From Protaetiibacter intestinalis (lineage in GTDB: Bacteria > Actinomycetota > Actinomycetes > Actinomycetales > Microbacteriaceae), in contig NZ_CP032630.1 in NCBI RefSeq assembly GCF_003627075.1, positions 2,170,001 through 2,234,000 on the forward strand: a DNA stretch of 64,000 bases, given 5' to 3'. The notes under the pieces are model-generated. The model saw only the letters and a list, made by a program, of their open reading frames with translations. It made no database searches and was not told the origin of the DNA. A program made the position numbers and the translations under genes. This document shows positions 1-64,000 of this stretch, in pieces. The stretch's first letter is position 1, and each line of letters starts with the position of its first letter.

Positions 1-415
1 CGGCCTGCCGGGCGACCACGTGGTGTGCTGCGACGACTTCGGCCGCATGTCGGTCAACGGCGTCGCGCTCGACGAGTCGGCCTACGTGAAGCTGCCCGAC
101 GGGGTCACGAAGGTCTCCAAGGACGACTTCGACGTGACGGTGCCCGAGGGCTCGCTGTGGGTCATGGGCGACAACCGCTGGAACTCGCGCGACTCGCGCT
201 ACAACCGCGACAACCCCGGCAACGGCTTCGTCCCGATCGACAACGTCGTGGGCCGCGCCGTGCTCATCACCTGGCCGATCGACCGCTGGAGCTGGCTCGA
301 CAACTACCCGGTCACCTTCGAGGGGGTCGAGGAGGCGCGCACGACGCCGCCCGCCACCGACGACAGCCAGTCGACGGAACCCGAGCCCGAGGCCACGGAG
401 ACCTCCGGCGGATGA
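1..415 (+). CDS. lepB: Signal peptidase I, C-terminal part (5' end outside window)
   Basis: Membrane-bound type I signal peptidase, which cleaves signal peptides from proteins exported by Sec or Tat. Only the last ~137 residues are present; the frame is open from base 2. The first visible residues GLPGDHV are the family's GLPGD box, and GDNRWNSRDSR (about bases 167-200) is the conserved C-terminal box around the catalytic fold. The catalytic Ser and Lys lie upstream of the window. The protein ends in a ~30-residue Thr/Pro/Glu-rich tail. Its stop overlaps the start of rnhB (ATGA), so the two are translationally coupled. A second, ER-type signal peptidase lies at 35283; this one has the ordinary bacterial box and is probably the general enzyme. 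Confidence 0.93.
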   Translation, partial: GLPGDHVVCCDDFGRMSVNGVALDESAYVKLPDGVTKVSKDDFDVTVPEGSLWVMGDNRWNSRDSRYNRDNPGNGFVPIDNVVGRAVLITWPIDRWSWLDNYPVTFEGVEEARTTPPATDDSQSTEPEPEATETSGG

Positions 416-1077
416 CCGTCGCCGACCCGACGCTGCGGTTCGAGCGCACGCTCTTCCGGGAGGGCGCCCCGCTCGTGATCGGCTGCGACGAGGTGGGCCG
501 TGGCGCGATCGCCGGGCCGGTGGCGGTGGGGCTCGGCGTGTTCCTGCCCGACGTGCGCCGGATGCCGGAGGGGCTGCGGGATTCGAAGCTGCTCTCCGAG
601 CAGCGGCGCGAGGCGCTGCACCCGCTGGTGGCGGCGTGGGCGCCGCACTGGGCGGTCGGCCTCGCCGACAACGTCGAGGTGGACCGCGACGGCATCGTGC
701 CGAGCCTCGGCCTCGCGGCGCTGCGCGCCCTGGAGACGCTCGTGCTCGCCGGGGTGCCCGTGGAGGCGGCGGTCGTCGTGCTCGACGGCTCGCACGACTG
801 GCTCACCCCGGCGCTCGCCGGCTGGCCGGAGGGCTCGCGCCCGCGCGTCGTCACCCGGGTGAAGGCCGACCGCGACTGCGCGACGGTCGCCGCGGCATCC
901 GTGCTCGCCAAGGTGCACCGCGACCGGCTCATGGTCGAGGCGGATGCCGTGCACCCCGGGTACGAGTGGGTCGGCAACAAGGGCTACGCCTCGGCGGGCC
1001 ACTACGCGGCGATCGACCGTCTCGGCTCGAGCGCCCTGCACCGCTGGAGCTGGCTGAAGCAGCCCGCCCTGTTCTGA
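412..1077 (+). CDS. rnhB: Ribonuclease HII
   Basis: Endonuclease that cuts the RNA strand of RNA-DNA hybrids and removes misincorporated ribonucleotides. The predicted 221-residue protein has the family signature GCDEVGRG at residues 24-31 (catalytic Asp26 and Glu27), the metal-binding VLDGSHDW segment in the middle, and the basic VKADRDCATVAAASV motif. Length is usual for the family. I chose ATG 412 because it overlaps the lepB stop and because the signature falls about 25 residues from it, as in relatives; the longer frame upstream is lepB read out of frame. The lepB-rnhB-DUF2469 order is a standard actinobacterial block. Confidence 0.96.
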   Translation: MTVADPTLRFERTLFREGAPLVIGCDEVGRGAIAGPVAVGLGVFLPDVRRMPEGLRDSKLLSEQRREALHPLVAAWAPHWAVGLADNVEVDRDGIVPSLGLAALRALETLVLAGVPVEAAVVVLDGSHDWLTPALAGWPEGSRPRVVTRVKADRDCATVAAASVLAKVHRDRLMVEADAVHPGYEWVGNKGYASAGHYAAIDRLGSSALHRWSWLKQPALF

Positions 1078-1089
1078 AGCCCCACCCAT

Positions 1090-1143
1090 CCACGTCTGCA
1101 CGGGTGTCGATACGCGCCCTCCGGGCGCTGCTCAACCAGCGGG
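1090..1143. repeat. Copy 1 of a dispersed ~54-bp intergenic repeat
   Basis: The segment beginning CCACGTCTGCA, passing through TCGATACG and ending CTCAACCAGCGG is found again, with few changes, at 8492-8544. Its centre (CGCCCTCCGGGCG) is self-complementary, so it can form a hairpin. It fills the gap between rnhB and the DUF2469 gene. It looks like a REP-type extragenic palindrome, and may also act as the rnhB terminator. Confidence 0.75.
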
Positions 1144-1178
1144 AGGGACCGGCGGAGGCCCCGCATCCGCGACCCAAC

Positions 1179-1191
1179 TAGACTTCCCCCG
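1179..1191 (+). promoter_or_regulatory. -10 element of a leaderless promoter for the DUF2469 gene
   Basis: TAGACT at 1179-1184 is followed after 7 bases by ATG 1192. Transcription would start at or next to the start codon. The same geometry recurs at more than ten genes in this window. No ribosome binding site precedes the ATG. Confidence 0.55.
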
Positions 1192-1515
1192 ATGGACGAG
1201 GACGATTTCGACGACTACGACCGCGAGGTCGAGTTGGCCCTGTACCGCGAGTACCGCGACGTGGTGGGGCAGTTCAAGTACGTGATCGAGACGGAGCGAC
1301 GCTTCTACCTCGCCAACGACGTGACGCTCGAGCGGCACGACACCGAGCACGACTTCTATTTCGAGCTCACCATGAACGACGTGTGGGTGTGGGACGTCTA
1401 CCGTTCCGACCGTTTCGTGAAGAGCGTGCGCGTGCTCACCTTCAAGGACGTCAACGTCGAGGTGCGCGGCGACAAGGATCTCGAGCTCCCGAAGGAGCTC
1501 GCGCTCGACGAGTGA
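1192..1515 (+). CDS. DUF2469 family protein
   Basis: A 107-residue acidic protein of the DUF2469 family, which is small, conserved in Actinobacteria and almost always found directly downstream of rnhB. The function is unknown. The visible sequence starts MDEDDFDDYDREVELALYRE, then has a central aromatic, charged core (FYFELTMNDVWVWDVYRSDR) and ends in an acidic tail. There is no signal peptide or membrane segment, so it is cytoplasmic. The start is set by a -10 hexamer 7 bases upstream (leaderless transcript). Its stop overlaps the GTG start of the next gene by 3 bases (GTGA). Confidence 0.9.
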   Translation: MDEDDFDDYDREVELALYREYRDVVGQFKYVIETERRFYLANDVTLERHDTEHDFYFELTMNDVWVWDVYRSDRFVKSVRVLTFKDVNVEVRGDKDLELPKELALDE

Positions 1516-1886
1516 GCGCGTGCCCGTGCGGCTCGGGCCGCGCGTTCGCGGAGTGCTGCGGGCCGATCCTCGCGGGGGAGCCCGCCCCGACCGCCGAGGC
1601 GCTCATGCGGTCCCGCTTCACCGCGTTCGCGCGGGGTGACGCGGCCCACCTGCTGCGCTCGTGGCATCCCTCGACCCGGCCCGCGTCGCTCGGGCTCGAC
1701 GACGCCACGGTGTGGCGCCGTCTGCAGCTCGTCGACACGGTCGCGGGCGGCCCGGACGACGCGGAGGGCGTCGTGGAGTTCCGCGCCTCGTACCGGGGTC
1801 CGGATGGCGCGGGGCTGCTGCACGAGCGCTCGCGGTTCGTGCGGCACGAGGGTCGCTGGGTGTACCTCGACGGCGAGGTCGGCTGA
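1512..1886 (+). CDS. YchJ/SEC-C motif family protein
   Basis: A predicted 124-residue protein of the UPF0225/YchJ family. The N-terminus SACPCGSGRAFAECCGP is a SEC-C type zinc-binding motif (CxCGSG...CC), followed by an NTF2-like domain with the family phrase LMRSRFTAFARGD and ending in GRWVYLDGEVG. The biochemical role is unknown. I chose GTG 1512 because it overlaps the DUF2469 stop and places the Cys motif at the very N-terminus as in relatives; the longer frame has no support. Confidence 0.87.
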   Translation: MSACPCGSGRAFAECCGPILAGEPAPTAEALMRSRFTAFARGDAAHLLRSWHPSTRPASLGLDDATVWRRLQLVDTVAGGPDDAEGVVEFRASYRGPDGAGLLHERSRFVRHEGRWVYLDGEVG

Positions 1887-1895
1887 CCGCCCGCC

Positions 1896-2318
1896 TCAGG
1901 CCTCGAGTGCCTCGGCGCACTGCGCGAGCTCGTCCCGCAGGGCGGCCGCGCGTTCGGCGGTGAGTCCGGCGAGCATCGTGCGCTCCACCTGGGCGACCCG
2001 CTCCGCGCTCGTCGCGAGCATCCGCCGCCCGGAGGCGCTGAGCGAGAGGCGGCTCGCACGCCCGCTTCCGGTGGTCTCGACGAGCCCGGCGTCGCGCAGC
2101 CCCGCGAGCAGTTGGTGGGTGGCCTGCCGGGTGACGAACACGGCACGGGCGAGCTCGGCGTTGGTGATCTCGGGCTGGGCGGCGAGTGCGGTGAGGCAGG
2201 AGTACTGCGGCACCCCGATGCCGAGGTCGCGGAGGGCCGCATCCATCGCGGTGTGCAGGGCGGCCTGCGCGCGCTTGAGGGCATAGCCGACGCTGTCCTG
2301 GGCTGCGGGTTGACTCAC
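1896..2318 (-). CDS. MarR family transcriptional regulator
   Basis: A predicted 140-residue winged-helix repressor. The body shows the MarR layout: an N-terminal dimerisation helix, a central helix-turn-helix and wing (LTALAAQPEITNAELARAV, VFVTRQATHQLLAGLRDAGL, then the wing GSGRASRLSLSASG), and a C-terminal dimerisation helix. The frame stays open to 2387, but I chose GTG 2318 (VSQPAAQDS) because the upstream part runs through the palindromic operator at 2327-2348. It is divergent from the VOC-family gene at 2368, which is the most likely target besides itself. The ligand cannot be predicted. Confidence 0.88.
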   Translation of the reverse strand: MSQPAAQDSVGYALKRAQAALHTAMDAALRDLGIGVPQYSCLTALAAQPEITNAELARAVFVTRQATHQLLAGLRDAGLVETTGSGRASRLSLSASGRRMLATSAERVAQVERTMLAGLTAERAAALRDELAQCAEALEA

Positions 2319-2361
2319 GTCAATATCTTGACATACTCTCTTGTCAAGAACTTGACGAAAG
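2316..2361. promoter_or_regulatory. Divergent control region with MarR-type operator
   Basis: CTTGACA (2327-2333), 8 spacer bases, TGTCAAG (2342-2348) form a perfect 7-bp inverted repeat. Further GTCAA/TTGAC half-sites flank it at 2319-2323 and 2351-2355. The region lies between the marR-type gene and the divergent VOC gene, so one operator could control both. This patch is also much more AT-rich than its surroundings. Confidence 0.7.
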
Positions 2362-2367
2362 TGAGCC

Positions 2368-2736
2368 ATGATGTCGAGCGGCGCCACCCCCAGCTTCCTC
2401 GCCCTGCAGACCCGCGACCCCGAGGCATCCGCCCGCTTCTACGAGCAGCAGCTCGGGATGCGCCGCGCGCCGCAGGCGCCCCCGGGAGCCGTCGTGTTCC
2501 CGACGGCGAGCATCCCGTTCGCCGTGCGACTGCCCGACGAGGGGCTCGACCCCGAGGCGGGCCCCGCCGGGCTCGGCATCGCGCTCTGGCTGCGGGCGGA
2601 GGGGGTCGAGGCGCTGCACGAGCGGCTCGCCGCCGACGGCGTCGACATCGTCCGGGGGCCGCACGACACCCCCTTCGGCCGCGCCATCGTCGTGCGCGAC
2701 CCGGCCGGCTACCGGCTCACCCTCCACGAGGGCTGA
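2368..2736 (+). CDS. VOC (glyoxalase/bleomycin resistance) family protein
   Basis: A 122-residue protein with the paired beta-alpha-beta-beta-beta layout of the vicinal oxygen chelate superfamily: the first half begins PSFLALQTRDPEASARFYEQ, the second half ends with FGRAIVVRDPAGYRLTLHE. Family members bind a metal and act as glyoxalases, dioxygenases or antibiotic-binding proteins; the substrate here is unknown. It is divergent from the MarR regulator and probably under its control, which suggests a role in a detoxification response (inference). Start is ATG 2368 or the adjacent ATG 2371. Confidence 0.83.
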   Translation: MMSSGATPSFLALQTRDPEASARFYEQQLGMRRAPQAPPGAVVFPTASIPFAVRLPDEGLDPEAGPAGLGIALWLRAEGVEALHERLAADGVDIVRGPHDTPFGRAIVVRDPAGYRLTLHEG

Positions 2737-2740
2737 GCCG

Positions 2741-2959
2741 TCACGGGGCGACGAGCACCCACACGCCCACGACCGCGGAGGCCGCGGCGAGCACCATCGC
2801 GATCCCGACGAGCACCTGGTGCACGCGCAGGAAGCGCGTGGGGCGGCCCGCGGCATCCCGCGCGCGCTCGTCGCGGGCGACGCGCTTCAGGAAGGTCGGC
2901 CAGGTGACGACGTTGAACAGGGCGTTGGCGAGCAGCAGGATGCCGGCGAAGACGGTCAC
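2741..2959 (-). CDS. Small two-helix membrane protein (resembles the SCO4848 family)
   Basis: A 72-residue protein with two hydrophobic segments, residues 2-20 (TVFAGILLLANALFNVVTW) and 46-70, joined by a charged cytoplasmic-type loop containing RDERARDAAGRPTRFLRVH. The layout and the phrase NVVTWPTFLKR match a small actinobacterial membrane family I associate with SCO4848; that assignment is from memory. The function is unknown. It converges with the VOC gene, leaving a 4-base gap. Confidence 0.75.
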   Translation of the reverse strand: MTVFAGILLLANALFNVVTWPTFLKRVARDERARDAAGRPTRFLRVHQVLVGIAMVLAAASAVVGVWVLVAP

Positions 2960-2992
2960 CCGTCGAGCCTAGGCGGCGCCGACGCGCGGTCG

Positions 2993-3004
2993 TACCCTGG
3001 GCTC
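2993..3004 (+). promoter_or_regulatory. Leaderless-type -10 element (TACCCT)
   Basis: TACCCT at 2993-2998 lies 6 bases before ATG 3005, so the transcript probably begins at the start codon. No Shine-Dalgarno sequence is present. Confidence 0.5.
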
Positions 3005-3400
3005 ATGGCCGGACTCGTCCCCTACCTGCTGCTGCCGGGCACCGCACGCGAGGCGCTCGAGTTCTATCAGGCGGTGTTCGGCGGCGAGCTCGTGCTGCAC
3101 GAGTACGGCGAGTTCGGGCGCACCGACGGTCCCGCCGACGCGATCGCCCACGGCATGCTGCGCGGCGTCGTCGAGCTCTTCGCCTCCGATGCGGGCGCCG
3201 ACGATGACGCGATCGCGACGACGGGGCTCATGTTCGCGCTGCTCGGTGTCGCGGATGCCGACACGACGACCGCCTGGTTCGCCGCGCTCTCCGAGGGCGG
3301 CCGGGTGCTCGACCCGCTGCAGCACAGGCCCTGGGAGGGCAACGACGGGCAGGTGCGCGACCGCTTCGGGGTGCACTGGCTGCTCGGCTTCGAGGATTGA
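3005..3400 (+). CDS. VOC family protein, PhnB-like
   Basis: A 131-residue single-gene VOC protein of the PhnB-like subgroup: N-terminus LVPYLLLPGTAREALEFYQAVFGGEL and C-terminus with QVRDRFGVHWLLGFED (the DRFGVxW phrase is typical of the group). The name PhnB is historical, and no phosphonate role is implied. Start ATG 3005 is supported by the -10 element 6 bases upstream; the longer open frame overlaps the gene on the other strand. It stands alone, convergent with the GNAT gene downstream. Confidence 0.86.
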   Translation: MAGLVPYLLLPGTAREALEFYQAVFGGELVLHEYGEFGRTDGPADAIAHGMLRGVVELFASDAGADDDAIATTGLMFALLGVADADTTTAWFAALSEGGRVLDPLQHRPWEGNDGQVRDRFGVHWLLGFED

Positions 3401-3404
3401 GGGC

Positions 3405-3893
3405 TCACGCCCTTGCGGGCCGCAGCTCCATGCGGTGGCACGACACGGGCACCGAGGCGTCCGCGCCGATCTCGGCGGCGTAGGCGAACTCGCCGGCATC
3501 CGTCCAGCCCTCGCGCTCGTAGAAGTGCCGGGCGCGGGCGTTGCCGGAGGCCACCGCGAGCCACGGCACCGGGTGGCCGGCGGCGCGGACCGCGTCCGCC
3601 GCATCCGCGAGGAGCGCCGCGGCGACGCCCGTACCGCGGAAGGCCGGGTCGACGTACACCTGGTCGACCTCGTCGCCCGCCGTCATCGTGAAGCCGGCGA
3701 TCACGCCGTCGACCTCGGCGACGCGGGTGCGCGGGATCGCCGCCGCCACCCGCGGCACGAAGGCCTCGCGCGTGCGGTGCGCGAGCAGCGCCTCCGGCAC
3801 ATGCCCGAGGTGCCCGTCGCGCCATCCGGGTGCCCAGATGTCGACGACGCGTTCGGCGTCGGCGGGGGTGGCGGGGCGGATGCGGAGGGTCAC
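3405..3893 (-). CDS. GNAT family N-acetyltransferase
   Basis: A predicted 162-residue acetyltransferase. The GNAT fold is readable in order: N-terminal strand and helix (LRIRPATPADAERVVDIWAP), the acetyl-CoA pyrophosphate loop region VDQVYVDPAFRGTGVAAAL (V-x-P-x-x-R-G-x-G motif A), and the motif B stretch ASGNARARHFYEREGWTDAG. The substrate is unknown. GTG 3893 is chosen because the family begins just before LRIRPA; the longer frame to 4013 adds arginine-rich sequence with no family match. It is convergent with the PhnB-like gene (4-base gap). Confidence 0.88.
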   Translation of the reverse strand: MTLRIRPATPADAERVVDIWAPGWRDGHLGHVPEALLAHRTREAFVPRVAAAIPRTRVAEVDGVIAGFTMTAGDEVDQVYVDPAFRGTGVAAALLADAADAVRAAGHPVPWLAVASGNARARHFYEREGWTDAGEFAYAAEIGADASVPVSCHRMELRPARA

Positions 3894-3969
3894 CGTGCCA
3901 CGGTAACCGTGCCGGCCGACGCGTGGAGGGTGTCGAGGTCGAGTCCCGAGAATCGGGCCACCGCGCGCG

Positions 3970-4155
3970 TCACTCCGCGCGCGGGTCGAAGTCTCCGCGA
4001 CGGGCCCGTACATGGATGCGCACGAACAGAGCGCACACGAGCACGTTCACGAGCGAACCGACGACGGAGAAGGGCCCGAATGCCTGCGTGAGTCGCGACG
4101 CCGGGAGCATGTCGCTGCCGTGGATCCGATCGATCATCAGGTCGAGCCACTTCAC
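3970..4155 (-). CDS. Small putative membrane protein
   Basis: A possible 61-residue protein starting VKWLDLMIDRIHGSDM with one hydrophobic segment (about residues 29-46, FGPFSVVGSLVNVLVCALFV) followed by a basic end. It has a membrane segment and positive-inside charge as a real protein would, and its codon use matches neighbours, but I recognise no family. GTG 4155 is the best start (a GGAG lies just before it, spacing short); the open frame to 4596 is antisense to yraN and not credible. Confidence 0.45.
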   Translation of the reverse strand: MKWLDLMIDRIHGSDMLPASRLTQAFGPFSVVGSLVNVLVCALFVRIHVRARRGDFDPRAE

Positions 4156-4257
4156 GGCTCCAGTATGGGTCCTGCACAGGGCTGAGCCGATGCGCGTTAT
4201 CCCCGGATGCGGGCTTCGTGTCCGCGGGCGGCCCGGCGGTTCGTCAGGCTCTCGGGC

Positions 4258-4614
4258 ATGGCGGCGAAGGACGAACTCGGCAGGCGCGGTGAACGGCTCG
4301 CGGAGCGGCACCTGCTCGCGCGCGGCTACCGGCTGATCGAACGCAACTGGCGCTGCCGACACGGCGAGATCGACCTCGTGGTGCGCGACGGCGACGCGAT
4401 CGTGTTCGTCGAGGTGAAGACCCGCAGCTCGACCGCTTTCGGGCATCCCTTCGAGGCGATCACACCCGTGAAGCTCGCGCGGCTGCGGCGGCTTGCCGGC
4501 CTCTGGTGCGAGACGCACCCGCGGGAGCGGGGTCGCATCCGCATCGACGCGGTGGCGGTGCTCGCCCCGCGCGGCGTCGAACCGCGCATCGAGCACCTCA
4601 CGGGGGTGTTCTGA
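4258..4614 (+). CDS. YraN / UPF0102 family endonuclease-like protein
   Basis: A predicted 118-residue protein of the UPF0102 family, which has a restriction-endonuclease-like fold. The core E-(x)n-D-(x)n-ExK signature is present: HGEIDLVVRDGDAIVFVEVKTRSS, where Asp, Glu and Lys would form the metal site. It is usually found next to comM and dprA, as here, and a DNA-repair or competence role has been proposed for the family but not shown. ATG 4258 is chosen over 4207 because the family starts with KDELGRRGERLAERHL. The stop overlaps the comM start (ATGA). Confidence 0.9.
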   Translation: MAAKDELGRRGERLAERHLLARGYRLIERNWRCRHGEIDLVVRDGDAIVFVEVKTRSSTAFGHPFEAITPVKLARLRRLAGLWCETHPRERGRIRIDAVAVLAPRGVEPRIEHLTGVF

Positions 4615-6143
4615 TGGGCGTCGGCCGCGCGCATGCGATCGCGCTGCTGGGGCTCGACGGCGCGCTCGTCGAGATCGAGGCCGACACCGCGAGCGGGCTG
4701 CCCGCCTACGTGCTGGTCGGGCTGCCGGATGCCTCGCTCGGCGAGGCGAAGGCGCGCACCCGGTCGGCGATCGGCAACACCGGGGTCGACTTCCCGAGCG
4801 GACGGGTGACGGTGAACCTGTCGCCCGCCTCGCTGCCGAAGGCCGGCCCGGCGTTCGACCTCGCGATCGGTCTCGCCCTGCTCGCCGCCGACGGTCACGT
4901 CGACCCGGCCTCCGTCACCGGCGTCGTGCACCTCGGCGAGCTGGGGCTCGACGGGCGCCTGCGCCCCACCCGCGGCATCCTGCCGATGGTGCTCGCGGCC
5001 GAGCGGGCGGGCTTCGACACCGTGCTCGTGCCGGCGGGCAACGCCGATGAGGCCTCCCTCGTACCCGGCATGCGGGTCGTGCCGGTGGCGAGCCTGCGCG
5101 ACGCGGCGATCTGGCACGGCGCCGTGCTCGACCCGGTCGACGTCGAGGCGCTCGTGCCCGCGGCGGTGGATGCGGTGCCCGACGACGGGGGCGACCTCGC
5201 CGAGGTGGTCGGCAACCGGGATGCCGTCGAGGCGGTGCAGGTGGCCGCCGCGGGCGGGCACCACATGTTCCTGCTCGGGCCGCCCGGCGCCGGCAAGACG
5301 ATGATCGCGGCCCGACTGCCCGGTATCCTGCCCGACCTCGACGAGCGTGCCGCGATCGAGGTGAGCTCGATCCGCTCGCTCGCGGGGATGCCGGTGGGCG
5401 CCTCGCTCGCCACCCGGCCGCCGCTCGAGGCGCCGCACCACTCCTCCTCACCCGCGGCGATCGTGGGCGGGGGCAGCGGCGTGATCCGCCCGGGGGCCGC
5501 GGCGCGCGCCGCGCACGGCATCCTGTTCCTCGACGAAGCGCCGGAGTTCGCGCCCAGCGCCCTCGACTGCCTGCGGCAACCGCTCGAATCGGGGGTCATC
5601 ACGATCTCGCGCGCCGCCGCGACGGCGACCTTCCCGGCCCGCTTCCAGCTCGTGCTGGCCGCCAATCCCTGCCCGTGCGGCAACTCGGGGGTGCGCGACG
5701 CCGAGTGCAGCTGCACGCCGTTCGCACGTCGCCGCTACCTCGGCAGGCTCTCCGGTCCGCTGCTCGATCGCGTCGACATCCAACTCGACGTGCCGCGCGT
5801 GACCGCCGCCCAGCTGCGGCTGGCGGACGACGGACCGGTCACCACGAGCACCGCCGCCCGCGACCGCGTGCGCGAGGCGCGGGCCCGCGCCGTGCGTCGC
5901 CTCGCTGGAAAGCCCTGGCGGCTCAACGCCCACGCGCCCGGAACCTGGCTGCGTCGCGAGGGCGCCCCCGAGCCGGGTGCCACGGCCGGCCTCGACAGGG
6001 CCCTCGAACGCGGCGCCCTCACGATGCGCGGCTACGACCGCGTGCTGCGCCTCGCGTGGACCCTGGCCGATCTCGACGGGGTCGACCGCCCCGGGCTCGA
6101 CCAGATCGGCCGCGCCCTCTACCTCCGGAAGGCCGCCACATGA
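4614..6143 (+). CDS. comM: YifB/ComM family Mg chelatase-like AAA+ ATPase
   Basis: A 509-residue AAA+ ATPase. In naturally competent bacteria ComM is a branch-migration helicase that helps integrate imported DNA. Domains: N-terminal Lon-protease-like/ChlI domain (GLPDASLGEAKARTRSAI, PAFDLAIGLALLAADG), Walker A GPPGAGKTMIA (about residue 223), Walker B HGILFLDEAPEF, a zinc-like Cys pair region (NPCPCGNSG...CSC) and a C-terminal lid domain. ATG 4614 overlaps the yraN stop by one base and its own stop overlaps dprA, so yraN-comM-dprA is one operon. Confidence 0.95.
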   Translation: MGVGRAHAIALLGLDGALVEIEADTASGLPAYVLVGLPDASLGEAKARTRSAIGNTGVDFPSGRVTVNLSPASLPKAGPAFDLAIGLALLAADGHVDPASVTGVVHLGELGLDGRLRPTRGILPMVLAAERAGFDTVLVPAGNADEASLVPGMRVVPVASLRDAAIWHGAVLDPVDVEALVPAAVDAVPDDGGDLAEVVGNRDAVEAVQVAAAGGHHMFLLGPPGAGKTMIAARLPGILPDLDERAAIEVSSIRSLAGMPVGASLATRPPLEAPHHSSSPAAIVGGGSGVIRPGAAARAAHGILFLDEAPEFAPSALDCLRQPLESGVITISRAAATATFPARFQLVLAANPCPCGNSGVRDAECSCTPFARRRYLGRLSGPLLDRVDIQLDVPRVTAAQLRLADDGPVTTSTAARDRVREARARAVRRLAGKPWRLNAHAPGTWLRREGAPEPGATAGLDRALERGALTMRGYDRVLRLAWTLADLDGVDRPGLDQIGRALYLRKAAT

Positions 6144-7393
6144 CCATCCTCGGCATCGCCGACGCCACCGTCGCCTCCCTCGTGCGTCCCGTGACGGGTG
6201 CCGGCCACGACCGCGATGCGGTCGCGGAACGCTTCGCGCGGGCCACCTGGACGAGCCTCGCCGAGCCCGGGGATCGCGTCGCCGGGCTCGTCGTCGCCGC
6301 CCTCGGTGCGGAGGCGGCCCTCGCGGCGCTGCTCGACGACCGGGAGGGCAGACGGCTGCGGCACGCCCTCGCCGAGGCGGAGGTCGAGCTCGACGAGGCC
6401 GAGCTCACCGAGGGCATCGCCCGCTGGACCCCGCGCATCTCCAAGCAGGACGCGCTGCTCGCCTTCCGGCAGGCCGCCCGGTTCGGGCTGAGCTTCGTCG
6501 TGCCCGACGACCCGGACTGGCCCGCGGGATTCGCCGACCTCGGCGAGCACGCGCCCCTCGGGCTCTGGCTGCGGGGTCACCGGCAGGCGCTCGGCCACCT
6601 CCACCGCGCGATCGCGATCGTCGGCGCCCGCGCGGCGACCGGCTACGGCGAGCACGTCACGATCGAGGCCGCCGCGGGCCTCGCCGACCGCGGCTACGCG
6701 ATCGTCTCCGGGGCCGCCTACGGCATCGACGGCGCCGCGCACCGGGCCGCGCTCGCGAGCCGTGCCACCACGATCGCCTTCCTCGCGGGCGGGCTCGACC
6801 GCTTCTACCCCTCGGGGCACGACGCGCTCATCGGCCGCATCGTCGACCACGGCGCCGTGGTCTCCGAGGTGCCGTGCGGGGTCGCGCCCACAAGATGGAG
6901 GTTTCTTCAGAGGAACAGGTTGATAGCGGCCGCGACGCTCGCGACGATCGTCGTCGAGGCCGGATCCCGCTCCGGCTCGCTCAACACGGCGGGCCACGCC
7001 GCCGCCCTCGGCAGGCCCCTCGGAGCGGTGCCCGGGCCCGTCACGAGTCCGGCATCCGCCGGGTGCCACCGGCTGCTCCGCGAATACGACGCGGTGTGCG
7101 TCACGACGGCCCAGGAGATGGCCGAACTCGCCCCGCTGCCGGAGACCGTTGCGGATGCGGAGCCCGAGACCGTCGAGCAGGCGGAGGCCGCCGGATCGCG
7201 CCGGCCCGCGGATCCGAGCGGCACCCGCATCCGCCTGCTCGACGCCCTTGCGCCCCGCAGCCCGCGCACCCCGGAGAAGGTGGCGGCTCTCTCCGGTCTC
7301 GCCGTCGACCGGGTGCGTGCCGAGCTGGGGTTGCTCGCGCTCGAGGGCGCGGTCCGCGAACGCGCGGGCGGCTGGGTGCGGGTCGCGTCGTAG
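6140..7393 (+). CDS. dprA: DNA-processing protein DprA
   Basis: A 417-residue protein that in competent bacteria protects incoming single-stranded DNA and loads RecA. Order: an N-terminal SAM-like region with the WPAGF phrase, the Rossmann core (VGARAATGYG; IVSGAAYGIDGAAHRAAL; FLQRNRLIAA; AVPGPVTSPASAG) and a C-terminal winged-helix domain (about residues 355-415). ATG 6140 overlaps the comM stop by 4 bases. Odd feature: codons 251-262, which encode the conserved RWRFLQRNRLI motif, are AT-rich and use AGA/AGG, CTT, TTG and ATA, codons almost absent elsewhere in the gene (see findings). The protein itself is intact. Confidence 0.94.
   Translation: MTILGIADATVASLVRPVTGAGHDRDAVAERFARATWTSLAEPGDRVAGLVVAALGAEAALAALLDDREGRRLRHALAEAEVELDEAELTEGIARWTPRISKQDALLAFRQAARFGLSFVVPDDPDWPAGFADLGEHAPLGLWLRGHRQALGHLHRAIAIVGARAATGYGEHVTIEAAAGLADRGYAIVSGAAYGIDGAAHRAALASRATTIAFLAGGLDRFYPSGHDALIGRIVDHGAVVSEVPCGVAPTRWRFLQRNRLIAAATLATIVVEAGSRSGSLNTAGHAAALGRPLGAVPGPVTSPASAGCHRLLREYDAVCVTTAQEMAELAPLPETVADAEPETVEQAEAAGSRRPADPSGTRIRLLDALAPRSPRTPEKVAALSGLAVDRVRAELGLLALEGAVRERAGGWVRVAS
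6890..6928 (+). other. AT-rich rare-codon patch inside dprA
   Basis: Twelve consecutive codons (ACA AGA TGG AGG TTT CTT, then CAG AGG AAC AGG TTG ATA) average 42% GC against over 70% on both sides. Four of four arginines use AGA/AGG, and Leu and Ile use CTT, TTG and ATA. The amino acids encoded are the most conserved motif of DprA. The DNA sequence, not the protein, is what stands out. Confidence 0.85.
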
Positions 7394-7418
7394 CGGCCCG
7401 GGCGACGGGGGCGCGGGC

Positions 7419-7430
7419 TACGCTCGCAGC
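7419..7430 (+). promoter_or_regulatory. Leaderless-type -10 element (TACGCT)
   Basis: TACGCT at 7419-7424 is followed after 6 bases by ATG 7431. It marks a new transcription unit after the yraN-comM-dprA operon. Confidence 0.5.
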
Positions 7431-8366
7431 ATGGTCCAGCTCGGGCAGCACGCACCGCCCATCCACGTGATCGCCCACGTGAGCGACACGCATCTGCTCG
7501 GGGGAGGGCGGCCCCTGTACGGGGTCGTCGACACCGACGCCACGGTCGCCCGCGCCTTCGCCCAGCTCGAACGATCGGGGATGCGCCCGGAGGCGATCGT
7601 CATCACGGGCGACCTCGCCGACCTCGGCGAGCCGGATGCCTACCTGCGACTCAAAGCGCTCGTCGAGCCGCCGGCCGAGCGGATGGGGGCGCGCGTCATC
7701 TGGGTCATGGGCAACCACGACGAGCGCGAGCCGTTCTCCTCCCTGCTGATGGGGGAGGAGCCGACGACGGCCGTCCAGGACCGCGTCTACGACGTGAACG
7801 GGCTGCGGATCATCGCCCTCGACTCGACCGTTCCCGGCTACCACCACGGCGACCTCGAGCCCGCCCAGCTCGACTGGCTGCGCGAGCAGCTCGCCACCCC
7901 CGCGCCGCACGGCACGCTGCTGGCGCTGCACCATCCGCCCATCCCGACCCCCGTCGAGCTCATGGCGATCCTCGAACTCGACCACCAGACCGAACTCGCC
8001 GAGGTCGTGCGCGGCAGCGACGTGCGGGCGATCCTCGCCGGCCACCTGCACTACTCGACCACCGGCACCTTCGCGGGCGTCCCCGTGTCGGTCGCGGCGG
8101 CCACCTGCTACACGATCGACACGAGCGCCGAGCCGGGCAGCCTCGCCGGCCTCGACGGCGGCCAGACCTTCAACCTCGTGCACGTGTACGACGACCAGGT
8201 CGTGCACTCGATCGTCCCCATCGGCGACGCCCCGCGCATCGCCGGTTTCTCGGGCGCCTTCCTCGACGCCCTCGCCGCGATGACCCCCGAGGAGCGTCGC
8301 GAAGCCTTCTCCAACAAGCGCTCCACCTTCAACCTCGAAGACCACCTCCGCTCCGCCGCCGGCTGA
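7431..8366 (+). CDS. Calcineurin-like metallophosphoesterase, cyclic-nucleotide phosphodiesterase type
   Basis: A 311-residue metallophosphoesterase. The binuclear metal ligands are all visible in order: D-x-H (SDTHLLGGG), GD ([10 protein letters not shown]), GNHDE, a histidine in LLALHHPP, and GHLHYSTTG. The arrangement matches class III cyclic nucleotide phosphodiesterases (CpdA/Rv0805-like), which hydrolyse cAMP and other phosphodiesters; substrate is inferred from family only. It has no signal peptide. The start is fixed by the -10 box 6 bases upstream; the longer frame overlaps dprA. Confidence 0.87.
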
Positions 8367-8401
8367 GCGTCGCCCGCGGAGGAGCGGCCCGCGGCCCTCC
8401 C

Positions 8402-8443
8402 GCTGGTTGAGTGCCGCGCGAAGCGCGGTGTATCGAAACCAGC
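8402..8443. repeat. Hairpin repeat related to the dispersed intergenic element (reverse orientation)
   Basis: GCTGGTTGAG at one end and TATCGAAACCAGC at the other close a hairpin around GCCGCGCGAAGCGCGG. Read on the minus strand it has the same frame (TCGATAC ... CTCAACCAGC) as the repeats at 1090 and 8492. It lies just after the phosphoesterase gene. Confidence 0.75.
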
Positions 8444-8472
8444 GAAGGCGCCCCTCGACGGGGCGCCTTCGC
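8442..8472 (+). terminator. Strong hairpin, likely terminator
   Basis: GCGAAGGCGCCCC (8442-8454), loop TCGAC, GGGGCGCCTTCGC (8460-8472): a perfect 13-bp stem with a 5-base loop. There is no run of T after it, as is usual for terminators in GC-rich actinobacteria. Position after the phosphoesterase stop fits termination. Confidence 0.65.
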
Positions 8473-8491
8473 TCGGTGAGGGCTCACTGGT

Positions 8492-8583
8492 CCACGTCTG
8501 CATGGGTTTCGATACGCCCGCTGCGCGGGCTACTCAACCAGCGGAGGTGTGGGACGCTGTGCGGGCTACTCAACCCGCGGCGG
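8492..8583. repeat. Copy 2 of the dispersed repeat plus a partial third copy
   Basis: 8492-8544 matches 1090-1143 from CCACGTCTGCA through TCGATACG to CTCAACCAGCGG. At about 8556-8583 a shorter copy follows (GTGCGGGCTACTCAACCCGCGG). The remaining bases to the xerC start show no other feature I can support. Confidence 0.72.
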
Positions 8584-8640
8584 AGGGGCCGCCCCGCCCG
8601 CCTCCTCGGCCGCCGCGGGGGTGCGTGCGAGCATGGGCGC

Positions 8641-9546
8641 ATGGAGTTGCGCGCCGCCGTCGAGGCGTACCTCGCCGAGCTGCGGCTCGAGCGCGGGTAC
8701 TCGGTGCACACCGTGCGCGGCTACGGCCACGACCTCGCCGAGCTGGTCGGCTTCGCGGAGGGGCTCGGCGAGCGCGACACCGCGGCCCTCGACCTCGAGA
8801 CGCTGCGCGACTGGCTCTGGCGCGGCGCCCAGGCGGGCCTCGCCGCCTCCACCCTCGGCCGCCGGGTGTCGTCCGCCCGCACCTTCACGGCGTGGCTCGC
8901 CCGCCGCGGGCTCGTCGAGCCGGATCCCGGACTGCGTCTGCGCACCCCGCGTGCCGGCCGACGCCTGCCGCGTGTGCTGACCCGAGCCCAGATGGACGGC
9001 ATCCTCGAGTCGCTGCACGCCCGGGCCGCCGACGGCGACCCGCTCGCGGTGCGCGACGTCGCCGTCATCGAGCTGCTGTACGCCTCCGCGTTGCGCGTGA
9101 GCGAGCTCGTCGGGCTCGACCTCGACGATGTCGACCGCACCGCCCGCACCCTGCGCGTGCTCGGCAAGGGCGCCAAGGAGCGCGTCGTGCCGTTCGGCGC
9201 CCCCGCGGCGGCGGCGCTCGAGGACTACCTCGCCCGCGCGCGTCCCGCTCTGCGCACCGCAGCATCCAGCCCGGCGCTGCTGCTCGGTGCCCGCGGCGCC
9301 CGGCTCGGCACCCGCAGCGTGTACGAGCTGGTCGCCCGCGAGCTGCACGAGCTGCCCGGCACCGGCCCGTCCGGTCCGCACTCGCTGCGGCACACCGCCG
9401 CCACCCACCTGCTCGACGGCGGCGCCGACCTGCGCATCGTGCAGGAGCTCCTCGGCCACGCGAGCCTCGCCACCACGCAGCTCTACACCCACGTCTCCAC
9501 CGAGCGCCTGCGCGAGAGCTACCGCCTCGCCCACCCCCGCGCCTGA
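8641..9546 (+). CDS. xerC: Tyrosine recombinase XerC
   Basis: A 301-residue site-specific recombinase that with XerD resolves chromosome dimers at dif near the division septum. N-terminal SAM-like DNA-binding domain (residues 1-85), then the catalytic domain with all key residues: Arg in [13 protein letters not shown], Lys in [12 protein letters not shown], His-x-x-Arg in [13 protein letters not shown], His in [17 protein letters not shown] with the Tyr nucleophile. Length and position (between dprA and the M23/rpsB block) fit the chromosomal XerC rather than a phage integrase. ATG 8641 is used; upstream sequence is intergenic repeat. Confidence 0.9.
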
Positions 9547-9554
9547 ACGACCTC

Positions 9555-9705
9555 CGCAACTCAGGAGAACCCCGCCTCGGCGCGCCTTCCGCCGCCGAAA
9601 GCGGTGCATCTCCTGAGTTGCGAAACCGCCCGTTTCCGCAACTCAGGAGATGCACCTCGTGGGCCGTGGTCGCGGCCCCAGACAGGGCGGATCTCCTGAG
9701 TTGCG
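9555..9705. repeat. Two tandem palindromes built from one 13-bp arm
   Basis: CGCAACTCAGGAG at 9555-9567 and 9637-9649, and its reverse complement CTCCTGAGTTGCG at 9610-9622 and 9693-9705, alternate forward-reverse-forward-reverse. Each pair can fold into a hairpin with a loop of about 42 bases. It fills the gap between xerC and the convergent M23 peptidase gene, so it may act as a two-way terminator. Confidence 0.85.
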
Positions 9706-9736
9706 AAAGCTGCGGGACGGGCGGTGGCGGATGCCG

Positions 9737-10186
9737 TCAGGGCAGCGGGAGCAGCACCGCCCGCGGCTGGCCGCCGAGGAAGAGCAGGGGCGACACGTAG
9801 GCGCCGTCGATCCGCGCCCCGAGGTGCAGGCACGCGGTGGCGCAGTGGCCCGCGACCAGGGTGCCGATCACCTGCCCGCGGCGCACGGCATCCCCCTCCC
9901 GCAGCTCGGTGCTCACGGGCTCGTAGCTCGAGAGCACGCCGCCCCCGTGGTCGATCGACAGCACCGGCCGATCGACCACCCAGCCCGCGAAGTGCACGAC
10001 GCCGTCGGCGGGCGCGCGCACGACGGCGCCCTCGGGGGCGCGGATGTCGATGCCGCGGTGCCCGGAGGAGTACGGGGTGGCCGGCGCGAGGTACGGCCGC
10101 ACGACCGGGTGGGGTGCGGCGACGGGCCACGCCCACAGCGACGCGGCGACGACCGCCGCCACCATCCGCCTCACCGGAACCCGCAT
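9737..10186 (-). CDS. M23 family metallopeptidase (secreted, lysostaphin-like)
   Basis: A predicted 149-residue exported peptidase. Signal: MRVPVRRM followed by a hydrophobic stretch ending WAWPVAAP. The catalytic zinc domain shows [15 protein letters not shown] (HxxxD ligands) and [15 protein letters not shown] (HLG motif with the last histidine). M23 enzymes cut glycyl or D-alanyl bonds in peptidoglycan; the short length suggests a bare catalytic domain. ATG 10186 is chosen by the signal peptide. Divergent from rpsB; convergent with xerC. Confidence 0.87.
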
Positions 10187-10504
10187 CCGCCCATGCTTCC
10201 GCGGCGAGCGATCCCGCCGAGCCGATCGGCCCGCTCCCGGGGAGAAGCCCGCGGTCCGCGAGCGGGGGAGGGGCGGAGCGGCGGGGGCGGGGATGGTACA
10301 GTTGCACCAGCACCCGTTTCGGCGGGTGACTTCGCGTGCCCATCGTTCGTCAGAACGGCACAACGGCCCACATCCTTCGGTCCGCCTCGCACGAGGCGGC
10401 GGATGCTGCGCCGGGGCACCAGGGATCGCGGCCACCAGGTCCGCGGCAGACAACTGAGAACAGCGGGACGGCAGCGCCGTGCCCGCGAGAGAAGGAGAAC
10501 GGCC
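10187..10504 (+). promoter_or_regulatory. rpsB promoter and long 5' leader (no gene)
   Basis: This 318-base gap has no credible reading frame. TACAGT at 10297-10302 is a good -10 hexamer, giving a leader of about 195 bases before rpsB. The leader contains several GC-rich inverted segments (e.g. CCGCCTCGCACGAGGCGG around 10381-10401) and ends in the ribosome binding site GAGAAGGAG just before ATG 10505. Ribosomal protein S2 represses its own leader in enteric bacteria; whether this one is a cognate regulator is inference. Confidence 0.5.
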
Positions 10505-11551
10505 ATGGCCGTCGTCACCATCCGCCAGCTGCTCGACAGCGGCGTGCACTTCGGACACCAGACCCGTCGCTGGAACCCGAAGGTCAAGCGCTTCATCCTC
10601 ACCGAGCGCAGCGGCATCCACATCATCGACCTGCAGAAGTCGCTGTCCTACATCGACAGCGCCTACGACTACGTCAAGGAGACGGTCGCCCACGGCGGCA
10701 CCATCCTCTTCGTCGGCACCAAGAAGCAGGCCCAGGAGGCCATCGCCGAGCAGGCGACCCGCGTCGGCCAGCCCTACGTCAACCAGCGTTGGCTCGGCGG
10801 ACTCCTCACCAACTTCCAGACGGTCTCCAAGCGTCTCGCGCGCATGAAGGAGCTCGAGGAGATCGACTTCGACGACACGACGAAGGGCTTCACCAAGAAG
10901 GAGCTCCTCATCAAGAAGCGCGAGCTCGACAAGCTGCACAAGACCCTCGGCGGTATCCGCAACCTCACCAAGACCCCGAGCGCGATCTGGGTCGTCGACT
11001 CGAAGCGCGAGCACCTCGCGGTCAACGAGGCCACCAAGCTCGGCATCCCGGTGATCGGCATCCTCGACACCAACGCCGACCCCGACGAGCTGCAGTACCC
11101 GATCCCGGGCAACGACGATGCGATCCGCTCGGTGGGCCTGCTCACCCGCATCATCGCCGACGCCGCGGCCGAGGGCCTCATCCAGCGCCACCAGAAGACC
11201 GAGGAGTCGGGCAACGTCTCCGCGGTCGAGCCGCTGGCCGAGTGGGAGCGCGAGCTGCTCGAGGCCTCGAGCAACCCCGAGTCGGTCGCCGAGCAGATCG
11301 AGGCCGTCGACAACCGTGTCGAGGGTGACGTGGAGGCGGGCGCCGTGGCCGAGGTCGTCGAGGCCGAGACCCCCGTCGCCGAGAACGACGCGGATGCCGT
11401 GGTCGCCGAGCACGAGGCCGCCGCCGACCCGACGCTCGTCCCCGAGCACGCGCCCGAGTCGGACGAGCTGACCGAGGCGAAGGCCGAGGTCGCGGAGGAG
11501 AAGCCCGCCCCCGCCAAGAAGCCCGCGGCCAAGAAGACCGCCGCCAAGTAA
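10505..11551 (+). CDS. rpsB: 30S ribosomal protein S2
   Basis: A 348-residue ribosomal protein S2, which joins the small subunit late and helps hold S1 and mRNA. The conserved start [24 protein letters not shown] and the motif [12 protein letters not shown] are clear; the S2 core ends near residue 255. The extra ~90 residues are an acidic Ala/Glu/Val-rich stretch that finishes in a basic [11 protein letters not shown] tail, longer than the usual S2 length of about 240-280 residues but seen in actinobacteria. It is followed by tsf after 29 bases, the normal pairing. Confidence 0.98.
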
Positions 11552-11580
11552 TCCCGAACCAAGAGTTAGGAACCGAATCC

Positions 11581-12408
11581 ATGGCCAACTTCAGCCTGGA
11601 AGACGTGAAGGCCCTGCGCGAGCGCCTCGGCACCGGCATGGTCGACACCAAGAACGCCCTCGTCGAGGCGGATGGCGACATCGAGAAGGCCGTCGAGATC
11701 CTGCGGCTCAAGGGTGCGAAGGGCAACGCGAAGCGTGCCGACCGTTCCACGAGCGAGGGCCTCGTCGCCGTCGTCGAGTCGGCGACCGCCGTGACGCTCA
11801 TCGAGCTCGCCTGCGAGACCGACTTCGTCGCGAAGAACGACAAGTTCGTCGCGCTCGCCGAGAAGATCGTGGGCGCGCTCGCCGACTCGGGCGCCGAGAC
11901 CGTGGATGCCGCCCTCGCGGTGGCCGTCGACGGCGGCACCGTGGGCTCGCTCATCGAGGACCAGGCCGCGACCCTCGGCGAGAAGGTCGAGCTGCGTCGC
12001 GTGGCCCGCATCGCCGGCGAGAAGTTCGCCGTCTACCTGCACCGCACCTCGAAGGACCTCCCGCCGCAGATCGGCGTCGTGGTCTCCTACACGGGGGACG
12101 ACGCGGAGACCGCCCGCTCGATCGCGCAGCACATCTCGTTCGCCGACCCGAGCTACCTCTCGCGCGACGACGTGCCGGAGGCCGAGGTCGCCAACGAGCG
12201 TCGCATCGTCGAGCAGATCAGCCGCGAGGAGGGCAAGCCGGAGGCCGCCCTCCCGAAGATCGTCGAGGGCCGCGTGGGCGCCTTCTTCAAGCAGGTCGCC
12301 CTGCTCGAGCAGGACTACGCGCGCGACAACAAGCTCACCGTCGGCAAGGTTCTCGCCGACGCGGGTCTGACCGTGACGGGCTTCGCCCGCTTCAAGGTCG
12401 GCGCCTGA
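11581..12408 (+). CDS. tsf: Elongation factor Ts
   Basis: A 275-residue guanine-nucleotide exchange factor that recharges EF-Tu. N-terminal UBA-like domain with LREKTGxGM-type motif ([19 protein letters not shown]), then the family phrase [13 protein letters not shown] at about residues 74-86, and the dimerisation core to the C-terminus. The usual TDFV motif that inserts into EF-Tu is intact. A weak ribosome binding site (TTAGGA) precedes ATG 11581. It is co-transcribed with rpsB, and a strong hairpin follows its stop. Confidence 0.98.
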
Positions 12409-12420
12409 GCAGCACCGCAC

Positions 12421-12461
12421 GAGGAGGGGCCCCGGATCCGAGCGATCCGGGGCCCCTCCTC
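12421..12461 (+). terminator. Strong rho-independent-type hairpin after tsf
   Basis: A perfect 18-bp stem: GAGGAGGGGCCCCGGATC (12421-12438), loop CGAGC, GATCCGGGGCCCCTCCTC (12444-12461). It has no T-run, as is common in this phylum. It closes the rpsB-tsf unit, and pyrH has its own -10 element at 12481. Confidence 0.85.
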
Positions 12462-12480
12462 GTCGGGCGTGGGGACCGGG

Positions 12481-12486
12481 TACGAT
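12481..12486 (+). promoter_or_regulatory. -10 element (TACGAT) for pyrH
   Basis: TACGAT lies directly after the tsf terminator and 41 bases before ATG 12528. The short leader carries a GGAAGG ribosome binding site 7 bases before the start. Confidence 0.5.
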
Positions 12487-12527
12487 TCTTGACGGCCCAC
12501 CCGCCGCATCCCCCCGGAAGGACCCCC

Positions 12528-13259
12528 ATGCCGAACCGCCGCCGCCGCGTCCTCCTCAAGCTCTCGGGTGAGGCGTTCGGCGCCGGTTCCCTCGGCGTCA
12601 ACCCGGATGTCATCGCCGGCATCGCGAAGGAGATCGCGGCCGCGACCCCGCGCGACGAGGACGACCCGGACGGCGTCGAGGTCGCGGTGGTCGTCGGGGG
12701 CGGCAACTTCTTCCGCGGCGCCGAGCTCAGCCAGCGCGGCATGGACCGCGGCCGCGCCGACTACATGGGCATGCTCGGCACCGTCATGAACGCGCTCGCC
12801 CTGCAGGACTTCCTCGAGCAGGCGGGCGCCCAGGTGCGCGTGCAGTCCGCGATCGCCATGACCCAGGTGGCCGAGCCCTACATCCCGCTGCGTGCCGAAC
12901 GGCACCTCGAGAAGGGCCGCGTCGTCATCTTCGGCGCGGGCGCGGGCCTGCCCTACTTCTCCACCGACACCGTCTCCGCCCAGCGCGCCCTCGAGATCGG
13001 TGCGGATGCCGTGCTGGTCGCCAAGAACGGCGTCGACGGCGTCTACGACGACGACCCGCGCAAGAACCCGAACGCGAAGAAGCTCGACACGATCAGCTAC
13101 CAGCAGGCGCTCGTGCAGGGCCTCAAGGTGGTCGACTCGACCGCGTTCAGCCTCTGCATGGACAACGGCATGCCGATGCTCGTGTTCGGCATGGAGCCCG
13201 CGGGCAACATCACGAAGGCGCTCGAGGGCGAGCACATCGGCACCCTCGTGACTGCCTGA
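12528..13259 (+). CDS. pyrH: UMP kinase
   Basis: A 243-residue hexameric kinase that converts UMP to UDP, the first committed step towards all pyrimidine triphosphates. Motifs of the bacterial amino-acid-kinase fold: [13 protein letters not shown] at the N-terminus, [11 protein letters not shown], the UMP-binding region [28 protein letters not shown] and the C-terminal [17 protein letters not shown]. Complete and of usual length. It follows the tsf terminator, with a ribosome binding site GGAAGG. The next gene starts 8 bases after its stop, so these are probably in one unit. Confidence 0.97.
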
Positions 13260-13267
13260 GCGGCGAG

Positions 13268-14092
13268 ATGAACGACCGCTACGGCGAGGACGTCCTCGCG
13301 GGCGACTGGCGCGCCCGCGGCCGCAAGGTCGTGCCGCAGCTGGCCGCCGAGCGCGGGCTCGTCGTCGAACTGCCGGACGGCTTCGTGGGCGCCGTCGTCG
13401 GCGTCGAGAAGGGCAACGTGGGCCTCGAGGATCGCGGCGGACGGGTGCGCTGGTTCCCGCTGGGCGGCGGCTTCCTCGTCGACGGCGAGGCCGCCGTGCT
13501 GACCGTGCCGAAGGCTGCGGCCCCGGGTCGGGCCTACACGGCATCCGGATCGCGCGCCGCCCCGGCCCAGCGCGCCCGGGTGGCGCGCGCGAGCCGCATC
13601 TACGTCGAGGGTCGCCACGACGCGGAGCTCGTCGAGAAGGTGTGGGGTGCGGACCTGCGGGCAGAGGGCGTCGTGGTCGAGTTCCTCGCCGGCGTCGACC
13701 ACCTGCCCGCCGCCCTCGCCGAGGTGGGCCCGGATGCCACGCGCCGCATCGGGGTGCTCGTCGACCATCTCGTGCCCGGCTCCAAGGAGGCCCGCATCGC
13801 GCAGCAGGTGCAGGGACCGCACGTGCTCGTCGTGGGCCACCCCTACATCGACGTGTGGCAGGCGGTGCGCCCCGAGCGCCTCGGTGTCCTCGAGTGGCCC
13901 GTCATCCCGCGCGGCGTCGAGTGGAAGCACGGGGTCTGCGAGGCCCTCGGCTGGCCGCACGCCGACCAGGCGGACATCGCGGCGGCCTGGCAGCGCATCC
14001 TCGGCCGGGTGCGCGGCTACACGGATCTCGAGCCGAGTCTGCTGGGTCGTGTCGAGCAGCTCATCGACTTCGTCACGGCATCCGATCAGTAA
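13268..14092 (+). CDS. DUF3097 family protein
   Basis: A 274-residue protein of DUF3097, an actinobacterial family of unknown role. N-terminal part (residues 1-80) is SH3-like in look, with GFVGAVVGVEKGNVGLEDR; a linker follows; the second half begins with RIYVEGRHDAELVEKVWG, which resembles the start of a Toprim-like domain (conserved Glu), and contains RIGVLVDHLVPGSKE, with an Asp that could bind metal in such a fold. The Toprim reading is my inference. It lies between pyrH and frr, where most genomes have nothing. Confidence 0.85.
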   Translation: MNDRYGEDVLAGDWRARGRKVVPQLAAERGLVVELPDGFVGAVVGVEKGNVGLEDRGGRVRWFPLGGGFLVDGEAAVLTVPKAAAPGRAYTASGSRAAPAQRARVARASRIYVEGRHDAELVEKVWGADLRAEGVVVEFLAGVDHLPAALAEVGPDATRRIGVLVDHLVPGSKEARIAQQVQGPHVLVVGHPYIDVWQAVRPERLGVLEWPVIPRGVEWKHGVCEALGWPHADQADIAAAWQRILGRVRGYTDLEPSLLGRVEQLIDFVTASDQ

Positions 14093-14134
14093 GCTTGAGC
14101 CGGTATCGACCGGAGCACCGAAGGAGCCACCCCC

Positions 14135-14686
14135 GTGATCAGTGACGTTCTCGCCGAGGCCAAGGAGAAGATGAACCGGGCCGTCGAGGTGGCCAAGGAC
14201 GACTTCGCGACGGTGCGGACCGGGCGGGCGAACCCCGCGCTGTTCCAGAAGCTCCTCGTGGAGTACTACGGCACGCCGACGCCGCTCGCGCAGCTCGCCG
14301 GCCTGCAGAACCCCGAGGCCCGGGTGCTCATCATCACGCCGTACGACAAGGCGGCGCTCAAGGACATCGAGAAGGCCATCGTCGCGGCCTCCCACCTCGG
14401 CGCGACGCCCAACAACGACGGCAACATCATCCGCGTGACCATGCCCGAGCTGACCGAGGAGCGCCGCAAGGACTACGTGAAGCTCGTGCGGTCGAAGGGC
14501 GAGGACGCGAAGATCGTGCTGCGCAACCTCCGGCGCAAGGCGAAGGACGACCTCGACGCCACCAAGGAGGTCGGCGAGGACGAGATCGCCCGGGCCGAGA
14601 AGGAGCTCGACTCCCTCACGAAGTCCCACGTCGACGCGATCGACGAGGCCCTCAAGCGCAAGGAAGCCGAGCTGCTCGAGGTCTGA
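14135..14686 (+). CDS. frr: Ribosome recycling factor
   Basis: A 183-residue factor that with EF-G splits the post-termination ribosome. The family's two halves are evident: the long three-helix bundle with [26 protein letters not shown] at the N-terminus, the small beta domain ([28 protein letters not shown]), and the C-terminal helices with RRKAKDDLD. The GTG start is preceded by AAGGAG (8-base spacing). Its stop overlaps the cdsA start by one base. Confidence 0.97.
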
Positions 14687-15708
14687 TGGACGACGATCGC
14701 GACTCCGAACCCGCCGGCGCCGCGCCCCGGAGGCGTTCCTCGCGCGAGGAGTTCGAGGCGCGGGCCCATCAGACGCGCCTCGACATCGAGGCGCAGGCGC
14801 TGCATGCGAAGGACGAGTTCGAGGCGCAGGTCAAGCTCGCGCGCGAGCAATTCGACGCGACCCAGGAGAAGATCAACGCCCGCACGGGCCGCAACCTGCT
14901 CGCGGCGATCGGCATCGGCGTCGTGCTCGGCGGCGCCCTGCTCGTGAGCCTGCTGTTCTACACCGAGCTGTTCATGCTGTTCGCCGGGGTGCTCATCGGC
15001 TTCACGGTTTTCGAGCTCTCGACCGCGCTGCGCGGGCAGGGGCGCGACGTGCCGCGCGTCGCCTCCGTCGTCGTCGCCCTCGCCGTCGTCCCCGTCGCCT
15101 TCTACTGGCACGTGCCGGGTCTCTGGTTCGCGATCATCGGGGCGGTGCTCGTGATCACCCTGTGGCGCATCGGGGAGCTCGTGCGCCCGAGCCACCGCGG
15201 ACCGGCGCGGGTCGTGTTCTTCGACATCGGCGCGGGGCTCTTCGTGCAGCTCTACATCACCTTCCTCGCGGGCTTCTACGTCGTGCTCGCGGGCGAGAAG
15301 GAGAACGGCGGCCAGTGGTGGCTGCTCGCGGCGCTCATCATCGTCGTCACGACGGATGTGGGGGCCTACGCGGCGGGGCTCACCTTCGGCAAGCACAAGA
15401 TGGCGCCGAAGATCAGCCCCGGGAAGACCTGGGAGGGCTTCGCGGGCGCGGCGATCGCGGCGATGACCGCGGGCAGCCTGCTCGCCTGGCTCATGCTCGG
15501 CCAGCCGTGGTGGGAGGGCACCATCATGGGCCTCACCCTCATGCTCGTGGGCACGATGGGCGATCTCATCGAGTCGCTCATCAAGCGCGAGCTCGGCATC
15601 AAGGACATCTCGGGCTGGCTGCCGGGTCACGGCGGGTTCCTCGACCGGCTCGACTCGATCCTGCCGTCCGCGGCGGTCGCGTACGCCTTCTTCCTCATCT
15701 TCCACTGA
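14686..15708 (+). CDS. cdsA: Phosphatidate cytidylyltransferase
   Basis: A 340-residue membrane enzyme that makes CDP-diacylglycerol from phosphatidic acid and CTP, the branch point of phospholipid synthesis. The signature is complete: KISPGKTWEG, then GDLIESLIKRELGIKDISGWLPGHGGFLDRLDS near the C-terminus, with acidic and basic metal/CTP ligands. Seven or eight hydrophobic segments follow residue 65. The first ~65 residues are a charged, helix-forming cytoplasmic extension (EEFEARAHQTRLDIEAQ...) beyond the E. coli enzyme. ATG 14686 overlaps the frr stop. Confidence 0.95.
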   Translation: MDDDRDSEPAGAAPRRRSSREEFEARAHQTRLDIEAQALHAKDEFEAQVKLAREQFDATQEKINARTGRNLLAAIGIGVVLGGALLVSLLFYTELFMLFAGVLIGFTVFELSTALRGQGRDVPRVASVVVALAVVPVAFYWHVPGLWFAIIGAVLVITLWRIGELVRPSHRGPARVVFFDIGAGLFVQLYITFLAGFYVVLAGEKENGGQWWLLAALIIVVTTDVGAYAAGLTFGKHKMAPKISPGKTWEGFAGAAIAAMTAGSLLAWLMLGQPWWEGTIMGLTLMLVGTMGDLIESLIKRELGIKDISGWLPGHGGFLDRLDSILPSAAVAYAFFLIFH

Positions 15709-15741
15709 GTTCTCCGGCGCCGCGATAATCCGCGGCGCGTG

Positions 15742-15779
15742 CCGGTTTCGGGCACGAGCGCGGTCGCGCCCGAAACCGG
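15742..15779 (+). terminator. Hairpin after cdsA
   Basis: CCGGTTTCGGGC (15742-15753) and GCCCGAAACCGG (15768-15779) form a perfect 12-bp stem with a 14-base loop, 33 bases after the cdsA stop. It likely ends the frr-cdsA unit. Confidence 0.7.
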
Positions 15780-15796
15780 TCCCGAATCGATCGAAG

Positions 15797-15808
15797 TAAC
15801 ATGTCGGA
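15797..15808 (+). promoter_or_regulatory. Leaderless-type -10 element (TAACAT)
   Basis: TAACAT at 15797-15802 is followed after 6 bases by GTG 15809; this supports the GTG rather than the ATG at 15815 as the start of the DivIVA-domain gene. Confidence 0.45.
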
Positions 15809-16360
15809 GTGAGCATGACCTTCCCCCGCGCGCGCAAGGGCCGTCTCGGATACGACATCGACGAGGTCGAGGAGTTCCTCGAAGACGCCCGCCGCGCGTA
15901 CACCGCCGACCACCCGGACGCGACCCTGGTCAACGCGGACAGCATCCGCACCACCGCCTTCTCGATGCGCAAGAGCGGCTACTCGACGACCCACGTGGAT
16001 GCCGCACTCGAGCGCCTGGAGGACGCCTTCGCAGCCCGTGAGCGCGAGCGCGAGATCGCCCAGCTGGGCGAGGAGGGCTGGTACGCGCAGGCGCGCGAGA
16101 CCGCGCAGGCGATCCTCGACCGCAGCGTGCGACCCGCCGGCAAGAGGTTCCAGCGGGTCAGCATCCTCACCGTCGGGTACTCGGTCCGCGACGTCGACGC
16201 GTTCGCCGACCGCATCGCCGGCTACTTCCAGTCGGGCGAGGCGCTCACCCCCGAGGATGTGCGCACGGTGGCGTTCCGGCCCCAGCGCGGCGGCTATCGG
16301 GAGGCCCAGGTCGACCTGCTCCTCGACACCGTCACGCGCGTCATGCTGGCGGTCCGCTGA
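15809..16360 (+). CDS. DivIVA-domain protein
   Basis: A 183-residue protein made of two DivIVA-type N-terminal domains: residues 3-60 (FPRARKGRLGYDIDEVEEFLEDARRAY) and about 105-180 (FQRVSILTVGYSVRDVDAFADRIAGYF). The GYDxxEVxxF phrase is the membrane-curvature binding loop of DivIVA/Wag31. Unlike Wag31 it has no long coiled-coil tail, so it may modulate pole or septum assembly rather than build it (inference). It has no membrane segments. Confidence 0.85.
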   Translation: MSMTFPRARKGRLGYDIDEVEEFLEDARRAYTADHPDATLVNADSIRTTAFSMRKSGYSTTHVDAALERLEDAFAAREREREIAQLGEEGWYAQARETAQAILDRSVRPAGKRFQRVSILTVGYSVRDVDAFADRIAGYFQSGEALTPEDVRTVAFRPQRGGYREAQVDLLLDTVTRVMLAVR

Positions 16361-16442
16361 GCCTCCCCGGCATCCGCACCCCCCGGACGGGCGTCGCCGC
16401 GACCATGGTCCTCCCGGGAAGCGTGACTACACTGGTGCGACT

Positions 16443-17084
16443 GTGAGCGGATATCGGCGCCGGGGGACGTCCCTTGAGCCGCCCCAGGAGGCGGTCGCGG
16501 TCGTGCGCGCCTTCTCGCGCGCCCCCGTCCGCTCGCGGTTCATCCTCGGCGTGTTCGCCTATCTCGCCTCGATCGGGCTCGTCGCCGCACTGCTCGTGGA
16601 GCCCACCGGGCTCTCCTCCGCGGCGACCCTCGCGGCCGCGGGGGATGTCGCGGCGATCGCCGACGAGGAGGGTCAGACCCTGGAGGTGACGGCCGGCGAC
16701 GACACGCACGCCCGCGACGGCTTCTCGGTCGTCAAGCCGAAGCCGGTCCACGCGGTCGCGCCCGCGGCGGGCACCCCGGACCCGGGCACCGCGAAGGCGA
16801 TCGCCTACGACATGGTGATGGCGCGCGGCTGGAACCAGGCCGAGTACGACTGCCTCGTGGCGCTGTGGAACAAGGAATCCCACTGGAACGTGTACGCGCA
16901 CAACACGAAGTCGGGCGCCTACGGCATCCCCCAGGCGCTGCCGGGCAGCAAGATGGCGAGCGCGGGCGCCGACTGGGCCGACAACCCCACCACCCAGATC
17001 ACCTGGGGCCTCGGCTACGTCGCGGGCCGCTACGGCACGCCGTGCGGCGCGTGGACGCACTCGCAGAACAAGGGCTGGTACTGA
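16443..17084 (+). CDS. Lysozyme-like transglycosylase-fold protein, membrane-anchored
   Basis: A predicted 213-residue protein. A basic N-terminus (residues 1-34) is followed by one membrane or uncleaved signal segment (about 35-58), a ~60-residue linker, and a C-terminal lysozyme-like domain from about 112 to the end: LVALWNKESHWNVYAHNTKSGAYGIPQALPGSKM. The Glu in KESHWN is in the position of the catalytic Glu of lytic transglycosylases, and GAYGIPQ is a family phrase. It probably cuts glycan strands of peptidoglycan during growth. GTG 16443 lies 9 bases after the -10-like TACACT (16428-16433). Confidence 0.83.
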   Translation: MSGYRRRGTSLEPPQEAVAVVRAFSRAPVRSRFILGVFAYLASIGLVAALLVEPTGLSSAATLAAAGDVAAIADEEGQTLEVTAGDDTHARDGFSVVKPKPVHAVAPAAGTPDPGTAKAIAYDMVMARGWNQAEYDCLVALWNKESHWNVYAHNTKSGAYGIPQALPGSKMASAGADWADNPTTQITWGLGYVAGRYGTPCGAWTHSQNKGWY

Positions 17085-17114
17085 TCCGCCCCTGACCGGG
17101 TGCGCCGGGCTCGA

Positions 17115-17125
17115 TACGATCGAGC
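17115..17125 (+). promoter_or_regulatory. Leaderless-type -10 element (TACGAT)
   Basis: TACGAT at 17115-17120 is followed after 5 bases by ATG 17126. Confidence 0.45.
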
Positions 17126-18883
17126 ATGGAATACGCGCTGGTGGCCATCGGGGGCATCATCGCGATCGTCGCCGCCGCGGCGTGGGGGCAGCGGCTCGGG
17201 GTGGCCGCGCCGCTCATCCTCGTGGTCATCGGTGTGGGCTACAGCCTCATCCCCGGGGTGCCGCCGATCGACGTGGAGCCCGACATCATCCTGCTGGGCG
17301 TGCTGCCGCCGCTGCTCTACGCGGCCGCCATCACGGTGCCGTTCGTCGACTTCCGGCGCGACTTCGCGGCGATCTCGGTGCTCTCGGTCGTGCTGGTGGT
17401 CGCGAGCGCGCTCGCAACCGGTTTCGTGCTGTTCATGATCCTGCCGAACCTCAACCTCGCGGCGGCGATCGCGCTCGGCGCGGTCATCTCGCCCACCGAC
17501 GTCGTCGCGGCCACCTCCATCGCGAAGCGCGTGGGCCTGCCCGCCCGGCTCGTCTCGATCCTCGAGGGGGAGGGGCTCGTCAACGACGCGACGGCGCTCG
17601 TGCTGCTGCGCACCGCGATCGCGGCGACCGCGGCGACCGCGAGCGGGGCTGATGTGGTGGCCTGGAACGCGATCGGCCAGTTCTTCTACGCCGTGCTCGT
17701 GGCGATCGGGATCGGACTCGTCGTGGGCGTCATGGCCGTGTTCGTGCGACGCCGGCTCGACAATCCCATGCTCGACACCGCGATCTCGTTCGCGGTGCCG
17801 TTCATCGCCTTCATCCCCGCGGAGGAGCTGCACGGCTCGGGCGTCATCTCGGTCGTCGTCGCGGGGCTCTACAGCGGCCATCAGAGCGCGCGCGCGTTCA
17901 CGGCGCAGTCGCGCATCTCCGAACGCTTCAACTGGCGCACCGTGCAGTTCGTGCTCGAGAACGGCGTCTTCCTGCTCATGGGCGCCCAGATCTCCACGAT
18001 CATCGCCGACGTGCACGCCGACGACCTCTCGGTCGACCACGCGGTCATGCTGGGCCTGCTCATGACGGCCATGCTCATCGTCATCCGCTACGCCTTCGTC
18101 TGGCCGCTCGTGTTCGTCATGCGGGCGCGCGAGCAGCGCATCGACGAGCAGCAGACGATGCTGCAGCGCGCCCTCGAGCGGGTGCAGGGGATGACGGGGA
18201 TGGGCGCCCGCTACGAACGACGACGGGCGGGCGTCGAGCGGCGGATCGACCGCCGGCGCAACGACCTCGCGCAGCTGCGGGCCGAGGGACTCGGGTGGCG
18301 CGGCGGCATCGTGCTCGGCTGGGCGGGGATGCGCGGGGTGGTCACGCTCGCGGCGGCCCAGTCGCTGCCGCGGTCCACGCCGTACTACGAGCAGCTCGTG
18401 CTCATCGCGTTCACCGTCGCCATCACGACCCTGCTCGTGCAGGGCGGCACCCTGCCCTACCTCATCCGGATCACCGGCATCCGCGGTTCCGACCGGGCGG
18501 CCGACCGCCGCGAGCTCGCGACGCTGCTCGACGAGATGTCGCGCGCGGCGCTCGAGGTGCTCGACCGCGACGAGGTGACGATCGTGGGGATCCCGGTGGA
18601 TCGCACGATCGTCGAGCGGGTGCGGGAGGACACCCTGCTGGCCGGCCAGGCGGCGTGGGAGCGTGCGGAGCAGGCCGACAAGGTCGACGGCCTCGTCGAC
18701 TCGCCGCACCAGCAGTACCGGCTGCTGCGGCGCGAGGTGCTCGCCGCCGAGCGCGACGTGCTGCTCGAGGCGACCTCGCGCGGCGCCTACCCCTCGCGCA
18801 TCCTGCGGCGGGCGCAGGCGCTGCTCGACCTCGAGGAGGCCCGGCTGCAGCAGATCGACACCGGCGGGCGCGTCGAGGAGTAG
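17126..18883 (+). CDS. Na+/H+ antiporter, CPA1 family (copy 1)
   Basis: A 585-residue monovalent cation:proton antiporter. About 12 membrane segments span residues 1-440, with CPA1 landmarks GVLPPLLYAAAI, ALGAVISPTDVVA (the unwound helix with Ser-Pro-Thr-Asp) and EGEGLVNDATALV (the Asn-Asp ion-binding pair). The last ~145 residues are a soluble charged tail with two long helices. It exports Na+ or K+ in exchange for protons, for pH and salt balance. Start is set by the -10 box 5 bases upstream. A paralogue with the same plan is at 57157. Confidence 0.9.
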   Translation: MEYALVAIGGIIAIVAAAAWGQRLGVAAPLILVVIGVGYSLIPGVPPIDVEPDIILLGVLPPLLYAAAITVPFVDFRRDFAAISVLSVVLVVASALATGFVLFMILPNLNLAAAIALGAVISPTDVVAATSIAKRVGLPARLVSILEGEGLVNDATALVLLRTAIAATAATASGADVVAWNAIGQFFYAVLVAIGIGLVVGVMAVFVRRRLDNPMLDTAISFAVPFIAFIPAEELHGSGVISVVVAGLYSGHQSARAFTAQSRISERFNWRTVQFVLENGVFLLMGAQISTIIADVHADDLSVDHAVMLGLLMTAMLIVIRYAFVWPLVFVMRAREQRIDEQQTMLQRALERVQGMTGMGARYERRRAGVERRIDRRRNDLAQLRAEGLGWRGGIVLGWAGMRGVVTLAAAQSLPRSTPYYEQLVLIAFTVAITTLLVQGGTLPYLIRITGIRGSDRAADRRELATLLDEMSRAALEVLDRDEVTIVGIPVDRTIVERVREDTLLAGQAAWERAEQADKVDGLVDSPHQQYRLLRREVLAAERDVLLEATSRGAYPSRILRRAQALLDLEEARLQQIDTGGRVEE

Positions 18884-18887
18884 TTCG

Positions 18888-18899
18888 TAGAATCGAGGC
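18888..18899 (+). promoter_or_regulatory. Leaderless-type -10 element (TAGAAT)
   Basis: TAGAAT at 18888-18893 lies 6 bases before ATG 18900. Confidence 0.5.
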
Positions 18900-19196
18900 A
18901 TGCCCCGTTCGCGTCGCCCGCACCGCCCGCGCGATGCGGAGCCCGAACCGCTCGACCTCGAGCGCATCCTGGGCGGTGCGCGGCACACCGAGCAGCGCCG
19001 CGACGGCGCCTGGAACGTGCAGCCGCAGAGCGCGGCGTCGGCCGTCAAGGAGTACACCTGCCCCGGATGCGGGCTCGTCATCCCGGTCGGCACCGCCCAC
19101 GTCGTCGCCTGGCGCGCCGACGGCCTGTTCGGCGAGGCCGACGACCTGGCCGCGCGGCGGCACTGGCACACCCACTGCTGGAGGATCCGCACGTGA
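18900..19196 (+). CDS. Small zinc-finger-like conserved protein
   Basis: A 98-residue protein, basic at the N-terminus (MPRSRRPHRPRD), with a C-terminal motif YTCPGCGLVIPVGTAHVVAW and HWHTHCWRIRT: two Cys (CPGC) and a His/Cys pair that could bind one zinc. I have seen such proteins only as uncharacterised actinobacterial ones, often misnamed ATP/GTP-binding protein. Its stop overlaps the next start by 4 bases, so it is coupled to the alpha/beta hydrolase. Confidence 0.8.
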   Translation: MPRSRRPHRPRDAEPEPLDLERILGGARHTEQRRDGAWNVQPQSAASAVKEYTCPGCGLVIPVGTAHVVAWRADGLFGEADDLAARRHWHTHCWRIRT

Positions 19197-19915
19197 GCAT
19201 CGAGATCACGGGCGGCGTCGAGCTGCCCGCCTTCCGCGAGGACGTCGAGCTGCGCACGGCCGACGCCCTGACGCTCGTCGGCGAGCTCTCCCTGCCCGAG
19301 ACGGCCGATCCCGTCGCGACGCTCGTGTGCCTGCACCCGCTGCCGACGCACGGCGGCTTCATGGACTCGCACATCATCCGCAAGGCCGCCGCCCGGCTGC
19401 CGGCGCTCGCCGAGCTGGCCGTGCTGCGCTTCAACTTCCGCGGCGTCACCTCGCCGCGCGGCACGAGCGAGGGCGCGTTCGGCCACGGGGTCGACGAGCG
19501 CCACGACCTCGCGGCGGCGATGGCCTTCGTCGCCCAGCGCGGCCTGCCGCGGCCGTGGCTCGTCGGCTGGTCGTTCGGCACCGAGGTGGCGCTCAAGTGG
19601 GGGCTCGAGCACCCGGTCGAGGGTGCCATCCTGCTGTCGCCGCCGCTGCGGCGCACGAGCGAGGACGAGCTCGCCGCCTGGGCGGGCAGCGGCAAGCGCC
19701 TCGTCGCGATCGTGCCCGAGCTCGACGACTACCTGCAGCCCCCGGAGGCGATCGCCCGTTTCGGCGCGGCGGTGCCGGAGGCGGAGGTCGTGGCGGTCGA
19801 GGGCGGCAAGCACCTGTGGGTGGGGGAGAAGCAGACCGCGCGCGTGCTCACCGAGATCGTGCGCGTCGTGAACCCCGACGCCCTGCCGCTGCCGACGGAG
19901 TGGCCGGCTCCCTGA
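19193..19915 (+). CDS. Alpha/beta hydrolase
   Basis: A 240-residue hydrolase of the short, cap-less type. The order of landmarks is VCLHPLPTHGG (oxyanion loop), FNFRGVTSPRGTSEG, the nucleophile elbow LVGWSFGTEVAL (G-x-S-x-G), LDDY for the acid and GGKHLW for the His. RGV-S and HPLP phrases match a group usually annotated as hydrolases of the alpha/beta superfamily (YqiA/CocE-like); substrate unknown. GTG 19193 overlaps the previous gene by 4 bases. It is convergent with the AI-2E permease. Confidence 0.85.
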   Translation: MSIEITGGVELPAFREDVELRTADALTLVGELSLPETADPVATLVCLHPLPTHGGFMDSHIIRKAAARLPALAELAVLRFNFRGVTSPRGTSEGAFGHGVDERHDLAAAMAFVAQRGLPRPWLVGWSFGTEVALKWGLEHPVEGAILLSPPLRRTSEDELAAWAGSGKRLVAIVPELDDYLQPPEAIARFGAAVPEAEVVAVEGGKHLWVGEKQTARVLTEIVRVVNPDALPLPTEWPAP

Positions 19916-19916
19916 C

Positions 19917-20978
19917 TCAGAGCTCGTTCTGGCGGGGGATGATGACCTGCTTGACGATGATGAGGATCGACGCCGCCACCGGGATCGCGACGAGCGCCCC
20001 CAGGATGCCGAGCAGCGTGCCGCCCGCGAGGGCCGCGATGACGACGACGACGCCGGGCACCTTGACCGCCCGGTTCATGATGTTGGGGCTCAGCACGTAG
20101 GCCTCGACCTGCATGTAGACGATGTACCAGATGCCCACGATCAGCACGGCGGGCCATCCGTCGAACAGCCACACGAGCGCCGTGATGATGACCGATCCGG
20201 TGATGGTGCCGACGAGCGGCACGAGCGAGAACAGGAACGCGATGAACGCCAGCAGGGCGGCGTACTCGATCGGGTCGCCGAGGACCCAGCCGAGCACCGT
20301 CAGGAACAGGAAGCTCAGCACGCCGTTGCAGGCGCCGAGCGCCACCTGGCCGACCACGTAGCGGCCGACCGAGGTCGAGATCTGCTCGGAGATGTCGATG
20401 AACTTCGCACGCTTGCTCGCGGGCACCAGCTGGTACATGGCCCGCTTGATGCCGCCGAGCGAGGCGACGAAGTACAGCATCAGGATGAGCACGATGAGCC
20501 CGCCGAACAGCCCGCTCGCGACCGTGATGACGGTGCTCAGCACGCCCGAGGTGATGTTCTGCAGGTTGTCGGTGAACCAGGTCTGCACGTTGGCGACGAC
20601 GTCGTCGTACTTGAGCCAGGGGATGGTCGCCTCCCACCACTCCTGCACGGCCTGCTGGTCGGCGATCGTCTCGACGAGCTTCGGCACCTGCTGGATGAGG
20701 GTGCCGACCTGGTCGGCGATGACCGGGATGATCGCGAAGATGAATCCGGCGAAGACTCCGAGGATCAGCACGAGCACGATGACGATCGCGAGCGGCCTCG
20801 GCACCTTGTGCCGTTCGAGGAACGACACCGCCGGGTCGACGCCGAGGGCGAGGAAGAGCGCCGCGCCGACGTAGGTGAGGATGGTCGCGAGGTTGCCGAT
20901 CCCTGCCCCCAGCACGACCGCGACGAGCACGCCGAGCCCGCCGAACAGGCCGAGCCGGAACGCGTTCTGGATCTTCAT
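19917..20978 (-). CDS. AI-2E (PerM) family transporter
   Basis: A 353-residue membrane protein of the AI-2E family, which has 6-8 helices; members were named for autoinducer-2 export, and some are now assigned as Na+/H+ exchangers or solute exporters. Visible: N-terminal hydrophobic pair (residues 5-50), a long soluble loop (about 85-135, with EWWEATIPWL), and a C-terminal bundle with the family phrases GACNGVLSFLFL, LAFIAFLFSLVPLVGT and ALAGGTLLGILGALVAIP. ATG 20978 has a strong GGAGGGG site just upstream; the longer frame adds only 8 residues. Confidence 0.87.
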   Translation of the reverse strand: MKIQNAFRLGLFGGLGVLVAVVLGAGIGNLATILTYVGAALFLALGVDPAVSFLERHKVPRPLAIVIVLVLILGVFAGFIFAIIPVIADQVGTLIQQVPKLVETIADQQAVQEWWEATIPWLKYDDVVANVQTWFTDNLQNITSGVLSTVITVASGLFGGLIVLILMLYFVASLGGIKRAMYQLVPASKRAKFIDISEQISTSVGRYVVGQVALGACNGVLSFLFLTVLGWVLGDPIEYAALLAFIAFLFSLVPLVGTITGSVIITALVWLFDGWPAVLIVGIWYIVYMQVEAYVLSPNIMNRAVKVPGVVVVIAALAGGTLLGILGALVAIPVAASILIIVKQVIIPRQNEL

Positions 20979-21029
20979 CGCCGACCCCTCCGCACCCCGC
21001 ACCCTGCGCGGTGTAGGGACAGGGTAGCG

Positions 21030-23423
21030 TCAGGCCTCCGTGGCGGCGTGCGCCGTCTCCCGAGTGTCCGCGGTCTCGTGCTCGGCGTCCGCGTCGGGTG
21101 CGAGATCCGCCTCGAGGTCCGGCTCGATCTCCAGCTCGGGCTCGATCTCGGCGGATGCCGCCTCGATCGCCGCGGGAACGGGCTCGTCGGCGGGCACCGG
21201 GAAGTCGGCGGGGGCACCCATGAGCTTGTCGGCGCCCGCGATGAGCCCGCGCAGGCCCTCGAAGTAGCCGGCGACCGCCTCGCGTTCGACGCGCAGCTGC
21301 GCGAGGCGCTCCTCGGCATCCGCGACGAGCGCCTTGGCCTGGGCGTCGGCGTCCTTCACGATCTTCTTGGCCGCCTTCTCGGCGTCGCGCCGGGTGGCCT
21401 CGGCGGCGACGCGGGCGTCCTCGGAGATCTTCTTCGCCTCGGCCACGCCCGTCGTCTCGAGCCGGTCGACCTCGGCACGCTTCTCGGCGGCACGCGTGCC
21501 GGCCTCCTGCAGCTGGGCGGTCGCCTCGTCGAGGTACTTCTGGGTGGTGGCCGCCGCCTCCTGCTGCATGGCGAGATAGTCCTTCTCCGCCTCGTCGCGG
21601 CGCGCCGCGAGCTCGACGTCGAGATCGGCGCGGGCCTGCTCGGCCTCGGCCAGCAGACGGGAGGCCTGCTCCGCGTTCTCGTGCTCGATGCGGGCGCGCG
21701 TGGTCTCCTGCTCGGCGGCGAGCTCGGCGCGCACGCGGGCGACCTCGCGGGCCACATCCGTGCGCAGCTTCTCGGCGGCGGATGCGGCGCTCTGGCGCAG
21801 TTGGCCGACCTCCTGCTCCGCCTCGGCCCGGTTCGCGGCGAGCTCTGCCTGGAGCGCCTCGCGGGCGCCCAGGAGCTCGGCGGCCCAGGCTTCGCGCCCG
21901 GCGGTCTCCTCGGCCTCCCAGTTGGCTCGGGCGGCGGCGAGGGCCGTCTCCTGCGCGCCGCGGGACTGGGTCAGCTCGGTCTCGAGCGCCGTGCGGGCGG
22001 TCGAGGTCTCGGTGTCGAACGCCGTGCGGGCGCCGGTGAGCTCGGTCTCCTGCGCGCTGCGCAGGGCGGCGAGCTCGCTCGACTGCGCCCCGCGGGCGGC
22101 GCTCAACTCCGCCTCCTGCGCGCTGCGTGCGGACGCCAGCTCGGTCTCCTGCGCCTCGCGCACGGCGGCGAGCTCCGCCTCGTGCGCGGTGCGCTCGGAC
22201 TGCAGCTCCGCGTCGTGGGCGGCGCGTGCGGCCGCGAGCTTCGCCGCGAGATCCGCGCGCGCGGTCGTGAGCTCGGCCTCGAGCTCGGCGCGCGCCGTGG
22301 CGAGCTCGCTCGCGAGGGCGCCCTTGGTCGCCTCGACCTCGGCGGCGAGGGCGCCCGTGGTCGTCTCCACCTCGGTGGCGAGCGCCCCGCGGGTCGTCAC
22401 GAGCTCGTTCTCGAGCTCGGCGAGCTTCGCCGCCGTCTCGGCCTCGAGCGCGGCGCGTCGGTCGGCGATCTCGGTCTCGAGCGCTGCCCGGCGGGTGGCG
22501 GTCTCGGTGTCGAGGGCCGCGCGGGCGGCGGCGGTCTCGGCGGCGAGGGCGGCGCGATCGGCGGCGGTCGCGGCGGCGAGCTCGGCCCGCGCGCGCTCGG
22601 TGTCGGCGGCGAGGGAGGCGTTCGCCGCCTCCGTGTCGATGCGCAGCGCTTCGCGGCCGTCGGTGAGCTCGCGTTCCAGGTCGGTGCGGCCCTGCTCGAG
22701 GTCGTGGGCGAGCTCGGCGCGCAGCCGGGCGTCCTCCGCGGTGAACTCGGTGCGGGTCTTCTCGGTGTCGCGGGCGAGCGCGGCGGCGGCCTCGCGGGCC
22801 TCCGCAACCTCGCGCTGGGCGACGATCCGCAGCTCGGCGACCTCGCGCTCCGCCTCGGCGCGCAGCGCAGCGACCTCGCGGCGGCCCGCGGCACGCGTCT
22901 CCGCGACCTCGGTGGCGACGGCACCGCGGATGGCGGCCGCCTCCCGCATGGCCTCGTGCGTCGTGGCCTCCGAGTCGGTCGCGGCGCGCGTGACGATGGC
23001 CTCCGCCTCGTCGCGGGCGCCCGTCAGGATGCGGTCGGCCTGCGCCTGCGCGTCGCCCAGCAGCCGCTCGGCGGCCTCGGCGGCATCCGCCCGCAACGCG
23101 TCGACCTCCTGCTGCACCGAGCCGCGCAGCCGCTCGGCGTCGATGTCGGCCTGGGCGATGAGGCGCGTCGACTGCTCCTCGGCCATCCGCAGCGTGCTCT
23201 CGAGCTTCGTGCCGAGGCCCGCGTAGGTGGGGCTGCCCACCTCGTCGAGCTCCGCCTGCAGGTCGTCGGCCAGCGCCTGCAGGCGCTTGACCTCCTTCAG
23301 CGACTCGGCGCGATCGCTCGTCGCCTTGATGAGGTCGCGGCGCAGGGTGGCGAGGGTCTGGTCGACCTCGTCCTTCTTGTACCCGCGAAGCTCTGTGCTG
23401 AAACCCGCGTCGTCTGCCGCCAC
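21030..23423 (-). CDS. Large coiled-coil protein with DivIVA-like N-terminus and 29 hendecad repeats
   Basis: A predicted 797-residue protein, rich in Ala, Glu and Arg. Residues 6-27 (AGFSTELRGYKKDEVDQTLA) look like the lipid-binding GY-loop of DivIVA/Wag31. Residues 28-218 are heptad-like coiled coil. Residues 219-537 are 29 back-to-back repeats of exactly 11 residues (see findings). Residues 538-720 are further helix, ending in REAVAGYFEGLRGLIAGADKL, then an acidic Pro-rich tail. It is probably a polar or septal cytoskeletal scaffold of the Scy/FilP kind; not a proven homologue. GTG 23423 has GAGGAG upstream; the frame further upstream is low-complexity and out of place. Confidence 0.75.
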   Translation of the reverse strand: MAADDAGFSTELRGYKKDEVDQTLATLRRDLIKATSDRAESLKEVKRLQALADDLQAELDEVGSPTYAGLGTKLESTLRMAEEQSTRLIAQADIDAERLRGSVQQEVDALRADAAEAAERLLGDAQAQADRILTGARDEAEAIVTRAATDSEATTHEAMREAAAIRGAVATEVAETRAAGRREVAALRAEAEREVAELRIVAQREVAEAREAAAALARDTEKTRTEFTAEDARLRAELAHDLEQGRTDLERELTDGREALRIDTEAANASLAADTERARAELAAATAADRAALAAETAAARAALDTETATRRAALETEIADRRAALEAETAAKLAELENELVTTRGALATEVETTTGALAAEVEATKGALASELATARAELEAELTTARADLAAKLAAARAAHDAELQSERTAHEAELAAVREAQETELASARSAQEAELSAARGAQSSELAALRSAQETELTGARTAFDTETSTARTALETELTQSRGAQETALAAARANWEAEETAGREAWAAELLGAREALQAELAANRAEAEQEVGQLRQSAASAAEKLRTDVAREVARVRAELAAEQETTRARIEHENAEQASRLLAEAEQARADLDVELAARRDEAEKDYLAMQQEAAATTQKYLDEATAQLQEAGTRAAEKRAEVDRLETTGVAEAKKISEDARVAAEATRRDAEKAAKKIVKDADAQAKALVADAEERLAQLRVEREAVAGYFEGLRGLIAGADKLMGAPADFPVPADEPVPAAIEAASAEIEPELEIEPDLEADLAPDADAEHETADTRETAHAATEA
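21813..22769 (-). repeat. 29 tandem 33-bp units encoding 11-residue repeats
   Basis: In the encoded protein, residues 219-537 divide exactly into 29 blocks of 11 with no insertion, consensus E-L-x-x-A-R-x-A-x-x-x with small residues at fixed places (for example ELASARSAQEA, ELSAARGAQSS, ELAALRSAQET). The DNA copies are diverged, so the array is old and kept by selection on the protein. Confidence 0.9.
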
Positions 23424-23720
23424 GTGCGCTCCTCGTCCGGGAAATCCTGGGGTCCGGCCCGTTCCTGGCGCTGCCGAACCCTCCCGAGTGTAATCGGCGG
23501 GGGAGGGGCACGCCTCCCCGGGGCCGGGCCCCCGCATCCGCCCGGTCAGGGGACTCCCAGGCCGCTCCCGGGCCCCGTCCGGGGTCGGGCGGGACTCGTC
23601 CGCTAACCTGGGATGTCTTTGCCTGCTGCCCCGCCGCACCCCGACGCTGCGGGTTCCGTCACCCGGATCACCGGCGGACCGCGTGGAAACCCCGCGTGGC
23701 AGCTCGAGAGGAGTTCATCC

Positions 23721-25445
23721 GTGCGATTCGTACTCGCGATCGTGCTGTTCGTCGTCGCCTTCGTCGCCATCGGCCTCGGCGTGGCCCAGCGCACCATCTT
23801 CCTGGGGCCCGACCACCTGACGGCAACCGTCGACGTCGACGCCCAGGCGCCCTTCACCGTGCTCGACGGCGCGAGCCTCAACAGCCACGACGGCCGCCAG
23901 ATGATCTCGATCTCGGGGAGCGGCACGGTGTTCATGGCCTACGGGCGCACGGATGACGTGCAGGCCTGGGTGGGCGACGCCTCGTCGACCGCGGTCAGCT
24001 ACGACGCCGACACGCAGGAACTCGTCGCCGACACGATCGCGGGCAGCGAGGCCACCTCGCCCTCGCCCGCCGGCAGCGACCTGTGGATCCAGGAGTTCTC
24101 CGGCGAGGACGAGCTCGTGCGCAACATCAACGTGCCCGCCGACGTCTCGGTGCTGATCGCCTCTGACGGCACCGCGGCCGCCCCGGGCGAGATCTCGGTC
24201 ACCTGGCCGCTCGACAACTCCACCCCGTGGTCGAGCCCGCTCATCGTCGCCGGCATCGGCGCGCTGCTGCTGGGCCTCATCGCCCTGCTGTGGGCGCTCG
24301 TGCACGCGCGCCGTCGCCACGGACCGCGCCGCAAGACCCCCAAGATGCCGAAGCCGCCGCGCCCGGCGCAGCTGAAGCCCGCGCCGCGTCGTCCCGCGAT
24401 CGCCGCGGGTGCACCCGTCTCGCGCGGTCGTCGTCGTGCCTTCACCGCGCTGCCGCTCGTGCTCGTCGGGGTCGTCACGCTCACCGCCTGCAGCGCGGAC
24501 GGCAGCCTCGGGCCGAGCGCCACCCCCGCCGCGACGGATGCCGCGGTCGCCGAGGTCGATCCGCCCGTCGTCACCGAGCGCCAGTTCACGCGCATCGTCT
24601 CCGAGATCTCCGAGGCCGTCACGGCGGCCGACGAGGCCCGCGACGCGACCGCCGCGGCGACCCGCCTCGCGGGACCGGCCCTCGCCCTCCGCACCGCCAA
24701 CTACACGGCCCGCGGCACCGATGCGGCGATCCCCGCCGTCGCCGCGTTCCCCACGGGCACGGTGGAGCTGATCCTGCCGCAGCAGCGGCACGAGTGGCCG
24801 CGCGTCGTGTTCGCGACCGTCCCGGGCGACGCGGACGCCGAGTACGCGGGCATGTTCGTGCAGGATTCGCCGCGCGAGCAGTACAAGGTGCACTACCTCG
24901 TGCGGCTCACCCAGTCGGTTCCCGAGGTGGCGCCCGTCGAGCTCGGCTCGGCGCGACTCGCCCCCGACAACAAGCTCCTCGCGTACACGCCCGACCAGCT
25001 GGCGGCCGAGTACGGCGACATCCTCATCAACGGCGACGCCTCCGAGTTCGCCGACCACTTCGACGCCGAGAACGACATCCTGCGCGAGAAGTTCGGCGCC
25101 GACTACAAGACGCAACGCCGGGCCGACCTCTCGACCGCCACGGTCGACTTCACGAGCCAGGTGGGCGACGAGGAGCCGTACGCGTTCGCGACCAACGACA
25201 CGGGCGCGATCGTCGCCGTCGACCTGCGCGAGACCGAGACGGTGCGCCCCGCCGAGGCGGGTGCCGCGATCAACCCCTCGGGGGCCGTCAAGGCGCTCTC
25301 CGGCAAGACGACGTCCACGAAGGGCATCAGCGCGCAGTACGGCATGCAGGTGCTGTTCTACGTGCCGCCCGTGACGGCCGACGACCAGACCGTGCGCGTG
25401 CTCGGCTTCACACAGGGACTCGTGGCCGCCGCCGAAGTAGCGTAG
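23721..25445 (+). CDS. Unrecognised membrane protein fused to a lipoprotein-like domain
   Basis: A predicted 574-residue protein I cannot assign. Residues 1-25 form a signal anchor; 26-170 are an extracytoplasmic beta-rich domain; 172-195 are a second membrane helix (LIVAGIGALLLGLIALLWAL), followed by a basic, proline-rich cytoplasmic stretch (196-238). Then RGRRRAFTALPLVLVG...TLTACSAD (235-260) reads exactly like a lipoprotein signal with lipobox LTAC (Cys257), and ~315 residues of exported-type sequence follow. No stop or credible start separates the two halves. GTG 23721 has GAGAGGAG 8 bases upstream. It is followed 5 bases later by the thioredoxin-TPR gene, so they form an operon. Confidence 0.7.
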   Translation: MRFVLAIVLFVVAFVAIGLGVAQRTIFLGPDHLTATVDVDAQAPFTVLDGASLNSHDGRQMISISGSGTVFMAYGRTDDVQAWVGDASSTAVSYDADTQELVADTIAGSEATSPSPAGSDLWIQEFSGEDELVRNINVPADVSVLIASDGTAAAPGEISVTWPLDNSTPWSSPLIVAGIGALLLGLIALLWALVHARRRHGPRRKTPKMPKPPRPAQLKPAPRRPAIAAGAPVSRGRRRAFTALPLVLVGVVTLTACSADGSLGPSATPAATDAAVAEVDPPVVTERQFTRIVSEISEAVTAADEARDATAAATRLAGPALALRTANYTARGTDAAIPAVAAFPTGTVELILPQQRHEWPRVVFATVPGDADAEYAGMFVQDSPREQYKVHYLVRLTQSVPEVAPVELGSARLAPDNKLLAYTPDQLAAEYGDILINGDASEFADHFDAENDILREKFGADYKTQRRADLSTATVDFTSQVGDEEPYAFATNDTGAIVAVDLRETETVRPAEAGAAINPSGAVKALSGKTTSTKGISAQYGMQVLFYVPPVTADDQTVRVLGFTQGLVAAAEVA

Positions 25446-25450
25446 AGCCC

Positions 25451-26371
25451 GTGAGCGATCTGCCCCCCTCGAGCCTGCGCGGCGCCGTCGACCTGTCGTC
25501 CCTCGTGAGACGGGCCAACGCGCCCGCGACGCCTGCGCCGGGTGCGGCCCCCACCTCGGCCTCCTCGCTCGTCATCGAAGCCTCGGATGCCGGGTTCCAG
25601 AGCGTGCTCGAGCTCTCGAGCCGTGTGCCGGTCGTCGTGGAGTTCATCGCGCCGGGCCTGTCGGCGGCGCTCGGCCCCGTCGTCGAGTCGTACGGCGGCC
25701 GGCTCGTGCTCGCCGTCGTCGACGCCTCGACGAGCCCGCAGCTCGCGCAGGCGTTCCAGGTGCGCGAGGTGCCCGCCGTCGCCGCGGTGATCGCGGGGCG
25801 CCCGGTGAACCTGTTCCTCGGCATCCCCTCGGATGCCGAGGTGCGGCAGGTGTTCGACGAGCTGCTCCAGCTCGCGGCCGACAACGGCGTGACCGGCAGC
25901 GTTCCGGCCGGGTCGGGCGACGAGCAGGGCGAGCAGGCCGCGCCGGAGGAGCCGCCGCTGCCCCCGCGCCACCAGGAGGCCTACGACGCGATCGACCGCG
26001 GCGACTACCCGGCGGCGATCGCCGCCTACCGCGCCGCCCTCACCGAGAACCCCCGCGACCAGCTGGCGGTGGCCGGGCTCGCGCAGGTGTCGCTGCTCGA
26101 CCGGCTCTCGGGCAGCACCGCCGCCGAGGTGCGGGATGCCGCCGCCGCCCGCCGCGACGACGTCGACGCCCAGCTCGCGGTCGCCGACCTCGACGTCAGC
26201 GGCGGGCACCTCGACGACGCCTTCGACCGGCTGCTCGAGCTGTTCCCCGGGGCGTCCGCCGACGACCGCACCCGCATCCGCACGCGCCTGCTCGACTACT
26301 TCGAGATCGCCGGCCCCGACGACCCGCGCGTCGCCGCCGCCCGCCGCCGTCTGACGACCCTCCTCTACTGA
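25451..26371 (+). CDS. Co-chaperone-type thioredoxin-fold protein with TPR (CnoX/YbbN-like)
   Basis: A 306-residue protein with an N-terminal thioredoxin fold (about residues 35-140, SSLVIEASDAGFQSVLELSSRVPVVVEFI) and C-terminal tetratricopeptide-like helices (about 175-306, with DYPAAIAAYRAALTENPRDQLAVAGLAQV). In CnoX the TPR part binds chaperone clients and the thioredoxin part is redox-active or not, by species. Here the active-site CxxC is absent: APGLSAALGP replaces WCxxC, and there is no Cys at all, so any role is as a holdase or adaptor. GTG 25451 lies 5 bases after the previous stop. Confidence 0.82.
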   Translation: MSDLPPSSLRGAVDLSSLVRRANAPATPAPGAAPTSASSLVIEASDAGFQSVLELSSRVPVVVEFIAPGLSAALGPVVESYGGRLVLAVVDASTSPQLAQAFQVREVPAVAAVIAGRPVNLFLGIPSDAEVRQVFDELLQLAADNGVTGSVPAGSGDEQGEQAAPEEPPLPPRHQEAYDAIDRGDYPAAIAAYRAALTENPRDQLAVAGLAQVSLLDRLSGSTAAEVRDAAAARRDDVDAQLAVADLDVSGGHLDDAFDRLLELFPGASADDRTRIRTRLLDYFEIAGPDDPRVAAARRRLTTLLY

Positions 26372-26382
26372 CGGTCTTCTGG

Positions 26383-26454
26383 TCAAACGCTGCAGCGGTT
26401 GACCCCGCGCGGCAGCAATCCGAGCCGCGGGTGGCCGACCGCTGCAGCGTTTGA
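26383..26454. repeat. Long palindrome between convergent genes
   Basis: TCAAACGCTGCAGCGGT (26383-26399) and ACCGCTGCAGCGTTTGA (26438-26454) are perfect 17-bp inverted arms. The inner segment has a second GC-rich pairing (CCGCGCGGC / GCCGCGG). It fills the gap between the thioredoxin-TPR gene and the convergent glgB, and can end transcription from both sides. Confidence 0.85.
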
Positions 26455-26456
26455 CA

Positions 26457-28658
<2,202 letters not shown>

Positions 28659-28659
28659 G

Positions 28660-30666
28660 TCAGCGTCCTTTCGGATCGATGGCGAGGATGTGCACGGGCT
28701 CGACGAAGGCGTCGAGCCGCACGTAGTTCGAGGAGCCCCACGTCCAGCGTGCCCCCGTCACGAGCTCGCGCACGGCGAAGGTGTCGCCCGGCTGCAGGCC
28801 GATCGCCTCGAGGTCGAGGTGCACCATCGTCTCGCGCACCGAGTGCGGGTCGAGGTTCGCGACCACGATGAGCGTGTCGGGTCGGCCGCTCGCGGTGAAC
28901 GCGCCGTCGAGGTGCTTCGTGTAGACGAGCACGGCGTCGTCGTCGGACCAGTGCGTGCGCAGGTTCCGCAGCTGGCGCAGCGCGGGGTGCTCGGCGCGCA
29001 CCCGGTTGAGCATCGTGAGGTACGGCGCGAGGGAGCGCCCCGCCGCCTCCGCGCCCGCCCAGTCGCGCTGCTTGTACTCGTACTTCTCGTTGTCGATGTT
29101 CTCCTCGGAGCCGGGACGCGCGACGTCCTCGAAGAGCTCGTAGCCGGCGTAGACGCCCCAGCTGGGCGAGCCGGTGGCCGCGATCGCCGCGCGCACCTTG
29201 TAGGCCGCGGGCCCGCCGAACTGCAGGTACTCGGTGAGGATGTCGGGGGTGTTGACGAAGAGGTTGGGGCGCAGGTAGTCGGCCGACTCGCCCGCGATCT
29301 CGGTGAGGAACTCGGTGAGCTCCTCCTTGGTGTTGCGCCAGGTGAAGTAGCTGTACGACTGGTGGAAGCCGGCGCCGGCGAGCGAGTACAGCATCGCGGG
29401 CCGCGTGAACGCCTCGGCGAGGAACACGACCTCCGGATGCCGGTCGGCGACGTCGCCGAGCAGCCACTCCCAGAAGTCGAGCGGCTTGGTGTGCGGGTTG
29501 TCTACCCGGAAGATGCGGATGCCGCGCGAGATCCACAGCTCCACGATCCGCAGCACCTCGGCACGGATGCCGTCGGGGTCGCGGTCGAAGTTGATCGGGT
29601 AGATGTCCTGGTACTTCTTGGGCGGGTTCTCGGCGTAGGCGATCGAGCCGTCCGGGCGCTGGGTGAACCACTCGGGGTGCTCGGCGACCCACGGGTGGTC
29701 GGGGGAGGCCTGCAGGGCGAGGTCGAGGGCGATCTCGAGTCCGTTCGCCTCGGCCTGCTTCACGAAGTAGCGGAAGTCGGTGAGCGTGCCGAGCTCGGGG
29801 TGGATGGCGTCGTGCCCGCCCTCCGCGGCGCCGATCGCCCACGGGCTGCCGGGGTCGAGCGGGCCCGCGACGGTCGAGTTGTTCGGGCCCTTGCGGTGCG
29901 TGCGGCCGATCGGGTGGATGGGTGGCAGGTAGACGACGTCGAAGCCCATCGCCGCGACGGCGGGCAGGCGCTTGGCGGCGGTGCGGAGGGTGCCCGACTT
30001 CCAGCTGCCGTCGGCGAGGCGCTTGGCGCCCTCCGAACGCGGGAAGAACTCGTACCAGGCGCCGACGGCCGCACGGGCGGTCTGCACCTCCAGCTCGAGC
30101 GTCTCCGACTCGGTGACGAGCGAGCGGATGGGGTGGCGGGCGATGAGCGCCGTGAGCCGGCGGTCCGTGGCCACCTTCAGCCGGGCGGCGGCGGGGGAGT
30201 CGGCATCCCGGAACGCGGCGCGCGCATCCGCGGCGGTCTTGCCGGCGATGCGCTCGAGCAGTTCGGCGCCCGCGGCGAAGATCAGCTCGGGGTCGTCGCC
30301 CGCGCCGATCTTGATGGTGGCGGCGTGCAGCCAGCTCGCCCAGTCGTCGCTGAAGGCGCGCACCCGCCAGCGGTGCCGGCCGAGCTGCTCGGAGACGAGC
30401 TCGGCCCGCCAGCGGTCGGTGCCGGCGCCGATGAGACGCATGGGATGCACGGTCTCGGCGCCGTCGGGGTGGGTGAGCAGCAGCTCGGCCCCGATGATGC
30501 CGTGGCCCTCGCGGAACACCGTCGCCTCGAAGGGCACCACCTCGCCGAGGTAGCTCGTGGCGGGCCAGCGGTTCTCCGGCTGCTGCGGCGAGAGGTGGCG
30601 GATCGGGATGCGACCGATCCGCGCCGCTCGCTCCGTCGCGGCGGCGGGGGTGGTGACGGTGGGCAC
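28660..30666 (-). CDS. glgE: Alpha-1,4-glucan:maltose-1-phosphate maltosyltransferase
   Basis: A 668-residue GH13_3 enzyme that extends alpha-glucan by two glucose units using maltose 1-phosphate, the key step of the GlgE pathway. N-terminal domains to about residue 220, barrel with the family phrases [38 protein letters not shown] (Asp nucleophile), [13 protein letters not shown] (acid/base Glu) and NTPDIL. GTG 30666 has GGAGC upstream and places [12 protein letters not shown] 15 residues from the start; the frame to 31152 runs through promoter DNA. No treS or pep2 is visible here, so maltose 1-phosphate must be made elsewhere. Confidence 0.96.
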
Positions 30667-31081
30667 GCTCCGACCGTACCGCGTCCGGTGCGGCGCCTCC
30701 GCGCGCGAACGGGGTACAACCGATGCCGTAGACGGGGATGTCTGTCCTCGTGTCCCCCCTCTGGGGGTGAACCCCTGCGACTGTACCCCGGACGGAAAGC
30801 TATGGAACGGCCATACGGCGGCTTGATTTGAGAAAAATCCCTGATCGTGGTGGTATGTCCGAAGAACGTGGGGATGCGGTGCTGGCCCCCGCAGTGGGGC
30901 CCGCGCGTCCCCTTTGTCCGCGTTATGGGGGACTCTAGATTTGAGGGGCGGGGGATAACCAGGCCCACGCCCCGAAGACGGCCTGCGCAGGGCGCCGACC
31001 GGCAGACAAACCCGACGTTTCGACGTGCCTTCCGGCGCGCCCTGCGTCATGCGCACACCGCACCACCCGAAAGGAAATGAA
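30667..31081 (+). promoter_or_regulatory. Divergent control region between glgE and the SipW locus
   Basis: This 415-base gap has no gene. On the plus strand TTGTCC (30914-30919), 16 bases, TAGATT (30936-30941) is a good promoter for the SipW locus, giving a ~130-base leader that ends in the ribosome binding site AAAGGAA. An inverted repeat GGGGTACA (30711-30718) / TGTACCCC (30782-30789) lies closer to glgE, and a short AT-rich patch (about 30815-30845, GATTTGAGAAAAATCCC) stands out. Both could be regulator sites; I recognise no consensus. Confidence 0.55.
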
Positions 31082-31639
31082 ATGAACAAGTTCACCAAGG
31101 CCTCGATCGCCACCGGTGCGGGCATCGTCCTGCTCCTCGGCGGCGCCGGCACCCTCGCCTACTGGAACGACTCGGCGACGACGGATGCCGGCACCATCAC
31201 GGCCGGTACCCTCACCATCGACTCGAACGACGACGGCGCCTGGTTCCAGTCGTCCAACCTCGACGACGAGATTGACCCCAACGACTTCCTGGTCGTCCCC
31301 GGTGACTCGCTCACCTACATCGAGTCGTTCGAGGTCGGCGCCACTGGCGACAACCTCGAGGCGACCGTGTCGGCGAACGCCGCGTCGATCCTCAAGGGAG
31401 AGTGGGGTGACCAGCTCGTCACGACCGTCACGGTTCTCGACGACACGACTCCGACCCCGGCGGTCATCTCGACGGTGACCTCGGCGTACAACGAGCGTCT
31501 GATCACCGTGCGCGTCGTGCTCGACTTCGCCTTCGACGGTGACGTGAGCTCGCCCAGCACCAATGAGGTGGACAACGATACCCAGGGCGAGGTCGTCGAC
31601 CTCAGCGCGCTGGCGATCACCCTGACGCAGGTTCCGTAA
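31082..31639 (+). CDS. SipW-dependent exported protein, TasA-like (likely major subunit)
   Basis: A 185-residue secreted protein. Its N-terminus MNKFTKASIATGAGIVLLLGG then AGTLAYWNDSATTDAGTIT is the SipW-dependent (alternate-type) signal: a hydrophobic core followed by AYWN/ADAG-like mature start. The body is acidic, beta-rich and Cys-free, as in TasA/camelysin-type fibre subunits. It is the first gene of the locus, has the strongest ribosome binding site, and a hairpin follows it, all of which suit a highly expressed structural subunit (inference). Confidence 0.82.
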   Translation: MNKFTKASIATGAGIVLLLGGAGTLAYWNDSATTDAGTITAGTLTIDSNDDGAWFQSSNLDDEIDPNDFLVVPGDSLTYIESFEVGATGDNLEATVSANAASILKGEWGDQLVTTVTVLDDTTPTPAVISTVTSAYNERLITVRVVLDFAFDGDVSSPSTNEVDNDTQGEVVDLSALAITLTQVP

Positions 31640-31646
31640 CAACCCG

Positions 31647-31679
31647 GGGGCGCGCCGCAGACCCGAAGCGGCGCGCCCC
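31647..31679 (+). terminator. Hairpin after first gene of the SipW locus
   Basis: GGGGCGCGCCGC (31647-31658), 9-base loop, GCGGCGCGCCCC (31668-31679): a perfect 12-bp stem 8 bases after the stop. It would let the first gene be made in excess over the rest, or protect its mRNA. Confidence 0.7.
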
Positions 31680-31721
31680 TGCACCACCCCACCCCCCAGA
31701 CCCACCCGAAGGGAGCGACAC

Positions 31722-32300
31722 ATGCCCGCGCATCTTGCGGCACCCGCTCCCATCTCCCGTCTTCGCCGCGCGACTCGTGCGGTCTTCGGTGCCGTGGCCG
31801 CCTTCGCCGCCGCGATCGTCATCGCCCTCGGCGCGGCGGGCGGCACCTACGCCTACTTCAGCAGCTCCGCTCAGCTGAACGCCGGAACCATCACCGCCGG
31901 CACCGCGGATCTCACCATCCAGAACGTGGCGAGCTATCCGATCGCAGGCCTCGACGCCACCGCGCTCGTCCCCGGCGCCTCCGTCTTCACGAGCACGCCG
32001 CTCACGGTCAAGAACACCGGTGACGCGAGCCTCAAGGTCACCCAGGGGGCGGCCTCGTTCTCGACGACCGGCACCCTGAAGGACTACCTCGTCATCAAGG
32101 TCGGGCTGGTGGGCAACGGCGTCACGAGCTGCACCGCCGGCCTCGGAACGGCACTCGGTTCCGGTGTGACCCTCGCGGCCGGTGGGCAGATGAAGGTGTG
32201 CGTCACCGTGACCCTCTCCTCGAGCGCGCCCGGCAGCGTCGCCGGTCAGCCTCCGGCGCAGTTCACGATCCCGCTCGACGGCGAGCAGGTGCATCCGTGA
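31722..32300 (+). CDS. SipW-dependent exported protein, TasA-like (second subunit)
   Basis: A 192-residue secreted protein with a SipW-type signal: basic start (SRLRRATRAVFG), hydrophobic core to about residue 43, then GGTYAYFSSSAQLNAGTITAGTADL, closely like the mature start of the first subunit. The remainder is a beta-sandwich-type domain with a single pair of Cys (SCTAGL ... KVCVTV) that may form a disulfide. ATG 31722 follows GAAGGGAG. It overlaps the next gene by 4 bases. Confidence 0.8.
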   Translation: MPAHLAAPAPISRLRRATRAVFGAVAAFAAAIVIALGAAGGTYAYFSSSAQLNAGTITAGTADLTIQNVASYPIAGLDATALVPGASVFTSTPLTVKNTGDASLKVTQGAASFSTTGTLKDYLVIKVGLVGNGVTSCTAGLGTALGSGVTLAAGGQMKVCVTVTLSSSAPGSVAGQPPAQFTIPLDGEQVHP

Positions 32301-34573
32301 TCCGCCGCATCGCCGCAGTGCTCGGCGTCGTCGTGTTCCTCGTCGCGGCGGGGACGAGTCTCTCCTACGCCTACTGGACCGCCTCCGCGGGCATGACCAC
32401 CCAGGTGGCCGTCGCCAACCCCGTCCTGACCAACTGCAGCAACATCGTGACTCTCCAGAACGGGAGCTTCGAGACCGCGTCGCCCACGCTCACCGACAAC
32501 AACTGGACGCAGGCTTCGACGCTGTCCAGTTGGACGTCCACGGTTCCGGGGTCGAGCACGTCTCGCGCTGCCGAGGTCTGGCGGGGCAGCGTCGTCAGCC
32601 CGATCCTCCCCGCGTCGGGCGCGCAGAACATCGAGCTGAACAGCACGGACCCGACCACGATCTACCAGCAGGTCACCACCACGCCCGGCCAGGTGCTGCG
32701 CTGGGGCTTCTGGCACCGCGGCCGCGACAGCGCCACGACGGGCGACCAGGTCAAGCTGACCATCGGTCCGGGCGGCACCAACGCCACCACCTCGACGACG
32801 ATCACGACCACACCCCTCACCCAGATCTTCACCACCACCAACACCGCGTGGGTCTACTACAGCGGCTCCTACACCGTGCCCTCCGGCCAGACCACGACGC
32901 GTCTGAGCCTGACCTCGATCTCCACGGGCGGTGGCAACGCGTCGCAGGGCAACCTCATCGACGACGTCAGTCTCGGCACCGGCCCGTGCGTGACAGCGAC
33001 CTCGGCCGTCACCAACGTGACGACGGGTAGCACCACGACGTACCGGGTCGGCGAGACCGTGCGATACGTCACCACCGTCGCCAACTCGGGGGGAGCCGCC
33101 GCCGCATCCTCGGTCGCGAAGATCGTCCTCCCGGCGGGGCTCACCCTCGTGCCCGGCTCGCTCAAGGTCGGCACGACCGCGGCCACCGACGCGGTCGGCG
33201 ACGACCTCGCCGAGTACGTGTCGGGAACCCGCACGATCGTCGCCCGGATCGGCGCCGGTGCGACCTCGTCGGCCGGCGGACGCGTGGCACCCGGTACTCC
33301 TGTCACCGTCACCTACGACGCCGTGATCGCGGTCAGTGCACTGGGGCAGACGATCACCCAATCTCCGACGGTCGAGTTCGTCGACGAGGCGATCCCCACC
33401 TGGACGCTCAGCGTGACCGGGGCGCCGCTCTCGATCACCGTCGCCAACGGAGCAGACATCGCCGTGAGCGTACTGGCGACGCCGACGCTCGCGGCCGGAT
33501 CAGCGACGTGGAGCTTCCGCATCACGAACAACGGGCCGCAGGACGCCACCGGGGTCAGCGTCTCGCTCGCGCTTCCCAGTGGAGTGACGTTCGGCACCGG
33601 AGCGATCAGACGCACGTCGAGTGACACGGGGACGACCACCACGACGACGGGTTGCAGCCGGTCCGGCACGACCGGCACGTGCACGATCGGTGCCCTCGCA
33701 TCCGGCGAGGGGCGGACCGTGACCGTCACGGGCACGATCCCGACGAGTCCGGCCGCCAGCTACTCGGTCACAGCCAGTGTCACCAGCACGAGCTACGACC
33801 CGGTGGCGTCGAACGACACCGTGACCAACACCTCGGTCGACACCGAGAAGCCGACTGCTCCGGGAAGCTTCTCGGCACGACGAGATGACGTCACCAAGGT
33901 GTACCTCACATGGAGTGCATCGAGCGACAACGTCGCCGTGACGGGCTATCGCCTCTATCGCAACGGTGCGACGACGCCGATCGCGAGTCTGAACCAGAGC
34001 ACGACCAACTACACCGATACCGCCGTGTCCGCCAGCTCGGTCAACTGGTACACCGTCGTCGCCGTCGACGCCGCTGGGAACGTCTCCGATACCTCCGAGG
34101 TCGGCGTCTTCATGTACCGAGCGGGCACCGAGTACCGCATCACCTATCCCGGATCCACGCCGACGCGTTGCGTCGGCGGCGCGAACGGGAGCGATGGCGC
34201 AGCACTCCGGGTGCAGGACTGCTCGACGTCGACCAACCAGCGGTTCACCTTCACCTCCGGTTCGTACAACTCGGCCCAGCTGTCTCCGGTGAACAATTCG
34301 GACCGTCGGTGGTCGACGAACGGTTCGACGACCGCCAACGCCTCCGTGGTGCTGGAGGACGCGTCCTGGAGCAGCGCTCGTCCCTACTGGCTCTACGACG
34401 ACCGCTACCGCTGGGACATCGGTGTCGTGAAAGACGCCACCACGGGGGCGCTCTATGTGACGTTCGAGAGCCGGAACTCCGGTCGCTGCCTTGCCGCGGA
34501 CGGCACGTCCCTGCTGCAGGTGAACTGCGACGCGACCGCGACCGCGCAGCGGTTCTTGGTGTCGGAGTACTGA
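32297..34573 (+). CDS. Large multidomain surface adhesin with ricin-type lectin end
   Basis: A predicted 758-residue exported protein. Domains in order: SipW-type signal (residues 1-31, ending SYAYWTASAGM), a jelly-roll-like domain to about 205 (NGSFETAS ... IELNSTDPTTIYQQV), two DUF11/CARDB-like repeats (about 225-540, VANSGGAAAASSV and ITNNGPQDATGV), one fibronectin type III domain (about 548-620) and a C-terminal ricin-B-type beta-trefoil (about 622-758, with NQRFTFTSG, SGRCLAADG and AQRFLV). The lectin would bind sugars outside the cell. It has no wall anchor of its own and probably joins the fibre or the LPYTG protein (inference). Confidence 0.8.
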   Translation: MIRRIAAVLGVVVFLVAAGTSLSYAYWTASAGMTTQVAVANPVLTNCSNIVTLQNGSFETASPTLTDNNWTQASTLSSWTSTVPGSSTSRAAEVWRGSVVSPILPASGAQNIELNSTDPTTIYQQVTTTPGQVLRWGFWHRGRDSATTGDQVKLTIGPGGTNATTSTTITTTPLTQIFTTTNTAWVYYSGSYTVPSGQTTTRLSLTSISTGGGNASQGNLIDDVSLGTGPCVTATSAVTNVTTGSTTTYRVGETVRYVTTVANSGGAAAASSVAKIVLPAGLTLVPGSLKVGTTAATDAVGDDLAEYVSGTRTIVARIGAGATSSAGGRVAPGTPVTVTYDAVIAVSALGQTITQSPTVEFVDEAIPTWTLSVTGAPLSITVANGADIAVSVLATPTLAAGSATWSFRITNNGPQDATGVSVSLALPSGVTFGTGAIRRTSSDTGTTTTTTGCSRSGTTGTCTIGALASGEGRTVTVTGTIPTSPAASYSVTASVTSTSYDPVASNDTVTNTSVDTEKPTAPGSFSARRDDVTKVYLTWSASSDNVAVTGYRLYRNGATTPIASLNQSTTNYTDTAVSASSVNWYTVVAVDAAGNVSDTSEVGVFMYRAGTEYRITYPGSTPTRCVGGANGSDGAALRVQDCSTSTNQRFTFTSGSYNSAQLSPVNNSDRRWSTNGSTTANASVVLEDASWSSARPYWLYDDRYRWDIGVVKDATTGALYVTFESRNSGRCLAADGTSLLQVNCDATATAQRFLVSEY

Positions 34574-35286
34574 TGGGTTGGATCATTCGGCTGACGGCCG
34601 TCGTGCTGCTCGTCATGACGGCATGCCTCGGGCCGCTTGCGGGTGCTCCATCAGCACAGGCGGCGACCCCCGAGATCGTCGTCAGCACGGACGGGGTCAA
34701 CTTCGCACCCACCACCTCGGTCGAGCTCTTCGACGACCTGGCGCTCATCGTGCCGGGTGACTCCATGAGCGGACAGCTGTGGGTGCGCAACCAGAGCGGC
34801 ACCTCGGCGCTCGTGCGCGTCGCCGTGACCGACCTCGTCGTGCCCTCCCCGGCGTTCGGCGCTGCGGTGACGCTCTCGTCCACCATGAACGGGTTCACCT
34901 ACGCGTCGACTCTGGGCAGCCTCTCCGACTGCAAGGTCGTGGTCGAACCGCAGACCATCGCCGCAGGCGACACGGCGCGCGTCGACTTCGATGTGCTGAT
35001 GAGCAGCGCTACCAGCGGCAGCGACGCCCAGGGTGAGACCGCATCCCTCGGCTTCATCGTGACCGCGCACGACTGGGCCGCCGGGCCCTTCCCGGACGAC
35101 AACGGCTGCACCTCGCTCGCGACCGGCGGGGGAGGCGGCAACGCGGGCGGGACGGCGCCGTCGCTGCCGTACACCGGAACCGAGGTGCTCTCGGCCACGT
35201 TCGTCGCGATCGGGCTCGTCGGCCTGGGTACCCTGTTCGCGGTCTTGCGGCGCAAGCGTCAGGACAAGGAGACTCGTCGATCGTGA
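34573..35286 (+). CDS. LPxTG-anchored surface protein
   Basis: A 237-residue exported protein with a conventional signal peptide (residues 1-31, ending PSAQAA), a beta-sandwich body, a Gly-rich linker and a sortase signal: LPYTG at 198-202, a hydrophobic stretch and a basic tail (RRKRQDKETRRS). A sortase would link it to peptidoglycan; none is in the window. It could be the wall anchor or base of the structure. ATG 34573 overlaps the adhesin stop by one base, and its stop overlaps the signal peptidase start by 4. Confidence 0.85.
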   Translation: MGWIIRLTAVVLLVMTACLGPLAGAPSAQAATPEIVVSTDGVNFAPTTSVELFDDLALIVPGDSMSGQLWVRNQSGTSALVRVAVTDLVVPSPAFGAAVTLSSTMNGFTYASTLGSLSDCKVVVEPQTIAAGDTARVDFDVLMSSATSGSDAQGETASLGFIVTAHDWAAGPFPDDNGCTSLATGGGGGNAGGTAPSLPYTGTEVLSATFVAIGLVGLGTLFAVLRRKRQDKETRRS

Positions 35287-35909
35287 GCGATGAGACGATC
35301 CCGGCAACCGCCGCCCCTCAGAAGAAGGAGGCGGGCCTCTGGGCGTACCTTCGGGTGTCCCTGAGCGTCACCGTGCTCATCGCACTGCTCGCACTCGCCG
35401 CCGCGGTCATCGTCGTGCCCGCCGCGACGGGGGCCACCCCGCTCACCGTGCTCACGAGTTCGATGGAGCCCACGCTCCCCCCGGGCACCCTCATCGTTAC
35501 GCGCCCCGTCGAGCCCTCCGACATCCGGATCGGCGACGTCGTCACCTACCAGTTGCACTCCGGCGAGGCGACGGTCGTCACCCACCGCGTCATCGCGGTG
35601 AGCAAGACCGCCGGTGGCGAGTACAGCTTCACCTTCCAGGGCGACAACAACTCGCAACCCGACCCCGATGAGATCCGCGAGGTGCAGATCCAGGGTCGGC
35701 TCTGGTACTCGGTGCCCTACATCGGTTGGGTGAACACTTGGATCAACGGCGAGGCTCGGGCGTATGTCGTTCCCGTGATCGCGGGCGGGCTTTTCGCCTT
35801 CGCGATCTGGATGCTCATCTCCGGGATGATCGACAAGGCCAAGAAGCGCAAGGCCGTCGCGGCGGGCGAGAAGGTCTCCGGGCGGCGGAGGGCCGGCACG
35901 CCGGTCTGA
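35283..35909 (+). CDS. ER-type signal peptidase I (SipW-like)
   Basis: A 208-residue membrane protease of the archaeal/ER subtype, which uses Ser-His rather than Ser-Lys. Transmembrane helix 22-48, then VLTSSMEPTLPPG (nucleophile Ser60), VVTHRVI (His101 in place of Lys) and FQGDNN (Asp121); a second helix lies near 163-185 and a basic tail follows. SipW processes TasA and its partners in Bacillus; here it is encoded amid four such substrates. GTG 35283 overlaps the previous stop by 4 bases. Confidence 0.9.
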   Translation: MSDETIPATAAPQKKEAGLWAYLRVSLSVTVLIALLALAAAVIVVPAATGATPLTVLTSSMEPTLPPGTLIVTRPVEPSDIRIGDVVTYQLHSGEATVVTHRVIAVSKTAGGEYSFTFQGDNNSQPDPDEIREVQIQGRLWYSVPYIGWVNTWINGEARAYVVPVIAGGLFAFAIWMLISGMIDKAKKRKAVAAGEKVSGRRRAGTPV

Positions 35910-35925
35910 CCTGCCTGCCCGTGTC

Positions 35926-36843
35926 ATGAGATCCCGATCCCCCCGGTCCGGACTCCGGTATCGCCTCGCGGCGCTGCTCGGAGCCGTCATCGCGCTCACC
36001 CTCATCGGCAACGTCTCCGCTCAGGCGTTCTGGTCGGCCACGACCACGGCCACCGGCACGGTGCGCGTCGCAGATCCCGCCGTGACGCTGATCGGCTACG
36101 CCGATCTCACGAAGAGCTACACGAGTGCGTCCCTCGGCCCCTACGTCGCGTCCCTCAGCATCCAGGCGACCGGATCCGGTCCGGTGACCCTGTCGATCTC
36201 GACGACCACGACCAACGCGGCGCTCGCCGGTCAGATCAGCCTCAGCCTGTGGGTGCGCAGCGGTGGCAGCTGCGGCACCTCGGGCAGCGGGGCGACCACC
36301 GGCACCCTCGCCGCCCCGCCCGCGCTCCCCACCGGTGCGACCAGCCTGGCAGCTCCGGGTTCGGTCGTCGTGTGCGCCGCGACGACCTTCACCGGGAGCT
36401 CCGCCACCTATGGCGGGCAGTCGACGACCGTCACCCTCAAGCTCACCGGAACCACGACAGGCAGTACGTGGACGGCGTCGGCGAGTGGAGCGTTCACGCA
36501 GGACGTCGGCGGCAGCATCGCCAACTGCGCTGAGGCGGATGGAAACTACAACGCCATCATCAGCTGGAGTAATCCGGCCGGTGTTCCGACGTCGACGCAG
36601 TACCGGGTGTCCGTCGTTCCGCTCGGCGGGGGAAGCGTCATCGAGGTGCAGGGGAGCCCGAGCTACTGGAGCACGATGCAGTACGTCGGCTCGTCCCTCT
36701 TCTCCACGGCCGGGTCATTCCGTGTCCAGGTGCGGATGTACACCGACTCGAGTCTGGCGGGGCCCGGCACGATCATCGCCACCCGCGACGTCACGGTCAC
36801 CCCCAACCAATGGCACAGCAGCATGCTGATCTTCTGCGCGTGA
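35926..36843 (+). CDS. SipW-dependent exported protein of unknown fold
   Basis: A 305-residue secreted protein. N-terminus RSRSPRSGLRYRLAALLG, hydrophobic core, then SAQAFWSATTTATGTVRVADPAV, a SipW-type signal like that of the upstream genes. The rest is Ser/Thr/Gly-rich and beta-prone, with four Cys (GGSCGTSG, VVCAATT, IANCAEADG, LIFCA at the end) able to form two disulfides. I recognise no domain. It ends the locus; it may be a tip or minor subunit (inference). Confidence 0.77.
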   Translation: MRSRSPRSGLRYRLAALLGAVIALTLIGNVSAQAFWSATTTATGTVRVADPAVTLIGYADLTKSYTSASLGPYVASLSIQATGSGPVTLSISTTTTNAALAGQISLSLWVRSGGSCGTSGSGATTGTLAAPPALPTGATSLAAPGSVVVCAATTFTGSSATYGGQSTTVTLKLTGTTTGSTWTASASGAFTQDVGGSIANCAEADGNYNAIISWSNPAGVPTSTQYRVSVVPLGGGSVIEVQGSPSYWSTMQYVGSSLFSTAGSFRVQVRMYTDSSLAGPGTIIATRDVTVTPNQWHSSMLIFCA

Positions 36844-36892
36844 ACGCGGCCGAGACGCCCGCGCGCGACATCCGGCCGTAACCCGGCGCCCC

Positions 36893-36905
36893 TAGGCTTG
36901 GCCGG
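36893..36905 (+). promoter_or_regulatory. Leaderless-type -10 element (TAGGCT) for glgP
   Basis: TAGGCT at 36893-36898 is followed after 7 bases by GTG 36906. glgP therefore has its own promoter and does not rely on the SipW locus upstream. Confidence 0.5.
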
Positions 36906-39461
36906 GTGAAGGCCATCCGACGGTTCACCGTCCGCACCGTGCTGCCCGAGGCGCTCGCCCCGCTCGAGGAGCTCGCCGCGAACCTGCGTTGGTCGTGGCA
37001 CCAGCCCACCCTGGAGCTCTTCCGCGACATCGCGCCCGAGCTGTGGGATGCGCTCGGCAAGGATCCGTACGGACTGCTCGGCGAGGTGGAACCGGCCCGG
37101 CTCGCGGAGCTCGCGGCCGACGAGGCGTACGTCGCCCGTGCGGAGGCGCAGCGCGACGAGCTGCGCGCCTACCTCTCCGAGCCGCGCTGGTATCAGGGCC
37201 TCGCCGACGCGCCCGCCACGATCGCCTACTTCTCGCCCGAGTTCGGCATCGCGGATGCGCTTCCCCAGTACTCGGGCGGCCTCGGCATCCTCGCGGGCGA
37301 CCACCTCAAGTCGGCCTCCGACCTCGGCGTGCCGATCGTCGGCGTCGGCCTGTTCTACCGTTCCGGCTACTTCCGTCAGGCCATCTCGCGCGACGGTTGG
37401 CAGCTCGAGAGCTACCCCGTGCTCGACCCCGACGGGCTGCCCATGAGCGTGCTGCGCGGGCCGGACGGCGCCGCGATGCAGGTCATCCTCGCCCTGCCCG
37501 ACGGCAAGGCCCTCACCGCACGCATCTGGCGCCTCGCGGTGGGCCGCGTCACCCTGCTGCTGCTCGACACCGACGTGCCCGAGAACTCGGAGGAGCTGCG
37601 CACCGTCACCGACCGCCTGTACGGCGGCGGAGGCGAGCACCGCCTGCTGCAGGAGCTGCTGCTCGGCATCGGCGGCGCCCGCGCGGTCGGCCTCTACACG
37701 CGCCTCGCCGGGCTGCCCGAGCCCGCCGTCTTCCACACCAACGAGGGCCACGCGGGCTTCCTCGGGCTCGAGCGCATCCGCGAGCTCGTCGCCGACGGGC
37801 TCTCGTTCGCCGAGGCACTCGAGGTGGTGCGCGCGGGCACCGTCTTCACGACCCACACGCCCGTCGCGGCCGGCATCGACCGCTTCGACGCCCCGCTCGT
37901 CGAACGCTACTTCTCCACGGACCTGCTGCCGGGCGTCGACGTGCAGGACGTGCTCGCGCTCGGCGCCGAGGACTACGCGGGCGGCACCCCCGACACCTTC
38001 AACATGGCGGTCATGGGGCTGCGGCTCGCCCAGCGCGCGAACGGCGTCTCGAAGCTGCACGGCGAGGTCAGCCGCCACATGTTCGGCGCGCTGTGGCCCG
38101 GCTTCGACCCCGGCGAGGTGCCCATCACCTCCATCACCAACGGCGTGCACCCCGCCACCTGGACCGACCCCCAGGTGCGCGCGCTCGCCGCATCCCGCCT
38201 CGGCACGAGCGACGCCACAGCGTGCGACTGGACCTCGGATGCCGTCACCGACGCCGAGCTGTGGGCGCTGCGCGGCAGCCTCCGCGCGCAGCTCGTGGCC
38301 GACGCACGCACCCGCATGACGAACGCGTGGGACGAGCAGAACCCCGGCGTGCCCGCGCCGCCGTGGTACCGCGAGCTGCTCTCGCCCGACGTGCTCACGA
38401 TCGGCTTCGCCCGCCGGGTGCCCACCTACAAGCGCCTCACCCTCATGCTGCAGGATCCGGACCGCCTCCGCGCCCTGCTCACCGACCCCGAGCGGCCCGT
38501 GCAGCTCGTCGTGGCCGGCAAGTCGCATCCGGCCGACGACGGGGGCAAGCGCCTCATCCAGCTGCTCGTCGAGTTCTCGCAGGAGCCGGATGTGCGCGAA
38601 CGCATCGTGTTCCTGCCCGACTACGACATCGGCATGGCGCAGAAGCTCTACCCCGGATGCGACGTGTGGCTCAACAACCCGCTGCGGCCGCTCGAGGCGT
38701 GCGGCACCTCCGGCATGAAGGCGGCGCTCAACGGCTCGCTCAACCTGTCGATCCTCGACGGCTGGTGGGCCGAGTTCCACGACGAGGGCAACGGCTGGGC
38801 GATCCCCTCCGCCGACTCGGCGGGGGACGCCGCGGAGCGCGACGCGCTCGAGGCGGCCGCCATGTACGACCTCATCGAGCACCAGATCGCCCCGCGCTTC
38901 TACGACCGCGGGGCCGACGGGGTGCCGGGCGCCTGGGTGGGCGACATCCGCCACACCCTCGCGACGCTGTCGCCCGCGCTGTCGGCCGACCGCATGGTGC
39001 GCGAGTACGTCGAGCGCCTCTACCTGCCGGCCGCCGCCGCCGAGCAGGCGATGACCTCCGCGGATGCCGGCGCGGCCCGCGAGCTCGCCGCATGGACCGC
39101 GAAGGTGCGCGCCGCGTGGCCCGAGGTGCATGTGGCGCACGTCGAGTCGGGCGGGGTCGACGCCTCGCCGCACGTGGGGGAGGAGCTGCACGTGCGCGCC
39201 TTCGTCGAGCTCGGCGACCTCGCGCCGACGGATGTCGCGGTCGAGCTCGTGCACGGGCGGCCCCGCTCCGGCGAGGAGCTCGCCGACCCGCAGGTGCTGC
39301 CGCTCGAGCTCGAGAGCTACGACCTCGGCAAGCCCGCCGTCTACACCGGGTCGGTGCGCTTCGCGCGGGCCGGCGGTTTCGGCTACACGGTGCGCATCGT
39401 GCCGCGGAACCCGCTGCTCGCCTCCGACGCCGAGCTCGGCCTCGTCGCCCTCGCCGGATAG
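36906..39461 (+). CDS. glgP: Alpha-glucan phosphorylase
   Basis: An 851-residue GT35 phosphorylase that releases glucose 1-phosphate from alpha-1,4-glucan. The actinobacterial type: N-terminal region KAIRRFTVRTVLPEALAPLEELAANLRWSW, substrate region AYFSPEFGIADALPQYSGGLG, FHTNEGHAGFLGLER, and the cofactor motif CGTSGMKAALNGSLNLSILDGWW whose Lys binds pyridoxal phosphate. The last ~100 residues form a beta domain. Together with GlgX it breaks down the glucan made by GlgE and GlgB. GTG 36906 is supported by the -10 box. Confidence 0.96.
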   Translation: MKAIRRFTVRTVLPEALAPLEELAANLRWSWHQPTLELFRDIAPELWDALGKDPYGLLGEVEPARLAELAADEAYVARAEAQRDELRAYLSEPRWYQGLADAPATIAYFSPEFGIADALPQYSGGLGILAGDHLKSASDLGVPIVGVGLFYRSGYFRQAISRDGWQLESYPVLDPDGLPMSVLRGPDGAAMQVILALPDGKALTARIWRLAVGRVTLLLLDTDVPENSEELRTVTDRLYGGGGEHRLLQELLLGIGGARAVGLYTRLAGLPEPAVFHTNEGHAGFLGLERIRELVADGLSFAEALEVVRAGTVFTTHTPVAAGIDRFDAPLVERYFSTDLLPGVDVQDVLALGAEDYAGGTPDTFNMAVMGLRLAQRANGVSKLHGEVSRHMFGALWPGFDPGEVPITSITNGVHPATWTDPQVRALAASRLGTSDATACDWTSDAVTDAELWALRGSLRAQLVADARTRMTNAWDEQNPGVPAPPWYRELLSPDVLTIGFARRVPTYKRLTLMLQDPDRLRALLTDPERPVQLVVAGKSHPADDGGKRLIQLLVEFSQEPDVRERIVFLPDYDIGMAQKLYPGCDVWLNNPLRPLEACGTSGMKAALNGSLNLSILDGWWAEFHDEGNGWAIPSADSAGDAAERDALEAAAMYDLIEHQIAPRFYDRGADGVPGAWVGDIRHTLATLSPALSADRMVREYVERLYLPAAAAEQAMTSADAGAARELAAWTAKVRAAWPEVHVAHVESGGVDASPHVGEELHVRAFVELGDLAPTDVAVELVHGRPRSGEELADPQVLPLELESYDLGKPAVYTGSVRFARAGGFGYTVRIVPRNPLLASDAELGLVALAG

Positions 39462-39494
39462 CGCCCTCGCCGGATAGCGCCCGGTCGGATAGCG
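39448..39494. repeat. Three 15-16-bp tandem copies that include the glgP stop codon
   Basis: CCCTCGCCGGATAGCG (39448-39463) is repeated exactly at 39464-39479 and with changes (CCCGGTCGGATAGCG) at 39480-39494. The first copy carries the glgP TAG stop, and each later copy has the same GGATAG. It is a small local duplication of the gene end. Confidence 0.85.
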
Positions 39495-39543
39495 CCCGAC
39501 ACAGGGTCGGGCCGCCGCGCGATCCGAACGCACGACGGCCCGA
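39494..39543 (+). terminator. Nested hairpins after glgP
   Basis: GCCCGAC (39494-39500) pairs with GTCGGGC (39506-39512), and the larger GTCGGGCCGCCG (39506-39517) can pair with CGACGGCCCGAC ending about 39543 with one mismatch. The two forms compete. It lies between the convergent glgP and GH53 genes and probably terminates both. Confidence 0.6.
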
Positions 39544-39561
39544 CGTGGGGTCAGGCGCCGA

Positions 39562-40701
39562 TCACGGCGTCCAGACGATGTTGGGGTTCACGTGGCCCGT
39601 CCAGTCGAAGACGGCCATGTTGTCCCACTGGTTGCCGGTGCCCCAGATGTTGGCCGGGTCCCAGCCGTTGCCCGAGGTCGCGACCCACGTCGGCTCCCAG
39701 TAGAAGACACCGATGGCGCCCGCGTTGCGCGCCGTGTTCTGGATCCAGGTGAACTCGGTCGCCTGGCCGGTCCAGCTCGCGGCGTTGCCGTCGCAGGTGG
39801 CGCTCGTCGAGTTGGCCTCGCCGTCGGCGTTCGCCGTGGTGAACGGGTACGCGGTCTCGGCGATGACGACGGGCTTCCCGTAGCGCGACTTGGCGTCGAC
39901 GATCACGTTGTACAGGTTCGCGAGCGTGCCGTGCCACATGCAGTAGTACGAGAGGCCCGTGATGTCCCACGAGACGCCCTTGGCCTTGATGCCGTCGTAG
40001 AACCAGCGCATGTTGGCGTCGCTGTCGGCGTCGGCGGTGTGGATGATCACCTGCGTGCCGCTGCTGCACGCCTTCGTCGCGTTGTAGCCCGACTTCAGCA
40101 GCAGCGAGAGGTTCGTGAAGTCGTTGTTCACGACCTTGCCCTCGTTCCACAGCATCCCGACGTTGATCTCGTTGCCGATCTGCACGCTGTCGGGCGTCGT
40201 GCCCTGGTTCTTGAGCGCGGTGCACACGTCGTAGGTGAAGTTGTAGACGTCGGTCTGCAGCTGGCCGATGTTGTGCGAGGCCCAGGCGGCCGGCTTGTAC
40301 TGCTTGCCGGGATCGGCCCAGGTGTCGCTGTAGTGGAAGTCGATCATCACCTTGAGGCCGAGCGCCTTCGCGGATGCCGCCTGCTGCAGCACCCGGGCCT
40401 TGTTGTTGTAGCCGCTCGCCGGGTTGTTCCAGACCCGCAGGCGCACGTAGTTGACGCCCTTGTTCTTGAGGATCTGCAGCGGGTTCTGCGCGACGCCTGC
40501 GGCGTTGTAGTAGGTCACCCCGAGGTCGAGGCTGCGCTGCAGCGACGAGACGTCCGCTCCGAGCATCGTGAGGGTGCCCGCCGCCGTCGCGCTCTCGGGC
40601 TCGGCGATGCCTCCGACGGTCAGGGTGGATGCCGCGACGAGCGCCGCGGCGAGGGTGAGGCCGCGACGCCGGCGGCGTCGGGCGGGGGAGGTGGTGCGCA
40701 T
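39562..40701 (-). CDS. Secreted GH53 arabinogalactan endo-beta-1,4-galactanase
   Basis: A 379-residue secreted glycoside hydrolase. A Tat-like or Sec signal (residues 1-41: RRRRRRGLTLAAALVAASTLTV, ending SATAAG) precedes the GH53 barrel: GADVSSLQRSLDLGVTYYN, NYVRLRVWNNP, MIDFHYSDTWADPGKQ, VQIGNEINVGMLWNEG (acid/base Glu) and PVVIAETAYP (nucleophile Glu). It cuts beta-1,4-galactan side chains of plant pectin, so the organism probably lives on plant matter. A palindromic operator lies 40 bases upstream. It stands alone, without galactan transport genes in the window. Confidence 0.92.
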   Translation of the reverse strand: MRTTSPARRRRRRGLTLAAALVAASTLTVGGIAEPESATAAGTLTMLGADVSSLQRSLDLGVTYYNAAGVAQNPLQILKNKGVNYVRLRVWNNPASGYNNKARVLQQAASAKALGLKVMIDFHYSDTWADPGKQYKPAAWASHNIGQLQTDVYNFTYDVCTALKNQGTTPDSVQIGNEINVGMLWNEGKVVNNDFTNLSLLLKSGYNATKACSSGTQVIIHTADADSDANMRWFYDGIKAKGVSWDITGLSYYCMWHGTLANLYNVIVDAKSRYGKPVVIAETAYPFTTANADGEANSTSATCDGNAASWTGQATEFTWIQNTARNAGAIGVFYWEPTWVATSGNGWDPANIWGTGNQWDNMAVFDWTGHVNPNIVWTP

Positions 40702-40740
40702 ATCTCTCTTCTCCTCGTTGAGAAAGTGGCGATACTGGGA

Positions 40741-40766
40741 CCGGTCACAGACTGTGACCGGTTACA
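40741..40766 (-). promoter_or_regulatory. LacI-type operator upstream of the GH53 galactanase
   Basis: CCGGTCACAG-A-CTGTGACCGG (40741-40761) is a perfect 10-bp inverted repeat about a central A. TGTGACCGGTTACA (40753-40766) overlaps it with the ACCGGT core usual for LacI-family sites. Position between -35 region and the start fits repression relieved by a galactan sugar (inference). Confidence 0.65.
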
Positions 40767-40797
40767 GTCAGGCACGACCGTGCCGCGCTGTCAAGCG

Positions 40798-41268
40798 TCA
40801 GCGTGCGATATCGGCCACCACGGCATCCGTGGCGCGGATGAGATCGGCGGGCGCGAGCCCCAGGTCGAAGCCGCGGCGACCGCCCGAGACGTAGACCACA
40901 TCCCACAGCTCGGCGGTCTCGTCGAGCACCGTCTCGTGTCGCAGCTTCTGGCCGATCGGGCTGATGCCGCCCACCACGTAGCCGGTGCGCTTCTCCGCGA
41001 GCGCGGGGTCGGCCATCGCCGCCCTCTTGCCGCCGACCGCCGCCGCGAGCGCCTTCAGGTCGAGCTTGCCCGTCACCGGCACGATCCCGACCACCAAGCG
41101 CCCGTCGACGTCGGCGAGCAGCGTCTTGAACACCTGATCGGGGTCGAGCCCGAGGGCGGTGGCCGCCTCCATGCCGAAGTCGCGGTTCGCGGGGTCGTGC
41201 GCGTAGGCGTGCTCGCTGAAGGGGATGCCGGCCGCCGAGAGCGCGGCCGTCGCGGGCGTTCCGGCCAT
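40798..41268 (-). CDS. YbaK/EbsC family Cys-tRNA deacylase-like protein
   Basis: A 156-residue protein of the YbaK family, which removes Cys wrongly attached to tRNA-Pro. Visible: KTLLADVDGRLVVGIVPVTGKLDLKALAAAVGGKRA, including the catalytic Lys region, then GYVVGGISPIGQKLRHETVLDE. ATG 41268 starts MAGTPATAALSAAGIPF, the usual beginning; the frame further upstream is glgX. It begins 5 bases after the glgX stop and is probably co-transcribed with it. Confidence 0.88.
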   Translation of the reverse strand: MAGTPATAALSAAGIPFSEHAYAHDPANRDFGMEAATALGLDPDQVFKTLLADVDGRLVVGIVPVTGKLDLKALAAAVGGKRAAMADPALAEKRTGYVVGGISPIGQKLRHETVLDETAELWDVVYVSGGRRGFDLGLAPADLIRATDAVVADIAR

Positions 41269-41273
41269 CCGGC

Positions 41274-43316
41274 TCAGTCCGCCCGGAACAGCAGCATCGA
41301 GGTGGGCGCCATCGCGAGCTCCTCGCCCGGGTGGTGCACGCCCTCGATGCCGGTGATGTCGTCGTGCCCCGAGTCCCACAGCAGCGTGTACCGCTCGACG
41401 CCCTCGTGCGCCGGCAGGGTGACCGTGACATCCGTCTCGAGCCCGTGCACGACGAGCAGGATGCGGTTGAACTCCTCGAACTCGGGCGTCGACGCGGCGA
41501 GGTACTGCAGGGTGCGCTCCTCGGGGGAGTCCCAGTCCTCGAGGCTCATCGCCTGGCCCTCCTTGTTGTACCAGTCCATCTGGCTCGCCGAGGGGGTCGT
41601 CTCACCCCAGCGCCCGAAGCGCACGGGGCGCAGCGCCGGGTTCTCGCGGCGCAGTCGGATGAGCGTCTGCACGACCTCGAAGAGGTCCTGCTGCCACTCG
41701 TTGCGGTCCCAGCTGAGCCAGGTGAGCTCCGAGTCGTGGCAGTACGCGTTGTTGTTGCCGCGCTGGGTGCGGCCGAACTCGTCGCCCGCGGTGAGCATCG
41801 GGATGCCGGCGCTCAGCAGCAGGGTGCCGAGCAGGTTGCGCACGGCCTTGCGCCGGGTGGCCTGGATCGTCTCGTCGCTCGTCGGGCCCTCGACGCCGTG
41901 GTTGTAGGACTTGTTGTCGCTCGTGCCGTCGCGGTTGTTCTCGCCGTTGCCGAGGTTGTGCTTCTTGTCGTAGGCCACCAGATCGGCCGCCGTGAAACCG
42001 TCGTGGGCGGTGATGAAGTTGATGCTCGCGAGCGGCCCGCGCTCGAGCGAGAACACGTGGTTCGAGCCGGCGAGCCGCCGTGCGAGCGAGCCGATGCCCT
42101 CGCTCGCCGAGCCGGTCTCGCGCGCCCGCGCGATGTCCCGCAGCCAGAAGTTGCGCATCCGGTCGCGGTAGCCGTCGTTCCACTCCGACCAGCCGCGCGG
42201 GAAGTTGCCCACCTGCCAGCCGCCCATGCCGACATCCCACGGCTCGGCGATCATCTTGACGCCCTGCAGCGCCGGGTCCTCGAGGATGGCGTGCAGCAGC
42301 GGATGGTCGGTCGAGAACTCCGCACCCGCGCCGCGGCCGAGGGTGGCGGCGAGGTCGAAGCGGAAGCCGTCGATCTGCACCTCGTTCGCCCAGTAGCGCA
42401 GCGAGTCGAGCACGAGCCGCTGGGTGACCTCGAGCTCGTAGTCGAGCGTGTTGCCGCAGCCGGTGGTGTCGATGTAGCTGCCGTCGGCCTGCTGGCGGTA
42501 GTAGCTCGCGTTGTCGATGCCGCGGAACGAGCTCGTGGGGCCGCCGCGGCCCTCCTCGGCGGTGTGGTTGTAGACGACGTCGAGGATCACCTCGAGCCCC
42601 GCCTCGTGCAGCAGCTTGACCATGCCCTTGAACTCGCGCAGCACCGCGCCGGTGCCGCCGAACTGGGCGTCGCGCGTCGCGTAGGCGCCGTGCGGGGTGA
42701 AGAAGTTGAGGGTGTTGTAGCCCCAGTAGTTGACGAGGCCCATCTTCGCGAGCCGCTGCTCGGAGACGAACTGGTGCACCGGCAGCAGCTCGACCGCCGT
42801 GACGCCGAGCTCCTTCAGGTACTCGATGGTCGACGGGTGCGCGAGACCGGCGTAGGTGCCCCGCAGCTCCTCCGGCAGCGCCGGGTTGAGCTTCGTGAGG
42901 CCCTTCGCGTGGGCCTCGTAGATGACGGTGTGATCGAGCGGGGTGTTCGGCTTGCCGACGCCGCCCCAGTCGAAGGCGTCGTCCTGCACGTAGCCGCGCC
43001 AGGCGCCGTCGCGGGTGCGGGCGAGGCCGCGCGCGTACGGGTCGAGCAGGTACCGATCGGGGTCGAAGTCGTGGGTGGGGCCGTCCGGTCCGTCGACGCT
43101 CAGCGCGTACCAGGTGCCCGCCGCGAGGGATCGCGTGGTCGCGTGCCAGACGTCGCCGTCGCGGGTGAGCGGCACGCGCTTCGCGACCCAGGAGAGGTCG
43201 TCGGCGTCGAAGATGCACAGCTCGATCGAGGTGGCGTTCGCGCTCCACACCCGGATCTCGCCGCCGCGCGAGGTGAGGTGCACGCCGAGGCTGCGAAAGG
43301 GATCGGCGGGCGACAT
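41274..43316 (-). CDS. glgX: Glycogen debranching enzyme (isoamylase type)
   Basis: A 680-residue GH13_11 enzyme that removes alpha-1,6 branches from phosphorylase-limit glucan. Order: N-terminal CBM48-like domain to about residue 140, HTVIYEAHAKGLTKLNP, VVYNHTAEEG, QIDGFRFDLAATLGRG (Asp nucleophile), KMIAEPWDVG (acid/base Glu), NFITAHDGFTAADLVAY, and a C-terminal beta domain. Start ATG 43316 (MSPADPF) is chosen; the extra upstream residues overlap the promoter of the next, divergent gene. It completes the alpha-glucan cluster, with glgP on the other strand upstream. Confidence 0.96.
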   Translation of the reverse strand: MSPADPFRSLGVHLTSRGGEIRVWSANATSIELCIFDADDLSWVAKRVPLTRDGDVWHATTRSLAAGTWYALSVDGPDGPTHDFDPDRYLLDPYARGLARTRDGAWRGYVQDDAFDWGGVGKPNTPLDHTVIYEAHAKGLTKLNPALPEELRGTYAGLAHPSTIEYLKELGVTAVELLPVHQFVSEQRLAKMGLVNYWGYNTLNFFTPHGAYATRDAQFGGTGAVLREFKGMVKLLHEAGLEVILDVVYNHTAEEGRGGPTSSFRGIDNASYYRQQADGSYIDTTGCGNTLDYELEVTQRLVLDSLRYWANEVQIDGFRFDLAATLGRGAGAEFSTDHPLLHAILEDPALQGVKMIAEPWDVGMGGWQVGNFPRGWSEWNDGYRDRMRNFWLRDIARARETGSASEGIGSLARRLAGSNHVFSLERGPLASINFITAHDGFTAADLVAYDKKHNLGNGENNRDGTSDNKSYNHGVEGPTSDETIQATRRKAVRNLLGTLLLSAGIPMLTAGDEFGRTQRGNNNAYCHDSELTWLSWDRNEWQQDLFEVVQTLIRLRRENPALRPVRFGRWGETTPSASQMDWYNKEGQAMSLEDWDSPEERTLQYLAASTPEFEEFNRILLVVHGLETDVTVTLPAHEGVERYTLLWDSGHDDITGIEGVHHPGEELAMAPTSMLLFRAD

Positions 43317-43374
43317 GACGTCTAGGTTAGGACGTGCGCGTGACGGACTTGTAAACGCGAACAGCAGGAGCCTC

Positions 43375-48244
<4,870 letters not shown>

Positions 48245-48314
48245 GCGGCCACGGGGCGCCGGGCGGACTGTTACGGGTCGATTTCCGCCCGGCCGGTGGG
48301 GCGTATTCCGGCGG

Positions 48315-48320
48315 TAGAAT
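48315..48320 (+). promoter_or_regulatory. -10 element (TAGAAT) upstream of the DUF1023 gene
   Basis: TAGAAT is followed by a GGGAAGG ribosome binding site at 48346-48352. That site is 7 bases before an in-frame CTG at 48360, not before the annotated ATG. Confidence 0.5.
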
Positions 48321-48392
48321 GACCCGTCCGCTGCTGAGAGTCACTGGGAAGGCAATCAGCTGTTCGAGGTCACCGCGCTTCTCGCCACCCCG

Positions 48393-49682
48393 ATGCTGGT
48401 GCTCGGGGTCGTCGTCATGCCTGCGGGTGCGCCCGATCCGCTCGTCGCGCCGATCGGCCCCTCGGCGGGGATCGTCTCCGGACCGTCGACGCCGCTCGAC
48501 CAGCTGACCGGCATCTCCTTCCTCGACCGGCTCGGCGACCTGTCGCGCGGTGAGGTGCACAGCTACCTCGCCGCGCACCCGGATGCCGTCTCCGAGCTGC
48601 TCGCCCAGCCGCCGGCCGCCGCGTCGGTGGCGGGGTGGTGGGCCGCGAGCCCCGCGTCGACCCGGCGTGCCCTGCTGAGGGGGGCGCCCGAGCTCGTCGG
48701 CAACCTCGAGGGCGTGCCGTTCTCGGTGCGCGACACCGCCAACCGCTCCTCGCTCGCGGCGGCGGCGGATGCGCTCGAGAAGCGGCTGAACGGCCAGGTG
48801 GGGCGCGCCGAGCGCGAGGAGCTCGGCACCCGGCTGCACATGGTGGAGCAGGTGGCCGAGGCGCTGCTGCCGAAAGACGGTCACTCCCGGCGGCTGTTCG
48901 CCTTCGACCCGACAGGCGAGGGGCGTGCGGTGATCGCGATCGGCGACCTCGCACGCGCCGACTACGTGAGCATCCTCGTGCCGGGCATGTTCTTCGGGGT
49001 GGACGCCCAGATCGCCGCCTGGAGCGACACCGCCGAGTCGCTCGTCTCCGACCAGGAGGCGTGGCTCGACCGACTGCACCCGGGTGAGCACCTCGCCGTG
49101 GCGGCAGTGGCGTGGATCGGCTACCGCACCCCGAGCCTCGTCAACGTCGCCTCCATGGAGCTCGCCCGCGAGGGGCAGCGCGAGCTCACCGCGACCCTGC
49201 AGGGGCTGCGGGCGGCACGCGGCGACGACCAGCCGTACCTCGCGGTGCTCGCCCACTCCTACGGCTCGACCGCGGCGCTGCTGTCGCTCGCCGAGGACGA
49301 CGTCTCGGTCGACGCGCTCGCCCTCGTCGGCTCGCCCGGCAGCCCCGCCCGCACCGTGAGCGAGCTGCAGGTGACCGACGGCAACGTGTGGGTGGGGGCC
49401 GCGGATTGGGACCCGATCCCCGCATCCGGGGTGTTCGGCAGCCAGCCCACCTCGGCCTCGTACGGCGCCCACCGCTTCTCGGTGGCGCCCGGCGTCGACC
49501 CGATCACGGGGCAGCGGCTGAACGGCGCCGTAACCCACAACGACTACTTCTCCGAGGGCGGCAGCTCGCTGCGCAACCTCGCGCTCATCGGCATCGACGA
49601 GGGTGCGCTCGTGACGGATGCCGACCGCGCGGCGGGCGACGCGATCAAGGCGTCGGGCAAGCGGCAGGCGCCGGTCGCGTAG
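48393..49682 (+). CDS. Alpha/beta hydrolase of the DUF1023 family
   Basis: A predicted 429-residue (or longer) protein. C-terminal half is a DUF1023 alpha/beta hydrolase with nucleophile elbow YLAVLAHSYGSTAALLSLA (G/H-x-S-x-G), FAFDPTGEGRAVIAIGD, LVGSPGSPA and a His in VTHNDYF. The N-terminal ~180 residues carry helices typical of the family. The first ~30 residues are hydrophobic. ATG 48393 is the first ATG in frame, but no ribosome binding site precedes it; the frame is open upstream and a GGAAGG lies before CTG 48360 (residues LFEVTALLATPML), so translation may start there. Substrate unknown. Confidence 0.78.
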   Translation: MLVLGVVVMPAGAPDPLVAPIGPSAGIVSGPSTPLDQLTGISFLDRLGDLSRGEVHSYLAAHPDAVSELLAQPPAAASVAGWWAASPASTRRALLRGAPELVGNLEGVPFSVRDTANRSSLAAAADALEKRLNGQVGRAEREELGTRLHMVEQVAEALLPKDGHSRRLFAFDPTGEGRAVIAIGDLARADYVSILVPGMFFGVDAQIAAWSDTAESLVSDQEAWLDRLHPGEHLAVAAVAWIGYRTPSLVNVASMELAREGQRELTATLQGLRAARGDDQPYLAVLAHSYGSTAALLSLAEDDVSVDALALVGSPGSPARTVSELQVTDGNVWVGAADWDPIPASGVFGSQPTSASYGAHRFSVAPGVDPITGQRLNGAVTHNDYFSEGGSSLRNLALIGIDEGALVTDADRAAGDAIKASGKRQAPVA

Positions 49683-49704
49683 CCGGGCCCCCATCCGCCC
49701 CTCG

Positions 49705-49717
49705 TAGGATGGAGGTC
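49705..49717 (+). promoter_or_regulatory. Leaderless-type -10 element (TAGGAT) for gatCA
   Basis: TAGGAT at 49705-49710 is followed by GGAGGTC and GTG 49718. The alternative ATG at 49709 lies inside the -10 box, so GTG 49718 is preferred. Confidence 0.5.
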
Positions 49718-50017
49718 GTGTCTGAGATCACTCCGGAAGTCGTGCGCCATCTCGCCGACCTCGCACGCATCGGGCTCACCGATGACGAGGTGCAGCGTCT
49801 GACCGGGGAGCTCGGCCAGATCGTCGACGCGGTCGCCACCGTGCGGGCCGTCGCGACGCCCGACGTGCCGGCGACGAGCCACCCGATCGCGCTCGGCACC
49901 GTGACCCGCCCGGATGTCGTGGGCGAGACGCTCACGCCCGATCAGGCGCTCGCGGGCGCCCCGGAGCGCGACGGCGACTACTTCAAGGTCACCTCGATCC
50001 TGGGGGAGGAGCAGTGA
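49718..50017 (+). CDS. gatC: Asp/Glu-tRNA amidotransferase subunit C
   Basis: A 99-residue subunit that stabilises GatA-GatB. The family start [31 protein letters not shown] is complete, and the tail has [28 protein letters not shown]. GatCAB converts Glu-tRNA-Gln and Asp-tRNA-Asn to the amides. The GTG start is fixed by the -10 element 7 bases upstream. Its stop overlaps gatA by 4 bases. gatB is not next to it: seven other genes lie between gatA and gatB. Confidence 0.96.
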
Positions 50018-51513
50018 GCCTCGTCACCAAGTCGGCGGCCGAGCTCGCCGCCCTGCTGGATGCCGGCGACGTCTCGAGCGTCGAGGTCACCCGGGCGCAC
50101 CTCGACCGCATCGCGGCGGTCGACGGCGACATCCACGCCTTCCTGCACGTGAACCAGGCCGCGCTCGACACGGCGGCGGCGGTCGACGCCGCGCGCGCCG
50201 CGGGCACCGCATCCGGGCTCGCCGGCGTGCCGGTCGCCATCAAGGACGTGCTCTGCACCCTCGACATGCCCTCCACCTCGGGGTCGAAGATCCTCGAGGG
50301 CTGGGTGCCGCCGTACGACGCGACCGTCGTCGCGCGCCTGCGCCAGGCGGGCCTCGTGCCGCTCGGCAAGACCAACATGGACGAGTTCGCGATGGGTTCC
50401 TCCACCGAGCACTCGGCCTACGGCAACACCCACAACCCGTGGGACCTCACCCGCATCCCGGGCGGATCCGGCGGCGGTTCGGCCGCGGCCGTCGCGGCCT
50501 TCGAGGCCCCGCTCGCGCTCGGCTCCGACACGGGCGGCTCGATCCGCCAGCCCGCCGCGGTGACCGGCTCGGTGGGCGTCAAGCCCACCTACGGCGGCGT
50601 CTCGCGCTACGGCGCGATCGCGCTCGCCTCCTCGCTCGACCAGGTGGGCCCGGTGACCCGCACCGTGCTCGACGCGGGCCTGCTGCACGACGTGATCGGC
50701 GGGCACGACCCGCACGACTCGACCTCGATCCCGGATGCCTGGCCGTCGTTCGCGGAGGCCGCGCGTGCCGGCACCCGCGAGGGCGCCGTGAAGGGGCTGC
50801 GCATCGGCGTCGTCTCGGAGCTCGCCGGCGGCGAGGGCTTCCAGCCCGGCGTCGTGACGCGGTTCCAGGAGGCGCTCGCGCTGCTCGAGGCGCAGGGGGC
50901 CGAGCTCGTCGAGGTCTCGGCGCCGTCGTTCCGGTACGCGATCGCCGCGTACTACCTGATCCTCCCGGCGGAGGCGTCCAGCAACCTCGCCAAGTTCGAC
51001 TCGGTGCGCTTCGGTCTGCGGGTGACCCCCGACGGCCAGCCGACCGTCGAGGACGTCATGTCGGCGACCCGCGAGGCGGGCTTCGGCGACGAGGTGAAGC
51101 GCCGCATCATCCTCGGCACCTATGCCCTCTCGGCGGGCTACTACGACGCCTACTACGGCTCGGCCCAGAAGGTGCGCACGCTCATCCAGCGCGACTTCGA
51201 CGCCGCCTTCGCGAACGTCGACGTGCTCGCGACGCCGTCCGCCCCGACGACCGCGTTCCCGCTCGGCTCCAAGGTCGACGACCCGCTCGCGATGTACCTC
51301 AACGACCTCACCACGATCCCCGCGAACCTCGCGGGCGTGCCGGGCATCTCGCTGCCCTCGGGGCTCGCGGAGGAGGACGGCCTGCCGGTCGGCATCCAGT
51401 TCATGGCGCCCGCCCGCGAGGACGCGCGCCTGTACACCGTGGGCGCCGCGCTCGAGCAGCTGCTGCAGTCCCAGTGGGGCGGCCCCCTCCTCGCGAAGGC
51501 TCCCGCGCTGTAA
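50014..51513 (+). CDS. gatA: Asp/Glu-tRNA amidotransferase subunit A
   Basis: A 499-residue amidase that frees ammonia from glutamine for the GatCAB reaction. The Ser-cisSer-Lys triad is visible: Lys in [11 protein letters not shown], the [12 protein letters not shown] loop, and the nucleophile Ser in [28 protein letters not shown] and [22 protein letters not shown] [16 protein letters not shown] match GatA rather than other amidases. GTG 50014 overlaps gatC. No hairpin I can see follows it. Confidence 0.97.
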
Positions 51514-51562
51514 CCCCTGCGCTGGCGACGCGTCTCGAGATCGGCGGGTGACCCCACCCCTC

Positions 51563-52279
51563 TCAGTGGTGGTGGTGCTCGCCCGGCACGACCACCGCAT
51601 CCGCCGGGCCGTAGGCCGCCGCGATGTCCCACGAGGCGCCCCAGCCCTCGCCGGGCTCGCCCTCCGGCCAGCCTGCGGGGGAGTCCTGCCACGACTCCCG
51701 CCGCCCGTACGGCAGCAGGTCGATGAGCGCGAAGGTGTGGCTCAGCTGTTCGGTGCCGCGCCCGTTGGTGTGCCAGGTGCGGTAGACGGTGTCGCCGTCG
51801 CGCAGGAACACGTTGACGGCGAAGCCGCCGTCGCGCGGGGCGTCCATGTCGGCGCCGAAGGGGCTGTCGAAGGTCGAGTACCACTCCATGCGGTTGCCGA
51901 CCTTGTCGCGGTAGGCGAGCAGCTCGTCGATGGGCGCCTGCGAGACGAGCACGAAGCGCGCGTCGTAGGGCTCGAGGAACTCGAGCCGGGTGAACTGCGC
52001 GGTGTAGCCGGTGCAGCCGGGGCACTGCCACTCGGCGCCCCGCTGCCACATGTGGTGGTAGGTGATGAGCTGCGTCCTGTCCTGGAACACCTCGGCGAGG
52101 GTGACCGGCCCGTGCTCGCCGACGAGGGTGTACTCGGGCAGTTCGACCATCGGCAGGCGGCGTCGCTGGGCGGCGATGGCGTCGAGTTCGCGGGTGGCGG
52201 CCTTCTCGCGGATGCGGAGCTCGTCGAGCTCGGCGCGCCAGCTGTCGGCGTCGGCCACGCGGGGGAGTGCGGATGTCAT
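51563..52279 (-). CDS. DUF899 family thioredoxin-like protein
   Basis: A 238-residue protein of DUF899, a thioredoxin-like family of unknown role. Features: RLPMVELPEYTLVGEHGPVTLAEVF, TYHHMWQRG, QCPGCTGYTAQF (a CxxC in the place of a redox centre), DPFG-like DSPFGADMDAP and NVFLRDGDTVYRTWHT. The C-terminus is four His (HHHH), a possible metal site. ATG 52279 has GAGGAG upstream. It is divergent from the alcohol dehydrogenase with a palindrome between them. Confidence 0.87.
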   Translation of the reverse strand: MTSALPRVADADSWRAELDELRIREKAATRELDAIAAQRRRLPMVELPEYTLVGEHGPVTLAEVFQDRTQLITYHHMWQRGAEWQCPGCTGYTAQFTRLEFLEPYDARFVLVSQAPIDELLAYRDKVGNRMEWYSTFDSPFGADMDAPRDGGFAVNVFLRDGDTVYRTWHTNGRGTEQLSHTFALIDLLPYGRRESWQDSPAGWPEGEPGEGWGASWDIAAAYGPADAVVVPGEHHHH

Positions 52280-52297
52280 GGATCCTCCTCGATCGTA

Positions 52298-52314
52298 TGT
52301 GGACACTGTACACA
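52298..52314. promoter_or_regulatory. 17-bp imperfect palindrome between DUF899 and adh genes
   Basis: TGTGGACA-C-TGTACACA has 8-bp arms with one mismatch. It is in the divergent promoter region, so a regulator binding here could control both. No regulator gene is adjacent except the TetR at 54.1 kb, whose own sites look different. Confidence 0.5.
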
Positions 52315-52376
52315 TGGGTGCCGACATCCGCATCCGCGCCTACGATCGAGATGACCGACCACGACGAGGTGACGCC

Positions 52377-53414
52377 ATGACCGACACGATGTTCGCAGCG
52401 ATCGCGCGGGAGTTCGGCTCCCCGCTCGTGATCGAGGAGCTGCCGGTCCCCGAGCCGGGCCCCTTCGAGGCACTCGTGCGCGTCGAGTACACGGGGCTCT
52501 GGCACACCGACCTGCACGCGATCGAGGGCGACTGGCCGGTCAAGCCGAGCCCGCCGTTCGTGCCGGGCCACGAGGGGCACGGCGTGGTGGTCGCCGTCGG
52601 CGACCAGGTGCGCCACCTCGCGGTCGGCGACCGCGTCGGCAACGCGTGGCTGTGGAGCGCGTGCGGCGAGTGCGAGTTCTGCCTCACCGGGCGCGAGACG
52701 CTGTGCGAGCAGCAGCAGAACGGCGGCTACAGCGTGAACGGCTCCTTCGCCGAGTACATGCTCGTCGACTCGCGCTACGCGGGCCGCATCCCGGAGGGCG
52801 TCGACCTCGTCGAGATCGCGCCGATCCTGTGCGCCGGCGTCACCGTGTACAAGGGCCTCAAGGTGGCGGACGTGCGCCCCGGCGAGTGGGTGACGATCTC
52901 GGGCGTGGGCGGGCTCGGGCACCTCGCGGTGCAGTACGCCGTCGCGATGGGGCTCAACGTGGCCGCCGTCGACGTGGGCGACGACAAGCTCGAGCTGGCG
53001 ACGAAGCTCGGGGCGGCGATCGTCGTCAACGCCGAGAAGGACGACCCCGTGGAGGTGATCCAGCGGGAGGTGGGTGGCACGCACGGCGTGCTCGTCACGG
53101 CCCCGAGCCGCAGCGCCTTCGCCCAGGCGATGAACATGGTGCGCCGCGGCGGCACCGTGTCGATCACGGGCCTGCCCCCGGGGGACTTCCCGGTGAGCAT
53201 CTTCGACACCGTGCTGCGCGGCACGACACTGCGCGGCTCGATCGTGGGCACCCGGGCGGATCTCGCGGAGGCTCTCGACTTCGCGGCCCGCGGCAAGGTG
53301 CGCACGATCGCGACCGAGCATCCGTTCGGCGAGGTCAACGAGGTGCTCGACGAGATGCGGCACGGCCACATCACCGGGCGCGCGGTGCTCAACATCCGCG
53401 ACGCCGCGTTCTGA
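52377..53414 (+). CDS. Zinc-type alcohol dehydrogenase (AdhP-like), altered catalytic zinc ligand
   Basis: A 345-residue MDR-family dehydrogenase. It has the second zinc ligand region GHEGHGVV, the structural zinc set CGECEFCLTGRETLC, the third ligand region ILCAGVTVYKGLK, and the Rossmann motif ISGVGGLGHLAVQYA. However the first catalytic zinc ligand, normally Cys in CHTDLH, is Trp: GLWHTDLHAIEGDWPVKP (TGG where TGC is expected). It either lacks the usual chemistry or the base is an error or recent mutation. ATG 52377 has a GACGAGGTG site upstream. Confidence 0.9.
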   Translation: MTDTMFAAIAREFGSPLVIEELPVPEPGPFEALVRVEYTGLWHTDLHAIEGDWPVKPSPPFVPGHEGHGVVVAVGDQVRHLAVGDRVGNAWLWSACGECEFCLTGRETLCEQQQNGGYSVNGSFAEYMLVDSRYAGRIPEGVDLVEIAPILCAGVTVYKGLKVADVRPGEWVTISGVGGLGHLAVQYAVAMGLNVAAVDVGDDKLELATKLGAAIVVNAEKDDPVEVIQREVGGTHGVLVTAPSRSAFAQAMNMVRRGGTVSITGLPPGDFPVSIFDTVLRGTTLRGSIVGTRADLAEALDFAARGKVRTIATEHPFGEVNEVLDEMRHGHITGRAVLNIRDAAF

Positions 53415-53420
53415 GCCGAC

Positions 53421-54077
53421 TCAGTCGGGCACTCGGATGACGGCGAAGCCGTCCCAGCCCTTGTCGCCGACCGTCTGGATGGCGGTGGCCTCGAGCCCCG
53501 CGGCGACGATGTCGTCGACGAGGCTGCGAACGCACTCGACGGCGGCCGTCGTGTCGTCGGGGTCGGCGACGGCGCCGCCGCGCACGACGTTGTCGACGAT
53601 GATGAGGCCGCCGGGGCGCGTGAGGCGCAGCGAGGCGGCGAGGTAGAGCGGGTTGCTGGGCTTGTCGGCGTCGATGAAGACGAGGTCGTACGGTTCGACG
53701 CCCTCGGAGATGAGGCGATCGGCCGTGTCGGCGGCGGCGCCCAGGTGCACCTCGACGCGGTCGGCCACCCCGGCGGCATCGAAGTTGACGCGCGCGATGG
53801 CCGCGTTGCCGGCGTCGAGCTCGAGGGTGTCGACGTGGCCCGTGGGTCCGACCGCCCGGGCGAGCCAGATGGTCGAGTAGCCGGCGAGCGTGCCGAACTC
53901 GAGCACGCGCCGCGCCCCGATCGCGCGCGTCAGGATGGCGAGCAGCGCGCCCTGGTGCGGGGTGACATCCGCCCCGGGGAGCGTGGTCTCGCTCGAGCTC
54001 GCGTGGGCGGCGTCGAGGGCGGGGTCGTCGGGGAACAGGCGGGCGAAGTAGTCGTCGACCTCGGTCCAGGTGCTCAT
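53421..54077 (-). CDS. SAM-dependent O-methyltransferase (caffeoyl-CoA/catechol type)
   Basis: A 218-residue class I methyltransferase. The SAM site is VLEFGTLAGYSTIWLARAV (motif I), followed by VDTLELDAGNAAIARVNFD (acidic end of strand 2), YDLVFIDADKPSN (metal-binding Asp) and GGLIIVDNVVRGG. This is the metal-dependent O-methyltransferase family 3 pattern, acting on catechol-like OH groups; the natural substrate is unknown. ATG 54077 begins MSTWTEVDDYF, typical of the family. It converges with adh (6-base gap). Confidence 0.88.
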   Translation of the reverse strand: MSTWTEVDDYFARLFPDDPALDAAHASSSETTLPGADVTPHQGALLAILTRAIGARRVLEFGTLAGYSTIWLARAVGPTGHVDTLELDAGNAAIARVNFDAAGVADRVEVHLGAAADTADRLISEGVEPYDLVFIDADKPSNPLYLAASLRLTRPGGLIIVDNVVRGGAVADPDDTTAAVECVRSLVDDIVAAGLEATAIQTVGDKGWDGFAVIRVPD

Positions 54078-54104
54078 GCGCCCGAGGCTACGCCTTTCCG
54101 GGTT

Positions 54105-54674
54105 CTACAGTTCGGCCGAGATGAGGGTCTCCGCGGCCGCGCGGGCGACGGCGGCGGCATCCGGGGCGCCCGAGATGGCGGCGGTCGTCTGCGCCCCCTC
54201 GGCGAGGATCGCGAGCTGGGCGGCGAGTAGCTCCGAGCCGCCGAGCTGGGTCACGAGCTGCGCCATCCGCTGCTGGAAGGCGGCCTTCTGCTCGCGCACG
54301 ACCGCCGCCACGCGCGGCGAGGTGGCGCCGAGCTCGGCGAAGGTGTTGACGAAGACGCAGCCGCGGAAGTCGGCGTCGCAGAACCAGGCGGCGAGGAAGT
54401 CGTACACGGCGAGCACTTTGCTGCGCGCGTCGGGGGCCGCGTCGATGAGGCTCTCCACGCCTTCCGTCCAGATGGACCGTCGGCGCTCGAGCACGCCCAC
54501 GACCACGTCTTCCTTCGAGGGGAACATCGAGTAGAGGCGCTTGAGGGAGACCCCGGATGCGTCGCGCAGCTGGTCCATGGTGACGGTCGAGACGCCGCGG
54601 GCGTAGAAGAGCTCGTCGGCGGTCTGCACCACGCGGGTGCGCGGGTCGGTTGTTTCGGTGGTGTTCATCGTCAC
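54105..54674 (-). CDS. TetR family regulator
   Basis: A 189-residue repressor. N-terminal helix-turn-helix: RVVQTADELFYARGVSTVTMDQLRDASGVSLKRLYSMFPSKEDVVVGVL. The C-terminal ligand domain has a YDFLAAWFCDADFRGCVFVNTFAELG signature seen in TetR_C_6-like members. It is divergent from the alpha/beta hydrolase, and two perfect palindromes lie in the gap. It probably represses itself and the hydrolase, and is relieved by a small hydrophobic or reactive ligand (inference). ATG 54674 or the ATG two codons in may be the true start. Confidence 0.9.
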   Translation of the reverse strand: MTMNTTETTDPRTRVVQTADELFYARGVSTVTMDQLRDASGVSLKRLYSMFPSKEDVVVGVLERRRSIWTEGVESLIDAAPDARSKVLAVYDFLAAWFCDADFRGCVFVNTFAELGATSPRVAAVVREQKAAFQQRMAQLVTQLGGSELLAAQLAILAEGAQTTAAISGAPDAAAVARAAAETLISAEL

Positions 54675-54688
54675 GTCGACATCATAGC

Positions 54689-55613
<925 letters not shown>

Positions 55614-55631
55614 TCGGGCCGCGTGGCGGCG

Positions 55632-56996
55632 TCAGGCCGACGCGCGCATCCGCTGCAGTGCGGGTGAGCGCGTCGGCAACGCCGTCGCCCTGATCACCCT
55701 GTCGCCGTCCGGTTTCTCGAGCGTGTAGTCGCCGCCCGTGCGCCGGATGCGCCACCCGCGGTTGTGCACGAGCAGGTGGCAGAACCTGCACAGGAGCACT
55801 CCGTCGTCGACGTCTGTTCGGCCGTGATGCTCTTCCCAATGGTCGATGTGGTGCGCCTCGCACCAGGATGGCGGCCGGTCGCACATGAGGCAGCCGCCGT
55901 CGCGGGCGGCGATCGCCACCCGCTGCTTCTCGGTGAACAACCGCTGCGCTCGCCCCAGATTCAGCACCCGCCCGTCACCGTCGAACAGCAGGGGGATGGC
56001 CCCGTCGGCGCAGATGAACCGCTCCGCGGTGGCGATGGAGACCGCGTCGGCCTGCCCTTCGAAGTAGGCCGCCCCGTTCCGCCCGTCGAGGTCTTTCGCG
56101 GTGACGAGCACGCGGACTGCGGGCTTGCGCTCTCCCAGCAGGGTGCCGTCGTCGACGCGCGACCCCTGGCGGACGAGGTCGACGAAGGCGTCGACGACGA
56201 GCTGCTCGGTGGTGCGCTCGTCGCGCACGAGGTCTTCTGCGCGCGCGGCCTCGGCGGGGTCGACGAAGCGCGGACCGCTGCGGCGGGGCGCGGTGACCGC
56301 GTCCAGCACGGGGATCACGATCGCCGCCGACTCGGGGTCGAGCAGGCCCGACACCCGCGTCATGCCGTCGGGCTGCTTCGTGAAGCGCAGGAAGCGCTTC
56401 TCGTGGAGTTCCCGCTCGCGCTCGGCGATGCCGGCGAGGTCGATCTCGTCACGGAATCGCGAGGCCCGCACCACGAGTTGCTCGATGGTGAGGGATGCGG
56501 CGTCGGCGACCAACCGCGCCGCCGCCTCGGCGAGGGCGTCTTCGGCGCCCGGACGGGCCGCCGCGGTGAGGCGCGTGCGGATGACCTCGGCCGCCTCGGG
56601 TGAGATCGCGGCCTGCGCGACCGCCTCGCCCAGCGCCTTCATCCACGGCGCGAGCGGGGGAGCCTCCGGAACGATGCGGGCGGTGGGCAGCAATTCGGCC
56701 GTCTTCACCCACGTGCGCGCCTCGCGCGCGGAGCCCCCCGACAGCTGCGAGATCAGGCCCTCGGCCGTGCGCTGCCCCTGCGACTGGGCGAGTCCCGAGT
56801 GCCCGAGTTCGCGGCGCGAGCGGTGGGCGATCTCGCCCGCGATCGCCGTCGAGACCGCATCCAGCCGCCGCCGCACCTCGGCGAGGGCGCGCTGCGCCGT
56901 GAGCAGTTCCTCGTCGCGCAAAGACCCCACCGCCGGAGCGGTGAACGGGGTCGACACATCGCCCAGACGGGCGAGGGTGTCGGTGATCGAGGCCAT
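55632..56996 (-). CDS. DUF222-HNH (13E12-type) endonuclease-like protein
   Basis: A 454-residue member of the DUF222/13E12 family, often called HNH endonuclease, which is repeated in many actinobacterial genomes. DUF222 covers residues ~20-330 (LRDEELLTAQRALAEVRRRLDAVST, LLGERKPAVRVLVTAKDLDG). The C-terminal HNH domain is intact: CLMCDRPPSWCEAHHIDHWEEHHG and LLCRFCHLLVHNRGW (His-His catalytic pair plus two CxxC zinc pairs). An SOS box lies 19 bases upstream. Function is unproven, but these proteins are damage-induced in mycobacteria. Confidence 0.9.
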   Translation of the reverse strand: MASITDTLARLGDVSTPFTAPAVGSLRDEELLTAQRALAEVRRRLDAVSTAIAGEIAHRSRRELGHSGLAQSQGQRTAEGLISQLSGGSAREARTWVKTAELLPTARIVPEAPPLAPWMKALGEAVAQAAISPEAAEVIRTRLTAAARPGAEDALAEAAARLVADAASLTIEQLVVRASRFRDEIDLAGIAERERELHEKRFLRFTKQPDGMTRVSGLLDPESAAIVIPVLDAVTAPRRSGPRFVDPAEAARAEDLVRDERTTEQLVVDAFVDLVRQGSRVDDGTLLGERKPAVRVLVTAKDLDGRNGAAYFEGQADAVSIATAERFICADGAIPLLFDGDGRVLNLGRAQRLFTEKQRVAIAARDGGCLMCDRPPSWCEAHHIDHWEEHHGRTDVDDGVLLCRFCHLLVHNRGWRIRRTGGDYTLEKPDGDRVIRATALPTRSPALQRMRASA

Positions 56997-57014
56997 GGTC
57001 CATCATCCCACGTC

Positions 57015-57030
57015 TCGAACATATGTTCTA
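57015..57030 (-). promoter_or_regulatory. SOS box (LexA site)
   Basis: TCGAACATATGTTCTA matches the actinobacterial LexA consensus TCGAAC-N4-GTTCGA at 15 of 16 positions (12 of the core palindrome GAACATATGTTC perfect). It is 19 bases before the start of the DUF222-HNH gene and overlaps its likely -10 region on the minus strand. Confidence 0.82.
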
Positions 57031-57156
57031 TATTCGGCGCCGAATCTGTGGATAAGTCGTCGGGCCGTGGCGCGGCGCCACCACCCTGACAGCGCGTGAC
57101 AGCGCACGGATGCGCGGGCCCTCGACGCCGCATCCGCGGGCTGCGAGGCTGGCGGC

Positions 57157-58887
57157 ATGACGCAGCTGCTCGTGGTGCTCGTGCTCGCCCTCGTGGTGAT
57201 CGCCGCCTCGACGCTGCTCGGCCGCCGCCTCGGCATCGCCTCGCCGCTCGTGCTCGTGGCGGTGGGGGTGGCGGCGAGCTTCCTGCCCGCGATGACGGGT
57301 GTGGAGATCGAGCCCGAGTGGATCCTCGAGGGGGTGCTGCCACCGCTGCTCTACTCGGCGGCGGTGTCGATGCCGGCGATGAACTTCCGCCGCGAGTTCG
57401 GCGCGATCGGCGGCCTGTCGGTGGTGCTCGTCGTGGTCACGTCGCTGCTGCTCGGCGTGTTCTTCATGCTGGTGATCCCCGACCTGGGCTTCGTGTGGGG
57501 CGTCGCGCTCGGCGCGGTGGTGAGCCCCACGGATGCCGTGGCGACCTCGATCATCAAACGCACCTCGGTCTCGTCGCGGGCGGTGGCGATGCTCGACGGC
57601 GAGAGCCTGCTGAACGACGCGAGCGCGCTCGTGGTGCTGCGCACGGCGATCGTGGCGACGGCGGCCGCGTTCTCGTTCTGGGGCACGGTGGGCACCTTCG
57701 CCTACTCGGTGCTCGTGGCGATGGCGATCGGCGGCCTGGTCGGCTGGCTGAACCTGGCGGTGCGACGGCGGATCTCCGACGCGACCGTCAACACCGTCAT
57801 CTCGTTCACGGTGCCGTTCCTGGCATCCGTGCCGGCCGAGCTCGCGGGCGCCTCGGGCCTCGTCGCGGCGGTCGTCGCGGGGCTCGTGTCCGGCATCCGA
57901 GCGCCGCGCGTGCTGTCGCCGCAGCACCGGCTCTCGGATGCGCAGAACTGGCACACGGTGGAGTTCGTGCTCGAGGGGGCCGTGTTCCTCACGATGGGGC
58001 TGCAGCTGACCGGCATCGTGGAGGCGGTGGAGCGCGACCACGCCGGCGCGGGCGTCGCGGTGCTCATCGCGGTGGGTGCGCTCGTGTTGACGATCCTCAT
58101 CCGCGCCGCCTACGTGGCACCGCTGCTGTGGGTGCTGGGGCGGCGCTCGCGGCGGGGCGAGCGACTGCGGGGCCGGCTCGAGGATGCGCGCGAGCAGATG
58201 TCGACGCCCGAGGGCAAGCGGGAGACGCTCGAGGAGCTGAACGCCCAGCCGACTCCCGGCCGCAGACCGCGGCGGGATGCCGTGATCGTTCCGGGCGCGG
58301 GCGGCCCGCGGCGCCGCACGGCGCGCGACGTGGAGGTGCTGGCGGTGCGGGTGCGGCGGGCCCTCGCCGACATCGACTACTTCGTGCGCCGCCCGCTCGG
58401 CTGGCGCGACGGGGTGGTCGTGGTGTGGGCGGGCATGCGCGGCGCCGTCACGGTGGCGGCGGCGCAGACCCTGCCGGTGGACACCCCGCAGCGCTCGGTG
58501 CTCGTGCTGATCGCGTTCGCGGTGGCGCTGCTGTCGCTGCTCGTGCAGGGCGGCACGGTGGGTCCGCTCGTGCGCCGCATCACGCCGAAGCGCGACGAGG
58601 TCGAGGCGCGGGCGGAGGCCGACGCCGAGTGGACGCGGCTCATGGAGCTGCTGCGCACGGCATCCGACACGATCCCCGCCCCGCCCGAGCCGGCGCGCGA
58701 CATCCCGAGTCGCGAGCAGCTCGAGCAGCAGCGCACGTACCGGATGGCGGTGCTGCAGGCCCAGCGCACGGCGCTGCTCGATGCGCGCGACGACGGCACC
58801 TTCGACGCCGAGGTGCTGGAGAACGCGCTCGCCAACCTCGACGCATCCCAGATCGCGATCGAGCTGCGCGGACCCCGCGGCGGCTGA
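57157..58887 (+). CDS. Na+/H+ antiporter, CPA1 family (copy 2)
   Basis: A 576-residue paralogue of the antiporter at 17126 with the same plan: about 12 membrane segments to residue ~440, GVLPPLLYSAAVSMPAMNF, ALGAVVSPTDAVATSII and DGESLLNDASALVVL (ion-binding Asn-Asp). The two differ in sequence throughout, so the duplication is old. A charged cytoplasmic tail covers the last ~130 residues. ATG 57157 follows TGCGAGGCTGGCGGC, with only a weak ribosome binding site. Confidence 0.9.
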   Translation: MTQLLVVLVLALVVIAASTLLGRRLGIASPLVLVAVGVAASFLPAMTGVEIEPEWILEGVLPPLLYSAAVSMPAMNFRREFGAIGGLSVVLVVVTSLLLGVFFMLVIPDLGFVWGVALGAVVSPTDAVATSIIKRTSVSSRAVAMLDGESLLNDASALVVLRTAIVATAAAFSFWGTVGTFAYSVLVAMAIGGLVGWLNLAVRRRISDATVNTVISFTVPFLASVPAELAGASGLVAAVVAGLVSGIRAPRVLSPQHRLSDAQNWHTVEFVLEGAVFLTMGLQLTGIVEAVERDHAGAGVAVLIAVGALVLTILIRAAYVAPLLWVLGRRSRRGERLRGRLEDAREQMSTPEGKRETLEELNAQPTPGRRPRRDAVIVPGAGGPRRRTARDVEVLAVRVRRALADIDYFVRRPLGWRDGVVVVWAGMRGAVTVAAAQTLPVDTPQRSVLVLIAFAVALLSLLVQGGTVGPLVRRITPKRDEVEARAEADAEWTRLMELLRTASDTIPAPPEPARDIPSREQLEQQRTYRMAVLQAQRTALLDARDDGTFDAEVLENALANLDASQIAIELRGPRGG

Positions 58888-58917
58888 CGGCGGGCGGATG
58901 CGGGGGCGGCGCCCGCC

Positions 58918-58929
58918 TAGAATCGAACC
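58918..58929 (+). promoter_or_regulatory. Leaderless-type -10 element (TAGAAT) for gatB
   Basis: TAGAAT at 58918-58923 is followed after 6 bases by ATG 58930. Since gatB is cut off from gatCA, this gives it a promoter of its own. Confidence 0.55.
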
Positions 58930-60579
58930 ATGGCCAAGCCCGACCTCATGGACTTCGACAAGGCGCTCGAGCTGTTCGAGCCGGTGCTCGGATTCGAGGT
59001 GCACGTCGAGCTGTCGACCGCCACCAAGATGTTCTCCGACGCCCCCAACCCGGCCGCCCCGGGCGGTTTCGGCGCCGGCCCGAACACGCAGATCACGCCG
59101 CTGTGCCTGGGTCTGCCCGGCAGCCTGCCGGTGGTGAACGAGAAGGCGATCGAGTACTCGATCTCGCTGGGGCTCGCCCTCGGGTGCCAGATCGCCCCGT
59201 CATCCCGCTTCGCCCGCAAGAACTACTTCTACCCCGACCTCGCGAAGAACTACCAGATCAGCCAGTACGACGAGCCGATCGCGTTCGAGGGCTCGGTCGA
59301 GGTGGAGCTCGAGGACGGCACCATCGTGACGGTGCCGATCGAGCGCGCCCACATGGAGGAGGACGCCGGCAAGCTCACCCACATGGGCGGCGCGACCGGA
59401 CGCATCCACGGTGCCGAGTACTCGCTCGTCGACTACAACCGGGCGGGTGTGCCGCTCGTCGAGATCGTGACGAAGCCGATCTTCGGCGCCGAGCACCGCG
59501 CGCCCGAGGTGGCGAAGGCGTACGTCTCGACGATCCGCGACATCGTGCGCGCCCTCGGCATCTCGGAGGCCCGGATGGAGCGCGGCAACCTCCGCTGCGA
59601 CGCGAACGTCTCCCTGCGTCCCCGCAGCGTGCCTGCCGCCACTCAGGTGGTCGAGGAGCGCCCCTCTCAGGTGGTCGAGGAGCGAGCCGCCGAAGACGGC
59701 ACGCGTCTCGAGACCACCGCCACCCCCACCCACCTAGACGCCTCCATCGACCCGCACCCCGAGGTGAAGCTCGGCATCCGCACCGAGACGAAGAACGTGA
59801 ACTCGTTCCGTTCGGTGGAGCGTGCGGTGCGCTACGAGATCCAGCGGCAGGCGGCGATTCTGGCCGCGGGCGGCTCGATCACGCAGGAGACCCGCCACTG
59901 GCACGAGGATCGCGGGGTGACCTCCGCCGGTCGCCCGAAGTCGGATGCAGACGACTACCGCTACTTCCCGGAGCCCGACCTGCTGCCGATCGAGCCGAGC
60001 CCCGAGCTGATCGAGCAGCTGCGTGCCGCGCTGCCGGAGTCGCCGACGGTGCGCCGGCGTCGCCTGCAGGAGGCGTGGGGCTTCACCGACCTGGAGTTCC
60101 GCGACGTGAAGAACGCCGGACTGCTGGTGGAGGTGGAGGAGACGGTCGCCGCCGGCGCCGCCCCCGCTCAGGCCCGCAAGTGGTGGACGGGCGAGATCGC
60201 CCGCATCGCGAACAGCCGCTCGGCGGAGCCGGCTGAGCTCGTGTCGCCGCTGCACGTGTCGGAGCTGATCGCCCTCGTCGAGTCGGGCGACCTCACCGAC
60301 CGCCTCGCCCGCCAGGTGCTGGAGGGCGTCATCGAGGGGGAGGGGCGGCCGTCGGAAGTGGTCGAGTCCCGCGGTCTGAAGGTGGTCTCGGATGACGGTG
60401 CCCTGATCGCCGCGATCGACGAGGCGCTCGCCGCCCAGCCCGACGTGCTCGAGAAGATCCGCGACGGCAAGGTGCAGGCCGCCGGCGCCGTCATCGGCGC
60501 GGTCATGAAGGCGATGCGGGGATCAGCGGATGCGGCGCGCGTGCGCGAACTCGTGCTGGAGCGGGCGACGGGGGAGTAG
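58930..60579 (+). CDS. gatB: Asp/Glu-tRNA amidotransferase subunit B, with a repeat-derived insertion
   Basis: A 549-residue subunit that binds and activates the misacylated tRNA. GatB landmarks are complete: [101 protein letters not shown] and the C-terminal YqeY-like domain ([18 protein letters not shown]). Between NVSLRP and [11 protein letters not shown], where relatives have only a few residues, there are about 43 extra in-frame residues (59629-59760) that come from a dispersed palindromic repeat. The insertion is at a loop next to the catalytic core; the rest of the protein is intact. Confidence 0.95.
59646..59718 (+). repeat. Intergenic-type palindromic repeat inside the gatB coding sequence
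   Basis: GGTGGTCGAGGAGCG occurs twice (59646-59660 and 59670-59684), then a hairpin core GCCGCCGAAGACGGC, then TCTCGAGACCACC (59706-59718) as the inverted end. This arrangement (GGTyGAG ... cGAAg loop ... TCGAkACC) is that of the extragenic repeat at 8402-8443, here in frame in a gene. Confidence 0.8.
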
Positions 60580-60944
60580 TTAGGGGGCGGAGGCAACACG
60601 TCAGTTGGCGCTGTGCGAGCCCCAACCACAGTGCGGGCCGGGACGGCCCGTCATTGCGTCCCGGCGCAATCGCACTCGCGGCTGTTTCGGGCTATCTCTG
60701 GCAGGTTCCCGCCGCCGCTACGTGCCCTTCGACCTCGCTACGGGACCGGCTGTTGCCTAGTACAGACCGGGGCTCGATTCAGTCGCGAGCTAGCGAACGG
60801 TCCAAGAGCCGGCATTCGCGACTGCTGCCGAACACGGATACCGCTATTGTGATCGAGCGCGCCTGCCGCATGAGCTTGACAACGGATACAACTCGTGGAT
60901 TGGCGGCGTGCTGACCGCTTGCGAACGCCGAAGGACAAGATCGT
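60580..60944 (+). other. Intergenic region: gatB terminator and edge of the low-GC island
   Basis: No gene is credible here. CCGGGACG (60638-60645) and CGTCCCGG (60657-60664) form a terminator-like hairpin. CAGTCGCGA (60780-60788) and TCGCGACTG (60816-60824) are perfect 9-bp arms. TTGACA at 60876-60881 is a consensus -35 hexamer, but I see no good -10 17 bases later. From about 60700 the base composition falls and stays lower through 63640. Confidence 0.55.
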
Positions 60945-62678
60945 ATGCGCTGGCAAATCACCAACTTCAAGGGCATCGCCAGGGCAGAGTTTGACATTTC
61001 GCCTGGTCACGCCACTGTGATTACAGGCGTGAACAGTAGCGGAAAGTCCTCGACGATTCAGTCGCTGCTACTTACGGCGCAAAGCCTCTACGACGATGGT
61101 CCGATTGTGTTGAACGGGCCGCTGGTTCGACTCGGAGATGCTGAAGACCTTGTTCGGGAGGGCGCAGAGAGCAACAGCATCGGAATCCGCCTCAACCTGG
61201 ACCCAGCGCGCTCGGCCAGAGGACCATCGGATCCGGAGGCGCAGGTATCGTACGAACTCGTCTCCAGCGAGGACCATTCAACGCTGCGAGCGCGAAGAGT
61301 AACGATCGAGAGAACTGAATTCAGTAGCGAACCGTTCGTCCTCGCACGTCAAAACTCGCGGGGGAGTGATGTAGAACTCGCGCTACAGGCGACACGCCAT
61401 TTCGGAGAATGCGATGTGCTGCACGTGAAATCGCTCCTTGGCGACGACAGGCGACAGTTGCGAACATATGTTGCGATGCAAGGGCTTCGGCCGGTGGTTG
61501 TTGTTCAATTGCTAAGCCCAGAAGCGGTCCGCACGCGATACCGGAAAGCATTCGCCGCTTGGATTGCTGAGGATGAGCGGGTGGCACATCCTTTGGATGG
61601 CCTGGGGACTGCGCCTTCCATCGCCCGGGATTTTGCACGCGTCCTCTCTGACGTAATTCAGAGGGACGAGTTTTCGGAAAGCGGATTGCAGGATGCGGTG
61701 CGATCGAGAGGGTTAACTCCGTCTCGATTGAGGCGTGCGATGCGCGAACTCGATGCTTCGCAGCGAGACGCGATTCTCGACATCGCAGCTGACCAGAGGG
61801 CGCGATCGCCGTGGGTATGTCTCCCGGTGAAGCAGCTTTGGTCTTTTCGGTCGATGAGCGACGGAGTGCTCGAAGCGCAACTCGAAGAGATATTGGGCGA
61901 CAGTTACGTCGCGTTGCTCTTGCTCAGTGAGTGCCTCGATGATCTATCCCAGCGCGTGCAGTACCTGGGGCCTCTGCGAGATGAGCCTCGCGTGGTCTGG
62001 AACCATTGGAACGAACTTGCGCGAGGGCTCCCGGTCGGCACTCGAGGAGAGTTCAGCGCCGCGGTGCTGTCGCGGGGTGACTCGGCTCTCGTCTCCTACC
62101 GCTCGCCCAACGGTGAGCCTAAGATGGCGCCCCTCTCGAGCGCCGTCAACGAGTGGTTGGCGCATCTGGAGATTGGCGACGATGTCGTGGCCCGTCCGAG
62201 AGGAAAGCTCGGTGTCGGTTTCGATCTGCAGATCAACGGGCGCACTCGCGACCTCACGTCGGTGGGAGTTGGCGTGAGTCAAGCTCTTCCACTGCTTGTT
62301 GGGCTTCTGAAGTCGCCGCAATCCTCTGTCTTCATCGTTGAGCAACCGGAACTCCACCTCCATCCGGCAGTCCAGGCGCGCTTGGCTGATTTCTTGCTCC
62401 GCGCCCGGCCAGACATGTCGGTGATAGTTGAAACGCACAGCGAAGCGTTCATCACCAGAATTCGTCGCCGCGCTGCGGAGGGCACTCTGCCGCTCAAGGA
62501 CGTCGACATTGCGTTCGTGGAAACTTCAGACTCCGGATCGGTGGCGCGCAGACTCGGGCTCACGGAGTTCGGAGACCTGAGCGAATGGCCGGAAGGTTTC
62601 TTGTCCTCGACTGAAGAGGACATACGAGAGATCCTGCGCCATAACGTCGAGCGTGCGCGTGGAAGCCTGGATGTCTAG
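60945..62678 (+). CDS. ABC-type AAA ATPase (DUF3696-like), defence-module component
   Basis: A 577-residue SMC/ABC-like ATPase. N-terminus WQITNFKGIARAEFDISPG, Walker A VITGVNSSGKSST (residues 26-37), a long helical middle (about 200-340), ABC-signature-like LTSVGVGVSQALPLLVGLL, Walker B VFIVEQPELHLHPAVQARLADF and H-loop VIVETHSEAFITRIRRR, then a DUF3696-type tail. There is no Toprim or nuclease domain in it. Such ATPases are the sensor or motor of several phage defence systems. Codon use is mixed and GC lower than neighbours, so it was probably acquired. It overlaps the next gene by 8 bases. Confidence 0.88.
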   Translation: MRWQITNFKGIARAEFDISPGHATVITGVNSSGKSSTIQSLLLTAQSLYDDGPIVLNGPLVRLGDAEDLVREGAESNSIGIRLNLDPARSARGPSDPEAQVSYELVSSEDHSTLRARRVTIERTEFSSEPFVLARQNSRGSDVELALQATRHFGECDVLHVKSLLGDDRRQLRTYVAMQGLRPVVVVQLLSPEAVRTRYRKAFAAWIAEDERVAHPLDGLGTAPSIARDFARVLSDVIQRDEFSESGLQDAVRSRGLTPSRLRRAMRELDASQRDAILDIAADQRARSPWVCLPVKQLWSFRSMSDGVLEAQLEEILGDSYVALLLLSECLDDLSQRVQYLGPLRDEPRVVWNHWNELARGLPVGTRGEFSAAVLSRGDSALVSYRSPNGEPKMAPLSSAVNEWLAHLEIGDDVVARPRGKLGVGFDLQINGRTRDLTSVGVGVSQALPLLVGLLKSPQSSVFIVEQPELHLHPAVQARLADFLLRARPDMSVIVETHSEAFITRIRRRAAEGTLPLKDVDIAFVETSDSGSVARRLGLTEFGDLSEWPEGFLSSTEEDIREILRHNVERARGSLDV

Positions 62679-63636
62679 AAGCCCGGTGCACTTGCTGGAC
62701 CCAGAGTTCGTGATTCCGTCGCGGGATGGTGCTGGAAACTATCAATTCTGGGACCGAATGGTGCGGTGCGCTGACGACAGGACCCCTCGTCTCGGTCCAT
62801 CGACTCTCGACGCCCTACTCGTGCTTGCACAGAGCCCACCGTCGCTCCTTCCCGTCAACGACTTCTGGCGGATCCTTGGCCAGTACGTATCGCGTGGGCT
62901 TGTTCCGCAGACATCCGAGCGCGAAACCTGCGATCACACTGTGGAGGGGTATACCCCGGGCCTGGGGGACATCGGCAACGGTTCGCGGATTGCATCCGAC
63001 CTTGCGGCAACAGGATTGGGAACTATGGTCCGTCTCAAGACGGTATCGGGTTGCTGGTCAGGGAGGGTTGGAGCCTGCACTGATTGCGACGAACCCGCAC
63101 TGTTTCTTGAGGATGAATGGTGCACTGAGGACCAGAAGCGTCTGAATGCACTGAAGGGCACCCGGGCCTCCGTTCTTCGCGTCGTGGGGTCCGACCCTGC
63201 GGAACTTGAGACATTCGCACCGGACATGTTTCCGGCCTTGACATTCCACCCGAGCGCGTGGAATGGAATCGGTTCGCTTCAGGGGGACCGAGGTGAACTG
63301 CGGGACGCTCTCATTCACCACCTCGGCGTTCTAAACGATTCAGTCGTCCAGCTCTGGGAAATGGAAAGCGAAACCCTCGCGCGACAGTCAGCGTTGGGCG
63401 CGATGGGGGTCGTTGCCTCTCCGGAGAACGGAAACACCCGGAGAAACTCGGGCGCGATGGCAGCTAGACGGTTCGTATTCGACGGCCAAATTGTGAGTTG
63501 CGAATGGCACACCAAGCTTCGGCCCAACATCAACCGAATCTACTTTTCGGTTGGGCAACGGCCACCCCGTGAATCCGAAGGCGACGATCCTATTGACACC
63601 GTATTCGTGGGCGCAATCGTCGATCACTTGACCTGA
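62671..63636 (+). CDS. Unrecognised protein partnered with the AAA ATPase (candidate effector)
   Basis: A predicted 321-residue cytoplasmic protein that I cannot assign. Visible parts: N-terminal helical third (VHLLDPEFVIPSRDGAGNYQFWDRMV), a Cys-rich patch CWSGRVGACTDCDEPA ... DEWC (about residues 130-155) that may bind zinc, and a C-terminal module with SCEWHTKLRPNINRIYFSVG and TVFVGAIVDHLT, a small beta-type end in which WHTKL and RIYF look conserved in kind. ATG 62671 overlaps the ATPase stop (ATGTCTAG), with GGAAG upstream, so the two are translationally coupled. It may carry the toxic or nuclease activity of the pair (inference). Confidence 0.75.
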   Translation: MSRSPVHLLDPEFVIPSRDGAGNYQFWDRMVRCADDRTPRLGPSTLDALLVLAQSPPSLLPVNDFWRILGQYVSRGLVPQTSERETCDHTVEGYTPGLGDIGNGSRIASDLAATGLGTMVRLKTVSGCWSGRVGACTDCDEPALFLEDEWCTEDQKRLNALKGTRASVLRVVGSDPAELETFAPDMFPALTFHPSAWNGIGSLQGDRGELRDALIHHLGVLNDSVVQLWEMESETLARQSALGAMGVVASPENGNTRRNSGAMAARRFVFDGQIVSCEWHTKLRPNINRIYFSVGQRPPRESEGDDPIDTVFVGAIVDHLT

Positions 63637-63805
63637 AGGCCCGGCAGTGCGAATCGCCACCCATGTTGTGTGGCGTCGGGATCGGTCGCTCTGAGTCGAC
63701 GGCGCAAACCCATCGGCGCGCCAGCCTGACCGCCCACGCGGTCAGTGCATGGGGCATTTTCGATGCTGACGGTCGGCCCGTCGCTCGGGCGTCAACGCGA
63801 CCCCT

Positions 63806-64000
63806 TCATCCCACTTCCTCGTAGTCGTACCCGTCGCGGATGACGTCGTTGAAGTAGCGCCCCTTGCTGTCGGCGCGCAGCAGCGCGCGGAACACGAACT
63901 CGGGCACGCGCTCGTAGCGGTAGACCTGCTCGCTCGTGAACCGGATGTCGAGCAGCCCACGCGCGGCGTCGTACCGCACGGCGTCGATCGTGGTGGAGTC
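63806..64000 (-). CDS. KTSC-domain protein, C-terminal part (5' end outside window)
   Basis: A reading frame of 64 residues open to the window edge, ending TGA at 63808-63806. It reads VRYDAARGLLDIRFTSEQVYRYERV then FVFRALLRADSKGRYFNDVI, which is the KTSC domain (named after the C-terminus of a lysyl-tRNA synthetase): Y-D-x-x-x-x-x-L-x-I-x-F ... V-Y-x-Y-x-x-V-P and A-D-S-K-G-x-Y-F. Small proteins of this domain are common and of unknown function. The frames on other strands here are shadows. Confidence 0.85.
   Translation of the reverse strand, partial: DSTTIDAVRYDAARGLLDIRFTSEQVYRYERVPEFVFRALLRADSKGRYFNDVIRDGYDYEEVG

Follow-up and report, generated by a model that had tools for sequence, protein, structure and literature searches.

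The window that we analyzed is a 64,000-nucleotide stretch of the Protaetiibacter intestinalis genome (referred to here as G000; 3.10 Mb, one contig). It contains gatB, which has one match in this genome and whose product scored 831.6 bits against its NCBIfam model (cut-off 653). As a subunit of GatCAB, GatB is generally regarded as needed for life. The protein is 549 aa long, compared with 505 aa in relatives with a short loop (such as P0012), and thus carries 44 extra residues. The features discussed below are as follows.

58930..60579, plus strand: gatB, Asp-tRNA(Asn)/Glu-tRNA(Gln) amidotransferase subunit B, 549 aa (NCBIfam equivalog NF004013)
59626..59766, plus strand: lengthened GatB loop, residues 233-279, where short-loop relatives have 3 residues (alignment of nine genus genomes; structure model)
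59644..59667, plus strand: 24-nt unit with a duplicated copy of the 5' half of the palindrome, encoding QVVEERPS (direct repeat, spacing 24, 95%)
59668..59718, plus strand: complete C-type palindromic element, 51 nt, residues 247-263 (genome copies; flanks)
59686..59700, plus strand: central hairpin GCCGCCGAAGACGGC (coordinates; RNA folding)
59719..59766, plus strand: tail of the GatB loop, whose end, DASxxPHPEV, is common to relatives with a repeat-free loop
8405..8440, plus strand: extragenic T-type relative (GGTTGAG..TATCGAAACC), the core of the repeat at 8402-8443 (exact genome copies)
8505..8539, opposite orientation: second T-type copy, near the one at 8405..8440

Past gatB (60600-64000), the GC content changes from ~0.70 to ~0.60, and an ORF for an AAA_21/AAA_15 ATPase (60945-62678) is followed by an unnamed ORF (62653-63636); this adjoining segment looks like an acquired island.

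The first-pass annotation had described two copies of a repeat, a hairpin, and an inverted copy inside gatB, and all of these are present within 59644-59718: two copies of CAGGTGGTCGAGGAGCG (59644-59660 and 59668-59684), the central hairpin, and CGTCTCGAGACCACC at 59704-59718. RNA folding of 59639-59725 gave z = -3.1. The annotation had also proposed about 43 extra residues, all encoded by the repeat. The extension is real, but it amounts to 44 residues, of which only about 25 (residues 239-263) derive from the repeat, the first eight (239-246) from the duplicated 5' half and the others from the complete element. In the remainder (RSVPAAT and the tail at 59719-59766), a repeat origin was undetectable when tested on relatives, as was any repeat similarity in the tail end DASxxPHPEV. 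Four relatives have a long loop that is free of the repeat, and their 63-nt extension matched the repeat consensus no better than did random coding DNA (p = 0.50-0.87), and for its first 33 nt the p values against the gatB repeats were 0.09-0.41. We therefore rejected an origin of the whole 44-residue extension from the repeat. Judged by eye from the sequences, it is conceivable that the repeat-free long loop is a deletion derivative of the repeat.

The annotation had suggested mapping the loop on a GatB structure. A model built from 40 sequences (mean pLDDT 78, pTM 0.72) matched known GatCAB structures, among them 3ip4 and 3h0l. In this model, residues 235-264 have pLDDT values below 50 and no regular structure, and this low-confidence loop sits between strands 221-231 and 285-290 of the N-terminal domain.

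The element in gatB belongs to a dispersed family. The motif GGTYGAGNAGC occurs nine times in the window (0.72 expected; 0 of 100 shuffles reached nine), and genome-wide there are 48 exact matches to the pattern GGTYGAGNAGC..CGNNTCGARACC, with cores of 33-43 nt (n = 48), whereas the reversed pattern used as a control has none. The gatB copy is among the 48, which supports the proposal that a dispersed repeat has become an in-frame insertion in GatB. The family comprises two subfamilies. The T-type, GGTTGAGTAGC..GTATCGAAACC, is common in G000, and the C-type, GGTCGAGGAGC..CTCGAGACC, has four exact copies there, including the one in gatB. The extragenic repeat at 8402-8443, whose layout had been likened to that of the gatB insertion, is of the sister T-type rather than the C-type. 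C-type copies number 4, 3, 19, 23, 1, 4, 0, 0, and 55 in the nine genus genomes (G000 to G008, in order) and 248 in G034, a genome of another genus; among 30 genomes sampled in the family, G000 counted, three have C-type copies. The C-type consensus contains no stop codon in any of the six frames, and the T-type consensus has stops in two of the three sense frames.

The extension could also have arisen by ordinary slippage of GC-rich coding DNA, with a chance resemblance to the repeat. The loop is variable, and in some relatives it is extended without the repeat; but in the gatB element both conserved arms are present in a core of 43 nt, the genome holds 48 such cores and no reversed ones, and the outer flanks of the element, CAGGT and ACC, agree with those common in other copies. 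For the extension as a whole we consider this explanation very improbable, and for 59668-59718 we regard it as refuted. Slippage is a fair account of the part of the extension that lies outside 59668-59718.

The family has the properties of REPs in the broad sense: it is a short imperfect palindrome with many dispersed copies, located mainly outside genes, and neighboring copies form inverted pairs (e.g., 443604/443704 and 1228152/1228230 in G000). More such pairs were seen in the copy lists of G008 and G034. In the copies that we read, GTAG lies immediately 5' of the inner hairpin in the T-type and CGTC lies within the 3' arm of the C-type; in both, the conserved outer arms extend past these tetranucleotides. 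The window gave nothing at the gathering score in Rfam. The Y1 transposase domain of RAYTs (PF01797) was found in none of the nine genus genomes, nor in G034 with its 248 copies, nor in G016, in a search that gave matches in 5 of 14 named control genomes. Judged by PF01797, the family does not look like a RAYT-mobilised REP (REPtron) in the 11 genomes searched. Di Nocera et al. (2013; PMC3733652) state that their CGTC group of REPs has no dedicated transposase either, so the absence of PF01797 is not new in itself.

Several known systems resemble this family in part. Rickettsia palindromic elements are short palindromes that lie in frame in conserved, likely functional genes (PMC3733652), and the parallel that the annotation had drawn with them stands as far as the in-frame insertion goes: here the genes are those for GatB, IleRS, ValRS, PabB, NadB, Lhr, and an ABC-F-like protein, which we infer to be functional. 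The present case differs in phylum, in that one loop can be filled by different subfamilies (among sister species and across two genera), and in that one frame dominates. Intragenic REPs have also been described outside Rickettsia. Di Nocera et al. reported intragenic GTAG/CGTC REPs in several phyla, including copies in tRNA synthetases, repair genes, and DnaE2, which often encode 20-30 residues and were suggested to lie in flexible linkers (PMC3733652). The GTAG directly before the inner hairpin of the T-type may correspond to the tag of that group, but the conserved element runs past GTAG as pairing outer arms. Insertion at the same site is described there for recB, with other genes of one class hit at different sites; in the present genomes, several genes are hit again and again at equivalent sites. 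The main text of that paper does not mention Actinobacteria, Leifsonia, Microbacterium, or Clavibacter. MITEs and ERIC-type elements are likewise dispersed, noncoding, and built with inverted repeats, but they are 70-300 bp long and have terminal repeats (PMC3733652), in contrast to the single imperfect hairpins of ~33-51 nt seen here. Within the open-licence literature, judged by titles and the beginnings of abstracts, we found no paper devoted to this repeat or to intragenic REPs in Actinobacteria; one paper, PMC4392301, contains matching terms.

We used a codon score to ask which of 173 collected copies lie in frame within genes, and 21 were flagged. The collection of T-type copies is complete for G000 only; in G034, we examined 97 of the 248 C-type copies. 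In G000, seven of the 48 copies were flagged, compared with 1237 of 2000 fragments of 36 nt drawn at random from the window in a similar though not identical test (same score, flank minimum of 120 nt instead of 90), which indicates that the repeat strongly avoids genes (P ~2e-11). The repeat is therefore present in intergenic DNA of this genome, and indeed mostly there. After the rejection of one flagged copy, six of the 48 remain as in-frame copies within conserved genes. These are gatB, valS, pabB, the genes for an ABC-F-like ATPase and the Lhr helicase, and a helicase-like gene that could not be named with confidence. The suggestion that the phenomenon may be general is thus borne out in this genome, and it extends to relatives: across the seven genus genomes with C-type copies, 12 of 109 such copies are in frame in conserved genes (two in gatB, three in lhr, four in nadB, two in pabB, and one in ileS). 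This tally takes the 13 that were flagged, subtracts two that were rejected, and adds one below the threshold. The flags that we dropped were those of L144 (low-scoring antisense frame), L206 (end of an ORF that matches no family), and L005 (an 81-aa ORF); L155 was flagged through a frame on the wrong strand and was kept on the strength of its sense frame, which lies in lhr. The curated NCBIfam cut-off was passed by ValRS, IleRS, NadB, GatB, DnaE2, and the Lhr of G034. PabB (305 and 322 versus 328 bits) fell short of it, as did the ABC-F-like protein and those Lhr ORFs that are cut short.

Alignment of GatB from relatives indicated that the insert is not conserved throughout. Among the nine genus genomes, G000 and G008 have the repeat, four (G001, G004, G005, and G007) have a longer loop without it, 18 residues beyond the short form, and three (G002, G003, and G006) have the short loop (RPRGQEKLGT), which is common among actinobacteria. 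None of 80 named loci kept from 588 relatives has the gatB repeat; the whole loop motif is 26 residues long in 71 of these loci and 30-36 residues in nine. At the protein level, among the best 120 of 8000 scored proteins, seven have a VVEER-type loop and one (P0011) a decayed form. A clean contrast is offered by the sister species G005 and G008, whose GatB cores are 99.3% identical and whose IleRS proteins are 97.7% identical: the insert is present in G008 and absent from G005, and 29 of 30 flanking codons on each side of it are alike at third positions.

The gatB repeats of G000 and G008 are identical at 48 of 51 positions, with all three differences in the center and both arms intact. They share the center GGAGCGAGCCGC, which is absent from the other listed C-type copies and suggests one shared insertion or transfer. 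A tree of GatB with the loop removed requires five changes of the repeat label (mean 7.3 after shuffling), of which at least two are forced by well-supported branches, although the poor resolution of the tree makes the count of events uncertain. As several gains or losses are needed, we rejected a single event followed by simple descent. The repeats may go back to a common ancestor, followed by loss or a short exchange, or they may have been inserted separately.

The intact arms raise the possibility that a function of the RNA or DNA (an mRNA hairpin, pausing, or a protein-binding site) keeps the element in gatB and that the peptide is a by-product. The hairpin is strong, and the 48/51 identity exceeds that of the adjoining coding sequence to the left, where third positions of 30 codons are 67% alike between G000 and G008. 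However, the contrast is one-sided, as the 30 codons to the right are 93% alike; a young insertion would also show intact arms, and relatives carry decayed or partial copies (GatB of P0011 and PabB of G004). We regard such a role as unlikely.

Other genes show the same kind of site reuse. In the nine IleRS sequences, one site holds a C-type copy in G008 and a T-type-like copy in G005 and is empty in seven. The sister species G005 and G008 (L236 and L235) thus have different subfamilies at one site, which could be two insertions or one copy replaced via recombination. ValRS has a T-type copy in antisense in G000 and C-like copies in G001 and G002, and the site is empty in six genomes; the G001 row contains a frame change and was left out of the identity comparison. 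The assembly of G001 is 89% complete; it has two copies each of the regions around ileS and valS near its contig ends and a broken gatB frame, so it may be duplicated or erroneous at these loci. In joint alignment, the IleRS and ValRS insertion sites coincide, before PLDRYLLAK and PLDVDMLAE, respectively. PabB has T-type copies in G000 and G003 (complete in G003), C-type or C-like copies in G001, G002, and G008, and a partial copy in G004; for NadB, wrong-strand frames were discarded, after which G002 and G003 were read from their sense frames and G006 and G007 were left out. Outside the genus, all 60 genomes searched for the IleRS loop matched and 30 loci were returned, two of them from the genus, which left 28 further genomes. 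In these and G034, only the IleRS of G034 has the repeat, which is partly duplicated and read as VEER; two of the others have long loops without it. A 5' part duplicated ahead of the full copy is found in PabB (L280) and IleRS (L359) as well as in GatB (59644-59667), as if the hairpin promoted slippage.

The frame in which the repeat is read shows a bias. By eye, sense C-type or C-like copies are read in the (V)VEER or VEEP frame at seven of eight gene sites (GatB, IleRS, ValRS, PabB, NadB, and Lhr sites A and B; the exception is DnaE2 of G034). If the sites are independent, the probability of this is ~1.5e-4 for six equal frames and ~0.008 for the three sense frames only. Antisense T-type copies use one frame (GFDT, GLDT, or GFET) in five of five rows, and the frame of the second members of C-type inverted pairs varies. 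We also ranked the six frames by predicted disorder. The VEER reading came first or second in 9 of 10 rows (the G008 GatB copy came fourth), and T-type readings ranked first to fourth, with no consistent high rank.

The frame bias could also mean that the peptide itself (VEER..TRLET/ASRD) is a selected, useful module whose benefit keeps the repeat in genes, and the filling of the same loops in different species and genera would fit this. However, the VEER reading ranks so high in predicted disorder that filtering for tolerance would be enough to produce the bias. Furthermore, most of the relatives examined do without the peptide, the loops are highly variable in sequence and length, and T-type copies at the same sites give very different peptides (GFDT.., LSSPP..). 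We consider selection for the peptide improbable; most likely, the repeat peptide is tolerated rather than useful.

We favor the reading that a mobile palindrome is tolerated in disordered loops. For gatB, we conclude, with a probability of roughly 0.85, that a dispersed REP-like palindrome of the Microbacteriaceae lineage inserted in frame in a hairpin loop that was already variable. This conclusion draws on the identity of the element, the copies of it outside genes, the close relatives that lack it, its open frame, and the like insertions elsewhere. Copies would land, or be copied, into many places, and those that hit genes would nearly all be purged. The survivors would be those that keep the frame, encode a peptide that is hydrophilic and disordered (VEER..TRLET or VEER..ASRD), and lie in a flexible loop or at a domain junction; slippage promoted by the hairpin may then duplicate the 5' arm by lengths divisible by three. 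A bolder proposal is that the palindrome is a mobile protein-loop module, its C-type open in six frames but kept almost only in one charged, disordered sense frame, which is moved by non-RAYT machinery and refills the same or equivalent loops, such as the junctions of the catalytic and anticodon domains of IleRS and ValRS, across species and genera. We put this forward tentatively, as a possibility that is somewhat doubtful.

In-frame REPs are already known from Rickettsia, Proteobacteria, and other bacteria (PMC3733652). What is new here is the added clade, the finding that different subfamilies return to equivalent loops, and the frame bias. The results show that translation enzymes of actinobacteria, too, can carry palindromes inserted in frame, and they reveal an abundant REP-like family in genomes in which the PF01797 search detected no RAYT. 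They also provide clean contrasts between sister species (with the element, without it, or with the other subfamily in its position), and such natural replicate insertions offer a way to ask whether these loops are neutral or useful.

Two minor observations concern length and the second genus. Lengths divisible by three were found for 47 of 109 C-type copies and for none of the 11 in-gene copies that were flagged and accepted; the difference has P = 0.0013 per copy but 0.055 per gene, and we do not claim an effect of gene location on length. In G034, in-frame copies are found in IleRS, Lhr, and DnaE2. The Lhr open frame (L344, G034:C1:201500-213500, ORF 396-6344) has grown to 1983 residues with three in-frame arrays of the repeat peptide, one of them, by eye, at the site used in G000, and the error-prone polymerase DnaE2 (L348, G034:C3:76000-79500, ORF 714-3500, minus strand) carries an in-frame array in a different frame (WSRSA..).
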